64,000 nucleotides of DNA from Acidithiobacillus sp. (GTDB lineage: Bacteria; Pseudomonadota; Gammaproteobacteria; Acidithiobacillales; Acidithiobacillaceae), in contig JAQVDS010000008.1 of the NCBI GenBank assembly GCA_028697715.1, positions 1 through 64,000 on the forward strand. The letters run 5' to 3'. Position numbers and translations under genes: made by a program. The stretch's first letter is position 1; every line of letters starts with the position of its first letter. Under the pieces are notes generated by a model. The model was not told the origin of the DNA and ran no database searches. It saw nothing but the letters and a program-made list of their open reading frames with translations. Positions 1-64,000 of this stretch are shown here, one piece after another.

Positions 1-122
1 CGTGGGCACTGATTCTGAAAAACCCGCAAAAGTGCCCACGATCACACCAGAATCAGTGCCCACGATCGATCAGAATGACCGCCCACGATGCATCAGAATC
101 GGTGCCCACGATGGTCCAGAAT
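1..122. repeat. 23-24 bp direct-repeat array, IS21-like terminus candidate
   Basis: On the minus strand the core ATCGTGGGCAC recurs with its first base at 112, 89, 66 and 42, a 23-24 bp period. Three copies are followed by a variant of CGATTCTG. Bases 1-17 (CGTGGGCACTGATTCTG) are a perfect 17-bp inverted copy of 48-64. Multiple short repeats of this kind are typical of IS21-family ends, and the reading frame at 122-303 stops resembling protein exactly where the array starts. No istA or istB transposase is in view because the window ends here. A plasmid-type iteron cluster is the alternative. Confidence 0.5.
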
Positions 123-303
123 ATGCAACCCATCGCTTATCGGTTGCGGCTTCGCTGTAAATGTTCCTGTACAGGCGGTCACGCTCGGCTCGCATCTGTT
201 TGGCCCGCGCTTCGTGCTCTGGCGCGATCAAGAGAGAAATCCAGCCTTGCGGGTGGATTTGACTGTTCGTCAACGCTTCAACCCTCGGTAGGATACCGCC
301 CAT
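122..303 (-). pseudogene. 5' fragment of an unknown gene cut by the repeat array
   Basis: The frame starts at ATG 303 and runs about 60 residues (EALTNSQIHPQGWI, then a charged helix around EHEARAKQMRAERDRLYRNI, then EAATDKRWV) before it enters the repeat array near 122 and loses protein character. The composition looks like real coding sequence. The stop of the preceding fragment lies in the same frame 19 bases upstream. Its place directly downstream of a DNA methyltransferase suggests, by position only, the N-terminus of a restriction enzyme or accessory protein. I do not recognise the family. Confidence 0.4.
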
Positions 304-321
304 GGAGAATGATAGCCCGGA

Positions 322-512
322 TCAACTCGCTATGCTCGCCGTAATCTCGACAGGGATACGGTTCTGCTCTCGTTCCTTGGCGTAGTGGGCAACCAGCGTT
401 TCCCGGTCTGCCCGATAGGCCGGCCGGGCTGGTCCGGATGGTAAAGGGCAATGCCGACATCGCAGACGATGATCTGGTGCACAGCCTCGATGTAATCGTT
501 CTTGTCGTTCAT
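322..512 (-). pseudogene. Frameshifted small gene coupled to the methyltransferase
   Basis: The ATG at 512 overlaps the methyltransferase stop as ATGA, a normal sign of translational coupling. The first ~30 residues (MNDKNDYIEAVHQIIVCDVG and on to HPDQPGR) look natural. In the same frame the rest does not, and it ends at 330. A different frame picks up natural-looking sequence (AYRADRETLVAHYAKERE, then IPVEITASIAS) and stops at 322. The switch falls in a GC-rich run near 420-437, so I read this as one gene with a single-event frameshift or an assembly error. The function is unknown; by position it could be a restriction-modification partner. Confidence 0.4.
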
Positions 513-1978
513 TCGGCCAGGGTTCCTAGCTTGGCGTCGATCTGGTCTTGCGTGAGTGTTCCTTGCTTCATGGCCCACTCGCCGAGCTGGATCAGGGTGT
601 CACGGCTCGGATACTTCATCAGCTTGAGGTCGGTTGCATTGACCTGTGTATGGCCGTTGAAGCGCCGGAAATGCTCATCTACTGCGGTCGTGTTGAGGAA
701 CACGGCCAACCCACGGGCCAGCGCCTCGGGCAAGCCGTGTTTGTCCTCGTGAAAGAGGTTCATGTGATTCTCGAAGCCCAGCACGGAATAATCGCCAAAG
801 GCGGCAGGATCAACCACGCCTGCCACCACGCGGCGCTTTTCCTCCTTCGACGAGAAGCGGCGCACCACACAATAAAACCCGTTCGGGTAAAGCCACTTTT
901 CCGTCTCGTCGTTGCACATGATCGCGTTGGGCTTCTTCAAGCCCGTCACGGGCCAGACGGTGCCGATCATGCTCAGGTGACTGGGGTAGATCAATGGCAC
1001 GGTGCCCGGCTCTGGCATGTCGCGCAGGTGCTCTTTCAGCCGGAAATCGACTACCGGCCCGGTCGATACCCTCACGCCAATGTCGGCCAGCGAGTAGCGC
1101 ACGGCGGGCGATAGCTCGATGGCGCTTTTCTCGCTCGTGGTCGGCACATGAATGAATCGCTCCGGATCATCCGGGAACACGATCCGGTCGAACTGGTGTT
1201 CGTGGGTGGTCAGGTCGGAAAAGCTGTCATCGGTCGAAGTCGTGACCGTGACCGGCCCCTGCTGGCCGCCACGCTCCAAGCGGATGATGATGTTTTCCTG
1301 CAGCACCTCGTCATCTCTGAAAGCCTTGTTACGCGACGCGAACAGGTGCATGTGGCGGATCGCCGCCCGCTCAAGGATAAAGTCACGGAACGGGCGGTAA
1401 TACGGCCCGTTGCAGAAGCTGCGCGGGATGATGGCCACGATCTGCCCACCCGGTGCAGCCTCGCCTACGGCCAACGCGACAAAGGCGGAATACAGATTCA
1501 CCGTCTCGATGCCGACAGTGCGCAGGGCCAGCCGGTGGTCTGATTGGCTGTTGATCTTCTTGTAAGGCGGATTGAGGATCGCATGGGTATAGCCTCGATC
1601 CTGCAGACCTTCAGCGGTCGCCAGCTCGATGTAATCACCCGCGATGATGCGGGGCGTCACGCGGCTGTATCCGGCCAAGTGCTGTGCAAGGTGGCCGCGC
1701 AGCCTCTCGTCGATCTCGTAGGCCGTCGCCTCGACAGACTCAAAGCCAAAGCCGCCCGTCACCCAGCGGTCGAGAAAGGCGCAGGACAACGCGCCCACGC
1801 CAGCACCTGCGTCCAGTAGACGGCAGGTCTGCAGAGTGCTGGGTGGGAACAGGGTCGCCATGAAGCGGGCCACGCTCGAAGGCGTCATGAACTGGCCGAA
1901 CTCGGCTTTGTGTTTCTGCGCGGTACGAGATGCCACATCGCGGCGCACACTGTCTGCGGTGTTTAGTTGCTGGAGCAT
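509..1978 (-). CDS. Class I adenine-N6 DNA methyltransferase (Eco57I/BsuBI-like)
   Basis: The protein has 489 residues. The N-terminus carries KAEFGQFMTP (about residues 24-33), the usual opening of this group. It is followed by the AdoMet-binding motif LLDAGAGVG (about 54-62), an acidic motif (YEID, 87-90) and the catalytic NPPY (136-139), which marks adenine-N6 methylation of DNA. The C-terminal half should be the target-recognition region. It belongs to an accessory block, and the genes downstream on the same strand are broken, so it is probably an orphan (solitary) methylase left from a restriction-modification system. Its recognition sequence cannot be told from sequence. It begins 9 bases after a small unknown frame. 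Confidence 0.85.
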   Translation of the reverse strand: MLQQLNTADSVRRDVASRTAQKHKAEFGQFMTPSSVARFMATLFPPSTLQTCRLLDAGAGVGALSCAFLDRWVTGGFGFESVEATAYEIDERLRGHLAQHLAGYSRVTPRIIAGDYIELATAEGLQDRGYTHAILNPPYKKINSQSDHRLALRTVGIETVNLYSAFVALAVGEAAPGGQIVAIIPRSFCNGPYYRPFRDFILERAAIRHMHLFASRNKAFRDDEVLQENIIIRLERGGQQGPVTVTTSTDDSFSDLTTHEHQFDRIVFPDDPERFIHVPTTSEKSAIELSPAVRYSLADIGVRVSTGPVVDFRLKEHLRDMPEPGTVPLIYPSHLSMIGTVWPVTGLKKPNAIMCNDETEKWLYPNGFYCVVRRFSSKEEKRRVVAGVVDPAAFGDYSVLGFENHMNLFHEDKHGLPEALARGLAVFLNTTAVDEHFRRFNGHTQVNATDLKLMKYPSRDTLIQLGEWAMKQGTLTQDQIDAKLGTLAE

Positions 1979-1987
1979 TCCATATCC

Positions 1988-2218
1988 TCACTGATGGGGT
2001 ACTTTTAGTTGTCTCTGCTCGGAACATCTCCATGGCCGCTGCCAACGCCGAAGAAATGTCGAACGAAGCCCTTCCCTGGCCATACTCGGCCCCAACGCGT
2101 GCTCCATGTCGCCAGAGTGAGAGACGCGGTTGATGACTGCCCAGACGAAGTTGTCCAGCACACCCTGAAGGTATGCACGATCAACGGTGGGGATATCCAC
2201 CCAAGTTCGTTTCACCAT
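1988..2218 (-). CDS. Small hypothetical protein upstream of the methyltransferase
   Basis: A 76-residue frame starts at ATG 2218 (MVKRTWVDIPTVDRAY) and stops 9 bases before the methyltransferase start. The first ~50 residues look like protein (LQGVLDNFVWAVINRVSH). The tail is arginine- and tryptophan-rich and less convincing, while another frame there reads SSALAAAMEMFRAETT, so a frameshift is possible. Its position would suit a controller or antitoxin-type gene, but no helix-turn-helix is obvious and I do not recognise a family. An inverted repeat lies upstream at 2245-2266 (ACAACCCAT, loop, ATGGGTCGT). Confidence 0.3.
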   Translation of the reverse strand: MVKRTWVDIPTVDRAYLQGVLDNFVWAVINRVSHSGDMEHALGPSMAREGLRSTFLRRWQRPWRCSEQRQLKVPHQ

Positions 2219-2290
2219 CACTCTAAGAACTCTGTAAGAAGACCACAACCCATCTGTATGGGTCGTGTATCCGTCTGAGCATCGCCACCG

Positions 2291-2556
2291 GCACCACATG
2301 CACGCGTCTTCCAGCATAGCAAGGCGCTGCGAGAGTGGGTGAATAAGGCGGCAGTAGAAGCTGGCAAGCGGCCCGGCAGGGTGGCGTCGGAGCGACAACG
2401 AATCCAGGAGTTGGAGCGAGAAGTCAAAGAGCTCCGTCGTGCAAATGAGTTTCTGAAACTAGCCAGCGCGTTTTTTGCCCAGGCGGAGCTCGACCGCCGA
2501 TGTAAACGGTAAGGACTTTCGTAGACCAATATCGGGGAGACTATGGGATCGAGCCC
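2291..2556 (+). mobile_element. IS3-family insertion sequence remnant (orfA end and orfB start)
   Basis: Plus-strand codons from about 2291 to the TAA at 2509-2511 read like the C-terminal half of an IS3-family Orf[21 protein letters not shown], then [18 protein letters not shown] (leucine-zipper part), then [10 protein letters not shown] before the stop. Straight after it another frame reads FVDQYRGDYGIEP, the usual start of OrfB, and similarity stops near 2556. The HTH part of OrfA, the DDE catalytic core and both terminal inverted repeats are missing, so this is a dead fragment. It abuts and truncates the integrase remnant on the other strand. Confidence 0.8.
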
Positions 2557-2559
2557 AAA

Positions 2560-2811
2560 AGAGACGTACCGTGTTGGGCGAACGGGGTTTGGGGGCAGGC
2601 TTGCCCTTAGCATCCCTGCAATCCAGGCCAGCGAGCCGGTCGTCACGGTTCTTGGCCATCAGCTCCGGCGTCAGCGCGGCCAGCGAATACTTGCCCACGT
2701 TCCGCATCAACGGCTTCGCGTGTCTCGCGTCGCTGTCGGCGGGTGCTGGGCGCTCGGTTGGGGAGACTTCGGAAAGATAGTGCCTGAGGGTGTCTTGACG
2801 ATGGTCGCCAT
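2560..2811 (-). pseudogene. Tyrosine-recombinase integrase remnant beside tRNA-Ile
   Basis: The ATG at 2811 opens MATIVKTPSGT, a standard N-terminus of phage/island integrases. The next frame then reads HYLSEVSPTERP, KYSLAALTPELMAK, RDDRLAG and PRSPNTVRL, which is the core-binding (SAM-like) domain. About 50 residues between these two parts are missing and the join is out of frame. Similarity ends near 2560, where IS3 sequence begins, so the catalytic domain (R..H.R..Y) is lost. The start lies 52 bases from the tRNA 3' end in the same orientation, the classic arrangement for a tRNA-integrating island. Confidence 0.8.
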
Positions 2812-2863
2812 TCGGTTGCTCCAGAGCAGGGCTCGTGTACCGCCACGCCAGCGTAAGCAGAGA

Positions 2864-2940
<77 letters not shown>

Positions 2941-2945
2941 AAAGC

Positions 2946-2972
2946 TGTGCGCTCCTGCTGGAGGGGCGCACA
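2946..2972 (-). terminator. Hairpin between rpoD and the tRNA
   Basis: TGTGCGCTCC (2946-2955) pairs with GGGGCGCACA (2963-2972) with one G-U type pair and a 7-nt loop. It starts 6 bases after the rpoD stop. On the minus strand only GCTTT follows the stem, so this is a weak intrinsic terminator or an RNA-processing hairpin that frees the downstream tRNA. Confidence 0.4.
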
Positions 2973-2978
2973 AAAACA

Positions 2979-4880
<1,902 letters not shown>

Positions 4881-4957
4881 AGAGGATCCAACGGCACGCA
4901 TAGCCGGCCATTATAGAAAAAAACCAAGGCAGATGAAAAGATGCCAGGCATGGTTTC

Positions 4958-6694
4958 CTAGCTCCTCGCGGTCTTTATCCCGCGTTTCTGTTGTAGATGT
5001 TGCCGCAGCTCTGCGCGCTCCTCGGCGCTCAGGGCACCAATTCCGGCGCGATCGCCGAGCCTACCAAGCGACAGGCTGCGCAGACGCCGCAATTCTGCAT
5101 TCGCCCGCGCCAACGTTTTTTCAATTTCCAACCCCTCTGCCACCTCCGCCTCGCTATCACCCGTCATTGCCAGGGCCAAATAGCGCTCACCATCGGGTTC
5201 CTCGGCCAATGCCAAACACAATGCCTGGCTACTTAGATGGGTGATCTTGGCAGAAATTTCAAGGGCGCGAGCGAGGGCGGCGAGCTCTGCGCGCTCGCCG
5301 GCAAAACGCTGCAAAAGCTCTCGATCGAGGGCAGCCCAGGCAGGCGCCGCAGGATTACGCAAAAAGAGGGCTAGGCAGCGGGCCCACTCACCGCGCCAAC
5401 TCGTCGACTTCCGGACCAGCACCGGCGAGCGGCTCCCGGGGGTCACCTGCGGCACATCGGACGCCAGTTGCAAGCGTTGTCGATAGACCTCGCGCAGATC
5501 CGGATCGGCGAGCTTGTCGAGGAAAGCACGGGCCTGGCGCCGGTACTGTGCCAACTCATCTCCCTGCCGCAGATCATATTCTGTCGCCAGAAATTCCAGA
5601 AAGACATCGACCGCAGGCCGGGCACCGGCAAGAAGCTGGGTAAAGACCTCAGCACCTTGATGCCGCAGCAGAGAATCCGGATCTTCCCCCTCGGGCAGAA
5701 AGAGTACGCGGAGCAAACGACCGGGGCGCAGGTGCGTCGGGCTGAGGGCCACCGCTCGCTGCGCTGCGGCTCTGCCGGCACGATCCCCATCAAAACAGAG
5801 AATCACTTCGCTACTGGCACGAAACAGGATCTCCAACTGGGTTTCACCGAGTGCTGTGCCACTCGCCGCCACGGTATTATCAATTCCCGCTTGGTGCAGG
5901 GTAATGACATCCAGATAGCCCTCGACCAAGAGCACCTTCCCCGTGCGACGAATCCCCGCGCGCGCGCGATCCAGGGCAAATAGGACTTGCGCTTTGTGGT
6001 AGAGCGGGGTCTCGGGGGAATTGAGATACTTTGGTTCGCGACCGTCGATACTACGTCCGGCCAAACCACAAAGACGCCCGCGACCATCGCGAATGGCAAA
6101 GATGACGCGGCCACGGAAACGCTCATAGAGCCGCCCGTCATCAGCCCTCCCCAAAATACCGGCGTCGACCAGCAGCTCGCGATCCTCCGGCGATTTTCCC
6201 AACTGTCCCAGGATACACTGCCCCTCCGGCGCGTAGCCAAGGCCAAAGTCCTCGATAGTCTGGGCGCTTACCCCACGCGATTGCCAGTACTGCTGCGCCT
6301 GGGGTGCCTGCGCCAGAGCCTGCCGATACACTTCCAGACTTCGCTCCAACATACCCCGCAAAGCCGGTAGACGCCGGTCTGGCTCTGCCGCCTGCTGGTC
6401 CCTTGGTAGCTCTATTCCAGCCTGATCGGCAAGCATTTCCAACGCCTCCACGAAACTGAGGCGCTCATAGGCCATGAGAAAATCGAGGGCATTGCCGTGT
6501 ACGTGACAGCCAAAGCAGTAGTAAATCTGCTTGTCGGAACTTACCGAAAAGGATGCGGTTTTTTCGTGATGAAAAGGACAGCAGGCCCAATAATCCTTGC
6601 CCTTTTTCTTGAGAGTGACGCGAGCATCGATCAGGCGGACCAGATCGGTGCGCTCGATAACACTGTCGATGACTTGCCGGGAGTAACGGGCCAT
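4958..6694 (-). CDS. dnaG: DNA primase DnaG
   Basis: DnaG makes the RNA primers for replication forks. The protein has 578 residues. The CHC2 zinc-binding domain is at the N-terminus with ligands C39, H42, C60 and C63 (CPFHHEK, then YYCFGCHVHGNALDF). The Toprim catalytic core follows with LLVEGYLD, ASGTALGE and the acidic FDGDRAG motif. The C-terminal ~150 residues would be the DnaB-interacting domain. It starts 3 bases after the mutS2 stop and 77 bases separate its stop from rpoD, so it is clearly co-transcribed with both. Confidence 0.97.
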   Translation of the reverse strand: MARYSRQVIDSVIERTDLVRLIDARVTLKKKGKDYWACCPFHHEKTASFSVSSDKQIYYCFGCHVHGNALDFLMAYERLSFVEALEMLADQAGIELPRDQQAAEPDRRLPALRGMLERSLEVYRQALAQAPQAQQYWQSRGVSAQTIEDFGLGYAPEGQCILGQLGKSPEDRELLVDAGILGRADDGRLYERFRGRVIFAIRDGRGRLCGLAGRSIDGREPKYLNSPETPLYHKAQVLFALDRARAGIRRTGKVLLVEGYLDVITLHQAGIDNTVAASGTALGETQLEILFRASSEVILCFDGDRAGRAAAQRAVALSPTHLRPGRLLRVLFLPEGEDPDSLLRHQGAEVFTQLLAGARPAVDVFLEFLATEYDLRQGDELAQYRRQARAFLDKLADPDLREVYRQRLQLASDVPQVTPGSRSPVLVRKSTSWRGEWARCLALFLRNPAAPAWAALDRELLQRFAGERAELAALARALEISAKITHLSSQALCLALAEEPDGERYLALAMTGDSEAEVAEGLEIEKTLARANAELRRLRSLSLGRLGDRAGIGALSAEERAELRQHLQQKRGIKTARS

Positions 6695-6697
6695 GTT

Positions 6698-9037
6698 TCA
6701 GCGTAGTTCCAATTCAGACACGCCGCCACCGCCATGCTCCGGGCGGGCCATGCGCCATGCCACTACCCGCGGATCCTGCTCGGCAAATTCGCGTACCAGT
6801 TCGGCAAGGACGCCGTTGCCCTTGCCATGCAGTACTTCCACCTGACTGCGTCCAGCCGCTACCGCAGCATCGAGATGGCGTAACAAGGCCGCTTCGGCAA
6901 CATCACGCCGCTGACCGCGGAGATCAAGGCGCCAGGGATGCTCCTCCGGCGCAACATACTGGCTACGCCCCTGTTCTTTCGGCAGGGCAAGTTTTTCGTC
7001 CGGCTGGAACTGCTGGAGAGGAATCCACAACTGCTTGCCGCGCAGATCAACCTGAAGACGTTGCCCGCCTGCGTCCAGACGCTGTACCTCCACCACCTGC
7101 CGCAGCGGCAGGAACAGACCACGGGTTCCCGGAGTTGGCAGCGCCTGCGCTTCCGTGGATGGCGAAGCAAGCTGCTGGTCAAGTCGATCAAGAGTATCCG
7201 TTGCCGCCTGGGTATCGCGCCCTTGCTTGAGCCCGGCAATGGCTGCGCGCACCTGCGAGCGCGCTTCGGCAAGCATTTTTTGCCATTCCTGACGCGCCTC
7301 GTCTTCCGCGCGTAGACGCAGGGCCGCTGCCTTTTCTACCTCTCTGTGCAATTGCGCACGCAAACGATCCTGCTCCTCGGCTGCCGCCTGCGCCCGGGCT
7401 GTCTGCTCTTCAGCGGCGCGCAGCAGGGCGTCACGACGGTCCTCCCAGCTTTCCCAATGTTCCTGTTCGCCAGCGTGAATAGCGTCCGCCAGGGCCATGA
7501 CCTGATCTGGCAGACCGATCTTGCGTGCGATCAGCAGGCCCTGACTCGCACCGGCGCGCCCTAATTGCAGGCGATAGGTCGGCCGCAGCTGCTCGATGTC
7601 AAAACCCATGCCAGCCAAGAGCACTCCGTCCTCGCGCAAGGCATAGCGCTTGAGCACCGCCATATGACTGGTGAGAATGGTGACCACGCCGCGGTCGCGC
7701 AGACTGGCGGCCACGGCTTGTGCCAACGCCGCACCCTCGCGCGGGTCGGTACCATTACCCAGTTCGTCCAGGAGTATCAGGCTGTTCGAGGTCGCCTGCG
7801 CAAGAATGTCGCGCACCTGCCGCATCTGCCCGGAAAAACTGGAGAGATCGGCCTGCAGGTCCTGGGCATCGCCAATAACGGCATAGAGCGAGGAAAAATA
7901 TCCCAGCTCGCCCTCCGCCGGGATGGGCAAGCCGAGATAGCCTGCCAGATGCACTAGCCCGACTGCCTTGAGCAAGGCACTCTTGCCGCCGGTATTGGGC
8001 CCAGTAATCAGAAGCTGCTTGGCTTCGCTACCCAGCGCGAGATCGTTGGCCACGACCGCGCTGCCGTGCCGCAGGACCAGTAGGGGATGGCGCAGAGCGC
8101 GCAAACCAAAGGACGGCGAGTCACGCAGCAGCGGGATCGTTCCGTCCCAGGCCGCACCGAGCTCTAGCCCGGCGCGGACCGCCTCCAGGCGGCCCATGCG
8201 TTGGAGAGTGAGCTGCAGCCGCTCCGCCTCGCTCCCCAGCAGGGTGGTGAGGGAGCGCAGGATACGCTCCTCTTCCTGACGCTGTGCCGCCTCTAATTCG
8301 ACCAGCAGATTATTCTGCTCTACCACCGCCAGCGGTTCGATGAAGAGCGTCTCACCGCTCGCCGAGCGGTCGTGCACAATGCCGCGCAAACGTCCCTTGA
8401 AGTTGGCCTTGACCGGTAAAAGAAAACGTCCGCCGCGTTGCACTACATGCGGATCCTGCCAGATGTCCCGCCGCTCCCGTTCCTGCAGCAATCCCTTCAG
8501 CTGCTGTTGCACCTGCGCGCGCTGTATCCGCAGCTGTTGACGAAGGCGTGCAAGTTCCGGGCTGGCGGTATCCAGCAACACGCCGTCCACATCGAGTCCA
8601 TCCTGGAGCCGGCCGAGAAGAACGCCATTCGGCGCCAGGAGTTCCGCGTCGCTACTCAGAATATCCTCTGCAGCCGTCAGAAAACGGGCATACTCCGCCG
8701 CCAGTTCGAGGACCCGGCGCACCCGCACCAGTTCCATCCCGGTCAGGACAGCGGCGGGGCGACTGGCGAGCAGGACAAGATCTGCGATATCCGGAAGTTC
8801 CACGGTCGGCATACTCGGACCATCGGCAAGCCGCCGCTGTAAGGCCGCGCTGCGCTCCAGGCGTAGGCGGATTTCTTGCGCAGAGACCGCCGGGTCCAGC
8901 CTCGAGACATGGCGCCTGGCATATACATGGGCGCACCGGTCGAGCCAGTGCTGGCGGAAGAGGGGTAACTCCAGGGCGCTCTGCGCTGCCAGCCGCAGCG
9001 CGTCGGGACTCCCGGGCGCAGCGATCCCCGACTCCAT
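6698..9037 (-). CDS. mutS2: Endonuclease MutS2 (Smr-domain MutS paralogue)
   Basis: MutS2 is a 779-residue MutS paralogue without the mismatch-recognition domain. The ATPase core has a P-loop at about residues 343-351 (ITGPNTGGKSALLKA), a Walker B (ILLDELGNGTDP) and the LTSHMAVLK switch. A long coiled-coil middle (EEQTARAQAAAEEQDRLRAQ) links to a C-terminal Smr nuclease domain (LDLRGQ near residue 700 and LHGKGNG). Family roles are suppression of recombination and, in some bacteria, splitting of collided ribosomes. It sits between yqeY and dnaG with gaps of 2-3 bases, an unusual addition to the rpsU-dnaG-rpoD operon. Confidence 0.93.
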   Translation of the reverse strand: MESGIAAPGSPDALRLAAQSALELPLFRQHWLDRCAHVYARRHVSRLDPAVSAQEIRLRLERSAALQRRLADGPSMPTVELPDIADLVLLASRPAAVLTGMELVRVRRVLELAAEYARFLTAAEDILSSDAELLAPNGVLLGRLQDGLDVDGVLLDTASPELARLRQQLRIQRAQVQQQLKGLLQERERRDIWQDPHVVQRGGRFLLPVKANFKGRLRGIVHDRSASGETLFIEPLAVVEQNNLLVELEAAQRQEEERILRSLTTLLGSEAERLQLTLQRMGRLEAVRAGLELGAAWDGTIPLLRDSPSFGLRALRHPLLVLRHGSAVVANDLALGSEAKQLLITGPNTGGKSALLKAVGLVHLAGYLGLPIPAEGELGYFSSLYAVIGDAQDLQADLSSFSGQMRQVRDILAQATSNSLILLDELGNGTDPREGAALAQAVAASLRDRGVVTILTSHMAVLKRYALREDGVLLAGMGFDIEQLRPTYRLQLGRAGASQGLLIARKIGLPDQVMALADAIHAGEQEHWESWEDRRDALLRAAEEQTARAQAAAEEQDRLRAQLHREVEKAAALRLRAEDEARQEWQKMLAEARSQVRAAIAGLKQGRDTQAATDTLDRLDQQLASPSTEAQALPTPGTRGLFLPLRQVVEVQRLDAGGQRLQVDLRGKQLWIPLQQFQPDEKLALPKEQGRSQYVAPEEHPWRLDLRGQRRDVAEAALLRHLDAAVAAGRSQVEVLHGKGNGVLAELVREFAEQDPRVVAWRMARPEHGGGGVSELELR

Positions 9038-9039
9038 AT

Positions 9040-9486
9040 TCAGGCGCTGAGCTGTGCCTTGACCTTTTCGGAAAGGACCGCCATATCAACGCGGCCCTGT
9101 ACCTGTGGGCGCAAGATACCTAGTACTTTGCCCATGTCGCGCGGCCCTTGGGCAGCGCTCTCGGTGACCGCGGCGTGGATCAGCGCATCGATTTCTGCAT
9201 CACTGAGGGCTGCGGGCAGGTAAGGTTGCAAAAAGACAATCTCGGCCTCTTCCTTCTCTGCCAGTTCGGGACGGCCGCCTTCCCGAAACTGCCGTGCAGA
9301 CTCCTTGCGCTGCTTGATCAGTTTTTCAAGCACCGTCAGGACATCAACGTCAGTCTGTTCTCGACGCTCATCGACTTCCCGTTGTTTGATAGCGGCAAGC
9401 AGCATACGGATGGTCCCGAGGCGCTCCGTATCTCGGGCGCGCATCGCCGCCTTCATGTCTTCCTGAATCTGCTCGCGCAGGGACAT
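9040..9486 (-). CDS. GatB/YqeY domain protein
   Basis: The 148-residue protein is of the YqeY family, related to the C-terminal tRNA-binding domain of the GatB amidotransferase subunit. Its sequence is family-typical: [19 protein letters not shown], then TIRMLLAAIKQREVDER, then LEKLIKQRKESARQFREGGR and QPYLPAALSDAEI. The molecular function is not settled. The ATG overlaps the rpsU TGA by one base (TGATG) and the stop is 2 bases before mutS2, so translation is probably coupled. The same yqeY-rpsU association is common in bacteria. Confidence 0.95.
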   Translation of the reverse strand: MSLREQIQEDMKAAMRARDTERLGTIRMLLAAIKQREVDERREQTDVDVLTVLEKLIKQRKESARQFREGGRPELAEKEEAEIVFLQPYLPAALSDAEIDALIHAAVTESAAQGPRDMGKVLGILRPQVQGRVDMAVLSEKVKAQLSA

Positions 9487-9701
9487 CAGTACATCCGCAC
9501 CAAACGCATCTGCTGCCGCCGCATCCGCTTGAGAGACCGCTTGCGCGCTGCCGCGGCCTTGCGCTTGCGCTCTTCGGTGGGCTTTTCGTAAAACTCACGA
9601 CGACGAACTTCCGTCAGCACACCGGCTTTCTCGCAAGAGCGCTTGAATCGGCGCAGGGCGACTTCGAAGGGTTCATTTTCTTTGACGCGAATGGTTGGCA
9701 T
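9486..9701 (-). CDS. rpsU: 30S ribosomal protein S21 (bS21)
   Basis: bS21 is a 71-residue basic ribosomal protein of the small subunit that helps mRNA binding near the anti-Shine-Dalgarno. The sequence [40 protein letters not shown] and an arginine-rich tail ([14 protein letters not shown]) is characteristic. The frame is open upstream for 230 residues more, but ATG 9701 has a strong ribosome binding site (GGAGAGGA 13-20 bases upstream on the minus strand) and matches the family N-terminus. It is the first gene of the macromolecular-synthesis operon. Confidence 0.98.
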
Positions 9702-9746
9702 GAAAAGCTGGTCCTCTCCAAAAAAGGTCTGGTCTAGAGGCGCAGA

Positions 9747-9775
9747 AGGATACCCGCTCGCAGATGATGAGTCAA
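9747..9775 (-). promoter_or_regulatory. Putative sigma-70 promoter for rpsU operon
   Basis: On the minus strand TTGACT (9775-9770) and TATCCT (9752-9747) are separated by exactly 17 bases, about 46 bases upstream of the rpsU ATG. Five of six and four of six positions match the consensus. No other good pair was seen in the rpsU upstream region. Confidence 0.5.
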
Positions 9776-9844
9776 AACATAGCCGCAGGTTCATTGCCAT
9801 CATCCAAAGCGCAACATCATAATTGTTACAGACGCAACAGTTTC

Positions 9845-9875
9845 TTGACATGAGTACGCCAGAGGTTCCTAATAC
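9845..9875 (+). promoter_or_regulatory. Putative sigma-70 promoter for the RpoS-like sigma gene
   Basis: A perfect TTGACA (9845-9850) is followed after 19 bases by TAATAC (9870-9875), 87 bases upstream of the sigma factor ATG. The spacer is two bases longer than ideal. It is divergent from the rpsU promoter, 70 bases away. Confidence 0.5.
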
Positions 9876-9962
9876 ACTATGAAAGAAACTTAGTCGAATT
9901 AGGATATTAGCTGACAATGCTGAACTCGGTTCTGCAGGATCGGTAACCATCTCGGAGATTGT

Positions 9963-10841
9963 ATGCCAAAGACCCATAGCGCGAAGAAAACTGCATCGAA
10001 GTTTGCCACGGAGATACCGGATCTGCCCCAGGCAGCGGCGCCGGAAATCCCGGTGGACACCATCGCCGAGTCCGGCCCATTTCTCAGTGCGCAGCAGGAG
10101 GCCAGCCTGATTCAGCGGCTGCACCAAGGCGATGACAGCGCCCGAGCATCGCTCATCGCCGCGCACATGCCGCTGGTCCGCTCCATTGCCCGCAGCTACC
10201 GGAACAAGGGTCTCAGCCAAGAGGACCTTTTTCAGGAGGGCTATATGGGTCTGATGCGGGCCGCTGAACGCTATCGGGAGGGCCTCGGCACGCGTTTTTC
10301 CAGTTATGCTACCTGGTGGATTCGCGAAGCCATGCAACGGGCACTGATTCGCTCGCGCTTCATTCGCCTGCCCGATTATCTCGCAAAATCCCTGCATGCC
10401 CATACACAGAGAGAAGACGAAAGCGCTTTAAGCAGCAGCGATGAAATTCGGCAAAAACGCGTGGAGGCCCTGGGCGTGCGCGAGAGTACCGTGCGCGCCC
10501 TGGAATTTGCCGATATCCGGGTTTCCTCTCTCGACGAGGAAACGCAGGAGGGTTTCCACCGGATCGATCAGATCATGGGGGTGATGGCCTCCCCCTGCCA
10601 GGAATACGACCGCGAATCCTGCGCGCGGGCCCTTCGCGGATTTTTGTCGGAGCTCAATGCCAAGCAGCGCGAGGTGATGATCTATCGCTTTGGCCTGCAC
10701 GGTGACAGCCCGATGACCCTGGAAGCAGTGGCCGAACGCCTTGGCGTCAGCCGCGAAGCGGTGCGCCAGTTGCAGGTCCGCGCTCTCGGGAAGTTGCGGC
10801 AATTGCTCGTAGATAGCGGCTGGGAAGACGAGAGGCCCTAA
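9963..10841 (+). CDS. Group 2 sigma-70 family factor, RpoS-like
   Basis: The 292-residue sigma factor lacks region 1.1. Region 2 reads [16 protein letters not shown] and [17 protein letters not shown]. Region 4 begins [17 protein letters not shown], close to the RpoS wording, and ends with the helix-turn-helix [20 protein letters not shown]. The RpoH box (QRKLFFNLR type) is absent. Region 3 is shorter and diverges ([15 protein letters not shown] instead of the usual TRTIRLPVH), so promoter choice may differ from canonical RpoS. GGAG lies just upstream of ATG 9963. It reads away from the rpsU-rpoD operon and its end overlaps the rdgB end by 4 bases. Confidence 0.85.
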
Positions 10842-11449
10842 CCAACGCTCTGCTGCATTTCCGCCAGCAGCTTCCGTAGCGCTTGCCCGCGATGACTGTG
10901 GGTTTGTTTTTCCTCCAAAGATAATTGCGCCGCGCTGCGCCCCGCTACACCACGGGGCAGAAAGATTGGGTCATAGCCAAAGCCGCCCTCCCCTTGCATC
11001 TTGGCGGCAATCTCTCCCTGCCAGATGCCGCGAGCAAACAACGGATCGGGATCCTCTGGGCCACGCAACAACACCATCACGCACAAAAAATACGCATCGC
11101 GCTGCTTGGCGCTCAGGTCTTGCATGCGTTGCAGTAGCAATTCGTTATTCTCCCGATCGGAGGCGCTATCGCCAGCGAAGCGGGCAGAGCGTACTCCGGG
11201 CGCTCCATCCAGCGCCGGAACACAGAGCCCTGAATCCTCGGCCAGCACCCAGTGATCGCAGTATTGGGCAGCGTGCCGTGCCTTGAGCAAGGAATTTTCC
11301 AGGAAGGTCGATGCTGTTTCTTCCGGACTCTCGATCTGCAACTGCGCCAGGTCGAGCAGGCGCAAACCGAGGGCCGCGAAGGCCGGCTCTAGCTCCCGCC
11401 GTTTGCCGGCATTGCGGGACGCCAGTACTAGCGTGCCGGTACCGGCCAA
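10838..11449 (-). CDS. rdgB: XTP/dITP diphosphatase RdgB (Ham1 family)
   Basis: The 203-residue house-cleaning pyrophosphatase hydrolyses dITP, XTP and ITP to keep deaminated purines out of DNA. The family signatures are visible: [17 protein letters not shown] at the N-terminus, [20 protein letters not shown] in the middle, and [13 protein letters not shown] plus the C-terminal [10 protein letters not shown]. The first 22 bases overlap the end of rph, which indicates co-transcription and coupling, an arrangement found widely. Confidence 0.97.
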
Positions 11450-12162
11450 GCGGGAAACACCTGTTGCTGGAAGGTAATAATTTCGTCAATTCCCTTGCGT
11501 CCGAGAAGCAACATGTCCGCCATTTGCCCTGCAGAAAACGGGTCTCCCTCGGCGGTACCCTGCAATTCGACAAAGTGTCCGGTATCGGTCATGACCAGAT
11601 TCAGATCGACCTCGGCCGAGCTGTCTTCCGCATAGTCGAGATCAAGCACGGCGTCTCCCGCCACGATACCTACGGATACTGCGGCTACCCAATGACGCCA
11701 GGGATTGGTGATCAGGACGCCGCGCTGCAAGAGACCGTCGATGGCCTCGGCCAAGGCAAGGCAGGCGCCCGTGATGCTGGCAGTGCGGGTACCACCATCG
11801 GCCTGCAGGACGTCACAGTCCAGCCAGATCGTGCGCTCCCCCAGGGCCTTGAGGTCGATCGCTGCGCGCAGACTACGGCCAATGAGTCGCTGAATTTCAT
11901 GAGTGCGCCCGCCAATCTTGCCCTTGGCGGCCTCTCGGGAAATGCGGGTATGTGTCGCCCGCGGGAGCATGCTGTATTCCGCGGTAATCCAGCCTTGGCC
12001 GGAACCCCGCAGAAACGGTGCGGTTTTCTCTTCGACGGTCGCCGTACACAAGACACGAGTATCGCCAAAACCAATCAGTACGGAACCCTCGGCATGCTTG
12101 GTGTAACCTCTTTCAGCATGCAGTGGGCGTAATTCATCACCGGCGCGACCAGAATGACGCAT
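11428..12162 (-). CDS. rph: Ribonuclease PH
   Basis: RNase PH is a phosphorolytic 3' exoribonuclease that trims tRNA and other RNA 3' ends. The 244-residue protein starts [12 protein letters not shown], has the substrate-binding region [20 protein letters not shown], then the arginine-rich [15 protein letters not shown] and the phosphate-site stretch [19 protein letters not shown]. Length is normal (about 240). It shares 22 bases with rdgB downstream and lies 10 bases from the DUF481 gene upstream. Confidence 0.97.
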
Positions 12163-12172
12163 AGCTTCCCCC

Positions 12173-12898
12173 TCAAAAATGGTAAACCAGATTGACCGCG
12201 GTCAGCGTATTAAAAACCTTGTAGCCGACGGGCACTTGGGTATTGTAAGTCGCCAGAAAAGAAAAGCGCATGCCCAGAGCACCCACCAGGGGAGTATTCA
12301 GCCCTAGAAGTGACTGGTAGGTGTTGGCACCCCCATCCACCAGCACCGCCTCGACGTTTTCGGTCAAAAGCGCACCCTTACTGATCTGCCAGCGATACTT
12401 GGCAGCAAGCTGGGCGCTGGGATTGATGACGGCAGCATAGCCGATGCGATGCGACTCCCGGGCACCCACACCGGCCTGCAGAGCCAGCCGCATGTTCTCG
12501 TCTGGATATAGATAATGACCGATACCGGCAAATTCATCGACGCGGTAAAAATAGCCGTCGAAATGGTTACGCACGTAATCCAGCGTGCCATATGCGTAGG
12601 TATTTTTTCGCCAGCGGTATTTGGTGCTGTTGCCCACGGCCAGACGATCGGCAGAAACCACGCCACTATTGCGGGCGTAATTGTAGGCGAAGGAAGTATC
12701 GTTGGACCACGACCCCCGCACCCAATTCAGGGCATCTTCCGTATTAATGCTGAGAGCCTGGCTGGTACCGGTACTGTTGCTAAACCCCAAGCCGACACTG
12801 CCACTGAACCCCTGCGCCTGCGATGCTGATGCTGCCCAAGCCAACACCGGAGTACTCAAGACCGATATCGTTAGAGCCGACAGCACAATTTTTCGCAA
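12173..12898 (-). CDS. DUF481 family outer-membrane protein
   Basis: The protein has 241 residues if it starts at TTG 12898, which has GGAGGG 5 bases upstream and gives a proper signal peptide ([20 protein letters not shown], cut near AWAASA). The mature part is rich in alternating aromatic and polar residues (beta strands) and ends in YHF, the terminal phenylalanine recognised by the Bam machinery. This fits DUF481/YdiY-like small porins of unknown function. The longer ATG frame at 12958 has no convincing ribosome binding site. A direct repeat lies in its promoter region. Confidence 0.8.
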
Positions 12899-12918
12899 GA
12901 TTCCCTCCACCTGGCCAA

Positions 12919-12968
12919 ATACCGAAAGAACCCTTGCATGTTTGGCGCAAGATACCAAAAGAACCTTG
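12919..12968. repeat. Two 17-18 bp direct repeats, 33 bp apart
   Basis: ATACCGAAAGAACCCTTG (12919-12936) recurs as ATACCAAAAGAACCTTG (12952-12968), with one substitution and one deleted base. The start-to-start distance is 33 bases, about three helical turns. They fill the whole gap between tRNA-Glu and the DUF481 gene, so they may be tandem operator sites or a small duplication. Confidence 0.6.
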
Positions 12969-12971
12969 TTT

Positions 12972-13047
12972 TGGCGCTCCCAAGGGGGTTCGAACCCCTG
13001 TTACCGACGTGAGAGGCCGGTGTCCTAGGCCACTAGACGATGGGAGC
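12972..13047 (-). tRNA. tRNA-Glu(CUC)
   Basis: A 76-nt tRNA on the minus strand with CCA encoded. The acceptor arm is GCTCCCA with TGGGAGC, the anticodon loop is CTCTCAC (anticodon CTC), and the T arm is AGGGGTTCGAACCCCC. The sequence closely follows the bacterial tRNA-Glu pattern (CGTCTAG, AGGACACCGGC). Confidence 0.95.
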
Positions 13048-13214
13048 GATGGCCTCAAATTCAAGAGGCGCAAAAGATACACCATCTCCGAGACCCTGTG
13101 CAAGCGACCCACAGGACTGAATGAAGTTCATACAGTAGGCAAAGTGCTAGCGCGTAGGATAGAATACGCGGCTATTCGTGGCGTAGCCCATTATAGAATC
13201 AGGAGCCCTTGTCT

Positions 13215-13538
13215 ATGACCTACGTGGTTACCGAGTCGTGCATCAAATGTAAATACACGGATTGTGTGGACGTATGTCCCGTGGATTGTTTTCGCGAAGG
13301 ACCCAATTTCCTGGTCATCGACCCTGATGAGTGCATTGACTGTACGCTCTGTGAGCCAGAGTGTCCGGCAGCAGCCATCTTTCGCGACGATGATTTGCCC
13401 GAGGGCCAGGAGGAATTCATTGCCATCAACGCCCGCTTGGCGAAGGTCTGGCCGGCCATCATCCAAAAGAAGGATGCCCCCGCCGATGCCGACGAATGGG
13501 CACAAGTGCAAGACAAACGGGCCCTGCTCGAAGAGTGA
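13215..13538 (+). CDS. fdxA: 7Fe ferredoxin FdxA (3Fe-4S/4Fe-4S)
   Basis: The 107-residue ferredoxin carries electrons at low potential. The N-terminal half has [18 protein letters not shown] and [12 protein letters not shown], the spacing of one 3Fe-4S plus one 4Fe-4S cluster; the C-terminal ~50 residues are the usual FdxA extension. I chose ATG 13215 because AGGAG (13201-13205) is 9 bases upstream and the family starts MTYVVTE. A TTG at 13209 is possible but too close to that site. Its stop overlaps the GTG start of the ABC exporter. Confidence 0.96.
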
Positions 13539-15235
13539 AAGGTCAGCGGCGGAGTTGGCTGCGCTCCGCCAATTTCCGGCGGTTTTTGCAGCTTTTCCAG
13601 CCCTATCGCGGTTCCATCGCCACTGCGCTGTTTTTCATGACCCTCTCGGGCCTCGCCAGTGGCGCAAGCGCCTATGTCGTCAAACCCATACTCGACCACA
13701 TCTTCATCGACCGCCAGGCAGCGATGTTGCTGTGGCTGCCGCTACTGGTCATCGCCATCTATGCCATCAAGGGGTTTTCTGACTACTCCGGTGGGGTGAT
13801 CCTGGCGCGCATGGAAGAAAACATCCTGCGCCAGCTGCGCGAGCAGCTCTACGCCCACACCCTCCGCCTGCCCTTGCCGGCCCTGCTGCAACAGAGCCAG
13901 GGCAGCACCCTGTCACGCATGAGTCTGGATCTGACCCTGCTGCAGCAGAGCCTTTCCGTACTCGCCCGTTTTTTCCTCTCCGGCGTGCAGATCCTCGCCC
14001 TGATCGGCGTTGCTTTTTATATGAGCTGGTCGCTGGCGTTGATCAGCCTCGGCACCCTGCCCCTGGCCTTCTATCCATTGATTCGCTTCGGGCAGAGTCT
14101 GCGGCGCCGCGGGCATGAACAGCAGGAGCAGATGGGCGATATCCTGGGTCAGTTTGCCGAGAGCCTGCGCGGGGTGGAGGTCATCAAGAGCCAAGGAACC
14201 GAAGACTTCGAGGCGCGGCGCTTTGCGGGACTGGCGCAGATCTATTACCAACTGATGATGCGCATCGTCCGTATCCAAAAAGCCAGCACGCCGGTGATGG
14301 AGCTGATTGCCGCCCTCGGCATTGCCGTTACCATCTATCTCGGCGGTCATCAGGTGGTGAGCGGGGCAATGACAACGGGCGCTTTCTTTGCCTTTCTTAC
14401 CGCCTTGGCCATGGTCTACGAGCCTCTGCGTCAGCTCTCCTCCGCCAACAATCAGTTGCAGCAGGGACTATCCGCCGCGGACCGCCTGTTTCACTGGCTG
14501 GACCAGGAAGCCGAGATGGCAAGCGCCACGGAGGAAGTCTCGCAGACAAGTGCCGGGTCCTGGCGCTGCGGCGGTCTACGCCTGCGCTATGCCGGTGAAA
14601 CGGTGCTGCAGGACCTCGACATCGCGATCTCTGCTGGCAGTTTTACCGCCATTGCGGGCGCCAGTGGCAGTGGCAAAACCAGTCTGCTGCGGGTCATCTT
14701 GGGACTGCTGCCGGCCGATGCCGGAGAGATCTGGATTGGCGAGCGGTCTGCCCACGAATTTTCCCTGCGTAGCTATCGCCAGCATTTTGCCTATGTGGCG
14801 CAAGAGCCCTTGCTGTTTTCCGGCACGGTGTTGGAGAATATCGCCTATGCCGATCCCAAGCCGGACCGTAAGCGGGCGGAAGATGCCGCACGCGCCGCGC
14901 ATTGCTGGGAGTTTTTGCAGGACGCAGGCGGCCTGGATGCGGCGGTGCACGGACATGGCAGCAACTTCTCCGGCGGCCAGCGCCAGCGTTTGGTAATTGC
15001 CCGCGCCCTTTACCAGCGACGGCCCTTTCTGGTGCTCGATGAAGCGACCAGTGCCCTTGATAACGAGAGCGAACAACGCATCCTGGACACCCTGGCGAAC
15101 TTGCGCGGCAGGATAACCATCATCGTCGCGGCGCATCGGGAGGCCAGCCTGACTCTGGCAGACCAGGTCATTCGCCTGGAGCGCGGGCGCATTCTCTCCG
15201 GCGCCAGCGCGGTATCTTGTGCAGCCAGTACCTGA
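13535..15235 (+). CDS. msbA: MsbA-type ABC exporter (lipid A flippase-like half transporter)
   Basis: The 566-residue half transporter has an N-terminal six-helix membrane domain (about residues 20-300) and a C-terminal ATPase. Walker A is [11 protein letters not shown], the signature is [16 protein letters not shown], Walker B is [12 protein letters not shown], and AAHREASL holds the switch histidine. The general family flips lipids such as lipid A-core across the inner membrane; MsbA is the best match, but a related exporter cannot be excluded. GTG 13535 overlaps the fdxA TGA (GTGA). The last 68 bases overlap the convergent transglutaminase gene, so its C-terminus (AVSCAAST) may be unusual. 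Confidence 0.85.
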
Positions 15236-17150
15236 GCTCCTCCTCACCGGCGGCGTCGGGATGACGGCCATAGCGCTGCCGGAGAATTGCCGCATACAGT
15301 TTACCGCCCTCGGCTTCTGCCAGGGGCAACTGTTGCAACCAGGCCGTCTCCTGCCCCGGACGGACATCACGCAACCCCCTGCGTTGCAGCAGGCGAACCA
15401 CTCGCCGCCGGTAGCGCGCAGCGGAATCGCTCTCCAGGCTGCGCGTGCGTCGCCACCACCAAAACAGCCCGGCGAACAGCGGCAGCGATAGATACCAGAG
15501 CCAGGAGGCAGACCATCGCTGATGCAGGTCCAGTGCCGCTGAGTGGCGCTCCTGTGTCGCTCCCTGCAGCATACTACCGGCAGCCAGCCAAGCCTCACGC
15601 TGTTTGGCGGGACTGAAGTTGATCACCCAGTTCAGCCACTCCCATTGCAGCCAGCTCCAGAGCTGTCCGGTAGTCGATAATCGACCCCCGGCCGCGGCAA
15701 TGCCGTCTCCCCTTGTCTTTCTCACGCTGGCGGCAGGTGTGGCATCGAGCAAGACCCACTCGCCATGCAACCAAGCCTGTACCCAGGCATGCGCCATACT
15801 TTGCCGCACCACCCAAAAATCGCCATATGCGTCATACTGCCCGCCATGGTACCCAACCACCACTCGGGCGGGCACGCCATCCAGACGCAGCAACGTGGCG
15901 AGACCTGCCGCATAATATTCACAGAAGCCGGTATGGCTGTGCAGAAGAAAGTCGGCCAGGCTTTGCCCCTGGGGATAGGCCGCCGGGGCCTGCAGGCTAT
16001 AATGGAAAGAAGGACCGCGCAGCCAAGCCATAACCCTTTGCGTTGTTTGTTCCGGTGTATCGCCGCGCAGGTGTTTGGCCAGGCGCAGGATCTGCGGATC
16101 GATCCGGGCAGGGACTTGCATGGCTGCCTGCCGTTGCGCTGGGGAAATACAGTGGTCGGATCTGGCCGACCAAGCATCGTAGCGCAAGGCGCCATCCTGC
16201 GCACTTTGCAAGCGGATACCGGAGGCGTTTTGCCGTAGCGGCAGAGGACTGGCGAAACGCAGTGGATTGCTCAGGGCAAAGAGGTAGTCATGACGACCGG
16301 AGCTGAGGAGGATCTTCTGCTGCCACACGGCTTGCCCGGTGTTCCGGCAGTCCATGCCGAGCGCGGGACCGGGCTGCCAGCGGACTCCACCATCATCCTG
16401 CCAGAGAATTGCCCCCATCCAATACATCTGCTCGGCGGGCAATGACGGCCCCTGGATCTGGGCGCGAAAGGCGACGGCAGGATCAAGTTGCAGTGACTGG
16501 ATATGCGCCGGATCGAGGCTGGGCGAGAAGCCGCTGGCTACAGCCCCGATGCCGCCTCCCCAATGCCACAGCGGTGTAGGTGTGCGCGGCAGCAAGAAAA
16601 AGAACAGCCCCATGATCGGCAAGAGAAGAAGCAGAAACAGGACGGAAAAGAGCAGAAGGCGGAGCAGATCGGCGCTCGCCACCGCTCTTCCCTCTTCCCG
16701 TCGGGCATCGAGAAACCCCTGCCAGAGTAGCGCCAACAGCAACAGAAACAGTTCGAGCAGGAAATAGATCCCCAGGGCGAGGTCCACCCGGACCCAGGCA
16801 GCGAGCCCCATACCCAACAACAGCAGTGCAGCAATCTGAAAGAGGTCGCGGGTACCCCGTAGTTCCAGGGTCTTGACGGCAAGGAGCACATAGAGGGCCG
16901 CAGCACCCATTTCCAGCCAGTTCCCCCAACCCGCAGTAAAAATTGCCAGCAAGAGGAGAGCGATGGTGATCAGAAAACGCGTGCCACCCTTCAATGCGGC
17001 AAACGGCAACGCGCCGCCCCGCAGAAACACCCAGAGTTCGGCCAACAACCAGAGTAGAGTCGGCCATTGCCAAGCAAGATGCTCCAGGGCGAGAAAGAGG
17101 ATCGCGCCGATCATGAAGAGCAAGGTAGGGATGAGAGTTGGCATCTTCAT
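15168..17150 (-). CDS. TgpA-like membrane transglutaminase (DUF3488/DUF4129)
   Basis: The 660-residue membrane protein has about six N-terminal helices (to about residue 175), a large periplasmic transglutaminase core and one more helix near residue 550 (WLWYLSLPLFAGLFWWW) before a cytoplasmic tail. The catalytic triad is visible: Cys in HTGFCEYYAAGLATLLR, His in MAHAWVQAW and Asp in VLLDATPAA. The family (TgpA in Pseudomonas aeruginosa) is periplasmic; its substrates are poorly known. ATG 17150 overlaps the DUF58 stop (ATGA). MoxR-DUF58-transglutaminase is a widespread trio. Confidence 0.9.
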   Translation of the reverse strand: MKMPTLIPTLLFMIGAILFLALEHLAWQWPTLLWLLAELWVFLRGGALPFAALKGGTRFLITIALLLLAIFTAGWGNWLEMGAAALYVLLAVKTLELRGTRDLFQIAALLLLGMGLAAWVRVDLALGIYFLLELFLLLLALLWQGFLDARREEGRAVASADLLRLLLFSVLFLLLLLPIMGLFFFLLPRTPTPLWHWGGGIGAVASGFSPSLDPAHIQSLQLDPAVAFRAQIQGPSLPAEQMYWMGAILWQDDGGVRWQPGPALGMDCRNTGQAVWQQKILLSSGRHDYLFALSNPLRFASPLPLRQNASGIRLQSAQDGALRYDAWSARSDHCISPAQRQAAMQVPARIDPQILRLAKHLRGDTPEQTTQRVMAWLRGPSFHYSLQAPAAYPQGQSLADFLLHSHTGFCEYYAAGLATLLRLDGVPARVVVGYHGGQYDAYGDFWVVRQSMAHAWVQAWLHGEWVLLDATPAASVRKTRGDGIAAAGGRLSTTGQLWSWLQWEWLNWVINFSPAKQREAWLAAGSMLQGATQERHSAALDLHQRWSASWLWYLSLPLFAGLFWWWRRTRSLESDSAARYRRRVVRLLQRRGLRDVRPGQETAWLQQLPLAEAEGGKLYAAILRQRYGRHPDAAGEEELRYWLHKIPRWRRRECARAPGE

Positions 17151-18118
17151 TGCCAAAACCGCCAGCGCCGCGGTTTCTTTGAGATGATGGGCAAGATCGG
17201 GAACGGCGCGAGCCGTGCCAGTGCCCACAATGCCTCTCGGTAGCCACTAGGGCCACGTCCCTGCCAAGTTCCGGACGGCAGCAGAAGACGCCAGCGCATA
17301 CCTTGCGACTGTGCGCTTTCTAGCCCGGCACGCAGCGCGGAAAGGCGCTGTTCATGATCGCGATCTTGCAGTTCTGGCGCATGATAATCGAAGACCACTA
17401 CGCTGCCCTCTTCTTCCTCACGCTGCAGGACCGGCAAAGCCGGCGGCAGGAGAAAACCGCCCCGCCAATCACTGCGCCGCCAATAGACGCGGTTGAGGCT
17501 CTCGTTGGGCAAACGCGGGCGCAGGGCAATCACCTCCCCGCTTCCCTGCCACCGCTCGTGCTGCGCGCGGGTTTCCGTATCTCGGTCTGACCGCACCGAG
17601 GCGTGGCTGTCCGCGGCGGCGGGGGCGACCCAGGGGGCATCGGCATCGGGAAGATCGATCTGCTGGCCACGCCAGACGAAGGCAAACGGAAACGAGGACC
17701 CAAGTAAGAGCTGCGGCAGGATGAGCGGCCCACGCTGCTCTGGACACCAAGTCAGGATTAGCTCGCTGCTACCGCGCCCAGGCAGCCTGGCGATTTGCCC
17801 GTGCGCCGGGGGCAGACGCAGCTCCAGTAACCAAACCGTCCAGGGATGCGGATTGGCGATTTGGAAGCGAAGCTGTCCAGCTTCACCCACCGTCAACAAT
17901 TGTCCCGGAAGCAGGGAAACGTCCAGAGCGCGGAGATTCAGCAAGGCCGCAAGACCCGACAGAATCATCAGCGCCAGCATCATCGACACCAGTAGAAACA
18001 GCATGTTGTTGCCGGTATTCACGGCGGCAAAGCCTACTGCCAAGGTGAATGCCACAAAGAGTTTGCCAGCGCGGGAGAGTTTTACCTCCCGCCGTTTTAC
18101 CCGCCCAAACCCAAGCAT
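17147..18118 (-). CDS. DUF58 domain protein
   Basis: The 323-residue protein starts MLGFGRVKRREVKLSRAGK and has two close membrane helices (about residues 20-65: LFVAFTLAVGFAAVNTGNN and LVSMMLALMILSGLAALL). A beta-rich stretch and a cytoplasmic part with RDTETRAQHERWQGSGE and VYWRRSDWR follow, the DUF58 region (compare YRPGD.. in the family). DUF58 proteins accompany MoxR ATPases and transglutaminases and may be chaperone clients or adaptors. The longest frame begins at 18253, but that extension lies inside moxR and has no family match. It overlaps moxR by 22 bases. Confidence 0.88.
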   Translation of the reverse strand: MLGFGRVKRREVKLSRAGKLFVAFTLAVGFAAVNTGNNMLFLLVSMMLALMILSGLAALLNLRALDVSLLPGQLLTVGEAGQLRFQIANPHPWTVWLLELRLPPAHGQIARLPGRGSSELILTWCPEQRGPLILPQLLLGSSFPFAFVWRGQQIDLPDADAPWVAPAAADSHASVRSDRDTETRAQHERWQGSGEVIALRPRLPNESLNRVYWRRSDWRGGFLLPPALPVLQREEEEGSVVVFDYHAPELQDRDHEQRLSALRAGLESAQSQGMRWRLLLPSGTWQGRGPSGYREALWALARLAPFPILPIISKKPRRWRFWQ

Positions 18119-19008
18119 TGTTTCAACAGTCCTGCCAGCTGGACACGCGGTTCGCCAGGATCGCGCCAGCGCAGACGGTGTCCCAATACCGCAGGGGCTA
18201 CAGCAGGGAGATCTTCCGGCGCGACGAAGTCCCGCTGCTGCAAAAAGGCCCACCCCCGCAGCGCTGCCTGCAAAGCCAAGAGCCCACGGGGGGAAACGCC
18301 AAAACGCAGGCTGCTTTCCCGGCGGCTATACTCGGCGAGGTCGAGCAACATAGCGCGAATCTCGGGGCTCAGGAAGACTTGTCGTGCGCTTCTTTGCCAG
18401 TCCAGCAAGGTCGCCTCCGTTGCCAGGATTGGCACTGCCTCTGGCGCAAGGGCTGCTCCCTGCAGTAGACGTTCTTCCGCCATCCGACTTGGGTACCCAA
18501 GAGAGAGAGACAACAAAAAACGATCCAACTGGTTTTCTGGCAAGGGAAATACCCCATCGAACTCTTGCGGGTTCTGGGTAGCAATGACGAAAAATGGGTT
18601 GGGCAAGGGATGACTCGCCCCTTCCAGGGAGACTTGTCCCTCGGCCATAGCCTCCATGAGGGCCGACTGCGCCCGCGGTGGGGCGCGATTGATCTCGTCG
18701 ATGAGCAATAGAGAGTGAAAAATGGGGCCGCGGCGAAAGACGAAGGCCTGCTGCGCGGGGTCGTAGAAACTGCCACCCAAGATGTCACCCGGCAGCGTAT
18801 CTGCCGTCATCTGCAGGCGTGCAAAGGCAAGATTCAGCGAACGTGCGAGCCCTAAGGCCAAGGTGGTTTTACCCAGTCCGGGCAAGTCTTCTAGAAGCAC
18901 ATGTCCGCCCGCAATCAGGGCAGTAAGCACCAGACGGATCTGGGGTTCTTTGTCGAGAACGATCTGTGCGAGCTGCCGCAGCAGCGCAGCAGGGCTCGTT
19001 TCCGTCAC
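18097..19008 (-). CDS. MoxR-family AAA+ ATPase
   Basis: The 303-residue AAA+ ATPase of the MoxR group has Walker A LLEDLPGLGKTTLAL, Walker B LLLIDEINRAPPR, sensor 1 FFVIATQNPQEFDGVFPLPE and a C-terminal lid with SPRGLLALQAALRGWAF. MoxR proteins assist maturation of protein complexes, usually with the VWA or DUF58 protein next to them. The start overlaps the gcvPB stop (ATGA) and the end overlaps the DUF58 gene, so it is read with both. Confidence 0.94.
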   Translation of the reverse strand: MTETSPAALLRQLAQIVLDKEPQIRLVLTALIAGGHVLLEDLPGLGKTTLALGLARSLNLAFARLQMTADTLPGDILGGSFYDPAQQAFVFRRGPIFHSLLLIDEINRAPPRAQSALMEAMAEGQVSLEGASHPLPNPFFVIATQNPQEFDGVFPLPENQLDRFLLSLSLGYPSRMAEERLLQGAALAPEAVPILATEATLLDWQRSARQVFLSPEIRAMLLDLAEYSRRESSLRFGVSPRGLLALQAALRGWAFLQQRDFVAPEDLPAVAPAVLGHRLRWRDPGEPRVQLAGLLKQCLGLGG

Positions 19009-20423
19009 TCCGCGACCTGCAGGCGCCGGGCCGCCAGGGTTTCGTCGACGCGCCGCACCGGCAGATCATGCGGTGCGTTACGCAGGCGCTCGGGTTCTTC
19101 CAGCGCCTCCCGACGAATCTGCGCCATCACTTCCAGGAAGCGATCCAGACTTGCCTTGCTTTCGGTTTCCGTGGGTTCGATGAGCAGGCATTCCGGTACC
19201 AACTGAGGGAAGTAGATGGTCGGCGCGTGGATACCAAAATCGAGCAGACGCTTGGCGACATCCAGGGCCCGCACCGCACTGGCCTTGTGCAGGTCCTGTA
19301 CGGAAATGATGAACTCATGCGTAGCGCGCCGCTCGGCAAACGCCACGGTATAGCCCTGGCGCCGCAAGCCGTGCATCAGATAATTGGCATTGAGGGCCGC
19401 ATAGGCAGAGACCCGTTGCAGACCGGTGTGTCCCAGGCGCCGGACATAGGCATGGGCGCGCAGGAGTACGCCGATGTTGCCAGCATAGGCACTGAGCTGA
19501 CCAATACTCTCCGGGCGCTCCGCATGGCTCTCCCAGCGATAAGAGCCGGCTTCGCCTACGACCCGGGGTACTGGCAGATAGGGTGCCAGACGTGACGCCG
19601 CCGCCACCGCCCCGGAACCGGGTCCACCACCGCCATGGGGGGTAGCGAAGGTCTTGTGCAGATTCAGGTGCATCACGTCAAAGCCCATCTCGCCGGGCTT
19701 CACCCGGCCCAGGATGGCGTTGAGATTGGCACCATCGTAATAGAGCAGGGCACCGGCGCCATGGACCAGGGCAGCGACTTCCTGAATCTGGCGCTCGAAA
19801 ACACCGAGTGTGGACGGGTTGGTCAGCATGATCCCGGCAACCTCTGGGCCCAGGGCCGCGCGCAAGGCATCGAGGTCGAGATCTCCATTAGGCAGATTGG
19901 GTAATTCCGTGACCGCAAAGCCGGCCATGCGGGCACTGGCGGGATTGGTGCCATGCGCCGCCTGGGGAATGAGAATGCGCTGCCGCTGGGTATCGCCGCG
20001 CGCCTGATGATAGGCGCGGATCATCGCCACCCCGGCAAGCTCCCCCTGGGCACCAGCGGCAGGGCTCAGACTCACCGCCGCCATGCCGGTCAGCTCCGCT
20101 AACCAGCCCTGTAACTCTGCCAGACTACGCAGCAACCCTTGGGCAGCCACCGCCGGGGTCGCCGGATGCAGGCGGGAAAAACCGGGCAGCGTCGCCACTT
20201 CGTGGGCAATGCGCGGGTTGTACTTCATGGTGCAGGAGCCCAAGGGATAAAAATTGGTATCGATGGAGAAATTTTTTTGACTGAGACGGGTGTAATGGCG
20301 CAAGACCTCGAGCTCGGAGGGATTAGGGAGAGGGAGATCATCACGCAGCAGATGCGCGGGAATCGCCAGCTCCAGCTCCACCGGCGTTCCTTCGTGTTGG
20401 CAAGCAAAAATCGTTTCTTCCAT
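19005..20423 (-). CDS. gcvPB: Glycine dehydrogenase (decarboxylating) P-protein subunit 2
   Basis: This is the PLP-binding subunit of the split P-protein, which decarboxylates glycine and passes the aminomethyl group to GcvH. The 472-residue protein has the pyridoxal lysine in MHLNLHKTFATPHGGGGPG and N-terminal FYPLGSCTMKYNPRI. The ATG at 20423 shares one base with the gcvPA stop (TGATG); a GTG one codon upstream is possible. It works as a heterotetramer with GcvPA, encoded just upstream. Confidence 0.97.
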   Translation of the reverse strand: MEETIFACQHEGTPVELELAIPAHLLRDDLPLPNPSELEVLRHYTRLSQKNFSIDTNFYPLGSCTMKYNPRIAHEVATLPGFSRLHPATPAVAAQGLLRSLAELQGWLAELTGMAAVSLSPAAGAQGELAGVAMIRAYHQARGDTQRQRILIPQAAHGTNPASARMAGFAVTELPNLPNGDLDLDALRAALGPEVAGIMLTNPSTLGVFERQIQEVAALVHGAGALLYYDGANLNAILGRVKPGEMGFDVMHLNLHKTFATPHGGGGPGSGAVAAASRLAPYLPVPRVVGEAGSYRWESHAERPESIGQLSAYAGNIGVLLRAHAYVRRLGHTGLQRVSAYAALNANYLMHGLRRQGYTVAFAERRATHEFIISVQDLHKASAVRALDVAKRLLDFGIHAPTIYFPQLVPECLLIEPTETESKASLDRFLEVMAQIRREALEEPERLRNAPHDLPVRRVDETLAARRLQVAE

Positions 20424-21772
20424 CACGCCTCTCCCAGTACGCCAGCGAGCGCGCTTGCGTAGCCGTCCAGATCCTCGTCTTCGCTCAATTCCGTGCAGGC
20501 CACCAGCAAATCGTGGGGATCGTCCGCCGGATTCAACTCGATCAGCGGCACCCCCGCAAGAAAACCATGGGCAAGCAGGCCATCGCGGACGCTTGGCGCT
20601 GGCCGGGGCAGGCGCAACACGAACTCGTTGAACACCGGCCCGGCATGGGGAAGTTCCACTCCAGGAAGCCTGGCTAGCAGGGCGCGCAGGCGCTGCGCCT
20701 GCTGATGCGCGCGCGCAGCCGCGGCGCGCAAGCCGTTGGCCCCCAGAGTGGCAAGATGAATGGTAGCCGCAGTCACCAGCAACCCCTGGTTGGTGCAGAT
20801 GTTGCTCGTGGCTCCGGCACGCCGGATATGCTGCTCCCGGGCCTGCAGGGTCAGGCAGTAGGCGACCTGACCTGCTGCGTCGACGGTCTTGGCAACCAGG
20901 CGACCGGGCAGTTGCCGCACGTAGTCCCGCCGGCAGGTCAAAAAGCCAAAGTAGGGCCCACCGGCCGCCAGAGGCACGCCCAAGGGCTGTCCTTCACCCA
21001 CGACGATATCGGCGCCCTGCTCGCCCCAGTCCCCAGGCGCCTTGAGTAGGGCCAGGGCCAGCGGGTTGACGACGGCAATGCGCAGCAGGTTGTGGGACTC
21101 CGCCCAGTGCGCCAGCGCATCGACCTCTTCCAGTACACCAAAACGGTTGATCTGCGGCAGAATCAGCGCCGCCGCCTCGGGAAAATCCTCTCCGGGCAGC
21201 AGCAGGCGACCGCTTTGCGGATCCTGTGGCAGACTGCGCAGACGAATCCCCTGCATCGGCAGCAGCGCATCCAGCACCCGCCGCCAGTGTGGCAACAACC
21301 CCTCGGGGATAAGGATTTCCCGCGCCGCCGGACGCAAGCGCAGGGCCATGAGGCAGGCCTCGGCCAGGGCCGAGGCGCCGTCGTAGAGGGAGGCGTTGCT
21401 GATCTCCATCCCCGTGAGCCGGGTCATGAAGCTCTGGAATTCGTAGAGAAGCTGCAAGGTACCTTGGCTGGCCTCGGCTTGGTACGGGGTATAGGCCGAA
21501 TAGAACTCCCCGCGTCGGGCGATCTCCCAGACGATGGCGGGGATATGGTGTGCATAGGCACCAGCGCCCGCAAAACAGCGCAGCGGAGCCTGTTCGGCCG
21601 CGCGTTCTTCCATCTCCCGGCGGAGCCTCGCCTCACCGCACCCTTCGGGCAGTGCGGAAACATCGCTCTGTAAAGCCTGCGGGATTTCGTCAAAGAGATC
21701 TTCGAGGCGAGCGACGCCGATCGCCTCCAGCATCGCCGCCGTTTCGGCGCTGTCGTGGGGAATGTACGGCAT
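20423..21772 (-). CDS. gcvPA: Glycine dehydrogenase (decarboxylating) P-protein subunit 1
   Basis: This is the second half of the split P-protein of the glycine cleavage system. The 449-residue protein opens MPYIPHDSAETAAMLEAIGV, contains FAGAGAYAHHIPAIVWEIARR and PYQAEASQGTLQLLYEFQ, and has GGPYFGFLTCRRDYVRQLPGR in the C-terminal half, all family landmarks. Its PLP lysine is absent, as expected for this subunit. It lies 2 bases after gcvH. Confidence 0.97.
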   Translation of the reverse strand: MPYIPHDSAETAAMLEAIGVARLEDLFDEIPQALQSDVSALPEGCGEARLRREMEERAAEQAPLRCFAGAGAYAHHIPAIVWEIARRGEFYSAYTPYQAEASQGTLQLLYEFQSFMTRLTGMEISNASLYDGASALAEACLMALRLRPAAREILIPEGLLPHWRRVLDALLPMQGIRLRSLPQDPQSGRLLLPGEDFPEAAALILPQINRFGVLEEVDALAHWAESHNLLRIAVVNPLALALLKAPGDWGEQGADIVVGEGQPLGVPLAAGGPYFGFLTCRRDYVRQLPGRLVAKTVDAAGQVAYCLTLQAREQHIRRAGATSNICTNQGLLVTAATIHLATLGANGLRAAAARAHQQAQRLRALLARLPGVELPHAGPVFNEFVLRLPRPAPSVRDGLLAHGFLAGVPLIELNPADDPHDLLVACTELSEDEDLDGYASALAGVLGEA

Positions 21773-21774
21773 AT

Positions 21775-22158
21775 TTATTCGCCGATGCTGTTCTGATATG
21801 CCGCGGCGTCGAGGAGCTGCGCAAAGTCCTTTTCGTCAGCCTGAATCTCAAAGATCCAGCCTTTGTCATAGGGGTCTTCATTCAGCCACTGGGGGTTATC
21901 TGTCAGCTCCGCATTGCTAGCCACCACCTCACCAGACAGGGGGCTGTACAGATCGGAGGCAGCCTTGACCGATTCGATCACCCCACAGGCGGCTTCGGCC
22001 TGCACCGCCTGCCCCGTCTGCGGCAATTCAACAAAGACGACATCGCCCAATAGCTCCTGGGCATGATCGGTGATGCCGACGCGATACCGTCCCGGGACGA
22101 GTTGGGCGACCCATTCGTGGGTGGTACTGTAGCGAAGCTGCGCGGGAACCTGACTCAT
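21775..22158 (-). CDS. gcvH: Glycine cleavage system H protein
   Basis: GcvH is the lipoyl carrier that shuttles the aminomethyl group from the P- to the T-protein and is reoxidised by the L-protein. The 127-residue protein has the lipoylated lysine at K65 ([16 protein letters not shown]) and the usual N-terminal RYSTTHEW. The start overlaps the gcvT stop by 4 bases. The L-protein (dihydrolipoamide dehydrogenase) is not in the window and is normally shared with other complexes. Confidence 0.98.
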
Positions 22159-23282
22159 TGCGGTAGACTCTCCTCTGCGGGATAAACGGCCTGGCCATGA
22201 CGCCAGAAGGGGGGTTCAACGATGCGGGCCGGCACCTTGCGCTGCCGCACCTGCAAAAATACCGCGCTGTCTGGGCCGACATCGGCCCGTAGTCGCGCGA
22301 GGGCAATGCCCAAGCCCAGACTGGGGGCGAAGGAGCCGCTGGTGACCGTACCAATCGTCTCCCCGGCGGCGCTCAGCAGCTCGTAGCCGTGGCGTGGAAT
22401 GGCGTCGCGCGGCAAGAGTAGGCCCCAGAGACGTTGTGCGGGTCCTTGTACGCGCTCGGATTCGATAGCCGAGCGGCCGATGAAGTCTCTTTTGGGATCG
22501 CGCAGGTCCACCGTCCAGCCGAGATGGCTGCGATCCGGGCTATCGGTCGTCGTCATGTCCTGGCCATAGAGGTTCAAGCCGGCCTCCAGACGCAGACTAT
22601 CGCGTGCCGCCAAGCCAGAGGGTACTACCCCCCGCGCCAGCAAGGCATCGGCAATTGCTGCCAGGTGCCCGTGGCGAGCGAGGATCTCGATGCCATCCTC
22701 GCCCGTATAACCGGTACGAGCGATGAAGAGATCGGCCCGCGGCGCGACCGAACGGAAAGGCTTCAGCGCCGCAAGCTCGGGCAAGGCCAATGCCTCTGCG
22801 GCCCAGGCAACAGCCTTGGGCCCCTGACAGGCAAGGATGCCCCAGTCGTCGCGGCGCAAAAACTCGACGCCGCCCTCCTCTTCGGCCAAATCCTGCAGAT
22901 AGGAGGCATCGGCGCGTGCCCCGGCGGCGTTGAGAACGATGCGATAACGGTCCCCCCCTAGAAAATAGACGATCAGATCATCCAGGATGCCGCCATCTTC
23001 CTGCAACATGCAGGTATAGAGGGCACGACCGGGCTCGGCGTCGAGACGCGCGATGTCGTTGGCCAGGGCGCGACGAAGCAGAGAGCGAGCGGCCGGTCCC
23101 TGCAGGTCGAGAGGACGCATGTGCGAAACATCGAAGAGCCCCGCGGCCTGCCGCACGGCCTCGTGCTCGCGCAACTGCGAGCCATAGTGCAGGGGCATCT
23201 CCCAACCGGCAAAGGGAGACATCCGCGCCCCATGTGCCTGATGCCAGGAATACAGCGCCGTGCGCTCCAGGGCTTCACTCAT
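22155..23282 (-). CDS. gcvT: Glycine cleavage T protein (aminomethyltransferase)
   Basis: GcvT moves the methylene carbon of glycine to tetrahydrofolate and releases ammonia. The 375-residue protein starts [20 protein letters not shown], with [20 protein letters not shown] and [11 protein letters not shown], and the folate-site [11 protein letters not shown]. The longer open frame to 23579 overlaps the neighbouring gene; ATG 23282 overlaps that gene's stop as ATGA. A glycine riboswitch, common before gcvT, was not seen because the gene is internal to the operon. Confidence 0.97.
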
Positions 23283-23992
23283 GGCTGCCTCCCGCGCGCC
23301 TGCTGTGCCATTTCCACGAGAAGTCGACGCCAGCCCTGCGGCCCCTGAACCCTTTGGGGGAAAGACAGGCGCAGGCGTTGGCTGCCCGCCTGTAGGTCTG
23401 CACCCTCGGCATCGAGGGCCAAAAGGCGTACGGGCTCTGCCGCTTCTGCGCCACCGAAGTGGCGCCAATAGTCGCGCAGATTTTCGCGGTGATCGGCATT
23501 CATGTGCGCCACCGCTCCCGCCTCCGCTAGCTCCAGCTCGCGTAGGTCGTCGGCAAGACGGATGTCCTCCTCTTGCCAACCCATGCTGCCAAAACCGGCA
23601 ATCCAGCGAATACGCTGGATGTCGAGACGGTAAAAATGGAAATCCGGCATATCCCGATAGCCATCCGCGCCCGGTAACAGGCAGAGCAGGCGTCCCTCCA
23701 GAGCGGGATCGGGATGCACGCGATGAATCTCTCCCTGCACAGCCATCCGCGGCAGCTCCATGAGATCATCGCCGGGCTCCCAAACCAGGAAGGATGCACG
23801 CGGATCTTTGTGCAGATATTGCTGATGCACCGCCAGGTTGGAAAACAGGAAATGCGGGCTGCCGTAGTGATCGCAGGCGTAGTGCACCACTGCCGTATAA
23901 GGACTGCCATCCGGCGCCAGGACGGCAATGGCGCCTTGGTAGTGACTGCGCAGAAAGTCCCGTAACGAATGGGTGCCGGCGTCCATCTTCAA
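23279..23992 (-). CDS. HugZ-like PNPOx-fold protein with DUF2470 domain
   Basis: The 237-residue protein has an N-terminal pyridoxamine-oxidase-like split barrel ([44 protein letters not shown]) and a C-terminal DUF2470 region ([20 protein letters not shown]). Members of this group include haem-degrading HugZ, but many bind flavin or have unknown roles, so the substrate is left open. It lies between yajQ and gcvT with 4-base overlaps on both sides, so it is co-translated with the glycine cleavage genes. Confidence 0.85.
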
Positions 23993-24474
23993 TCGCGGAA
24001 GTTATTGAATTGCAGAGGAATCCCAAAATCTTCGGCGCGCAACGCGGCAATAGCAGCCTGCAGGTCATCGCGGCTCTTGCCGCTGACCCGCAGCTGATCG
24101 CCCTGCATGCTGCCCTGCACCTTGTAGCGGCCATCCTTCAGCAGCTTCCCCATTTTCTTTCCCAGTTCGGCATTGATGCCAGCCTTCAGGGTACAGACCT
24201 GACGCTGCATACCGCCAGCGGCATCGCTCACCTTGCCGATTTCCAGGGCCTTGAGGTCGACCCCACGCTTGACCAAACGCTGGGAAAGCAGATCGAGCAT
24301 CTGCCCCAACTTGTATTCGTCTTCTGCCAGCAGGATCAGCTCATGCTCCTTGCGCTCGATGCTCGCCTTGCTGCCCTTGAAATCGTAGCGATTGCCGATT
24401 TCCTTGCTGGTCGTGTGCAAGGCATTGTCCACTTCCTGCAGATCGATTTCGGAAACCACGTCAAAACTGGGCAA
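23989..24474 (-). CDS. YajQ family nucleotide-binding protein
   Basis: The 161-residue protein of the YajQ family (DUF520) has the typical [35 protein letters not shown] and [20 protein letters not shown]. Family members bind nucleotides or cyclic di-GMP. I take the TTG at 24474, which gives fMet-PSFD as in relatives and has GAGGAG 8 bases upstream; GTG 24483 is the alternative. It begins 2 bases after the moaE stop. Confidence 0.92.
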
Positions 24475-24476
24475 GA

Positions 24477-24947
24477 TCAACACTCCTCTAGGACATCGGG
24501 ATGGACATGGCCGTGCTGCGTCCCCGCCCGACAACCGGGGCAGTCGGTGACCCAGCGCGCGCCGGCCGGGGTAATCTCCTTTTTCCAGAACGGCGCCGAG
24601 GTCTTGAGCACGTCAATGAGATAGCGACAGGCATCAAAGGCGGCGGCACGGTGCAGGGACCAGACGGCGACCAGAACGATGGGGTCCTGCGGCGCCAGAC
24701 GCCCGTAGCGATGGATGATGAGACTGTCGAGGATGTCATAGCGCCGCTGCGCCTCCTGCGCCACCCGCTCCAGTTCGCGCTCGGTCATGCCGGGATAATG
24801 CTCGATTTCCATCGCCAGGATGTCGGCGGCATCGCTGTAGTCGCGGACGGTACCCAGAAAGCTCACTACCGCGCCCGCCGTCGGCTGGGCATGGGCGAGC
24901 AGCTCGGCACCCAGATGGAAGGCCTCCTGCTGCACCCGTACCGTCAT
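24477..24947 (-). CDS. moaE: Molybdopterin synthase catalytic subunit MoaE
   Basis: MoaE, with MoaD, inserts two sulfurs into precursor Z to form molybdopterin. The 156-residue protein has [30 protein letters not shown], a histidine-arginine site around LIIHRYGRL, and the lysine-rich active site TSAPFWKKE. The open frame reaches 25169, but its upstream part lies in moaD; ATG 24947 matches the family start ([10 protein letters not shown]). It follows moaD by one base. Confidence 0.96.
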
Positions 24948-24948
24948 C

Positions 24949-25188
24949 TCATCCTCCGGTAACCGGTGGGAAAAAGGCGATTTCATCGCCATCCGCCACC
25001 GGCTCGGTGAAAGGCACGTGCACCTGATTGCGGGCCGCGAGCAGATGCTGTCCGGCCAGAGATACGCCGGTAATGCCTTCCACCTGCGCCAGGACCTCAG
25101 CGACAGTGCTGCCCGCTTGCAGCTCCAGATCGACGTTGGCCCGCCCCAAGCGCTCGCGCACGCTGGCAAAAAACTTGACGGAAATCAT
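24949..25188 (-). CDS. moaD: Molybdopterin synthase sulfur carrier subunit MoaD
   Basis: MoaD is a ubiquitin-fold sulfur carrier. The 79-residue protein starts MISVKFFASVRERLGRANVD and ends with the activated Gly-Gly (DEIAFFPPVTGG), whose thiocarboxylate donates sulfur to MoaE. ATG 25188 is preferred to the TTG at 25209. It is the first gene of the long minus-strand operon; 74 bases separate it from divergent sohB. No other molybdenum-cofactor gene is nearby. Confidence 0.95.
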   Translation of the reverse strand: MISVKFFASVRERLGRANVDLELQAGSTVAEVLAQVEGITGVSLAGQHLLAARNQVHVPFTEPVADGDEIAFFPPVTGG

Positions 25189-25262
25189 CTCGGCGAGCAC
25201 CCTTTGCAATCCATTTGATGATGGTAGACGTTGGCCCCTGGCCTTGCAAGACGGACCCTCGC

Positions 25263-26243
25263 ATGCTCCTTGCCTATCTTCTTTTTCTCGCGGAAAGCGC
25301 CACCGTCGTCGTGGCGAGCCTCATCTTCCTCTCCTGGTCGCCCTTCGGGCGCAAGCGCGACAAGGGCGCCACCCTGCAGATCACCGATCTCGGGCAACGC
25401 TACGAGGAACGGGCCACCCAACTTCTCCGCCAGCGCCTACCTAAGAAAGAGGCCAAGGCCATCCTCAAGCAACGCAAAAAGGCCCGCCAGGGGCGCGCCA
25501 AGCAAGAGACGCAAGGCTGCCTCTATGTACTTGACTTCAAAGGCGATCTCCGCGCCTCGGCAGTGGAGACCCTGCGTCAGGAGATTGACGTGATCCTCGC
25601 CGCCCGACAGGAGGGTGATCGCGTTTGCGTACGTCTGGAAAGCGGTGGCGGGATGGTGAACAGCTATGGCTTGGCGGCCGCGCAACTGCTACGCCTGCGC
25701 GAGGCCGGACTGGAGTTGAACATGCTGGTCGACACCGTCGCCGCCAGTGGCGGCTACATGATGGCCGCCGTTGCCCAGCGCATCGTTGCCAGCCCTTTTG
25801 CCCTGGTCGGCTCGATTGGCGTCATCGCGCAGGTACCCAATTTTCATCGCTGGCTCAAGGAACATAACGTCGATTTTGAGCAGTTCACCGCTGGCAAGTA
25901 CAAACGCACCATCACCCTCTTTGGTGAGAACAGCGAGGAAGGTCGGGAAAAGCTACGCGAGGAACTCGGCGAGATTCACGAGCAGTTTCGAGAACTCATC
26001 GGTCGCTATCGCCCACAACTCGACCTGGAGAAAGTCGCCACCGGCGAGGCCTGGCTGGGAGAACGGGCGCTGGAACTGGGGCTGGTCGATGAACTGGCCA
26101 CCAGCGATGCCTGGATCCAGCGCGCAGCGGAAACGCAGAAAGTGCTGCTGCTCGGTTTTGCGGCGCGCCCCAGTCTAGCGCAACGGCTGGGTCTGAAGGC
26201 GCAGCAGATCTGGGACGGCATCTGGACGCCGCCCCTACCCTGA
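25263..26243 (+). CDS. sohB: SohB-like inner-membrane serine protease (S49 family)
   Basis: The 326-residue protease of the signal-peptide-peptidase A family has one N-terminal anchor (AYLLFLAESATVVVASLIFL), a basic linker, then a ClpP-like fold. The nucleophile is probably S162 (TVAASGGYMMA) and the base K214 (AGKYKRTI). Length and order match E. coli SohB (349 residues). I used ATG 25263, because the extra N-terminus of the longer frame is not family-like. It is divergent from moaD and its last 9 bases overlap the convergent DUF423 gene. Confidence 0.93.
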   Translation: MLLAYLLFLAESATVVVASLIFLSWSPFGRKRDKGATLQITDLGQRYEERATQLLRQRLPKKEAKAILKQRKKARQGRAKQETQGCLYVLDFKGDLRASAVETLRQEIDVILAARQEGDRVCVRLESGGGMVNSYGLAAAQLLRLREAGLELNMLVDTVAASGGYMMAAVAQRIVASPFALVGSIGVIAQVPNFHRWLKEHNVDFEQFTAGKYKRTITLFGENSEEGREKLREELGEIHEQFRELIGRYRPQLDLEKVATGEAWLGERALELGLVDELATSDAWIQRAAETQKVLLLGFAARPSLAQRLGLKAQQIWDGIWTPPLP

Positions 26244-26639
26244 GCGGCTGCGCCAGAGGGCAAAGGCAAAAACCAGCCAGGACAGAATCATCGCCATGCC
26301 GCCGATGGGGGCCAGAAAGGCCCAGCTCTGACCGACCAGAGAGACCAGATAGAGGCCGCCACTGAAGAACAATACTCCAAGCAGGAGCAGGATTCCTGCC
26401 CAGGTCCAGCTTGCTCGCGGTCCCCACTGCGCTATGGACAAGCCCAGCAGGATCAGGCCAATCCCCTGGAAAAACTGGAAGCGATTGGCAATGTCATAGA
26501 TTCGCAACGCGTGTTGGCTGACATCGCCAGCCACCAAATGGTCACCTGCTGCCGCCAGAACCACCGCCAGAGAACAGAGTACTGCCCCCAGGGCCGCCCA
26601 CGTTGAGCCATGCTTTTGTTTCCGCTCCTTTTGCTGCAT
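26235..26639 (-). CDS. DUF423 family membrane protein
   Basis: The 134-residue inner-membrane protein has four predicted helices and the family sequences AALGAVLCSLAVVLAAAGDH, RFQFFQGIGLILLGL, GILLLLGVLFFSGGLYLV and LAPIGGMAMILSWLVFAFAL. Function unknown. ATG 26639 (MQQKERKQ) is preferred to 26696. It stands alone, convergent with sohB. Confidence 0.92.
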   Translation of the reverse strand: MQQKERKQKHGSTWAALGAVLCSLAVVLAAAGDHLVAGDVSQHALRIYDIANRFQFFQGIGLILLGLSIAQWGPRASWTWAGILLLLGVLFFSGGLYLVSLVGQSWAFLAPIGGMAMILSWLVFAFALWRSRSG

Positions 26640-26738
26640 TCGATGTCTCCTAATCCGCGCATAAACAGGCGCAATAATACCGCGCTCAGCGACCATGCTA
26701 TTCTAACGGCATAGATAAACCGTAGAGGAGTGTCACCC

Positions 26739-27794
26739 ATGCCTCATCGTATCGTCATTCTGGGCGGCTCTGGCTTCGTTGGCCGGCACCTGGCCGAACG
26801 ACTGTGCCAACAAGGGCATCACGTTCGCGTACTGACCCGCAATCGCGAGCGTCATCGCGAGGACCTTCTGGTCTTGCCCGGGCTAGAGTTAGTGCAAGCA
26901 AATGTGCACGACCCCGTGGAACTCGAGCGTCAGCTGCAAGATCGCGACGTCGCCATCAACCTAGTGGGCATACTCCATGAGCGCCGGCCGGGGCGCAACG
27001 ATCTGCCCCCGGAGCGCCATGGTGACTTTGAAAAAACCCATATCGAACTACCGCGGCTACTCGCCAACACCTGCGCCCGCCTGGGCGTGCAAAGGCTCTT
27101 GCATATGAGCGCGCTGGGCGCCAATCCGGTAGCGCCGAGCGCCTACTTGCGCTCAAAAGGAATTGGCGAGGAGATCGTGCGTCAGGCCGGGGAAAACAGC
27201 GCCGCGCTGGGGCATTTCACCTACCTCAACGGCCCGAAACTGGTCTGGGGGCGCGGACTGCACGTTACCAGTTTCCGGCCTTCGGTGATCTTTGGTGACG
27301 GAGACAGCTTTTTCAATCAGTTTGCCAAGCTGCTGCGCTCCGTCCCGTTGTTCATCCCCCTCGCCAAAGCCAACGCAAAACTGCAGCCGGTCTGGGTTGA
27401 GGATGTGGTCAGCGCCTTCGTCCAGGCCATCGATGAGCCAAAAACCTTTGGCAAATCTTTCGATCTCTGTGGCCCGAAGGTCTACACCCTGGCGGAGCTC
27501 CTGCGCTACACCCAGAGCCTGATTAGCAAACACCAGGCCATCGTTCCCCTGTGTGATCTGCTCGCCACGCTGCAGGCCAGCATCTTCGAAAAACTGCCAG
27601 GCAAGATCATCACCCGCGACAATCTCCTCTCCCTGTCCGTGGATAACGTCTGTCAGCACAACGATCTGCTACATGCCTTTGGCATCGAGGCGATGGCATT
27701 GGAGAGCGTGGTACCGGAGTACATTGGTGGGGGACGCGCGGCCCAGTTTTCCGCCGCCCGGCAACGGCGCCCCGGGCAGGGCAAGAGCGCCTGA
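26739..27794 (+). CDS. NAD(P)-binding protein, complex I NDUFA9-like
   Basis: The 351-residue protein of the extended short-chain-dehydrogenase class has the N-terminal Rossmann fingerprint IVILGGSGFVGRHLAERL. It continues with INLVGILHER and LLHMSALGANPVAPSAYLRSK (the S-Y-K region, with YLRSKGIGEE as the catalytic Tyr-Lys part), then FRPSVIFGDGDSFFNQFA. This is the NDUFA9-like/YcfA group tied to quinone or lipid metabolism in proteobacteria; the substrate is unknown. ATG 26739 has GAGGAG 9 bases upstream. It is a single plus-strand gene. Confidence 0.9.
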   Translation: MPHRIVILGGSGFVGRHLAERLCQQGHHVRVLTRNRERHREDLLVLPGLELVQANVHDPVELERQLQDRDVAINLVGILHERRPGRNDLPPERHGDFEKTHIELPRLLANTCARLGVQRLLHMSALGANPVAPSAYLRSKGIGEEIVRQAGENSAALGHFTYLNGPKLVWGRGLHVTSFRPSVIFGDGDSFFNQFAKLLRSVPLFIPLAKANAKLQPVWVEDVVSAFVQAIDEPKTFGKSFDLCGPKVYTLAELLRYTQSLISKHQAIVPLCDLLATLQASIFEKLPGKIITRDNLLSLSVDNVCQHNDLLHAFGIEAMALESVVPEYIGGGRAAQFSAARQRRPGQGKSA

Positions 27795-27805
27795 CAGGCG
27801 CCTGC

Positions 27806-28207
27806 TCAGTGGGTGCTGGGTAGGGGTAACTCGCGCAGCAGGCGCTCGCGGGTTACCTCGTCCAGTTCCAGTAGTACCGCATCCAAGCCCGCATGGGCAC
27901 GGGCATCGCCCTGCAAGGCTGCCAGGCGAAAGAGCTCATAGGCATATTCCAGGCTGCGTTCGACGCCCTGCCCCTGATAAAAAAGTAAACCCAGATTGAA
28001 CTGTGCCGGAGCATCCCCTTGATCGGCGGCGGCACCATACCAGCGCGCCGCCTCGAGAAGATCCTGGGGAACTCCTTGGCCATTGGCATACCGCACGCCC
28101 ATGTTGAACTGGGCGACGGGGTCACCCTCCTGCGCCATTTTGCGCAACGCCTCCAGCTCGTCGCGCAAACCCGCCATTGCCATCAAATCAACATGATTAT
28201 CTGCCAT
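27806..28207 (-). CDS. Sel1-repeat protein
   Basis: The 133-residue protein has two to three Sel1-like repeats (alpha/alpha pairs): PVAQFNMGVRYANGQGVPQD, AARWYGAAADQGDAPAQFNL and GLLFYQGQGVERSLEYAYEL. No signal peptide, so it is probably a cytoplasmic adaptor; the partner is unknown. It ends 11 bases from the convergent NDUFA9-like gene and lies 13 bases before opgH-side sequence on the same strand, so it may be the last gene of the glucan operon. Confidence 0.88.
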   Translation of the reverse strand: MADNHVDLMAMAGLRDELEALRKMAQEGDPVAQFNMGVRYANGQGVPQDLLEAARWYGAAADQGDAPAQFNLGLLFYQGQGVERSLEYAYELFRLAALQGDARAHAGLDAVLLELDEVTRERLLRELPLPSTH

Positions 28208-28220
28208 GGCAGCAAAGATA

Positions 28221-30266
28221 CTAGAGCAATCCCCAGGCCGCCAGTTTTTCCGGCTCGTGCTGCGACCAAACAGCGCGGTGCAGGGTCAACATCGCTTGCC
28301 GGTCGCTGAGCAGGATATTTCTTTCCCGCCGACTCAGCTCTGCGGGGCCCAGGGTGATGGCCTTGTTGCACAATGCAGCGGTGATTCCCCAAAGTCCGGC
28401 ACGATCTCGCTGCAAGGCCGCATGGACGGCATTGAAACGCGGATCCACAACCGTGGCGATGAAGGCATCACCCTCCACCTGCGGCAGAAAATCCACATAC
28501 TCCGGCGCGAGTTCACGCAATTCTCGCGGTACCTGGATCTCCTCGGGAATCAGGAACAAGCGGCGACGCCGAGCCCACAAGCCCCAAGAGCTGCGGCTGG
28601 TGAAGACCGCGAGCGGCACCGATAGGGCCAGCCCCAGAAAAATCGGCAACAGCCAGGCAAAGTGCCAGAATCCCAGAAATGGCTGGGCAGCAAACAGAAA
28701 AGAGACGCCAATCAAACTGAGTGCGCCGAATTGACGCACAGCGACCCGCCAGGGGGTTTCCTGGTCACCACGCACCTGCGCGCCCCACTTCACCCCCCGA
28801 CCGGTCAGAGTCTGTACTACGAAGACGCTGTGGAAAACCATGCGCACCGGAGCCAGAACGATGGCAAAGATACTCTCGAGGATCACCCCCAGCAGCATAG
28901 CGCCGGTTCCACCGAAATACTTTGCCTGACGTGACCAATGCAACCAGAGCACCGCGAGCAGCTTGGGACCGAGTAGAAAAGTCAGGGTGACGGCAAAAAG
29001 CCAAACTGGCAGCGGATTATCCATACCGTAGTGAAACAGGCTCATGGAGTCGCTGGAGCCTCCGTGGGCCCAGTAAATCAGACCGGAAATCGCCCCCAGT
29101 ATGAGAAAAATGCCCCATAATGGTGCTGCCAGAAAGGACATGGCGCCATTGATGAAGAGGAAGCGATGGGCCGAGCGCAGGCGATCCGCGGCCAGCAGGC
29201 GAAGATGCTGCATGTTTCCCTGCGCCCAGCGGCGATCACGCTTCAGATCGTCGATCAGCGTGGGGGGAGACTCCTCCCAGCTGCCGCCCAGCTCCGGCAG
29301 AAACCAGACTTCCCATCCCGCGCGTGCCATCAGGGCGGCCTCGACGAAATCGTGGCTGAGCAACTGGCCACCGAGGGGTGCACGACCGGGAAGGATGGGC
29401 AAGGCACAATGTCGCGTAAACGGTGCCACCCGGATCATGGCGTTGTGACCAATGAAGTGACCGTCGCCAAGCTGCCAGAAACGCAGCCCCGCACTGAACA
29501 GCGGACCATAGAGCCGTTGGGAAAACTGCTGGATACGGGCATAGAGAGTCGACCGGTTGACCGAGACGGGCTGGGTCTGCAGGATGCCCACCTGCGGGTT
29601 CCCCTCCATGATCTCCAGCATCCTGTAAAGGGTATCGCCGGCCATCACGCTGTCGGCGTCGAGCACGACCATATACTCGTATTGATTGCCCCAGCGCCGA
29701 CAAAAATCAGCGACATTGCCACTCTTGGCGTGGTTGTTGACCGGCCGGCGCCGGTAATGAATGCGACCGAAGGCGTTGAGCTCTTCGCAGAGACTCGCCC
29801 AGGCTAACTCCTCATTGACCCAGGACTGGGAGTCACGGCTGTCACTGAGCAGGAAAAAGGAAAAATGCTCGAGCTTGCCGGTTCGCTGCACAGAACGATA
29901 GCAGGCCTGCAATCCTGCTATGGTGCGTGCCACTTCCTCATTATAAATCGGCATGATGACAGCTACCCGCGCATCTGCCCGCGGGGAACGACGCAGCTCC
30001 TCGGGATCGTGGGCGATGCTGCGAGTACGCCCCTGCAGCAGAACGAAGAAACCGACCAAGGCGGTCCAGAACCCTGCCGAGATCCATGCGAAGAGCAGCA
30101 CAAAGATGCCAATGGTCAGAATCTCCAACCACAGAGGCTGAGAGAGTGCCAGCTCATGTTGCAACAGCACTCCCAACGCCGCTGCCGGAATCGCGATCAG
30201 GGCCGTCAACCAGCGTCTTCTGCTCTGACTCAGGGCCTCCCAGGCACGTGTCGGATGGCGGTTCAT
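28221..30266 (-). CDS. opgH: Glucans biosynthesis glucosyltransferase OpgH
   Basis: OpgH (MdoH) makes the beta-1,2 glucose backbone of osmoregulated periplasmic glucans and moves it across the inner membrane. The 681-residue GT2 enzyme has two N-terminal helices (residues 15-60), the acidic motifs VIMPIYNEE, VLDADSVM and the acceptor-site motif KRDRRWAQGNMQHL, then a block of membrane helices. E. coli OpgH is longer (about 847) because of a large N-terminal cytoplasmic part; here that part seems to be a separate upstream gene. The ATG overlaps that gene's stop by 4 bases. The longer frame to 30488 is not family-like. Confidence 0.95.
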   Translation of the reverse strand: MNRHPTRAWEALSQSRRRWLTALIAIPAAALGVLLQHELALSQPLWLEILTIGIFVLLFAWISAGFWTALVGFFVLLQGRTRSIAHDPEELRRSPRADARVAVIMPIYNEEVARTIAGLQACYRSVQRTGKLEHFSFFLLSDSRDSQSWVNEELAWASLCEELNAFGRIHYRRRPVNNHAKSGNVADFCRRWGNQYEYMVVLDADSVMAGDTLYRMLEIMEGNPQVGILQTQPVSVNRSTLYARIQQFSQRLYGPLFSAGLRFWQLGDGHFIGHNAMIRVAPFTRHCALPILPGRAPLGGQLLSHDFVEAALMARAGWEVWFLPELGGSWEESPPTLIDDLKRDRRWAQGNMQHLRLLAADRLRSAHRFLFINGAMSFLAAPLWGIFLILGAISGLIYWAHGGSSDSMSLFHYGMDNPLPVWLFAVTLTFLLGPKLLAVLWLHWSRQAKYFGGTGAMLLGVILESIFAIVLAPVRMVFHSVFVVQTLTGRGVKWGAQVRGDQETPWRVAVRQFGALSLIGVSFLFAAQPFLGFWHFAWLLPIFLGLALSVPLAVFTSRSSWGLWARRRRLFLIPEEIQVPRELRELAPEYVDFLPQVEGDAFIATVVDPRFNAVHAALQRDRAGLWGITAALCNKAITLGPAELSRRERNILLSDRQAMLTLHRAVWSQHEPEKLAAWGLL

Positions 30267-30757
30267 CGCACATTTCCGAAAAACGGCACCAAACGGCGGC
30301 TGCGATTCCAGAAGTCGCGTAGAGACTGTGTCTGGCGCTGCAGAAAAGCAGAGACAGAGCGCTGCATCGGTACAGAAGCCATTTTGCTGCGTTGCGGCTG
30401 CAACTGGTGCCCACGCAGCCAACGGCTGGGCTGCTCGATTTCCGCTGGCAACACCGGACGCAGGCTCAGCGCCAGACGCGCTTCCCATTCGTCGCCGCGA
30501 TGCAGGGTGGCGATACGATTTTGCAAGGCGGCAAAGGCACGCGCGCTACGCACTGCCGGATCGTCCACCGTCAACTGCCGCAACTGCAAGGTGAGTTCGG
30601 CTTGGAGCCACAAGCGTTGCGCATCGTCGAAAGGCAAGCGCGACAAGTAGGACTCCATACGTGACAAAAGAACGACGTCTTCGGCGGTCATGGGATCTGT
30701 TGCCTGAGGCAAAGGAAGATCCGCAGCGGAACCTGATTGCCAGTGATCAACATACAT
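30263..30757 (-). CDS. Hypothetical protein between opgG and opgH, possible detached OpgH N-terminus
   Basis: The 164-residue protein MYVDHWQSGSAADLPLPQ has an all-helical look (TAEDVVLLSRMESYLSRLPF, RLWLQAELTLQLRQLTVDD) and a basic tail (RQTQSLRDFWNRSRRLVPFF). No membrane segment or signal is visible. It is 1 base after opgG and overlaps opgH by 4 bases. E. coli OpgH carries an extra N-terminal cytoplasmic region at this place, so I infer that this frame may be a detached equivalent. Sequence identity is too weak to see by eye. The alternative is an unrelated partner protein. Confidence 0.65.
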   Translation of the reverse strand: MYVDHWQSGSAADLPLPQATDPMTAEDVVLLSRMESYLSRLPFDDAQRLWLQAELTLQLRQLTVDDPAVRSARAFAALQNRIATLHRGDEWEARLALSLRPVLPAEIEQPSRWLRGHQLQPQRSKMASVPMQRSVSAFLQRQTQSLRDFWNRSRRLVPFFGNVR

Positions 30758-30758
30758 G

Positions 30759-32288
30759 TCAGTGACCTCCTTTGGCGGGTTGTAAGAGAAAGGTCCAGGT
30801 GTTGGTCATCACCTGACCATCGAGAGTTAAATACGCACGCAAATTGCTGGGCGTTTGACCCGCTGTCTTGACGTCGGCCAGCAGGCGCCAGAAGTGACCA
30901 TTGCTGGAATACTCAAGCTTCTGAGCGCGGACCTGGGCACCGTCAGCAGCACTGAAATGTGCCTGCACTGGCATGCTTCCCGGAAGGCGGGTGAGCGCAC
31001 CACCAGAAAAATCGATGACGACATGCTGCCATTCCGGCTCTTTTACGTCATAGCCGAGGTAGGTAGCCGTAGGATGCGCCAACGGAATCAGGCCATGCTG
31101 GCTGTTGAAAAAGCGCAACTGATAGGCGTAATGGTAGGCAGTGCCGGGTTGTGGTTGGGTCGCCGGCACCCAGAAAACATCGATATTGTCCATATCTGGA
31201 TTATTGGTGGGCAACTCCACCAGGCGCACCTGACCTTTGCCCCAATCCCCCACGGGGCTCACCCAGACACTCGGGCGCCGCTGATACTGGGTATCGATGC
31301 CCTGGTACGCAGCAAAGTCGCGCGGCTGCTGAATGAGGCCAAAGCCCTGGGGTTGCTGCATGTCGTAACTGGTAGTCTGAATCTGCAGCGGGTTATTGAG
31401 AGGACGACTGATCCATTCGCCGTTGCCGTTGGCCATGACCAGCTCGCTGGAGTCGTGCTGCGCTGGGTGCCAATCGCCGGCACGAACTCCGCGTCCGTGG
31501 CCGTGCCAGAACATACTGGTGAGAGGCGCCAATTCCAAAACCTGCACTGGCTTGCGCAGGTAGATGGTCGCCTCGACGTCCACCACGCAGTCGTTTCCCG
31601 GATGGATCACGAAACGGTACGCACCCGTGACCACCGAACTGTCCATCAGGGCGTACACCGTCATTTGCGTCGCCCCGGGAGCGGGCTTCTCCAGCCAAAT
31701 ATGGCGGAAATAGGGGAAGATTTCTCCCGAGGGCTGCGCGGTATCAATGCCAATTCCGCGCGCCGAGGTACCATAGATTGCATCCTTCCCGACCGCACGA
31801 AAATAGGTGGCTCCAAGAAAGGAGATGAATTCGTTATAATTAGGCGGAGTATTCAGCGGATAGAGCAGACGGAATCCGGCGTAGCCCAGATCACTGGGCA
31901 GGTCTTGCGGATGCAGGTCCCCAAAGCTGAAATCCTGCAATTGGAAAGGAATGGGACTTATGCTGCCATCGGCTACCACGGAGATCTTTTCTGGGCGCGG
32001 AAAATAAGATCCAGGCATGTAGAACTGCACCTGGAACGGACTGTCGCTATCCGACCAATAAGGATTGATGTCCTGAATCTGCGCGTACTGCGCGGGGTCG
32101 AGATCTTTCAGAAATGCCGGCAACTTTGGCGGCGTCGCATCATAGGCCTCGTGTGCGAGACTGCGCGCCCGCGCATCGACCTGGGCAAAGCCGAAGTCGC
32201 TGGCTTGCGCAATCGCGGTGCCAGAGACAAGAAGCGCCAGACCCATGAGCACCTGGCGCGAGACTAGAAAGCAGGAAAAATGATTCAT
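30759..32288 (-). CDS. opgG: Glucan biosynthesis periplasmic protein OpgG
   Basis: OpgG (MdoG) acts in the periplasm on the glucan made by OpgH. The 509-residue precursor has a signal peptide (VLMGLALLVSGTAIAQA), then the family text FGFAQVDARARSLA, DPAQYAQIQDINPYW, FQVQFYMPGSYFPRPE, and ARGIGIDTAQPSGEIFPYFR, ending near VMTNTWTFLLQP. It starts at ATG 32288; a shorter start (ATG 32246) would leave no charged N-region. Upstream is a sigma54-like motif only 12 bases from the start. opgG, the 164-residue gene and opgH form one unit. Confidence 0.95.
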   Translation of the reverse strand: MNHFSCFLVSRQVLMGLALLVSGTAIAQASDFGFAQVDARARSLAHEAYDATPPKLPAFLKDLDPAQYAQIQDINPYWSDSDSPFQVQFYMPGSYFPRPEKISVVADGSISPIPFQLQDFSFGDLHPQDLPSDLGYAGFRLLYPLNTPPNYNEFISFLGATYFRAVGKDAIYGTSARGIGIDTAQPSGEIFPYFRHIWLEKPAPGATQMTVYALMDSSVVTGAYRFVIHPGNDCVVDVEATIYLRKPVQVLELAPLTSMFWHGHGRGVRAGDWHPAQHDSSELVMANGNGEWISRPLNNPLQIQTTSYDMQQPQGFGLIQQPRDFAAYQGIDTQYQRRPSVWVSPVGDWGKGQVRLVELPTNNPDMDNIDVFWVPATQPQPGTAYHYAYQLRFFNSQHGLIPLAHPTATYLGYDVKEPEWQHVVIDFSGGALTRLPGSMPVQAHFSAADGAQVRAQKLEYSSNGHFWRLLADVKTAGQTPSNLRAYLTLDGQVMTNTWTFLLQPAKGGH

Positions 32289-32299
32289 GAACGAATAAA

Positions 32300-32315
32300 A
32301 GCAAAGGACGTGCCA
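32300..32315 (-). promoter_or_regulatory. Putative sigma54 (-24/-12) promoter upstream of opgG
   Basis: The minus strand reads TGGCACG TCCT TTGCT from 32315 to 32300, a full match to the TGGCACG-N4-TTGCW consensus with correct spacing. If used, transcription would begin near 32289, one base before the ATG, which would make the mRNA leaderless or mean that a lower start is used. No enhancer-binding protein gene is nearby. Confidence 0.45.
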
Positions 32316-32511
32316 AAATATATCTTATTGTTTTCAGGCTATTCTTTTGCAACGTGCCGAAGAAACCGTCGCCGCATCCCGACAAAACCCCTTCAGCATC
32401 ATCAAAAAGCGTGGTTTTCTCCGTAGATGATCGCGGAGTTTTAGAGCATCAGCAAACTATAGGATTCTAAGGCAATAAATCAACAGGTTATGTTTACCTT
32501 GCGGCTCATCA

Positions 32512-32533
32512 CCTGTCGCTTTTCAGCGACAGG
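32512..32533 (-). terminator. Hairpin after the CopZ-like gene
   Basis: CCTGTCGCT and AGCGACAGG form a perfect 9-bp stem with a TTTC loop, 12 bases past the stop of the CopZ-like gene. No T-run follows on the minus strand, so it may be a weak terminator or a 3' stabiliser. The region 32289-32545 holds no gene, only this hairpin and the opgG promoter candidate. Confidence 0.45.
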
Positions 32534-32545
32534 AATCCACAACCT

Positions 32546-32746
32546 TTACCGTAATGTTGCCTCATAGCCTTCTTCTGCCAAGGCAGCCTGCAGGTCGGCA
32601 AGCGCGAACTCTCCCCGCACCGTCGCCGAATCCGGCAGGCTCACTTCCACCTGCTCCACTCCGGGCACCGATTGCAGCGCCTGGGTCGCCGCACGCACAC
32701 AATGCTCACAGGTCATTCCGGCAACCTTCAACTGAATTTCTGCCAC
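32546..32746 (-). CDS. Heavy-metal-associated (HMA) domain protein, CopZ-like
   Basis: The 66-residue protein is a single HMA domain: MAEIQLKVAGMTCEHCVRAA, with the metal-binding MTCEHC, then VEQVEVSLPDSATVRGEF. It should carry Cu(I) or another soft metal in the cytoplasm. No copper ATPase or regulator is nearby in the window, so its partner must be elsewhere. Confidence 0.92.
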   Translation of the reverse strand: MAEIQLKVAGMTCEHCVRAATQALQSVPGVEQVEVSLPDSATVRGEFALADLQAALAEEGYEATLR

Positions 32747-32818
32747 CTTTCACCTCCATGTTAAAGAAACTTGGTTTGGACATAGTACTCATTATACCTT
32801 GCTACAGAGTCAACTCTT

Positions 32819-33277
32819 TCATTGCCCCGCAAGAGAGTAGATCTCGACAGCCAGAATCCCCAACAGGATCAGGATCCCCAGAGTCAGGGCGCTACGCAGC
32901 GGAAAGAACCAGGTGGGCCAGGAGATAGCGCGGCGCTGCAAGCGGTAATCAGCCAACCACTGGGCGACGAAGCCCAGCATCAGCAACAGCGTCGCCAGTA
33001 GAGGCGACCACCACAATGCGAAAAAGCCCCAAAGCGCAGGGATGACACTCCAAAGGAGCAAGGGTCCGGCTTCATCGGGGCGCTGCGTTCGATCCAGGGC
33101 AAGGCCCCAATGTATGGCACCGAGAAAGCCGAGGATGATAGCAGCATAGATATTTCCAAGACTTACGGCAATGATGCCATACCCCTGCACTGCGGCAATA
33201 TCGGCGACAATGAGAGGGATCAATCCCGTCCCGCCGAGGATCTGGGCTAGGCGCATACTGCTTTTTTGCTCATTCAT
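32819..33277 (-). CDS. DUF3429 family membrane protein
   Basis: The 152-residue inner-membrane protein has about five helices (LAQILGGTGLIPLIVADIAA, LGFLGAIHWGLAL, LLLWSVIPALWGFFALWW, LATLLLMLGFVAQWLADY). Function unknown. ATG 33277 is preceded by GGAG at 6 bases and overlaps the recD end by 8 bases, so it is the last gene of the repair operon. Confidence 0.88.
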   Translation of the reverse strand: MNEQKSSMRLAQILGGTGLIPLIVADIAAVQGYGIIAVSLGNIYAAIILGFLGAIHWGLALDRTQRPDEAGPLLLWSVIPALWGFFALWWSPLLATLLLMLGFVAQWLADYRLQRRAISWPTWFFPLRSALTLGILILLGILAVEIYSLAGQ

Positions 33278-35222
33278 ATGCTTCTCCACTAAACATTTGT
33301 TGCCTGCGAAGCAGGGGATGAGCGATCATCTCGCGCAGGAGCTCTTGACCACCAACCAGAGCAAGGCTCAAGCGTGAGCGCGCCCGCGTGACTGCGGTAT
33401 ACAATAATTCCCGATGGAGAAAATCCCGGTCTTCCGCTGCCGCCAGGAAGGCACAATGACGATATTCGGAGCCCTGGGATTTGTGTACCGTCAAGGCAAA
33501 AACCGTTTCCACGTCGCGCAGGCGCAGAGGTGAAAACCAGCGGATCTCAGCGTTTGCATCGGCAAAGGCGACCTGCATTTCCATTTGACCATCCGCCAAC
33601 TTGAGCGGCAAGGTGATGCCAATTTCGCCGTTCATCAATTGTAGACCATATAAATTGCGAGTGATGATTACCGGCCGACCGGCGAACCACTCTCTATTGC
33701 CTGGCACAACGCCCTGGCGCTGCAGGAGCTGTGTCACCTGCCGATTCATGGCGCCGACCCCCCAGGGGCCATCGCGCCGGGCACAAAGCAGCTGAAACTC
33801 GGAAAATGCCCGCAGACATTGCCGCGCGAGTTCTTCGGGGGGCAAACGCCGGCGCAAGCCAGCCTGCAGCTGCCGAAAAAAATGCAGGTAACCGGGCGCG
33901 TCTACTTGGCCTTCCCCCCATCCATGCAAGAGAAGTGCATCAAGTTCCTGCGGGTTCGTGGGAAGGAAGAGGCGGAGATCGGATTCCGGCTCCTCCAGCA
34001 AAGCGGCAATCCGCGTGCCCTGCCCGCGGCGAATCTGTTCGGCCAGCCGGCCAATGCCACTATGTGGCGCAAAGCGATAGCTGTGGCGCAGCAGGGCTAC
34101 GGACTGCTCGCGGGCACCACCCTCCGCCTCCGGCACGGGCAAGACATAGGCACAAGTAGCGGCAATCCAGCGCCGTGTGTCTTCGTCATAACGCGCCCAT
34201 TCCGCGTTGGCGCAGAGCTCTGCGAGGACTGCCCCGGCTTCCACCGAAGCGAGTTGATCCTTGTCCCCCAGCAGGATCAGGCGGGACGATGGCGGCAAGG
34301 CATCAAGAATCCGCGCCATCAATTCCTGGCTAAGCATCGACGCCTCATCGATGACCAACAGATCGACAGCGAGCAGTTGACCGCGATGATAGCGGACTCG
34401 GCCATCGGCGCGCAGACCCAGGAGACGATGGACGGTTTCCACCGCCCGCGGGATCGCGGCGATGACTTCCGGCGGCGCCAGATCCTGCGCCTCCCCGTCC
34501 AGGGATTGGACCAGACTTTGACTGAGACGCGCAGCGGCCTTGCCGGTCGGTGCCGCCAGACGAATACGTAACGGTCCCTGTGACTGCGGCAAGGCACCTT
34601 GCAGGGCGAGCCCCTGCAGCAGCAACAGAAGGCGCAGCACCGTCGTGGTTTTTCCGGTACCCGGACCGCCGCTGATGACCCCCAGTCGATGCCGCAACAT
34701 CAAGGCACAGGCGATGCGCTGCCAGTCTGGCTGTAGCGAACGCGCTGGGAATAGCCGGTCTAGCTGGGCGGCTACCAAATCCGCTGGTGGCAGTGGCAGG
34801 GCTGCGAGTCGGGCGCGGACACCTTCGACGATGCGCTGCTCGTTCTGCCAGAAACGTCGCAAGTACAGCCTTCCGTCGCTTAGGACCAGGGGCGTCGTTC
34901 CCTCCCCCGCTGCCACCAGTGACGGGGCTTGGTGCAGCCAGGCCTGCCACTTGGCGAAGCGCGGCCACCAATCCTGGAGAAAGGAATTTTCGGTAGGGGC
35001 GTCGGCAAGGAGATCGAGATGTACCTGACCCTGCGCTGCCTCGTTACTGCACCGGGCGGCCGCCAGCAGCAGCGCAGGCGGCGCGGAGGGATCAAGGCCG
35101 CGCAAAAACAAGGCGAATTGTGCATCCCAGGGACGCAGGCAAGCCTGCTCAACCGCCTCGCAGAGCAGGCGGCGTAGTGCATCACGGTCCTGAGTCCGGC
35201 AGTCCAGCGCAGGGATTTTCAT
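33270..35222 (-). CDS. recD: Exodeoxyribonuclease V alpha subunit RecD
   Basis: RecD is the fast 5'-3' helicase of RecBCD, the enzyme that resects double-strand ends. The 650-residue SF1 helicase has Walker A ISGGPGTGKTTTVLRLLLLL, motif II LLVIDEASMLSQELM, and the C-terminal motifs VHKSQGSEY and YTAVTRARSRLSLAL. The usual length is about 600. ATG 35222 overlaps the recB stop (ATGA); the open frame further upstream is not family-like. Confidence 0.96.
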   Translation of the reverse strand: MKIPALDCRTQDRDALRRLLCEAVEQACLRPWDAQFALFLRGLDPSAPPALLLAAARCSNEAAQGQVHLDLLADAPTENSFLQDWWPRFAKWQAWLHQAPSLVAAGEGTTPLVLSDGRLYLRRFWQNEQRIVEGVRARLAALPLPPADLVAAQLDRLFPARSLQPDWQRIACALMLRHRLGVISGGPGTGKTTTVLRLLLLLQGLALQGALPQSQGPLRIRLAAPTGKAAARLSQSLVQSLDGEAQDLAPPEVIAAIPRAVETVHRLLGLRADGRVRYHRGQLLAVDLLVIDEASMLSQELMARILDALPPSSRLILLGDKDQLASVEAGAVLAELCANAEWARYDEDTRRWIAATCAYVLPVPEAEGGAREQSVALLRHSYRFAPHSGIGRLAEQIRRGQGTRIAALLEEPESDLRLFLPTNPQELDALLLHGWGEGQVDAPGYLHFFRQLQAGLRRRLPPEELARQCLRAFSEFQLLCARRDGPWGVGAMNRQVTQLLQRQGVVPGNREWFAGRPVIITRNLYGLQLMNGEIGITLPLKLADGQMEMQVAFADANAEIRWFSPLRLRDVETVFALTVHKSQGSEYRHCAFLAAAEDRDFLHRELLYTAVTRARSRLSLALVGGQELLREMIAHPLLRRQQMFSGEAYE

Positions 35223-38200
35223 GGCCTGACCTCGGTCGCACGGAAAACCGGTTCCAAGGCGGGATAAAATCCCGGCTCCGGCTGCAGCAAGATACTGGCA
35301 TTCCCTTTCTCCCTTATTCCGCGCAAAAAGAGTGCCAGGGCCCCTGCCGGCTCGCCCTCCCATCCCCGGCTCCGCAGCAGGCGCCGCAAGGCGACCAGAT
35401 AAAGTCCCAGCTGCAGATCGTAGCGTTGCGCGAGCAGGGCATCGCGCAGCGCCTGCCGATGATAGGCGGCAGGCCCCAGACCCAGAAAATTCGACTTGTA
35501 ATCAACAAGGTAATAGCGACCTTTCCAGAAAAAGACGAGATCGATGAAGCCCTTGAACATCCCCCCAAGGCGGCGGCTGTCCAGGGCCGGACGCGGCACA
35601 TCGGGAAAGAGATGGGCATTGACGATGAGATCGATCTGCTGGCTCTCGATGTTCTGCACTGGCAGCCAGAACTCCATTTCCGCCTGGTACTCCTGCAGAT
35701 CCTGCAAACGAACCGTTTCCCCTTCTGCCAAGACGAGCGGCAGGGCGAGAGTTTGCAATAACCAGTCCTGCAGCTCGGCGGCGTGCTGGAACCAGGATTG
35801 ACCATGGCTACGACGCAGGATCTCCTCGTGCAGAATCTGCGGACTCCGGGAAATGGCAGCGAAGCCCTGCTCTGCCATCCAGCGCAGAAGATCATGCAGC
35901 AGGATGCCCGTCGCGGCTCCCGGCGGGAAAAGCAGGTGCGTGGACGGCTCCACCGACTCCTCCATCTGCTCCTCCCCCCATAACTCGGCAAGCCGTTCCA
36001 GGGGCTGATGATGGCCACGCTGCAAGGCCGAATAGCTGGCAATCCACCAGTCGTTTTCCTGCGCTCTGGCAATACGCGGGCACAAGGCGGGCGCCTGCAC
36101 AAGCGGCGGCGACAGGATGGCAGGGGTATCCGGCAGAGCAATCGGGGATACGCCGATCTCTGGGACATTGGCGAAGAGTTCCTCTACTTGCTCGGGCGAG
36201 CCTTTCCCTTCCTCTGCCCCGTACAGAAGCAGATGCGCCAGGGCCGATTGTTGTGTGTCGGCGCAGCGGCCAATCCCCACCCAGACAGCAAATTGGGCAC
36301 GCGTCAGCGCTACATAGACTTTGCGAATGTCCTCCTGCAGTCGCTCCCGCTCGGCACGTTCCTGCTCTGCCGCAGCTGCCGGTCGCAATGTGCGCTGCCC
36401 TTGTTCTTCGGTGATCTGCAAGCATTTGCCGGAATCGCTCCGGGCGTTGAGCAGGAAGGGTAAAAAAACGATGGGATACTGCAGCCCCTTGGACTTGTGG
36501 ATGGTGATCACCCGCACCAGATCTGCATCGCTTTCCAGCCGCAGCAGCGTTTCTTCATCGCCGCCTGCCTGCCTCTGGCGTTGCTCCGCCAGAAACCGGA
36601 GCACGGCGTGCTCGCCCTGCAATTCTTGCGCGGCATGCTGCAAGAGCTCGGCGAGGTGCAGGAAATTGGTCAAACGCCGCTCTCCATTCGGCGTGGCTCC
36701 GCGCAAGAGCCGCGCCGGCAAGAAAAAATCCTGAGAAAGCCGCAGCAGCATGGGGAGCACACCGCGCTCCCGCCAGATCTCGGCATAACGCCGAAATTGC
36801 AGCAGGCGCTCTTCGCGCAGGCGATCATCGTGCTGCAAGGCAGCAAGTTCTGACCAATCGAGACCGAGGAGCGAGGTGGCCAGGGCGGTGCCCACTGCCT
36901 GCTCATCGTCGTATGCCAGACAAGCCGTAAGCAATCGTTCCAGATCTGCGGCTTCCGGGCTTTCGTATACCGACTGTTGCTCGGAGAGATAGACGCTGGC
37001 TACCCCGCGCTGGCGCAAAGCCGCACGCAGCACGTCTGCCTCCGCACGGTTATTGACGAGCACGGCAAGATCAGCCGGCTGCAACGCCCGCGCGCCTGAT
37101 GCGGAACGAAACCCCGCCTGCCCGCTGCGCCCGGCCAACAACAAGGCGACAATCCGTTCGGCACAGGCAGCGGCCATACAATCGTTATATTCGCCCTTGT
37201 TCCCTGCCGCGTCCTCCGCCAGAACGGCAAATTGCAGAGCGGAAGTCTCTTCTTCCGTCCAAAAAAACTCCTCCTGCCGCCCCGCAGCCTCTACGGGCAG
37301 GTAGGGGACCGGATTTTCCTCTCTCTGACGCAGACCGAATACGCCCTGCGGGTGACGCTCTTCCAGGGTCAGAAAGAAGGTATTCAGGGCCGTTACCAGC
37401 TGCTCGCTGGAGCGATAATTGCGGCCGAGACGATAAATTTCCGCGCCGCAGTCCTGCTGAGCGCGCAGGTAGGTGTGCAGATCTCCACCGCGAAAGCGGT
37501 AGATGGACTGCTTGGGATCACCAATGAGCAGGAGCCCGCCCTCTGCTTCCGCGCCCCCGTAAATGCTATCGAGAATGGCATATTGGTAGGGATCGGTGTC
37601 CTGAAATTCGTCTACCAGGGCCCAAGGATATTGCTTGGCCAAATGCTCGGCGAGAACCTTTCCGGCCTCCCCTTGCAGGGCATTGCGTAACTGCCGCAGA
37701 ATCCCCTGAAAGTCGATCTGTCCCTGCTCCTGCAATTGCTGCTTGCGCTCATCCAGCCACCCCAAGGCATGGGTAAGCAGCGCCGCCCGGGTCTCTTCGC
37801 GCTGCCTTTGCAGGATATCCCTGTAGGTATGCAGTTCCTCGATCAGCACCAGCGCCGGATGGCGGAGCTGCGCGTTGTCACGAGCGGCTTCCTGTATTCC
37901 CACCAGACTCAGGCGCTGCCACGCCGAATCCGTCAGAGAGGGACCAGCCAGATCCTGCTCTGCCGTCCACGATCGCAGACTGTCCAGCCAGTTGCGATAA
38001 TACCGGGACTGCAGCTTCCTTCCATCAACCTGCTTGCTGGCGTTCAACTCGTCCAGCCAATCCTCCAGGGAATCGAGCTGCTCTGCCAGACGCCCGCGCA
38101 AGGATGCCAACTCGCTTGTGGCATTTTCCCAAAGGCGATGCAGGAGGGCCGCGGGTTCCTCTCCAGGGGCAAACCCTTCGCTTTTATCGAGGTATTCCTG

Positions 38201-38797
38201 CAGCACGCCAAGGAATTTCACGGGATCGAGGAGGTCCTTTCCCCAACGCCGCAGTTCCTGCATCTCGGGGTAGGGCAAGGGATGCAGAAAGAGACGCAGA
38301 TAGTCCTGTAGCAGTTCGCCATGTCGCGTCTGACCGTCGGTCAACACCTGCAGCGCAAAATCATTGCCCATGGCAAAGGCGTATTCTTGCAGGACCCGTT
38401 GTGCCCAGGCATGGATGGTGTAAATGGCAGCCTGGTCCATCCCTTCCGCGGCGCCATCGAGAAGGCGGGCCAGGCTCGGCCAGGCTTCTTGCGGATAACT
38501 CTCGCGCAGCTCCAGCAGGAATTCGTCGGCGTTGTCGCTCTGCCCGGCAAAGAATCCTGCGGCCTCGTGCAGGCGGCGGCGAATGCGGGCGCGTAATTCG
38601 AGCGTAGCGGCATTGGTGAAAGTCATCACCAGAATCTCTTCCGGCAGGAAGGGACGGGTACAAGCATGGCCCAGCACCAGGCGCAGGTAGAGGGCGGCAA
38701 TGGTGTAGGTCTTGCCGGTGCCGGCGCTGGCCTCGATCAGGCGTCGTCCAGCACGCAACGGAAAGCAGAGAGGGTCGAGGAGGTCGCCGCCGGTCAC
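35219..38797 (-). CDS. recB: Exodeoxyribonuclease V beta subunit RecB
   Basis: RecB is the 3'-5' helicase and nuclease of RecBCD. The 1192-residue protein opens with RLIEASAGTGKTYTIAALYL (Walker A), then ILVMTFTNAATLELRARI, AIYTIHAWAQRVLQEYAF, LVDEFQDTDPYQYAILDSIY and LVRVITIHKSKGLQYPIVFL. The C-terminal nuclease domain shows the GXXXD and LVDYKSN region (KGFIDLVFFWKGRYYLVDYK). It starts at GTG 38797, which overlaps the recC stop (GTGA). Confidence 0.97.
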   Translation of the reverse strand: MTGGDLLDPLCFPLRAGRRLIEASAGTGKTYTIAALYLRLVLGHACTRPFLPEEILVMTFTNAATLELRARIRRRLHEAAGFFAGQSDNADEFLLELRESYPQEAWPSLARLLDGAAEGMDQAAIYTIHAWAQRVLQEYAFAMGNDFALQVLTDGQTRHGELLQDYLRLFLHPLPYPEMQELRRWGKDLLDPVKFLGVLQEYLDKSEGFAPGEEPAALLHRLWENATSELASLRGRLAEQLDSLEDWLDELNASKQVDGRKLQSRYYRNWLDSLRSWTAEQDLAGPSLTDSAWQRLSLVGIQEAARDNAQLRHPALVLIEELHTYRDILQRQREETRAALLTHALGWLDERKQQLQEQGQIDFQGILRQLRNALQGEAGKVLAEHLAKQYPWALVDEFQDTDPYQYAILDSIYGGAEAEGGLLLIGDPKQSIYRFRGGDLHTYLRAQQDCGAEIYRLGRNYRSSEQLVTALNTFFLTLEERHPQGVFGLRQREENPVPYLPVEAAGRQEEFFWTEEETSALQFAVLAEDAAGNKGEYNDCMAAACAERIVALLLAGRSGQAGFRSASGARALQPADLAVLVNNRAEADVLRAALRQRGVASVYLSEQQSVYESPEAADLERLLTACLAYDDEQAVGTALATSLLGLDWSELAALQHDDRLREERLLQFRRYAEIWRERGVLPMLLRLSQDFFLPARLLRGATPNGERRLTNFLHLAELLQHAAQELQGEHAVLRFLAEQRQRQAGGDEETLLRLESDADLVRVITIHKSKGLQYPIVFLPFLLNARSDSGKCLQITEEQGQRTLRPAAAAEQERAERERLQEDIRKVYVALTRAQFAVWVGIGRCADTQQSALAHLLLYGAEEGKGSPEQVEELFANVPEIGVSPIALPDTPAILSPPLVQAPALCPRIARAQENDWWIASYSALQRGHHQPLERLAELWGEEQMEESVEPSTHLLFPPGAATGILLHDLLRWMAEQGFAAISRSPQILHEEILRRSHGQSWFQHAAELQDWLLQTLALPLVLAEGETVRLQDLQEYQAEMEFWLPVQNIESQQIDLIVNAHLFPDVPRPALDSRRLGGMFKGFIDLVFFWKGRYYLVDYKSNFLGLGPAAYHRQALRDALLAQRYDLQLGLYLVALRRLLRSRGWEGEPAGALALFLRGIREKGNASILLQPEPGFYPALEPVFRATEVRP

Positions 38798-41700
38798 GCC
38801 TTGCCGCCTCCCTGCTTACGTAGCTGCACGCCACATTCCACGGCATCTTGCAGAGGTTGCAGAAAACGCCGGCAAAGCTCTGCCAGTTCCCCGACGTCGT
38901 CTGCCAGCGGCGGCTGTGGCCAGACCCGTCGTACCTCTTCGTCCTTTTGCACGAGATCTGCATGTAGCCTACGGACGGACTGGAGATCGATCTGCCCCGC
39001 CAGCTCCCCTTGCCAAGCTGCGGCCAGCAGTGGCAGCAGCAAGGGCAGCGGCCGCCGCCGCGCCTCCAGCGCGAGGTCGACGAGCTCCGCGAGATGCGCG
39101 CGCGCCCAGGCGGGGTCCATCGGCGCAAGAAGAATATCGCTATTGTCCCTGCCCAGGAGATGGGTACTGACGGTCCAGCCATCGGCATGCAACGCAAGAT
39201 GCTCGATCCAGTACGGCCAGACCTTTGTCCATTCGATATTCTTGCCTCTGCCGATCTTGCTGGCCGACCAACGCAGCAGGGCATGCTCAGCTTCGGCACT
39301 GCGACGCAGACCGGCAATCTCTCCTACCAGCTCCGTACCGGCGTGCTGCAGGCACAGGCCCTGCGGTGGAAGCGCTTCTGCATACTGTGCCGCAAGTGCG
39401 AGATAGCGCTGTAGAGGCTGTTCCAGTTCGTCTACCAATTCTTCACCAAGCAAGCGGCCAACGGCCCCGGCAGGCAGGTCACCACGCCGCGACTGGCGCA
39501 ACGACTGGCGTTGGAGGACCGCCATGGCGGCACCGGTGTCCACTTCCTCCTGCTGCACCGCCTCGATCAGCTCGCTGCGGATTTGCCATTGCTGCAGAGT
39601 ATCCAGGGCGAAGGGCTCACAGTCCTCGGCGATTTGTTCATCGCTTTCGCGTAGGCGAACACCCAGCCCCTGCTGCAAGAAATATCGCGCGGGTCTTTTT
39701 CCCAGCTCCTGCAGTTCGCGCAGGGTCAGATAGCGCAGTTCCGCGACCGGTAAGACCGTTTCCGGCGCTGGCACAGAGTCAGACTCCCACCACTCTCGCG
39801 CAAAGGTGAAGTACGGGGTATTTTCGCCGAGATACTGCTGACTGAAGGCCTGCAGGGGATAGCTGGTCGTCAGTGCCGCCAACAGGTCTTTGCCATGCAA
39901 CTCCTCACCACCTTGTTCCGCCCGCCAGACCCGCGCCAGGTGGTCACGCAGCTGCGCCACCAAAACGGAGGGCGGCTCCTCGCTATCGTCGCGCGGGCTG
40001 CGCCCCGACCAGAAGATCTGCAGCGCGTCGCGGGCGGACAGTAAGGCTTCGAGAAAGAGATAGCGATCATCCTCCCGCCGCGAGCGGTCGCCCGGGCGAT
40101 AATCACCGCGCAAGAGGTCGAATTCCGCCGGGGTTTGCCGCCGCGGGTAATCTTTCTCGTTCATCCCCAGCAGGTAGATCCGGCGGAAAGGGATGGCACG
40201 CATGGGCATCAGGGTGGCAAAGGTGAGACCACCGGAAAAGAAGGCGGAGCCGCGCGTTGCCTTGACGACGATGGCGGCACGCCAGGCCTCGCCAACAATT
40301 TCAAGGGAGAGCGGCACAGTAAGGTCCGCTGCCGCGCAGTCTTCGACCCATGCCTGCAGGGCCCCTTGCGCCAGCAACAGTTCTTGCTCTTCCTCTCCTT
40401 GTGCCGCAAAAAAATCGGCCAGTAGTTCCTCCAGTTTGCCCTGCCAGATTTTCGGCGTGGCTGGGGGCTGCAGGCGCGTCTGCCACTGGGAAATGCTTGC
40501 CAACAACTCGATGAAAGGAGCCAGACGCGCTGCCGCATCCACCGGCAGATAACTGGGTTCTAGCTCACCGCAGGCCTCGCCATGAGCCACGGCATAGCCG
40601 AGCAAGAGACGCTGCAGCGCAAACCACCAGGTGTGCGCTCCCTGTCCTTCCCTCCCCAGACCCAGATTTTGCCGCTGGGTGTCATCCAGCCCCCAGCGGG
40701 CACCAGCCGTCTGTAGCCAGGAGCGCAGGAGGGGGACATCCTCGACGTCAATACCAAAGCGCCGACGCAAGGCGGATACCTCGAGCAGGTCCCAGAGCAT
40801 GCTGGCGGGCAGTCGCGAATGCGGCAACCCAAGCAGCAGGTCCAAGGCGTGGAGGAGCGAGTTTTGCTGTACAGCTGGCGCATCAACAATGTGGTAGGGC
40901 AAATGCCGCGGGTCCGAGCCCGGATAGCGGCCAAAGACCGCATCGATGCGCGCCGCATAGCTATCCAGTTCCGGTACCATGATCAGGATGTCACGGGGAC
41001 GCAGGCTGGCGTCCAGGCGCAGGGCTTCGAGAATCTGATCCTGCAGGACCTCGAGTTCTCGTAAGGGACCATGTGCCACATGAAAACGCAGGGAATCGTC
41101 GTGAGTGAGATCGATGGGCGACCACAGATTGCGGCTTTCCGATGCCGGGCGCAGGAAAAGGATGTCATCCTGCAGCTGCTGCAGGAGGGTTCGCGTTTCG
41201 CCGGGCCGGAACAGTTCGATACGTTCGTCCATCACCTGCAACTGCAGCTCGCTGGCGGTCATTTCCAGGGCGGCAAGATAGTCTCTACCGGTCTTGCCCC
41301 AGGCAGCCAAGAGCGGATGTCCATGTTCGATCGCGGCGTCGACGTCCGCTACTTGGCGCGTCCGCTTGCGGCCGCGCGCTTCCTGGCACAGCAGATCATG
41401 CCCGGTAACGATGTCCCCCCAATAATAGGAACACGGATCAAGCACCAGGATCAGTACCGGCAAATGCTCCGCCAGCGCTGCCAGGGCAAAGAGGGTCTGC
41501 TGAGGCAGAGAGGAGATGCCGAAGACGACGAGACGCTGCGGCAATTCCGGCCAAGTTCCTGGCTCCGCCAAACGACGGATGAATCGTTGGTGAATCTGGC
41601 CGCGCGATTCTCCTGGGCTCGCAGCTGCCTGCAGATCGGCAAGCAGAGCGCGCCAGAGTTGCGCCTGCCAGCGTTGCTGGGCAGGCAAAGGACGCGCCCG

Positions 41701-42192
41701 ACCATCGAGACTGAACAAGCTGTCGCGGCCAGCCTCCCAGGCTACCAGCCAGTCCGCGCGATAGACCTGGTACTGATCGTAGAGATCTGCCACTCGCTCG
41801 GCCAACTGAAAGCGCCTTCGTCCTTCAGGATCCCTCTGCAAATAGCGACGCAGCGGCGCATACACTGGATCGGGCAGCTCTGCCAACAGGCGAAAAAGTC
41901 GCCAACGCAGCCGCTCCTTGTCGAACGGCGAAGAGTCTGGAACTGCATCGCGGCCCAGCACGGCGCGGTAGGCTCGCCACAGAAACTGCGCTGGCAACAG
42001 GAAATCCAGACCCGCGGCAATCCCCTCGGCGGCAAAGCCCAACTTCAGCCACTCCGCCACCCCATTACTTTGCACCAGGATCGTCTCGCGGCTGAGGGGC
42101 GACAGGGGATGCTGGCTACACCATTGCACCAATAAGTCACGCAGATCCTCCGCGCGCTGACTATGGACGAGGGTGAGCTGAGGCGCTGCCAT
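38794..42192 (-). CDS. recC: Exodeoxyribonuclease V gamma subunit RecC
   Basis: RecC is the inactive helicase-like subunit that reads the Chi site. The 1132-residue protein starts LVHSQRAEDLRDLLVQWCSQ, with LSRETILVQSNGVAEWLKL, and later FRRIYLLGMNEKDYPRR and GDRSRREDDRYLFLEALLSA, all typical. Length matches E. coli RecC (1122). It follows pgsA by one base and overlaps recB by 4. The recognised Chi sequence of this organism cannot be deduced here. Confidence 0.97.
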   Translation of the reverse strand: MAAPQLTLVHSQRAEDLRDLLVQWCSQHPLSPLSRETILVQSNGVAEWLKLGFAAEGIAAGLDFLLPAQFLWRAYRAVLGRDAVPDSSPFDKERLRWRLFRLLAELPDPVYAPLRRYLQRDPEGRRRFQLAERVADLYDQYQVYRADWLVAWEAGRDSLFSLDGRARPLPAQQRWQAQLWRALLADLQAAASPGESRGQIHQRFIRRLAEPGTWPELPQRLVVFGISSLPQQTLFALAALAEHLPVLILVLDPCSYYWGDIVTGHDLLCQEARGRKRTRQVADVDAAIEHGHPLLAAWGKTGRDYLAALEMTASELQLQVMDERIELFRPGETRTLLQQLQDDILFLRPASESRNLWSPIDLTHDDSLRFHVAHGPLRELEVLQDQILEALRLDASLRPRDILIMVPELDSYAARIDAVFGRYPGSDPRHLPYHIVDAPAVQQNSLLHALDLLLGLPHSRLPASMLWDLLEVSALRRRFGIDVEDVPLLRSWLQTAGARWGLDDTQRQNLGLGREGQGAHTWWFALQRLLLGYAVAHGEACGELEPSYLPVDAAARLAPFIELLASISQWQTRLQPPATPKIWQGKLEELLADFFAAQGEEEQELLLAQGALQAWVEDCAAADLTVPLSLEIVGEAWRAAIVVKATRGSAFFSGGLTFATLMPMRAIPFRRIYLLGMNEKDYPRRQTPAEFDLLRGDYRPGDRSRREDDRYLFLEALLSARDALQIFWSGRSPRDDSEEPPSVLVAQLRDHLARVWRAEQGGEELHGKDLLAALTTSYPLQAFSQQYLGENTPYFTFAREWWESDSVPAPETVLPVAELRYLTLRELQELGKRPARYFLQQGLGVRLRESDEQIAEDCEPFALDTLQQWQIRSELIEAVQQEEVDTGAAMAVLQRQSLRQSRRGDLPAGAVGRLLGEELVDELEQPLQRYLALAAQYAEALPPQGLCLQHAGTELVGEIAGLRRSAEAEHALLRWSASKIGRGKNIEWTKVWPYWIEHLALHADGWTVSTHLLGRDNSDILLAPMDPAWARAHLAELVDLALEARRRPLPLLLPLLAAAWQGELAGQIDLQSVRRLHADLVQKDEEVRRVWPQPPLADDVGELAELCRRFLQPLQDAVECGVQLRKQGGGKA

Positions 42193-42193
42193 G

Positions 42194-42775
42194 TTATGAG
42201 TCAGCGACCCGTTTACCCATCAAGCTCGGCCAGGCGGCACGCAGATATTCGATCATACTCCACAAGGTCATCGCCGCCGCAAGCAGGAGCAGGGCTATGC
42301 CTATGTCGCGGGCGGCAATCCCCCAGGCCATCGGCCCCGCATACAACAGGAATACGATGGCAAGCATTTGCAAAGTCGCCTTGACCTTCCCCAGCCAGGA
42401 TACGGAAACTTTTTTGCGCTCACCGAGCTCCGCCATCCACTCGCGCAACGCCGAGATGGTGATCTCCCGGCCCACAATGATGCTGGTGAGGATGCCCGCA
42501 AGGATCGCCGGCATCTCGCCGCTGGCACAAATCAGGATCAGGGCGGTGGCAACCATAAGTTTGTCGGCCACCGGATCGAGGAAGGTGCCAAAGGGCGAAA
42601 CCCCGTTATAACGACGCGCGAGGTAGCCGTCCGCCCAGTCGGTTAGGGCGGCAAAAGCAAAAATGGCGGTCGCCCCGTAGCTGCGCTCCGTGCCACCCAG
42701 AAAAAACAGCAGGACGAAGACCGGGATGAGCAACACCCGCAGCATCGTCAGAAAATTGGGCAAACGCGCCATCAT
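42194..42775 (-). CDS. pgsA: CDP-diacylglycerol-glycerol-3-phosphate 3-phosphatidyltransferase
   Basis: PgsA makes phosphatidylglycerol phosphate, the committed step to the acidic phospholipids. The 193-residue membrane protein has the CDP-alcohol phosphotransferase motif DWADGYLARRYNGVSPFG with the final FLDPVADK, and several helices. The start is MM, with ATG 42775 overlapping the uvrC stop by 4 bases. uvrC-pgsA is a very common pair. Confidence 0.97.
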   Translation of the reverse strand: MMARLPNFLTMLRVLLIPVFVLLFFLGGTERSYGATAIFAFAALTDWADGYLARRYNGVSPFGTFLDPVADKLMVATALILICASGEMPAILAGILTSIIVGREITISALREWMAELGERKKVSVSWLGKVKATLQMLAIVFLLYAGPMAWGIAARDIGIALLLLAAAMTLWSMIEYLRAAWPSLMGKRVADS

Positions 42776-44649
42776 GGCCGGGCCCCTGGATGGAAATGGT
42801 CATAGATCCGCTCGGCGAGTTCGCGGCGAATCCCTTCTACCCGCTGCAGGTCATCGACCCCCGCGTCGCGGATACCCCGCAGTCCGCCAAAACTCCGCAA
42901 CAAGGCACCACGCCGTTTGGGTCCAATACCGTCGATCACATCGAGCTCCGACTCCTGTCGTGCCTTCGCCCGCCGCGCGCGATGGCCGGTAATGGCAAAA
43001 CGATGCGCCTCATCACGAATCTCCTGAATGACCAGGAGAGCGGGATCATCGGCGGCGAACTGCCGGGGTGCCGACCATTGCGGTGCATGCAGCGACTCCA
43101 GACCGGGGCGCCGACTGGTACCCTTGGACACGCCACAGAGCTGAACACTGTCGATCCCCAGCTCGGCGAGCGCAGCCACAGCGCGCGCCAATTGTGCTGG
43201 TCCGCCATCGATGAAGACGATGTCGGGCAGGCTTCGGCCTTCGTCCTGCAGTCGCGCATAGCGACGTAGGACTGCCTGCTCCATGGCGGCATAGTCATCT
43301 CCCGGGGTGATCCCTTTGATGTTGAAACGGCGATAGGCGTCCTTACGAGCGCCATCGGCATCGAAGACCACACAGGAGGCCGTGGCCGCCTCGCCGCGGG
43401 TATGGCTGATATCGAAACACTCCAGACGCTGTGGGAGTTCTTCCAGAGCAAAGAGCTCCTGCAGGAGCTGCATGCGCCGTTGCCCCTGGCCAGCCTGCTG
43501 CGCCCGGGCGCGCAGGGCGAGGCGCGCGTTGGTTTCCGCCATCTGCATCCAGCGCTTGCGCGGGCCCCGTTGCGGCTGATCGATGAGCACCTTGCGCCCG
43601 GCGAGCTCGCTCAGTGCCTCCTGCAAGGCGGCGGCGCCCCGCGGCAGCAGATTGAGCAGCAGATTGCCGGGGATTTCCCGATCGGCGTAGTACTGTCCGA
43701 GAAAGGCGGCCATCATTTCCGGCCCGCGCACGCCCTCGGCATGCCTGGGGAAGATCGAGCGGCCCCCCAGCTGTCTGCCGTGACGCAAGAAGCTGAGATA
43801 GATACACCACTGGCCATTTTCCTCGACGGCGGCCAGTACATCGAAATCTCCACCGCCAGACTGGGCGACGTATTGCCGCTCCTGCATCTTGGACAACGCA
43901 GCCACCTGATCCCGCAGGCGTGCCGCCTCTTCGAAGGCAAGATTTTCGGCGGCGGCCTGCATGCGCTGCTGCAAGCCCTGCAAAACCTCATCACTGCGCC
44001 CCTGCAGAAACTGCAACGTGGCCCTGACATCCGCCGCGTAGTCCTCCTGACGGATATGCCCGGCGCAAGGGCCACTGCAGCGGCGGATCTGGTAGTGCAG
44101 ACAGGCCCGGCTGCGGTTGCTGAAAACGCTGTCCTCGCAGGTACGCAGGCGAAAGGCCTTCTGCAGCAGCACCATGCTCTCGCGTAGAGAGCTGACCGCG
44201 GGATAGGGACCGAAGTAATGGCCTTTGGCACGCTGCGCGCCGCGATGAAAACCCATGCGCGGAAACGCAGTATTGGTCTCGATCAGCAGGTACGGATAGC
44301 TCTTGTCGTCCCGCAGAAGGATATTATAGGGCGGATGGTGACGCTTGATAAGCTGCGCCTCGAGGACCAGAGCCTCGGTTTCGGTGTGGGTATGGATGAC
44401 TTCCACCCGCTCTACCTGCTGGAGCATGGCCTGGGTCTTGAGGCTGTGGCGATTCTTGTGGAAATAAGAACTGACCCGACGCTTGAGGTTACGCGCCTTG
44501 CCCACATAGAGAATCTGTCCAGCGCCGGAAAACATTTGATAAATGCCGGGGCCAGCACTCAGCTGGCGCAAAAAGTCCGCGAGGACGAAGGGTTGCTCCG
44601 CTTCCCGCAGCAGCGTAGCCTCTCCCGACTCAGTCGGACTGGGTTTCAT
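42772..44649 (-). CDS. uvrC: Excinuclease ABC subunit UvrC
   Basis: UvrC makes the two incisions in nucleotide-excision repair. The 625-residue protein has the N-terminal GIY-YIG nuclease (GPGIYQMF, ILYVGKARNLKRRVSSYF), a UvrB-binding UVR segment ([20 protein letters not shown]), the RNase H-like C-terminal nuclease (FDISHTRGEAATASCVVF, FIDGGPAQLARA) and a C-terminal helix-hairpin-helix pair (LRSFGGLRGIRDAG). I used ATG 44649 (MKPSPTES). The longer frame to 44841 lies in DUF971, which it overlaps by 20 bases. Confidence 0.97.
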   Translation of the reverse strand: MKPSPTESGEATLLREAEQPFVLADFLRQLSAGPGIYQMFSGAGQILYVGKARNLKRRVSSYFHKNRHSLKTQAMLQQVERVEVIHTHTETEALVLEAQLIKRHHPPYNILLRDDKSYPYLLIETNTAFPRMGFHRGAQRAKGHYFGPYPAVSSLRESMVLLQKAFRLRTCEDSVFSNRSRACLHYQIRRCSGPCAGHIRQEDYAADVRATLQFLQGRSDEVLQGLQQRMQAAAENLAFEEAARLRDQVAALSKMQERQYVAQSGGGDFDVLAAVEENGQWCIYLSFLRHGRQLGGRSIFPRHAEGVRGPEMMAAFLGQYYADREIPGNLLLNLLPRGAAALQEALSELAGRKVLIDQPQRGPRKRWMQMAETNARLALRARAQQAGQGQRRMQLLQELFALEELPQRLECFDISHTRGEAATASCVVFDADGARKDAYRRFNIKGITPGDDYAAMEQAVLRRYARLQDEGRSLPDIVFIDGGPAQLARAVAALAELGIDSVQLCGVSKGTSRRPGLESLHAPQWSAPRQFAADDPALLVIQEIRDEAHRFAITGHRARRAKARQESELDVIDGIGPKRRGALLRSFGGLRGIRDAGVDDLQRVEGIRRELAERIYDHFHPGARP

Positions 44650-44938
44650 CGAGACGACGCAAGTAGTCCCAGGTGTAGATACCGGTTCCATGTCCATCAC
44701 TGAAGTGTAGCTGCACGGCATAATTACCGACAGGTTGGATATCCACGAGATTGACATCCTCTTTTCCGGTAATGACCTGTGCCTGATCTGGCGTATGCCC
44801 CTTACACTCGGCACAGGGGCACTCGACACGTAGGTGTTCAAAGGTCAGACGACTGGTGTGACCGTCGCCCCAATCAATCTCCATCACCTTGCTGAGCATG
44901 AGGGGACGAATTTCGATGGGCTGGGTACGCGCTGACAT
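44630..44938 (-). CDS. DUF971 domain protein
   Basis: The 102-residue protein starts MSARTQPIEIRPLMLSKVME, with WGDGHTSRLTFEHLRVECPC, CAECKG, and GIYTWDYLRRL. This is the DUF971/GBBH-like fold of unknown role, often annotated near iron-sulfur or apbC genes. ATG 44938 has GAGG upstream. It starts the uvrC-pgsA-recCBD operon. Confidence 0.92.
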   Translation of the reverse strand: MSARTQPIEIRPLMLSKVMEIDWGDGHTSRLTFEHLRVECPCAECKGHTPDQAQVITGKEDVNLVDIQPVGNYAVQLHFSDGHGTGIYTWDYLRRLDETQSD

Positions 44939-44949
44939 GAGGGCCTCGC

Positions 44950-44978
44950 TGGTCAGAATAATGGCTCTAGGGTACAAT
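44950..44978 (+). promoter_or_regulatory. Putative sigma-70 promoter for efp
   Basis: TGGTCA (44950-44955) and TACAAT (44973-44978) are 17 bases apart, 37 bases upstream of the efp ATG. Four and five of six positions match the consensus. It lies in the short divergent gap between efp and the DUF971 gene. Confidence 0.45.
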
Positions 44979-45015
44979 CCGCGCCCAGCAAAGGGAATGC
45001 CTTACAGGACTGCAC

Positions 45016-45576
45016 ATGAAAATCTCCGCTTTCGATATCCGCCCCGGCAACATCCTCGAATACGAGAAGGGCCTGTGGCGCGTACTCAAGACTGACTTCG
45101 TCAAGCCCGGCAAGGGTGGGGCCTTTGTGCAGGTGGAGATGAAAAACATCGAGACCGGCACCAAGACCAACCAGCGCTTCCGCTCGGAAGAAAAGATGGA
45201 AAAGGCCGTGGTCGAACCGCGCAAGATGCAGTACCTCTACAACGACGGTACTGGCTATGTTTTCATGGATAACGAAAGCTTCGAGCAGATGACCCTGAGC
45301 GAGGATCTGCTGGAAGGCCAAACTGGCTACCTGTTGCCCAACACCGAGATTCAGGTCAACCTGCACAATGAGCGCCCGATTGGCGTCGAACTACCTCCCG
45401 TCGTCATTTTGGAAGTGGTCGAAGCCGAACCCGCCATCAAGGGGCAGACCGCCACTGGCTCCTACAAGCCGGCGCGCATGGAAACCGGCATCACCGTGCA
45501 GGTACCGCAGTTCGTCAACAATGGCGAAAAGATCCGCGTCAATACCGTGGACGGCACCTATATCGACCGCGCCTGA
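45016..45576 (+). CDS. efp: Elongation factor P
   Basis: EF-P rescues ribosomes stalled at proline runs. The 186-residue protein has the three-domain layout: MKISAFDIRPGNILEYEKGL, the tip loop with LKTDFVKPGKGGAFVQVEMK (the modifiable lysine is the K of PGKGG), YLYNDGTGYVFMDNESFEQM, and the C-terminal EKIRVNTVDGTYIDRA. The Lys tip suggests a lysylated form (EpmA/B type), inferred from the residue. It is a single gene with a hairpin 20 bases past its stop. Confidence 0.98.
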   Translation: MKISAFDIRPGNILEYEKGLWRVLKTDFVKPGKGGAFVQVEMKNIETGTKTNQRFRSEEKMEKAVVEPRKMQYLYNDGTGYVFMDNESFEQMTLSEDLLEGQTGYLLPNTEIQVNLHNERPIGVELPPVVILEVVEAEPAIKGQTATGSYKPARMETGITVQVPQFVNNGEKIRVNTVDGTYIDRA

Positions 45577-45596
45577 ACGAGGCGGGGTTCCGACAT

Positions 45597-45625
45597 CAGA
45601 AAGCCCGCCAATGGCGGGCTTTCTG
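45597..45625. terminator. Strong bidirectional hairpin between efp and ftsB
   Basis: CAGAAAGCCCGCC, loop AAT, GGCGGGCTTTCTG form a perfect 13-bp stem. The plus strand has TTTCTGCTTTC within and after the 3' arm and the minus strand has an A-rich complement, so it can serve both convergent genes. Confidence 0.75.
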
Positions 45626-45654
45626 CTTTCACGACTGCGGCTGAACCAGGCGGC

Positions 45655-45999
45655 TTAGTTCGCCTTGGCAGGAATCACCCAGACAAAGATTTCGTTCTTA
45701 CCCACCAGGCCAAGGTTCCGCCGTGCCAGGCCGGCAACCGCACCAGAATCATTTTGCAGACTGAGGACCTCGGCCGCGAGCTTGTCGTTCCGTTTTTCCA
45801 GTCTCTGTGCATCGCTCTGGCGCTGTTCCACCTGCGAATGCAGCTGCGCTACCGTCCACCAGCTCCCGGCGCCGAACCACAGGAAATACTGCAGGCCCAC
45901 CAGAATCGCCAGCAGGAGCCAATCGACACGACTTAGCCCACCGATGCGGGAAACCGCAGCGCGAGCCGAATCCAGAGAAGCATCCCAAACGACGGCCAT
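45655..45999 (-). CDS. ftsB: Cell division protein FtsB
   Basis: FtsB is a small divisome protein that forms the FtsQLB complex. The 114-residue protein has a helix (VDWLLLAILVGLQYFLWFG) followed by a coiled coil (SQVEQRQSDAQRLEKRNDKL) and a C-terminal ALARRNLGLVGKNE-like segment (AVAGLARRNLGLVGKNEIF). The ~35-residue N-terminal extension is longer than in E. coli. It follows eno by 41 bases on the same strand, the common eno-ftsB arrangement. Confidence 0.93.
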   Translation of the reverse strand: MAVVWDASLDSARAAVSRIGGLSRVDWLLLAILVGLQYFLWFGAGSWWTVAQLHSQVEQRQSDAQRLEKRNDKLAAEVLSLQNDSGAVAGLARRNLGLVGKNEIFVWVIPAKAN

Positions 46000-46040
46000 G
46001 GCATCCTTTGCTACATAAACTTACTGAGCTAGTTACAGTA

Positions 46041-50986
<4,946 letters not shown>

Positions 50987-51004
50987 GAGCATCTCCTTAT
51001 AAAT

Positions 51005-51049
51005 ACCAACCGGTCGGTAGATTATAGGGCAAGCACGCGGCCCTCGCAA
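51005..51049 (-). promoter_or_regulatory. Promoter with palindromic operator upstream of the alcohol dehydrogenase
   Basis: On the minus strand TTGCGA (51049-51044), a 17-base spacer and a perfect TATAAT (51026-51021) form a promoter whose -35 lies just past the uvrB stop. Directly downstream, over the start site, is the 14-bp near-palindrome ACCAACCGGTCGGT (51005-51018), whose centre ACCGGT is exact. This shape is typical of TetR-family operators, so repression with derepression by an aldehyde-like signal is likely. The repressor gene is not in the window. Confidence 0.65.
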
Positions 51050-51054
51050 AATTC

Positions 51055-53073
51055 TTAGCCGGCGACTGTGGCCTCAGGCCCGAAGAGGCGGGCCTGCAAC
51101 TGGTGGATCTGGTCGCGCAGGCGCGCGGCCTCCTCAAACTCCAGGTTGCGCGCGTGGCGGTACATCTGTTCTTCCAGGCCCTTGAGCTGCTTCGCCAGCT
51201 TTTGCGGATCATCGGTCGCATAGGTGGCAACCGGTTCGGCAGCTTTGGCGCGGCCCTTGCCGCTGCGGTGGTAGACCCCCTCGATGATATCGGCAACGGG
51301 CTTATGGATGCCTTTGGGGGTGATGCCATGTTGGGCATTGAAGGCGAGCTGCTTCTCGCGCCGGCGTTCGGTTTCACGAATTGCCCGCTCCATGGAGCCG
51401 GTGACGACATCGGCGTAGAGGATGGCGCGCCCATGCAGGTTGCGCGCGGCGCGGCCGATGGTCTGCACCAGGGAGCGTTCGGAACGCAGAAAACCCTCCT
51501 TGTCGGCGTCGAGGATGGCCACCAGGGCTACCTCCGGCATGTCGAGCCCTTCCCGCAACAGGTTGATGCCAATCAATACATCAAAGACCCCGGCGCGCAA
51601 ATCGCGGATGATCTCCACCCGTTCCACGGTCTCGATATCGGAATGCAGATAGCGACACTGGATGCCCAAATCATGCAAATAATCGGTCAGGTCCTCGGCC
51701 ATACGCTTGGTGAGGGTAGTGACGAGTATGCGCCAGCCACCGGCGATCACCTGGTGGATCTCGCTCACCAGATCGTCCACCTGCCCCTGTGCTGGCCGCA
51801 CCTCCACCTCGGGATCGACCAGCCCCGTCGGGCGCACCACTTGCTCGACGACGGCACTGGAATGTTCCAGCTCATAGGGCCCCGGGGTTGCCGAGATGAA
51901 GATGGTCTGCGGCATGAGGCGCTCGAACTCCTCAAACATCAGCGGCCGGTTATCGAGCGCCGAGGGCAAACGAAAACCGTACTCGACCAAGGTTTCCTTG
52001 CGCGAGCGGTCGCCCCGATACATGCCACCAAACTGCGGTACCGTCACGTGCGATTCGTCGATGAACAACAAGGCGTTGGCCGGCAGATAATCCATCAGGG
52101 TCGGCGGGGGCTCGCCCGCTGCCCGCCCAGAGAGATAGCGGGAATAGTTTTCGATACCCGAGCAGTAACCCAATTCTGCCATCATCTCCAGGTCAAAGCG
52201 GGTGCGCTGTTCCAGACGCTGTGCCTCCACCAGCTTGTTGGCCTCGCGCAGAATTTCCAGACGTTCGCGTAACTCGTCCTTGATGTGTTCGATGGCCGCA
52301 AGGATGGTCTCCCGCGGCGTCACATAGTGGCTTTTCGGATAGACGGTGTAGCGCGCCAAGCGAGTGATGGTCTTGCCGGTCAGGGGATCGAAGAGGGAAA
52401 CGCGCTCGATCTCGTCGCCAAAGAGCTCCACCCGCACCGCCTCATCTTCGCTCTCGGCCGGCCAGATATCGATGACATCGCCATGCACACGAAAGGTACT
52501 GCGTTTGAGCTCGAGAGGATCACGACTGTATTGCATGTCAGCGAGACGCCGCAGGATAGCGCGCTGCTCCATCTGGTCGCCCTCCCGCAGATGCAGAATC
52601 ATGCGGTGATACGCAGCTGGATCACCCAGACCGTAGATGGCGGATACGGTGGCAACGATGATCACATCCGGCCGTTCGAGCAGGGCCTTGGTCGCCGACA
52701 GGCGCATCTGCTCGATATGGTCGTTGATCGAGGCGTCCTTCTCGATGAAGGTGTCGGAGGACGGCACATAGGCCTCAGGCTGATAGTAATCGTAATAACT
52801 GACGAAATATTCGACGGCATTATGGGGGAAGAAGGCGCGCAGCTCGGCGTAGAGCTGTGCCGCCAGGGTCTTGTTCGGGGCCATGACGATGGCCGGCCGC
52901 TGCGTCTGCGCGATCACGTTGGCCATGGTGAAGGTCTTACCCGAACCAGTCACCCCGAGTAGGGTCTGGAAGAATTCCCCGGCCTGCAGCCCCTGTACCA
53001 GCCCTGCGATGGCCTTGGGTTGATCGCCCTGGGGGGGAAAGAGGCTTTCCAGTACCAGTTGCCGTTTTTCCAT
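51055..53073 (-). CDS. uvrB: Excinuclease ABC subunit UvrB
   Basis: UvrB is the damage-verifying helicase of nucleotide-excision repair. The 672-residue protein has Walker [21 protein letters not shown], the beta-hairpin region [20 protein letters not shown], motif [13 protein letters not shown], the [17 protein letters not shown] motif and a C-terminal UVR helix ([20 protein letters not shown]). Length is standard. It stands alone, with 94 bases of no visible feature between it and motA. Confidence 0.98.
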
Positions 53074-53167
53074 CTCGCCCTCGCTCTACCAGAAGCATCA
53101 AGCTTAGTCCGAGTTGCAGACGGGCGAAAGGGCGCTGATTCTCTAATCCCGTGCTCGTGCCACGTCC

Positions 53168-53914
53168 CTAGTGTACATAAAAACTCTGTAGCCGGGCCTC
53201 GATGATCTTCGGGTTCTCGCCCTCGGCTACCGCCACGAGTCCTTCGATCGTCATTTCCCGTAGATAACTGCGTTCGTGGACGATCCCTTTGATTTTGTTG
53301 GATACCGGCAAAAAAAAGATATTGGCCGAGCCCACACCGTAGATGGTGGCAACGAAGGCAGTGGCGATCCCGGCGCCGAGCTTGGCCGGATCGGCAAGAT
53401 TTTCCATGACGTGAATGAGTCCAAGGACGGCGCCCAGAATACCGATGGTAGGCGAGTAGCCTCCCGCAGATTCAAAGACCTTGGCTGCCTGCCGTTCTAT
53501 GGCTTCCCGTGCCTCCAGCTCGACCAGCAGGGTGTCGCGAATTTTCTGCGGCTCAGTACCATCGACGAGCATTTGCAAGCCTTTGCGCAGAAAGGGATCG
53601 GCCACGCTGTCCAGGCTCCCCTCCAGGGCAAGCAGACCATTTTTTCGTGCCGTATGACTCCACTCCACCAATTGCTCGATCAAAGGTTGCGGATCAATAG
53701 CCGGCGCCTTCAGCACCCAGGGTAACATCTTGAGCGAGCGAACGAAGACCGGCAATTTGTACTGGATCATCACGGCACCTGTCGTCCCGCCAATGACTAT
53801 GCAGAAGGCCGTGACTTGGATGATGGAGGCAAGATTCCCGCCGTCGAGAAACTGCCCGAACAGGATCCCACCGATGGCAACCAGCACACCAATGATGGTA
53901 AGAAAATCCATCAC
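53168..53914 (-). CDS. Flagellar motor stator protein, MotA/PomA family
   Basis: The 248-residue stator A subunit has four membrane helices (LTIIGVLVAIGGILFGQFL, ITAFCIVIGGTTGAV-like, SPTIGILGAVLGLIHVM, GIATAFVATIYGVGSANIFF) and the cytoplasmic loop with ERQAAKVFESAGGYSP. It resembles the short MotC/PomA type. It would pair with a MotB/PomB protein, but none is beside it: the next gene on this strand is uvrB. The start overlaps the fliA stop, so it is the last gene of the flagellar operon. Confidence 0.92.
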   Translation of the reverse strand: MMDFLTIIGVLVAIGGILFGQFLDGGNLASIIQVTAFCIVIGGTTGAVMIQYKLPVFVRSLKMLPWVLKAPAIDPQPLIEQLVEWSHTARKNGLLALEGSLDSVADPFLRKGLQMLVDGTEPQKIRDTLLVELEAREAIERQAAKVFESAGGYSPTIGILGAVLGLIHVMENLADPAKLGAGIATAFVATIYGVGSANIFFLPVSNKIKGIVHERSYLREMTIEGLVAVAEGENPKIIEARLQSFYVH

Positions 53915-54633
53915 GCCTCCTCACCCCAGTCGATGAGCGACGAACGCAGGCGCAAGACGGCCTGGCGCAGGATCTGGGACACCCGCGACTCGGTGAGATC
54001 CAAGACCTTGCCGATCTCCCGCAAGGTCAGATCTTCCTGGTAGTAGAGCGCCATGACCAGCCGTTCCCGCTCCGGCAAACGAGTAATCGCATGCTCCAGA
54101 TCGCGCTGAAAGTGCTGGGCGCTCAGAATCTCGGGGAGATCTTCGCCGTCATCGCGCAAATACTGCGCCACAAAGCTCTCGTTGTCGCTGGATAAATCCT
54201 CCAGATACAGTAACTGTCCGCCGCCATCGCGCAGGGCTTCCTGATACTCTTTCAGGGTCCAACCCAGATCTTCGGCCAGTTCTTCCTCACTCGCCGCGCG
54301 TCCGAGGCGCTGCTCCAGGCGCGCCATCCCTTTGGCAATTTTCTGCTCCCGCTGGCGCGCGCGCCGAGGCAACCAGTCCTGCTCGCGTAGCTCATCCAGC
54401 ATCGCCCCGCGAATACGGATCGCGGCGTAACTCTGGAATGCCGTATCGTTGGCACTGCCCTCTTTTTGCTCCAGGGCATCGAGCAGACCCATCAGACCCG
54501 CCTGTACCAGATCTCCGAGATCGACGCTGGGAGGCAGCCGCACCAGCAGCCGCTGCGCAATCCGCTGCACTAGGGGCAGGTACTCTGCCACCTGCGCGCT
54601 ACGCGTTGCACTGTCGACGATGGGGTCTAGCAT
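53911..54633 (-). CDS. fliA: Flagellar sigma factor FliA (sigma-28)
   Basis: FliA directs late flagellar genes. The 240-residue protein has region 2 (YLPLVQRIAQRLLVRLPPSV, LGDLVQAGLMGLLDALEQKE, FQSYAAIRIRGAMLDELREQ), region 3 (DWLPRRARQREQKIAKGMA) and region 4 (LPERERLVMALYYQEDLTLR, ILDLTESRVSQILRQA-like). It starts at the base after the flhG stop and overlaps motA by 4 bases. An anti-sigma FlgM should exist elsewhere. Confidence 0.97.
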   Translation of the reverse strand: MLDPIVDSATRSAQVAEYLPLVQRIAQRLLVRLPPSVDLGDLVQAGLMGLLDALEQKEGSANDTAFQSYAAIRIRGAMLDELREQDWLPRRARQREQKIAKGMARLEQRLGRAASEEELAEDLGWTLKEYQEALRDGGGQLLYLEDLSSDNESFVAQYLRDDGEDLPEILSAQHFQRDLEHAITRLPERERLVMALYYQEDLTLREIGKVLDLTESRVSQILRQAVLRLRSSLIDWGEEA

Positions 54634-55512
54634 TCACGGATGTCCGGCGGGGCCTTCCTCGAGCAAAAGGCGGGAGGAAAACAGATTTGCTGACGTTCCC
54701 GTCATCTGGGTAGGACTCTGCCAGGCGAGGATGGAATCAGCAAGGACACGAAAGGCTTTCGCCGCGCCACTATCGGGAAAACGCAGCAGGAGCGGCTGTT
54801 GGGTGCGCACTGCGCTGCGCAGGTACTGGTCCATAGGGATCGTTCCGGCGTGCCGCAGTTGGATTTCCAGGTACTGCCGTGCGACCGCGGCAAGGCGCGA
54901 GAAGAGCTTTTCGCCCTCGGTAGCGTCACGGACCATATTGGTAACCACCGAAAAATCCCGCAAACCGTAGTCTCGGCGTAACACCTTCATGAAGGCATAA
55001 GCGTCGGTGATGGATGCCGGCTCGTTGGTGACAACGACGAGCACGTGGTCAGCGGCCCGGGAAAAGCGTAAAACGTCTGGCCCGATCCCCGCAGCAAGGT
55101 CCAGGATCAGGTAATCGTAGCTTCGCTCCAGGGCAGCAAGGGCATCGAGCAGGCCGGACTGTTGTCGGACATCCAGATTGGCCATGTCCGCGATACCGCT
55201 GGCAGCAGGCAGCACTTCGATCCCCTCAGGACCCGAAAGGATGATCTCTGCTAGGGTCTTTTCTCCGGCCAGAACATGGGCAAGGTGATAACGCGGACTC
55301 AATCCCAGGAGGACATCCACATTACCCAGCCCAAGATCGGCGTCGAAGAGGATCGTGCGCTTTCTGCGCGCCGCAAACGCCAGCGCAAGATTGACGGCGA
55401 GGTTGCTCTTGCCAACCCCGCCCTTGCCACTGGCGATCGCCAAAACCCTGGCTGCCCCGCCCTGCATCCGCCGCAATCCGTCCGCCTGATCTCCGTAGTC
55501 TTGCATCGCCAT
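54634..55512 (-). CDS. flhG: FlhG/FleN flagellar-number ATPase (MinD-like)
   Basis: FlhG limits flagellar number and works with FlhF. The 292-residue MinD-type ATPase has the deviant P-loop VLAIASGKGGVGKSNLAVNL, the switch DADLGLGNVDVLLGL and DYLILDLAAGIGPDVLRF. I chose ATG 55512 (MAMQDYGDQADGLRRMQ) with GGAG 6 bases upstream; the frame is open to 55704, inside flhF. The short N-terminal DQADGLR segment is the known FlhF-stimulating motif. It lies between flhF and fliA. Confidence 0.95.
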   Translation of the reverse strand: MAMQDYGDQADGLRRMQGGAARVLAIASGKGGVGKSNLAVNLALAFAARRKRTILFDADLGLGNVDVLLGLSPRYHLAHVLAGEKTLAEIILSGPEGIEVLPAASGIADMANLDVRQQSGLLDALAALERSYDYLILDLAAGIGPDVLRFSRAADHVLVVVTNEPASITDAYAFMKVLRRDYGLRDFSVVTNMVRDATEGEKLFSRLAAVARQYLEIQLRHAGTIPMDQYLRSAVRTQQPLLLRFPDSGAAKAFRVLADSILAWQSPTQMTGTSANLFSSRLLLEEGPAGHP

Positions 55513-55528
55513 CGGTGGCTCCATTATC

Positions 55529-56644
55529 TCACGCTTCATGATACCGACTGTTGCCACCGGCGGCGAGGGCGCCCGTAGCCAGCCCCATAGCATCCGCGAG
55601 GAAATCCCAAGCAACGGGCTGAATATCCTCAGGGACCTTTTGCCCATGACTAAGATAGGCGAGAGGCAGTTTTCTTGCCGCCAGCCACTCCAGCACCGCG
55701 CCACAGGCGGGTGCCTCGTCGAGCTTGCTCAGTATTGCTGCCGTGAGAGAGAGCTTGGCGTAGGGCTGCAATACCTGATCGAGACTCTGCTGGGCGAGAC
55801 TTGCGGGTAGCAACAGCAAACGTCGCAGATTGTCGCCCAGCGCATCGAGCCACTGCAGTTGCTCGTTGAGACGCTCGTCACGCGGGCTGAGGCCCATGGT
55901 GTCGATGAAAATCCAGCGCCTGCCCTGATGCTTCTGCAGAGCGGACAAGAGATCCTGCGGGCCGCGCAAGACCTCTACCGGCACCCCGAGGATCTTTGCG
56001 TAGATGTTCAGCTGCTCCACCCCCGCAATTCGGTAGGTATCACTGGTGAACAGGGCGACCGTCTCCGGACCATAGCGCAAGACCTGCTGCGCAGCGAGCT
56101 TGGCCACACTGGTTGTCTTGCCCGCCCCGGTCGGGCCAAGCAGCGCAATGATGCCGGCATCACCCAGGGGATCGTCCAACGCTCCGATCTGCTCCTGCAG
56201 GACATGAATCATACCTTCACGCGCTCCCCACTCTGCCGCCGCACGGTCCAGCTGCGACAACAGCGCTGCGTGGAAACCTAGATCCTGCAAACGCGTCCGA
56301 TCGAGAGCAGGAGGCGCCACACTATCAGCGACGGGCTGACGGCCCCAGCGCTTCTCGACGAGGGCACGCAATGCTTGCAATTCTTGCCGGACTGGTTCCG
56401 GTTTCTGCATTGCTCTCGTCTCTGTCTCCGTCTGATCAGTCGCGGCCTGATCAATGACCGGCTTCTGCGGCTTGGCGGTGGTGGCGGCCATCAGCTCCGA
56501 CTCATCAAAATCGATGGCGGCGACGATCTCCACCCCATCGACGAGATTGCGATTGGAGAGTATGACGGCGTCTGGCCCCAGGGCCTGTCGTATTTGTGTC
56601 AGGACCTCGCGCGTCGTGCCACCTTGGAATCTGCGCATCTTCAT
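55529..56644 (-). CDS. flhF: Flagellar biosynthesis GTPase FlhF
   Basis: FlhF is an SRP-type GTPase that places the polar flagellum. The 371-residue protein has the N-terminal B domain (MKMRRFQGGTTREVLTQIRQ, LGPDAVILSNRNLVDGVEIV), an N domain and a G domain with ALLGPTGAGKTTSVAKLAAQ, FTSDTYRIAGVEQLNIYAKI and IDTMGLSPRD. Length is somewhat short (E. coli-type lineages lack it; relatives are 390-480). With FlhG it predicts polar flagellation. It is 24 bases after flhA. Confidence 0.96.
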   Translation of the reverse strand: MKMRRFQGGTTREVLTQIRQALGPDAVILSNRNLVDGVEIVAAIDFDESELMAATTAKPQKPVIDQAATDQTETETRAMQKPEPVRQELQALRALVEKRWGRQPVADSVAPPALDRTRLQDLGFHAALLSQLDRAAAEWGAREGMIHVLQEQIGALDDPLGDAGIIALLGPTGAGKTTSVAKLAAQQVLRYGPETVALFTSDTYRIAGVEQLNIYAKILGVPVEVLRGPQDLLSALQKHQGRRWIFIDTMGLSPRDERLNEQLQWLDALGDNLRRLLLLPASLAQQSLDQVLQPYAKLSLTAAILSKLDEAPACGAVLEWLAARKLPLAYLSHGQKVPEDIQPVAWDFLADAMGLATGALAAGGNSRYHEA

Positions 56645-56668
56645 CGTCCATTCATCCTTTCAGAGCCA

Positions 56669-58735
56669 TCAAGCGCCTAGGGTACCGACCACTCGGATGC
56701 GCTTGTTATCGGGAATCTCGCCATAAGAAAGCACCCGCAGGCGTGGCGCCGAGCGGGCCAGGAAGCGAGCCAGGAAAGCGCGCAAGGGTCCCATGGCCAA
56801 AAGCACCGGCTGCATACCATTCGCCTCCATCTGTTGCATCAACGTCCCCGCCTTTTCCAATACCTTCTGCGCCAAGCCCGGTTCGATCTGGTCACCCTGA
56901 CCATGATCGCTACTATTGCGAAGACTATCTTGCAATAACTGTTCCAGCGTTGCGTCAAGAACCGCTACCGGCAGCTCGTTCTGCCCCGCAAACAGGTTCT
57001 GCACAATGTAAGGACCAAGGGCCTGACGAACGGCGGCGGTCAAGGCGTCGACATCCTGACTCTCGGCGGCGTGTTCCGCCAAGGTTTCGACGATCGTCCG
57101 CAAGTCGCGGATCGGCACAGATTCCCGTAGCAGGTTCTGCAGGATCTTCTTGAACCTGTCGACCGAGAGGAGTTTGGGAATGACATCTTCAACCAGTTTG
57201 GGGGAACGAACGGCCAGATGGGAGAGCAGCCCCTCGACTTCCTCGCGCCCCAAGAGCTCGGCCGCCCGCTGCTGCAGCACCTGATGCAGATGGGTGGCGA
57301 TCACGGTGGCTGGGTCAACAACGGTGTAGCCCAGAGCCACCGCCTTATCACGGCTCTGGGCGTCGATCCACACCGCTGGCAAGCCAAAACTCGGGTCACG
57401 GGTGGGCGTGCCCTCGAGGGGGCCGAGCACATTACCTGGGTCGATAGCGAGAAGCAGATCCGGCAGGACCTCACCGCTCGCTACCTCCACTCCACGGATA
57501 GTGATGCGATACAAGGTCGGGCGCAATTCGAGGTTATCACGCACATGTACCGCCGGCACGAGAAAGCCGAAGTCCTGCGCATATTTTTTGCGCACCCCGC
57601 GAATACGCGCCAGTAATTCGCCGCCACTTCCCTTGTCGACCAACGGAATCAGGCGGTAGCCCAGCTCCAGGCCGAGGGGGTCGACCGGTTCGACGCTATC
57701 CCAATTGACCTCCTCCGGCTCGCTTGCCGAGGGCGGCGGACTCTCCACTTCCTTGGGGCGCTGGCGCCGCCGCCACCACGCGTAGCCGCCGAGGACCAGC
57801 GCGGCACCGAGGAAGGGAATATGCGGCATACCGGGAATGAGCCCGAGCAGAGCAAAGATGATGGCTACGACGATCAGTGCCTCATCATTGCGCAGCAGTT
57901 CGCCCAGCAGTTGGCGGCCCAGGTCAGTGCCGGTATTGACGGTACTGACGACAATGCCAGCAGCGATCGAAATGACCAGGGCCGGAATCTGCGCCACGAG
58001 GGCATCGCCGATACTGAGCAGGGTATAGTCATGCGCGGCGGTGCTCAGCGACAGCCCATGCTGCCAGACGCCGATAATCAGGCCACCGATGAGGTTGATG
58101 AACAAAATCAGGATGGCAGCGATGGCATCACCACGCACGAATTTACTGGCACCATCCATAGCACCGAAGAAATCTGCCTCCTGGGCAATCTCCTGGCGTC
58201 GCCGTTGCGCCTCTTGCTGATCGATTAGGCCGGCGTTGAGGTCCGCGTCGATGGCCATTTGCTTGCCCGGCATGGCGTCCAGGGTAAAGCGGGCGCTCAC
58301 TTCCGCGATACGCCCGGCACCCTTGGTAATCACCACGAAGTTGATGATGACCAGGATGGCGAAAACGATAATACCAACGGCGTAATCGCCCCCTACAACA
58401 AACTGGCCAAAAGATTCGATGACGACACCAGCGGCGCCCGTACCATTCTGCCCGTGCAGCAGAATAATCCGGGCCGCAGCGACATTCAGGGACAGGCGCA
58501 GCAGGGTCGTCAATAACAATGCCGTGGGAAAGGCAGAGAACTCCAGGGGCTTGGTCATGTAGAGACTGACCAGCAGGATGATCAGGCCCAGGCTGATGTT
58601 AAAGGTGAAAAAGATATCGAGGAGAAAGGTCGGCAGGGGAATGATCAGCATCGCCAGGATCATGATCACCAGGATTGGCGCTGCCAGGGTGTGCCAGTTG
58701 ATCCGGCGCAGTAAGCGCAGAATGCCATCCATCAC
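56669..58735 (-). CDS. flhA: Flagellar export gate protein FlhA
   Basis: FlhA forms the nonameric ring of the flagellar type III export gate. The 688-residue protein has eight N-terminal helices and the FHIPEP signature (RIAEVSARFTLDAMPGKQMA, IDADLNAGLI), then a cytoplasmic domain of about 350 residues (LELGYRLIPLVDKGSGGELL, GYTVVDPATVIATHL) ending PDNKRIRVVGTLGA. The start (MMDGILRLLRR) is directly at the flhB stop. Confidence 0.98.
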   Translation of the reverse strand: MMDGILRLLRRINWHTLAAPILVIMILAMLIIPLPTFLLDIFFTFNISLGLIILLVSLYMTKPLEFSAFPTALLLTTLLRLSLNVAAARIILLHGQNGTGAAGVVIESFGQFVVGGDYAVGIIVFAILVIINFVVITKGAGRIAEVSARFTLDAMPGKQMAIDADLNAGLIDQQEAQRRRQEIAQEADFFGAMDGASKFVRGDAIAAILILFINLIGGLIIGVWQHGLSLSTAAHDYTLLSIGDALVAQIPALVISIAAGIVVSTVNTGTDLGRQLLGELLRNDEALIVVAIIFALLGLIPGMPHIPFLGAALVLGGYAWWRRRQRPKEVESPPPSASEPEEVNWDSVEPVDPLGLELGYRLIPLVDKGSGGELLARIRGVRKKYAQDFGFLVPAVHVRDNLELRPTLYRITIRGVEVASGEVLPDLLLAIDPGNVLGPLEGTPTRDPSFGLPAVWIDAQSRDKAVALGYTVVDPATVIATHLHQVLQQRAAELLGREEVEGLLSHLAVRSPKLVEDVIPKLLSVDRFKKILQNLLRESVPIRDLRTIVETLAEHAAESQDVDALTAAVRQALGPYIVQNLFAGQNELPVAVLDATLEQLLQDSLRNSSDHGQGDQIEPGLAQKVLEKAGTLMQQMEANGMQPVLLAMGPLRAFLARFLARSAPRLRVLSYGEIPDNKRIRVVGTLGA

Positions 58736-59866
58736 TTATTTCCCTCCCTGATCGAGTTCGGCCGGGACTGACCATTGCTGCGGCAGTTCGGGCATCTTCC
58801 CAGGACGGGCGACCCGTAGCTGATAGAGATAGGCCAACAGTTCGGCCACTGCCCGGTAGAGGGTGGCCGGGATCTGCTGCTCCAACTCCACGTGGTGATA
58901 CAAGGCACGCGCCAAGGGTGGCGCCTCGACCAGGGGGATCCCATGCGCGCGTGCAATTTCCCGGATTTTTGCCGCCACGACATCGGCGCCCTTGGCGAGC
59001 AGGACCGGCGCAACGTCCTTACCCTCCTCGTAGCGGAGAGCTACCGCAAAGTGGGTGGGGTTGGTGACCACCACACTGGCCTTGGGTACCGCCGCCATCA
59101 TGCGACGCCGCGCCATCTCCCGTTGCAGGCTACGGATCCTGCGCTTGACCTCGGGATTGCCCTCCTGCTCTTTCATCTCGTCCTTGACCTCTTGTTCGGT
59201 CATTTTGAGTTTTTCGTTGTAGGACCAAAGCTGAAATGGCACATCAAAGGCTACGATGAGCAGGGTACTGCCGGCCATGAAGACAAAGAGCAGGCCAAGC
59301 ATGGCGAAGAGATGATGAATGGCAATCTGCGGGCTCTCGTGAATCAACCCTAGTAGGGCGCGACGCTGCGCGTAGACCAGGGTCACGCCAATGCCGCCAA
59401 TCACCAGTGCCTTGAGCAGCGCCTTGACGAGCTCCAGCAGTGCATGCTTGGAAACCATACGTTGCAGCCCCGTCAGCGGATTGAGATGGGAAAAATCAGG
59501 CACCAAAGCCTTGCCACTGAAGTTCCAGCCCCCCAGGACCATCCCGGAAAAGAGCACGACCAGCACCAGAATCAACAAAAACGGCAGCAGCCATTCCAGG
59601 GCAAAGGTGGTCATCTGTACCAGTTGTCGCAACATGTCCCGTTCGTTCAGCATCACTGCGGGCGACAAGTGCAATCCGGCCCGCAGAAAGTCGCTACTGG
59701 CAGAGGACAAACGGGCCCCAAAAAAGTAAAACAGTGCCGCCGCTGCGAGCAAAATCGCACTGGTGGAAAGCTCGCGGGAGCGCGGCACCTGCCCTTTCCG
59801 CCGCGCCTCCTCGATACGTTTTCCAGTCGGCTGTTGGTTGCGCTCCTGCCCGCTCTCTTCGGCCAT
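58736..59866 (-). CDS. flhB: Flagellar export switch protein FlhB
   Basis: FlhB sets the change from hook to filament export. The 376-residue protein has an amphipathic N-terminus (GKRIEEARRKGQVPRSRELS), four helices and a C-terminal domain with the self-cleavage motif NPTHFAVALRYEEG. Cleavage between Asn and Pro is expected. It follows fliR by 3 bases. Length is as usual (about 380). Confidence 0.98.
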   Translation of the reverse strand: MAEESGQERNQQPTGKRIEEARRKGQVPRSRELSTSAILLAAAALFYFFGARLSSASSDFLRAGLHLSPAVMLNERDMLRQLVQMTTFALEWLLPFLLILVLVVLFSGMVLGGWNFSGKALVPDFSHLNPLTGLQRMVSKHALLELVKALLKALVIGGIGVTLVYAQRRALLGLIHESPQIAIHHLFAMLGLLFVFMAGSTLLIVAFDVPFQLWSYNEKLKMTEQEVKDEMKEQEGNPEVKRRIRSLQREMARRRMMAAVPKASVVVTNPTHFAVALRYEEGKDVAPVLLAKGADVVAAKIREIARAHGIPLVEAPPLARALYHHVELEQQIPATLYRAVAELLAYLYQLRVARPGKMPELPQQWSVPAELDQGGK

Positions 59867-59869
59867 CGT

Positions 59870-60661
59870 TCAACCTCGCGCCGCTCGTAGCAATACCTGA
59901 CCGCTGAGGTGCAAAGAGATCTGCAGCAGTTGTCGCACCAGCATCTGCATGGCCGGCATCAACAAAGCCAGGGCAATAAATCCCACGACAATCAACAACG
60001 GAAAACCGATGACAAAGAGATTGAGCTGTGGTGCCAGCTTGCTCAACACCCCCAAAGCGATATTGATCAACAACAGCGCCCCCAGCACCGGCGCCGCAAT
60101 TGCCAGCCCCAGGGAAAAAACCATAGCGCCCGCCGCTGCCAGGCTGTGCCAGGCATCTGCGTGGAGAACGATCTGATCACTTACCGGAAAAATCGTGAAA
60201 CTGCGATCGAGCACCACCAGCGTCAGCAATTGCCCATTCAGGGCCATGAAAAGCAACAGAACAACAAGATTCAAAAAATTGGAGAGAGTGGGGATCTCCA
60301 CACCCGTCTGCGGATCAAAGAAGGTACTGAAGCCGAGCCCCATCTGCAGACTGATGACCGATCCGGCAAACTGTACTGCACTGAAAATCAGGGTCACGGC
60401 AAAGCCAATACTGACACCGATAAGGATCTGTTCGATCAGCAAGAGTAATCCCCCGCCGCTCAAAAAATCCACTGGCGGCATGGCCGGCAAGGCCGGCGCC
60501 AGCGCCACACTGAGCAGCACTGCCAGACCAACCCGTACCTGTATGGGGATTTGTGTCGCACTGAATACCGGCGCGGTGCTGAGAAAGGCCAGAATCCGCA
60601 CGAAAGGCCAGAAAAAAGCGCCGATCCAGTGTTCTATCTGCAGGCTGCTGATGCTGATCAT
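59870..60661 (-). CDS. fliR: Flagellar export gate protein FliR
   Basis: FliR is a core export-gate subunit. The 263-residue protein has six helices and FFWPFVRILAFLSTAPVFS, PIQVRVGLAVLLSVALAP, FAGSVISLQMGLGFSTFFDP and LLLFMALNGQLL. ATG 60661 (MISISSLQIEHWIG) overlaps the fliQ stop by 4 bases; the longer frame to 60730 lies inside fliQ and is not family-like. Confidence 0.97.
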   Translation of the reverse strand: MISISSLQIEHWIGAFFWPFVRILAFLSTAPVFSATQIPIQVRVGLAVLLSVALAPALPAMPPVDFLSGGGLLLLIEQILIGVSIGFAVTLIFSAVQFAGSVISLQMGLGFSTFFDPQTGVEIPTLSNFLNLVVLLLFMALNGQLLTLVVLDRSFTIFPVSDQIVLHADAWHSLAAAGAMVFSLGLAIAAPVLGALLLINIALGVLSKLAPQLNLFVIGFPLLIVVGFIALALLMPAMQMLVRQLLQISLHLSGQVLLRAARG

Positions 60662-60930
60662 TGGCTGATCAATTGCGGAATCTGCTGAAACAGATGGGTG
60701 GTGTAGCTCATCATCAGTTGCAGCATCCACGGTCCAGCGATCACCCCCACGAGGGCAAGCACAAGGACCTTGGGGACAAAGCTCAGAGTCATTTCATTGA
60801 TTTGTGTTGCTGCCTGAAAAATGCTCACCAATACCCCGACCACCAGGGCGACGCCAAGAAGGGGGAGAGACAGCCAGAGTGCAGTCCAGATCGCATGCTC
60901 AGCCACGGTAATGACACTACCCGGACTCAT
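60658..60930 (-). CDS. fliQ: Flagellar export gate protein FliQ
   Basis: FliQ is a 90-residue two-helix protein of the export gate. MSPGSVITVAEHAIWTALWL, PLLGVALVVGVLVSIFQAAT and QINEMTLSFVPKVLVLALVG are typical. ATG 60930 is preferred to the upstream ATG 61005, which lies inside fliP. It is 13 bases after fliP. Confidence 0.97.
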   Translation of the reverse strand: MSPGSVITVAEHAIWTALWLSLPLLGVALVVGVLVSIFQAATQINEMTLSFVPKVLVLALVGVIAGPWMLQLMMSYTTHLFQQIPQLISQ

Positions 60931-60943
60931 TTTCGCCTCCTTC

Positions 60944-61723
60944 CTAGTGCACGAAACTTTGTACCAAGGAACCAATGACCAGATCCCAGCCATTGACCAG
61001 AACAAACAGCATCAATTTGAAGGGAAATGACACGGTCACCGGCGATAACATCATCATTCCCAAAGACATCAATACTGCTGCCACCACCAGATCAATGATG
61101 ACGAAAGGGATAAAAATTAGGAACCCGATCTGAAAGCCTGTTTTGAGTTCCGAGGTAATGAATGCCGGAATCAGCAGATCCATAGGCGTATCGTCCGGCG
61201 CGCGCAATTGCTTATGACCGGACAATTTGACAAACAATGCCAAATCATCCGGACGCGTTTGTGCCAGCATGAAAGTGCGCAGCGGGCCTTCGGAACGGTC
61301 CATCGCTTGATCCAGACTGATCTGATTATTGGCCAGCGGCTGCAAGGCCTCGGTATTCAGCTTTTGAAACACCGGCGCCATCACAAAAAAGGTCAGGAAC
61401 AGCGCCAGCCCCACCATCACCTGGGAAGGTGGCATCTGGGTGGAGCCCAGGGCCTGTTTGAGCAGTGAAAGTACGATGATGATGCGGGTAAAGGCCGTCA
61501 TCATGAGCAGCATCGCGGGCAAGAACACCAGCACCGACATGAAAAGCAGCGTCTGGATGCTCAGACTGTAGTCGGTACCCCCGCCGGCGGTGGGCGTCGC
61601 CGTCACCCCCGGCAGTCCCGCTGCCAGGACAGGGCTGCTTAGGAGGAAGAGCCCTCCGAAGAGGAGCCCGCTGCTGAGGAGGACCGCTTTTCCCCTGCGG
61701 ATCTTGCTTGCTGATTTTGCCAT
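60944..61723 (-). CDS. fliP: Flagellar export gate protein FliP
   Basis: FliP forms the export gate pore with FliQ and FliR. The 259-residue precursor has a signal-like N-terminus (GKAVLLSSGLLFGGLFLL, cut near VLAAG), then LLFMSVLVFLPAMLLMMTAF, FTRIIIVLSLLKQALGSTQM, PPSQVMVGLALFLTFFVMAP, and the C-terminal FPFKLMLFVLVNGWDLV. Its first 85 bases overlap the end of fliO in another frame, an unusually long overlap. Confidence 0.97.
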   Translation of the reverse strand: MAKSASKIRRGKAVLLSSGLLFGGLFLLSSPVLAAGLPGVTATPTAGGGTDYSLSIQTLLFMSVLVFLPAMLLMMTAFTRIIIVLSLLKQALGSTQMPPSQVMVGLALFLTFFVMAPVFQKLNTEALQPLANNQISLDQAMDRSEGPLRTFMLAQTRPDDLALFVKLSGHKQLRAPDDTPMDLLIPAFITSELKTGFQIGFLIFIPFVIIDLVVAAVLMSLGMMMLSPVTVSFPFKLMLFVLVNGWDLVIGSLVQSFVH

Positions 61724-62169
61724 TGCTCTTGCTTACGCCTCTCCATTGCTTGCCGCAGCCAGCCGGAAAAGGCCGGACTGCCGGAATCCACGGGCAGCGC
61801 TTCTGGGAGGGTATGCAGGAGGGTGATCCCGGCCGGCGTCGCTCCCAGCAGTAACTGCTGCTTGCCGACCTCCACAAGCAAGAGGCGTTCCCGCGTGCCG
61901 AGGGGGAGCGATGCCAAGATCCGCATAGGGCTACCCGAGACACCGGCAGCGCCAGGTTGCAGACGACGAAAGAGCCAGATCAAGGCTAAAAATATCAGTA
62001 ATACGAGGAGTAGGGCGGCGATCAGGCGCAGGATTGCCCAAGGTGAAAAGACTGCTGGACCCGTCTGCGCAGCAAACGCAGGGAGCGGGGTGAGCAGCAG
62101 AAGAAGAAGCAGATGACGGAGTCTTGACAGTTGCAACGACGAATCCTTGACAGGGCGCGACTGCTTCAA
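61639..62169 (-). CDS. fliO: Flagellar export apparatus protein FliO
   Basis: FliO helps assemble the FliP ring. The 176-residue protein has a signal-like start (LRHLLLLLLLTPLPAFA), one membrane helix (LRLIAALLLVLLIFLALIWL), then ASLPLGTRERLLLVEVGKQQ LLL-type cytoplasmic domain. The last 28 residues (RSAGEKRSSSAAGSSSEGSS) are low complexity and lie in the region shared with fliP. Start ATG 62169 overlaps fliN by 4 bases. Confidence 0.93.
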   Translation of the reverse strand: MKQSRPVKDSSLQLSRLRHLLLLLLLTPLPAFAAQTGPAVFSPWAILRLIAALLLVLLIFLALIWLFRRLQPGAAGVSGSPMRILASLPLGTRERLLLVEVGKQQLLLGATPAGITLLHTLPEALPVDSGSPAFSGWLRQAMERRKQEQWQNQQARSAGEKRSSSAAGSSSEGSSS

Positions 62170-62645
62170 CGGAGCTTCTTCGCGCGCTCGGCGGGACTGA
62201 TGATATCGGTCAGCCGGATGCCAAACTTATCATTGACCAAGACCACCTCGCCCTGGGCAATCAGATAGCCGTTCACCAGGACATCCATGGGCTCCCCGGC
62301 AAGGCGTTCCAACTCTACCACCGATCCCTGCGCCAACTGCAGGAGATTGCGGATCTGAATCTTGGTGCGCCCGAGTTCGACGGAAAGCGTGACGGGAATG
62401 TCGAGAATCATATCGAGGTTAGCGACTTTTTCCGCAGTACCTGCATCCTGCAAAGAAGGCATTGAGACCGGTGATGCTACAGCGGGATCTGTAGCCGTTT
62501 TTTTGCCAGTATCTGCCCCCTGGTCAACCGCCGCTTCGCCCGACGTAGGCGCCGCCCCAGCTTGCTCTGCCAAGGCCGCCGACCAATCTGCCATGATGTC
62601 GTCAGCAGCACTCTGACCCGAGCTATCCTTCTCGTTTTCGGCCAT
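62166..62645 (-). CDS. fliN: Flagellar switch protein FliN
   Basis: FliN is part of the C-ring switch and export docking site. The 159-residue protein has an acidic N-terminal part (MAENEKDSSGQSAADDIMAD) and the SpoA domain at the C-terminus (LDMILDIPVTLSVELGRTKI, SVVELERLAGEPMDVLVNGY, VVLVNDKFGIRLTDIISPAE). ATG 62645 has GAGGAA 6 bases upstream and lies 2 bases after fliM. Confidence 0.97.
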   Translation of the reverse strand: MAENEKDSSGQSAADDIMADWSAALAEQAGAAPTSGEAAVDQGADTGKKTATDPAVASPVSMPSLQDAGTAEKVANLDMILDIPVTLSVELGRTKIQIRNLLQLAQGSVVELERLAGEPMDVLVNGYLIAQGEVVLVNDKFGIRLTDIISPAERAKKLR

Positions 62646-62647
62646 CT

Positions 62648-63661
62648 TTATTCCTCCCACGCCGCCATGGCGCTCAAGCCTTCTGCTGTTTCCGGTGTCA
62701 GGCCATGATCGAACTGAATGGCATACTTTTCACCATGCACACCGTAACGACCGGAAAACACGGGAATACCTTCCACCCGGGCCACTAGCTGTTCGGGCAT
62801 ATCAATCGGAATCACGTCACCGTCACGCAATTGCAGGATCTGTCCCAACGTCAAGTTTTTGCGAATGAATTCAACCTGCAAAGTTAGCTCGGCTTCCTGC
62901 AATTCGCTGTTGAGCGATTGAATCCAGCGTTTATCGACCTCCGAGCGGTCCGCCATGGTACCTGCGGTTAGCTGGTCACGCACCGGCTCTACCATCCCGT
63001 AGGGCAAACATACCTGCAGAGATCCGGAACCGGATTCGAGCTCCACATGAAACTCCGTGGTAATCACCACCTCCGTCGGGGTGGCAATATTGACAAATTG
63101 CGGATTCACTTCAGACCGCTGCAGCTCCGGCCCCAGATCGATGACCGGTTTCCATGCCGTCTTGAAGTCTTGCAGCGCCATCCCAAGAAGTTTGTTGATG
63201 ATTCTGGACTCCAATGGAGTAAAGTCCCTCCCCTCGATACGCGCGTGAAAACGTCCGTCCCCACCAAAATAATTATCGATGACAGAAAATATCAGGCGTG
63301 GATCAAAGACAAAAAGACAACTGCCGCGCAAGGGCTTCAAGGAAACGATATTGATATTGCTGGGCACCACCAGACTGCGAATGAACTCACTGTATTTCAC
63401 CAGCTTCACTGTACCGATGGAAATCTCGGCACTGCGACGCAGGAAATTAAATAAACTGACCCGCCACAGTCGGGCAAAACGCTCGTTCATCACCTCCAGG
63501 GTGGGCATGCGCCCCCGTACGATGCGATCCTGGTTGGCCAGATCGTAGGGACGTATTCCGCCTTCCTCTGGCACATCCTCCGGGGACAGGTCGACCTCGC
63601 CCTCATTCATACCCTGGAAGAGCGCGTCCACCTCGTCCTGACTCAAGATTTGCTGACTCAT
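62648..63661 (-). CDS. fliM: Flagellar switch protein FliM
   Basis: FliM binds CheY-P and sets rotation direction. The 337-residue protein starts MSQQILSQDEVDALFQGMNE, the CheY-binding segment, then DLANQDRIVRGRMPTLEVMN, FRSLVVPSNINIVSLKPLRG-like middle domain with FGGDGRFHARIEGRDFTPLE, and a C-terminal SpoA domain (LRDGDVIPIDMPEQLVARVE). It is normal in length. Chemotaxis genes are not in the window. Confidence 0.98.
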   Translation of the reverse strand: MSQQILSQDEVDALFQGMNEGEVDLSPEDVPEEGGIRPYDLANQDRIVRGRMPTLEVMNERFARLWRVSLFNFLRRSAEISIGTVKLVKYSEFIRSLVVPSNINIVSLKPLRGSCLFVFDPRLIFSVIDNYFGGDGRFHARIEGRDFTPLESRIINKLLGMALQDFKTAWKPVIDLGPELQRSEVNPQFVNIATPTEVVITTEFHVELESGSGSLQVCLPYGMVEPVRDQLTAGTMADRSEVDKRWIQSLNSELQEAELTLQVEFIRKNLTLGQILQLRDGDVIPIDMPEQLVARVEGIPVFSGRYGVHGEKYAIQFDHGLTPETAEGLSAMAAWEE

Positions 63662-63671
63662 ACGCGAGCGC

Positions 63672-64000
63672 CTACACGAAAGTGCTCAACAAGCCCTGAT
63701 GCGTCATCAGCGCCCGCGGCGCGGACAGCACAGGCGCGACGGCACCCGTCGAGCCGTCATCGGCATCGCTGGCTGCGCGCTCATTGCGCCGCTCGCCCGC
63801 GCTACCTGACCAACCGGAACCCACACTTGCCTGACCGAGATTCAGGCCCATGGCGGCAAAATTTTGTTGCAGTTGCGGTACCGCTGCCGAGATCGCCGCC
63901 CGAACGTCGGCATGAGCCGATAAAAACACCGCCGAGGCCTGTCCGTTCTGCCCCAGTTCCAACTGTACCACCAGGGGGCCGAGGTGTTCTGGATGAAGGT
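63672..64000 (-). CDS. fliK: Flagellar hook-length control protein FliK, C-terminal part (cut by window edge)
   Basis: The frame is open to the right edge, so the N-terminus lies outside. The visible part reads HPEHLGPLVVQLELGQNGQA, then SAHADVRAAISAAVPQLQQN and a tail rich in Ser, Gly and Ala. This is the FliK C-terminal domain (LXPEXLGXLXV pattern), which signals to FlhB when the hook is long enough. Its position ahead of fliM supports this. The stop is 10 bases from fliM. Confidence 0.85.
   Translation of the reverse strand, partial: LHPEHLGPLVVQLELGQNGQASAVFLSAHADVRAAISAAVPQLQQNFAAMGLNLGQASVGSGWSGSAGERRNERAASDADDGSTGAVAPVLSAPRALMTHQGLLSTFV

Follow-up and report, generated by a model that had tools for sequence, protein, structure and literature searches.

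We estimate at about 85% the probability that the first kilobases of the window, a 64,000-nucleotide stretch of an Acidithiobacillus sp. genome, hold a decayed BsuBI/PstI-type operon, placed in an island beside a tRNA gene, whose methylase would still be acting alone on CTGCAG. Judged from its sequence, the surviving enzyme most probably acts by itself as an m6A methylase of CTGCAG, and the island around it is decaying. The endonuclease gene that followed it is destroyed, and the locus is therefore no longer a restriction-modification (R-M) system. The initial annotation had delimited the feature as 122-1978, and that interval fits well; what matters for the locus spans 1-2863 and continues at the start of another contig, C62. 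The features are collected in Table 1.

Table 1. Features of the methylase locus and of its surroundings, in window positions unless a contig is named.
Feature	Position	Strand	Basis
IS21-family element end, repeated terminal motif ('repeat array')	1-127		matches ends of other genome copies
Target-site duplication, ATGGGT on minus strand	128-133		same 6 bp after other IS end on C62
Gene B 5' portion of about 48 codons, starting with TTG	128-273	minus	alignment to relatives' intact gene B
BsuBI/PstI-type restriction endonuclease relic	278-512	minus	DNA alignment to intact loci; homologues match PF06616 and PF17728
N6-adenine DNA methyltransferase, intact	509-1978	minus	ORF, Pfam/PADLOC profiles, fold search, conserved columns
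Degraded island DNA, methylase to tRNA	1979-2863		no intact gene found
IS3-type orfA piece	2339-2512	plus	profile E 3.3e-4, under curated cut-off
Minus-strand fragment	about 2570-2830	minus	58% over 50 aa to unannotated Proteus stretch; no HMM match
tRNA gene, CAT anticodon	2864-2940	minus	ARAGORN call Met
Gene B remainder, about 140 codons	contig C62 (L114), about 118-552		alignment to relatives' intact gene B

The methylase is an open reading frame of 489 aa on the minus strand, open throughout, with zero internal stops. It scores 34.4 bits against the Pfam Eco57I family (cut-off 25.3), and its residues 1-487 match the PADLOC type II MTase profile with 781 bits, so that the call of an intact Eco57I-type methyltransferase made at the outset holds. 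As in members of the BsuBI/PstI type II R-M family, the enzyme is an N6-adenine MTase. A fold search with its AlphaFold model (pLDDT 79.4) places M.BseCI, M.TaqI, and CamA as the top solved structures. The end of the gene overlaps the start codon of the next ORF in an ATGA at 512-509, which bears out the coupling noticed earlier, and seven annotated plasmid loci show a methylase followed by a BsuBI/PstI family endonuclease with the same ATGA overlap. The closest plasmid copies of the methylase have 95-96% amino acid identity to it. Upstream of the gene we found no sigma-70-like promoter, and the organism's own promoters may differ.

The specificity is predicted from an enzyme of E. coli RM13514. 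In that strain, 98.8% of the 2,902 CTGCAG sites are methylated, and the activity is assigned to a BsuBI/PstI methylase in the available text of PMC3893438. Our methylase is identical to the RM13514 enzyme at 411 of 487 residues (84%), and at 204 of 247 residues in the C-terminal half, and because of this identity and of the methylation reported in the accessible part of that source, CTGCAG is its probable recognition sequence. The window's enzyme may thus still methylate the adenine of CTGCAG on the chromosome and on plasmids. The likeliest present effect would be that the cell's own DNA is immune to CTGCAG-cutting systems arriving on plasmids and phages, an immunity that would extend to the killing caused by the loss of such CTGCAG systems. 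The initial annotation had proposed both that such an enzyme may protect the cell and that it may shape the methylome. If true, a specific and cheap prediction follows: CTGCAG is methylated, the DNA is resistant to PstI, and there is no PstI-type cutting. The CTGCAG count in about 121 kb shows neither avoidance nor enrichment (163 observed vs. 169 expected) and is uninformative.

The gene after the methylase had been described as a small frameshifted gene. It is indeed disrupted, but it was never small: it is a full endonuclease gene cut by four deletions, now 235 bp long against about 957 bp when intact. The deletions measure about 210, 97, 28, and 387 bp, where the last size is obtained by subtraction from the 957-bp intact gene and the other three from the DNA alignment. 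The second and third of them (97 and 28 bp) shift the frame. The native start (512) and stop (280-278) are both retained, and between them pieces of the intact protein are found in order: residues 1-15, about 87-101, 134-160, and 170-183, followed by a few residues at the very C-terminus. Three quarters of the length are gone, including nearly the whole catalytic domain. The endonucleases of the three plasmid loci that we scanned all match PF17728 and PF06616; an intact cognate endonuclease with these two domains is missing from our locus.

The identity of this relic follows from the related loci, because 68 of the 80 that we compared hold an intact endonuclease at that place. These 80 are the best of 269 confirmed loci, picked by similarity; in addition to the 68 intact genes, there are two truncated at the edge of a contig and 10 with damage. 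In full-length relatives the endonuclease has about 318 aa and the following gene, which we call gene B, has 188 aa. The short genes of the window do not recur as intact genes in relatives, where both are full-length. The gene order of the intact relatives, together with the 68 intact endonucleases, confirms what had been suspected from the first reading, an R-M locus in which the part other than the methylase is dead and the methylase is kept. Among the 10 damaged loci, L040, L044, L052, and L080 have a single stop or frameshift in the endonuclease, for which a sequencing error is possible, and L065 has damage in the methylase as well as in the endonuclease. In the other five (L030, L061, L067, L072, and L088), the endonuclease has suffered structural loss beside an open methylase.

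Could the lesions be an artifact of assembly or sequencing, with the endonuclease gene really intact? The locus does sit at a contig end, window position 1 being the first base of contig C40, and the break is caused by a repeated insertion sequence (IS). Against this, the deletions range from 28 to about 390 bp, unlike homopolymer slips, the second half of the endonuclease is absent from the whole assembly, and the break in gene B has a proper target-site duplication and both IS ends. We regard an artifact as highly improbable.

Nearly as improbable, to our judgment, is that the methylase pairs with an endonuclease from a different place in the genome. Split R-M systems of that kind are known (PMC4176335, section 20, as far as the accessible text goes). 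The genome, of 2.46 Mb in 71 contigs, is 99.8% complete, and it contains no PF06616 match anywhere at E-values up to 1, nor a second site similar to the intact endonuclease, the relic being the sole match; this search covered the methylase's own BsuBI/PstI family rather than CTGCAG endonucleases of another fold. Within that family, then, the methylase has no cognate endonuclease in the genome and is an orphan.

The decay of the operon extends to gene B, which is split by an IS21-family element, its two parts lying on contigs C40 and C62. The initial annotation had this gene cut by a repeat array, and the gene does run into the array, which turns out to be the end of a transposon. It had also counted the gene as a second broken part of the R-M system. 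Inactivated it is, but as an accessory gene outside the endonuclease family, and by a separate insertion of the IS21-family element. Complete copies of the element, with both istA and istB, are found on contigs C52 and C68. The termini TGC...GCA are shared by C52, C68, and the C40/C62 pair, and each insertion is flanked by its own 6-bp target duplication (ATTGGG in C52, TTCAGC in C68, ATGGGT in the C40/C62 pair). The locus and both full copies thus have the repeated termini and short target duplication of the IS21 family. For the copy at gene B both ends are seen and the interior is unassembled, so that istA and istB are read in the C52 and C68 copies. Copies or ends of IS21-family elements occur on C6, C13, C41, C52, C57, and C68 (L104-L109), with identities of 80-100% in the end regions, and several contig breaks coincide with such copies.

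The gene B reading frame stayed open while the endonuclease gathered its four deletions. In the sequence of events that we propose, an ancestral operon of methylase, endonuclease, and gene B would have sat in a small island beside the tRNA gene, the endonuclease would have been lost first, with gene B still open, and the IS would have inserted later.

At the boundary of the island, synteny with the sister genomes stops at the 3' end of the tRNA (2864), and core sequence resumes from C62:8344-8361 onward; in the sister genomes the distance between that sequence and the tRNA is 187 bp in G002 and about 1 kb in G007. Because the core sequence adjoins the tRNA in those genomes, window positions 1-2863, the IS, and C62 to about 8.35 kb belong to a single island. 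The tRNA with the CAT anticodon reads like a tRNA-Ile2. Its 3' half differs from that of the sister genomes, even though the adjoining rpoD DNA shares up to 96% identity with theirs. It is as if the 3' half had been replaced by an integrating element; for neither of the tRNA 3' ends did we find another copy (an att repeat), allowing up to 3 mismatches. Between the methylase and the tRNA, the gene on the minus strand at about 1979-2400, upstream of the methylase, looks frameshifted and has no plasmid match, and the minus-strand fragment closest to the tRNA may be integrase-like. On the other side, positions 4073-7942 of C62 (L114) carry as island cargo an ECF sigma factor, a DUF2063 protein, an MbnB/TglH/ChrH-type (DUF692) enzyme, and a DoxX protein in a row, an arrangement reminiscent of the copper-binding RiPP 'bufferin' operons. 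Farther into the window, at 12912-12977, there is a short imperfect tandem repeat of period 33 that reaches into the end of a tRNA-Glu gene at 12972.

An intact methylase beside a dead endonuclease can mean two things, which agree on the anatomy of the decay and differ on present function alone. The methylase may be kept by selection, or the endonuclease may have been lost so recently that the methylase, in a neutral passing stage with no selected role, has had no time to decay. With respect to locus L017, the methylase has dS 0.106 and dN 0.019, a ratio of 0.18. Its dN/dS versus close relatives is 0.18-0.20, and among those relatives it is 0.10-0.14; this slight rise, by which constraint may be somewhat relaxed, speaks for the neutral stage. 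So does the ratio of about 0.14 for the codons of the relic versus L017, a value that would fit a recent loss and a methylase that has simply not decayed yet; these ratios come from 487 methylase codons and 66 relic codons, and they include the time before the loss of the endonuclease. The neutral stage also fits the small number of changes at highly conserved relic columns (only 3 of 16) and the state of the surrounding 2.9 kb, which are rubble.

On the side of selection, the four deletions per 957 bp of endonuclease stand against none in the methylase. At the deletion rate of the relic the methylase would be expected to have 6.1 indels, and the chance of seeing none is 0.002, a crude estimate that assumes equal rates and independent events. 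In addition, at the 135 columns that are invariant across 31 other MTases, this methylase is altered at none (0/135) despite about 21 codon changes from L017, with a chance of 0.001; the contrast is overstated, as those changes are split over two lineages and partly predate the loss. The relic itself has changed at 3 of 16 highly conserved columns, at which 62 of the 68 intact endonucleases show no change and 6 show one. The lack of any indel and of any change at the invariant residues suggests that the methylase may be kept by selection, and we give the neutral stage somewhat less than even odds.

A stronger form of function, in which the host has recruited the methylase for epigenetic regulation, has general precedent. 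CamA, one of the structural neighbors in the fold search, is a regulatory orphan MTase of C. difficile. But the seven other genomes of the genus that we examined have no good match to the methylase, which was therefore acquired recently, and a search of 57 genomes returned only its own genome and three weak partial matches. Together with the lack of CTGCAG enrichment, this absence makes a regulatory role improbable.

The methylase and the endonuclease appear to have different histories, as their divergence from L017 is discordant: they differ from it at 56 of 1461 sites in the methylase and at 33 of 198 sites in the relic (Fisher p 2e-10). The identity of the methylase to L017 is uniform along its length, at 91-100%. 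The pair L017/L021 has the opposite discordance, with a dS of 0.317 for the methylase and 0.073 for the endonuclease codons. The simplest reading of these alignments would be an exchange between members of the family at the boundary of the methylase and endonuclease genes.

How does this locus compare with systems already described? With the BsuBI/PstI systems that act on CTGCAG (E. coli RM13514/M.EcoGIII and the plasmid copies), it has in common the methylase family, the gene order, the ATGA overlap, and recognizable pieces of the endonuclease; it differs in that the endonuclease is destroyed, and in that gene B is present, and broken. The origin of lone methylases is debated. In the portion of Oliveira et al. 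2014 (PMC4176335) available, lone methylases are said to arise rarely by the decay of complete systems; the accessible text of PMC6471742 notes degraded endonucleases beside orphan methylases, citing a study of such orphans. The orphans of that study, as excerpted there, likewise have an intact methylase and a dead endonuclease gene, whereas here every base of the lesions, of the additional gene, and of the IS junctions is legible. That the decay of a system can leave an orphan methylase is already known, and this locus is another, very readable case of clear decay. It is also not alone, given that 10 of the 80 best-matching loci have a damaged endonuclease, and that in five of these the damage is structural and the neighboring methylase is open. 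The accessible parts of PMC12375680 and PMC10214660, on defense systems and insertion sequences of acidophiles, have no direct bearing on the locus. Among the openly available papers listed on orphan methylases from R-M decay and on BsuBI/PstI R-M systems of IncP-6 plasmids, none deals with the locus or with gene B.

Gene B is a rare gene tied to BsuBI/PstI R-M loci, the least explained part of the locus, and a possible novelty. It starts here 4 bp past the stop codon of the endonuclease, a spacing that also occurs in L033, L047, and L050. Among the 80 loci compared, it follows the endonuclease directly, at 3-4 bp, in four (those three and L021, where a contig end cuts it), it is convergent to the adjoining endonuclease in two (L058 and L060), and one (L025) has a fragment, for 7/80 in any form. 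Elsewhere it occurs in 1 of 72,556 plasmid records, in none of 50,697 phage records, in no viral contigs, and in 1 of 398 sampled genomes of the phylum, which is the present one. It has no noteworthy match in Pfam, PHROGs, or the PDB sequences; the lone PHROG match, at an E-value of 0.044, we judged to be noise. At the 109 columns invariant in five homologs, our copy has 4 changes, one of them the start codon. Whether gene B is a so far unrecognized third member of some BsuBI/PstI-type systems is doubtful, although we would not call it far-fetched. Its frame having outlasted the endonuclease, it may have acted together with the methylase, or by itself, and not with the endonuclease. The structure model is poor (pLDDT 43.8, from six sequences). 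By eye only, a helix-Glu ... PDF ... VGVKTVKRK pattern may resemble the core of a PD-(D/E)XK nuclease without the usual acid, and gene B could be a nicking nuclease, a modification-dependent nuclease, or a decoy subunit.
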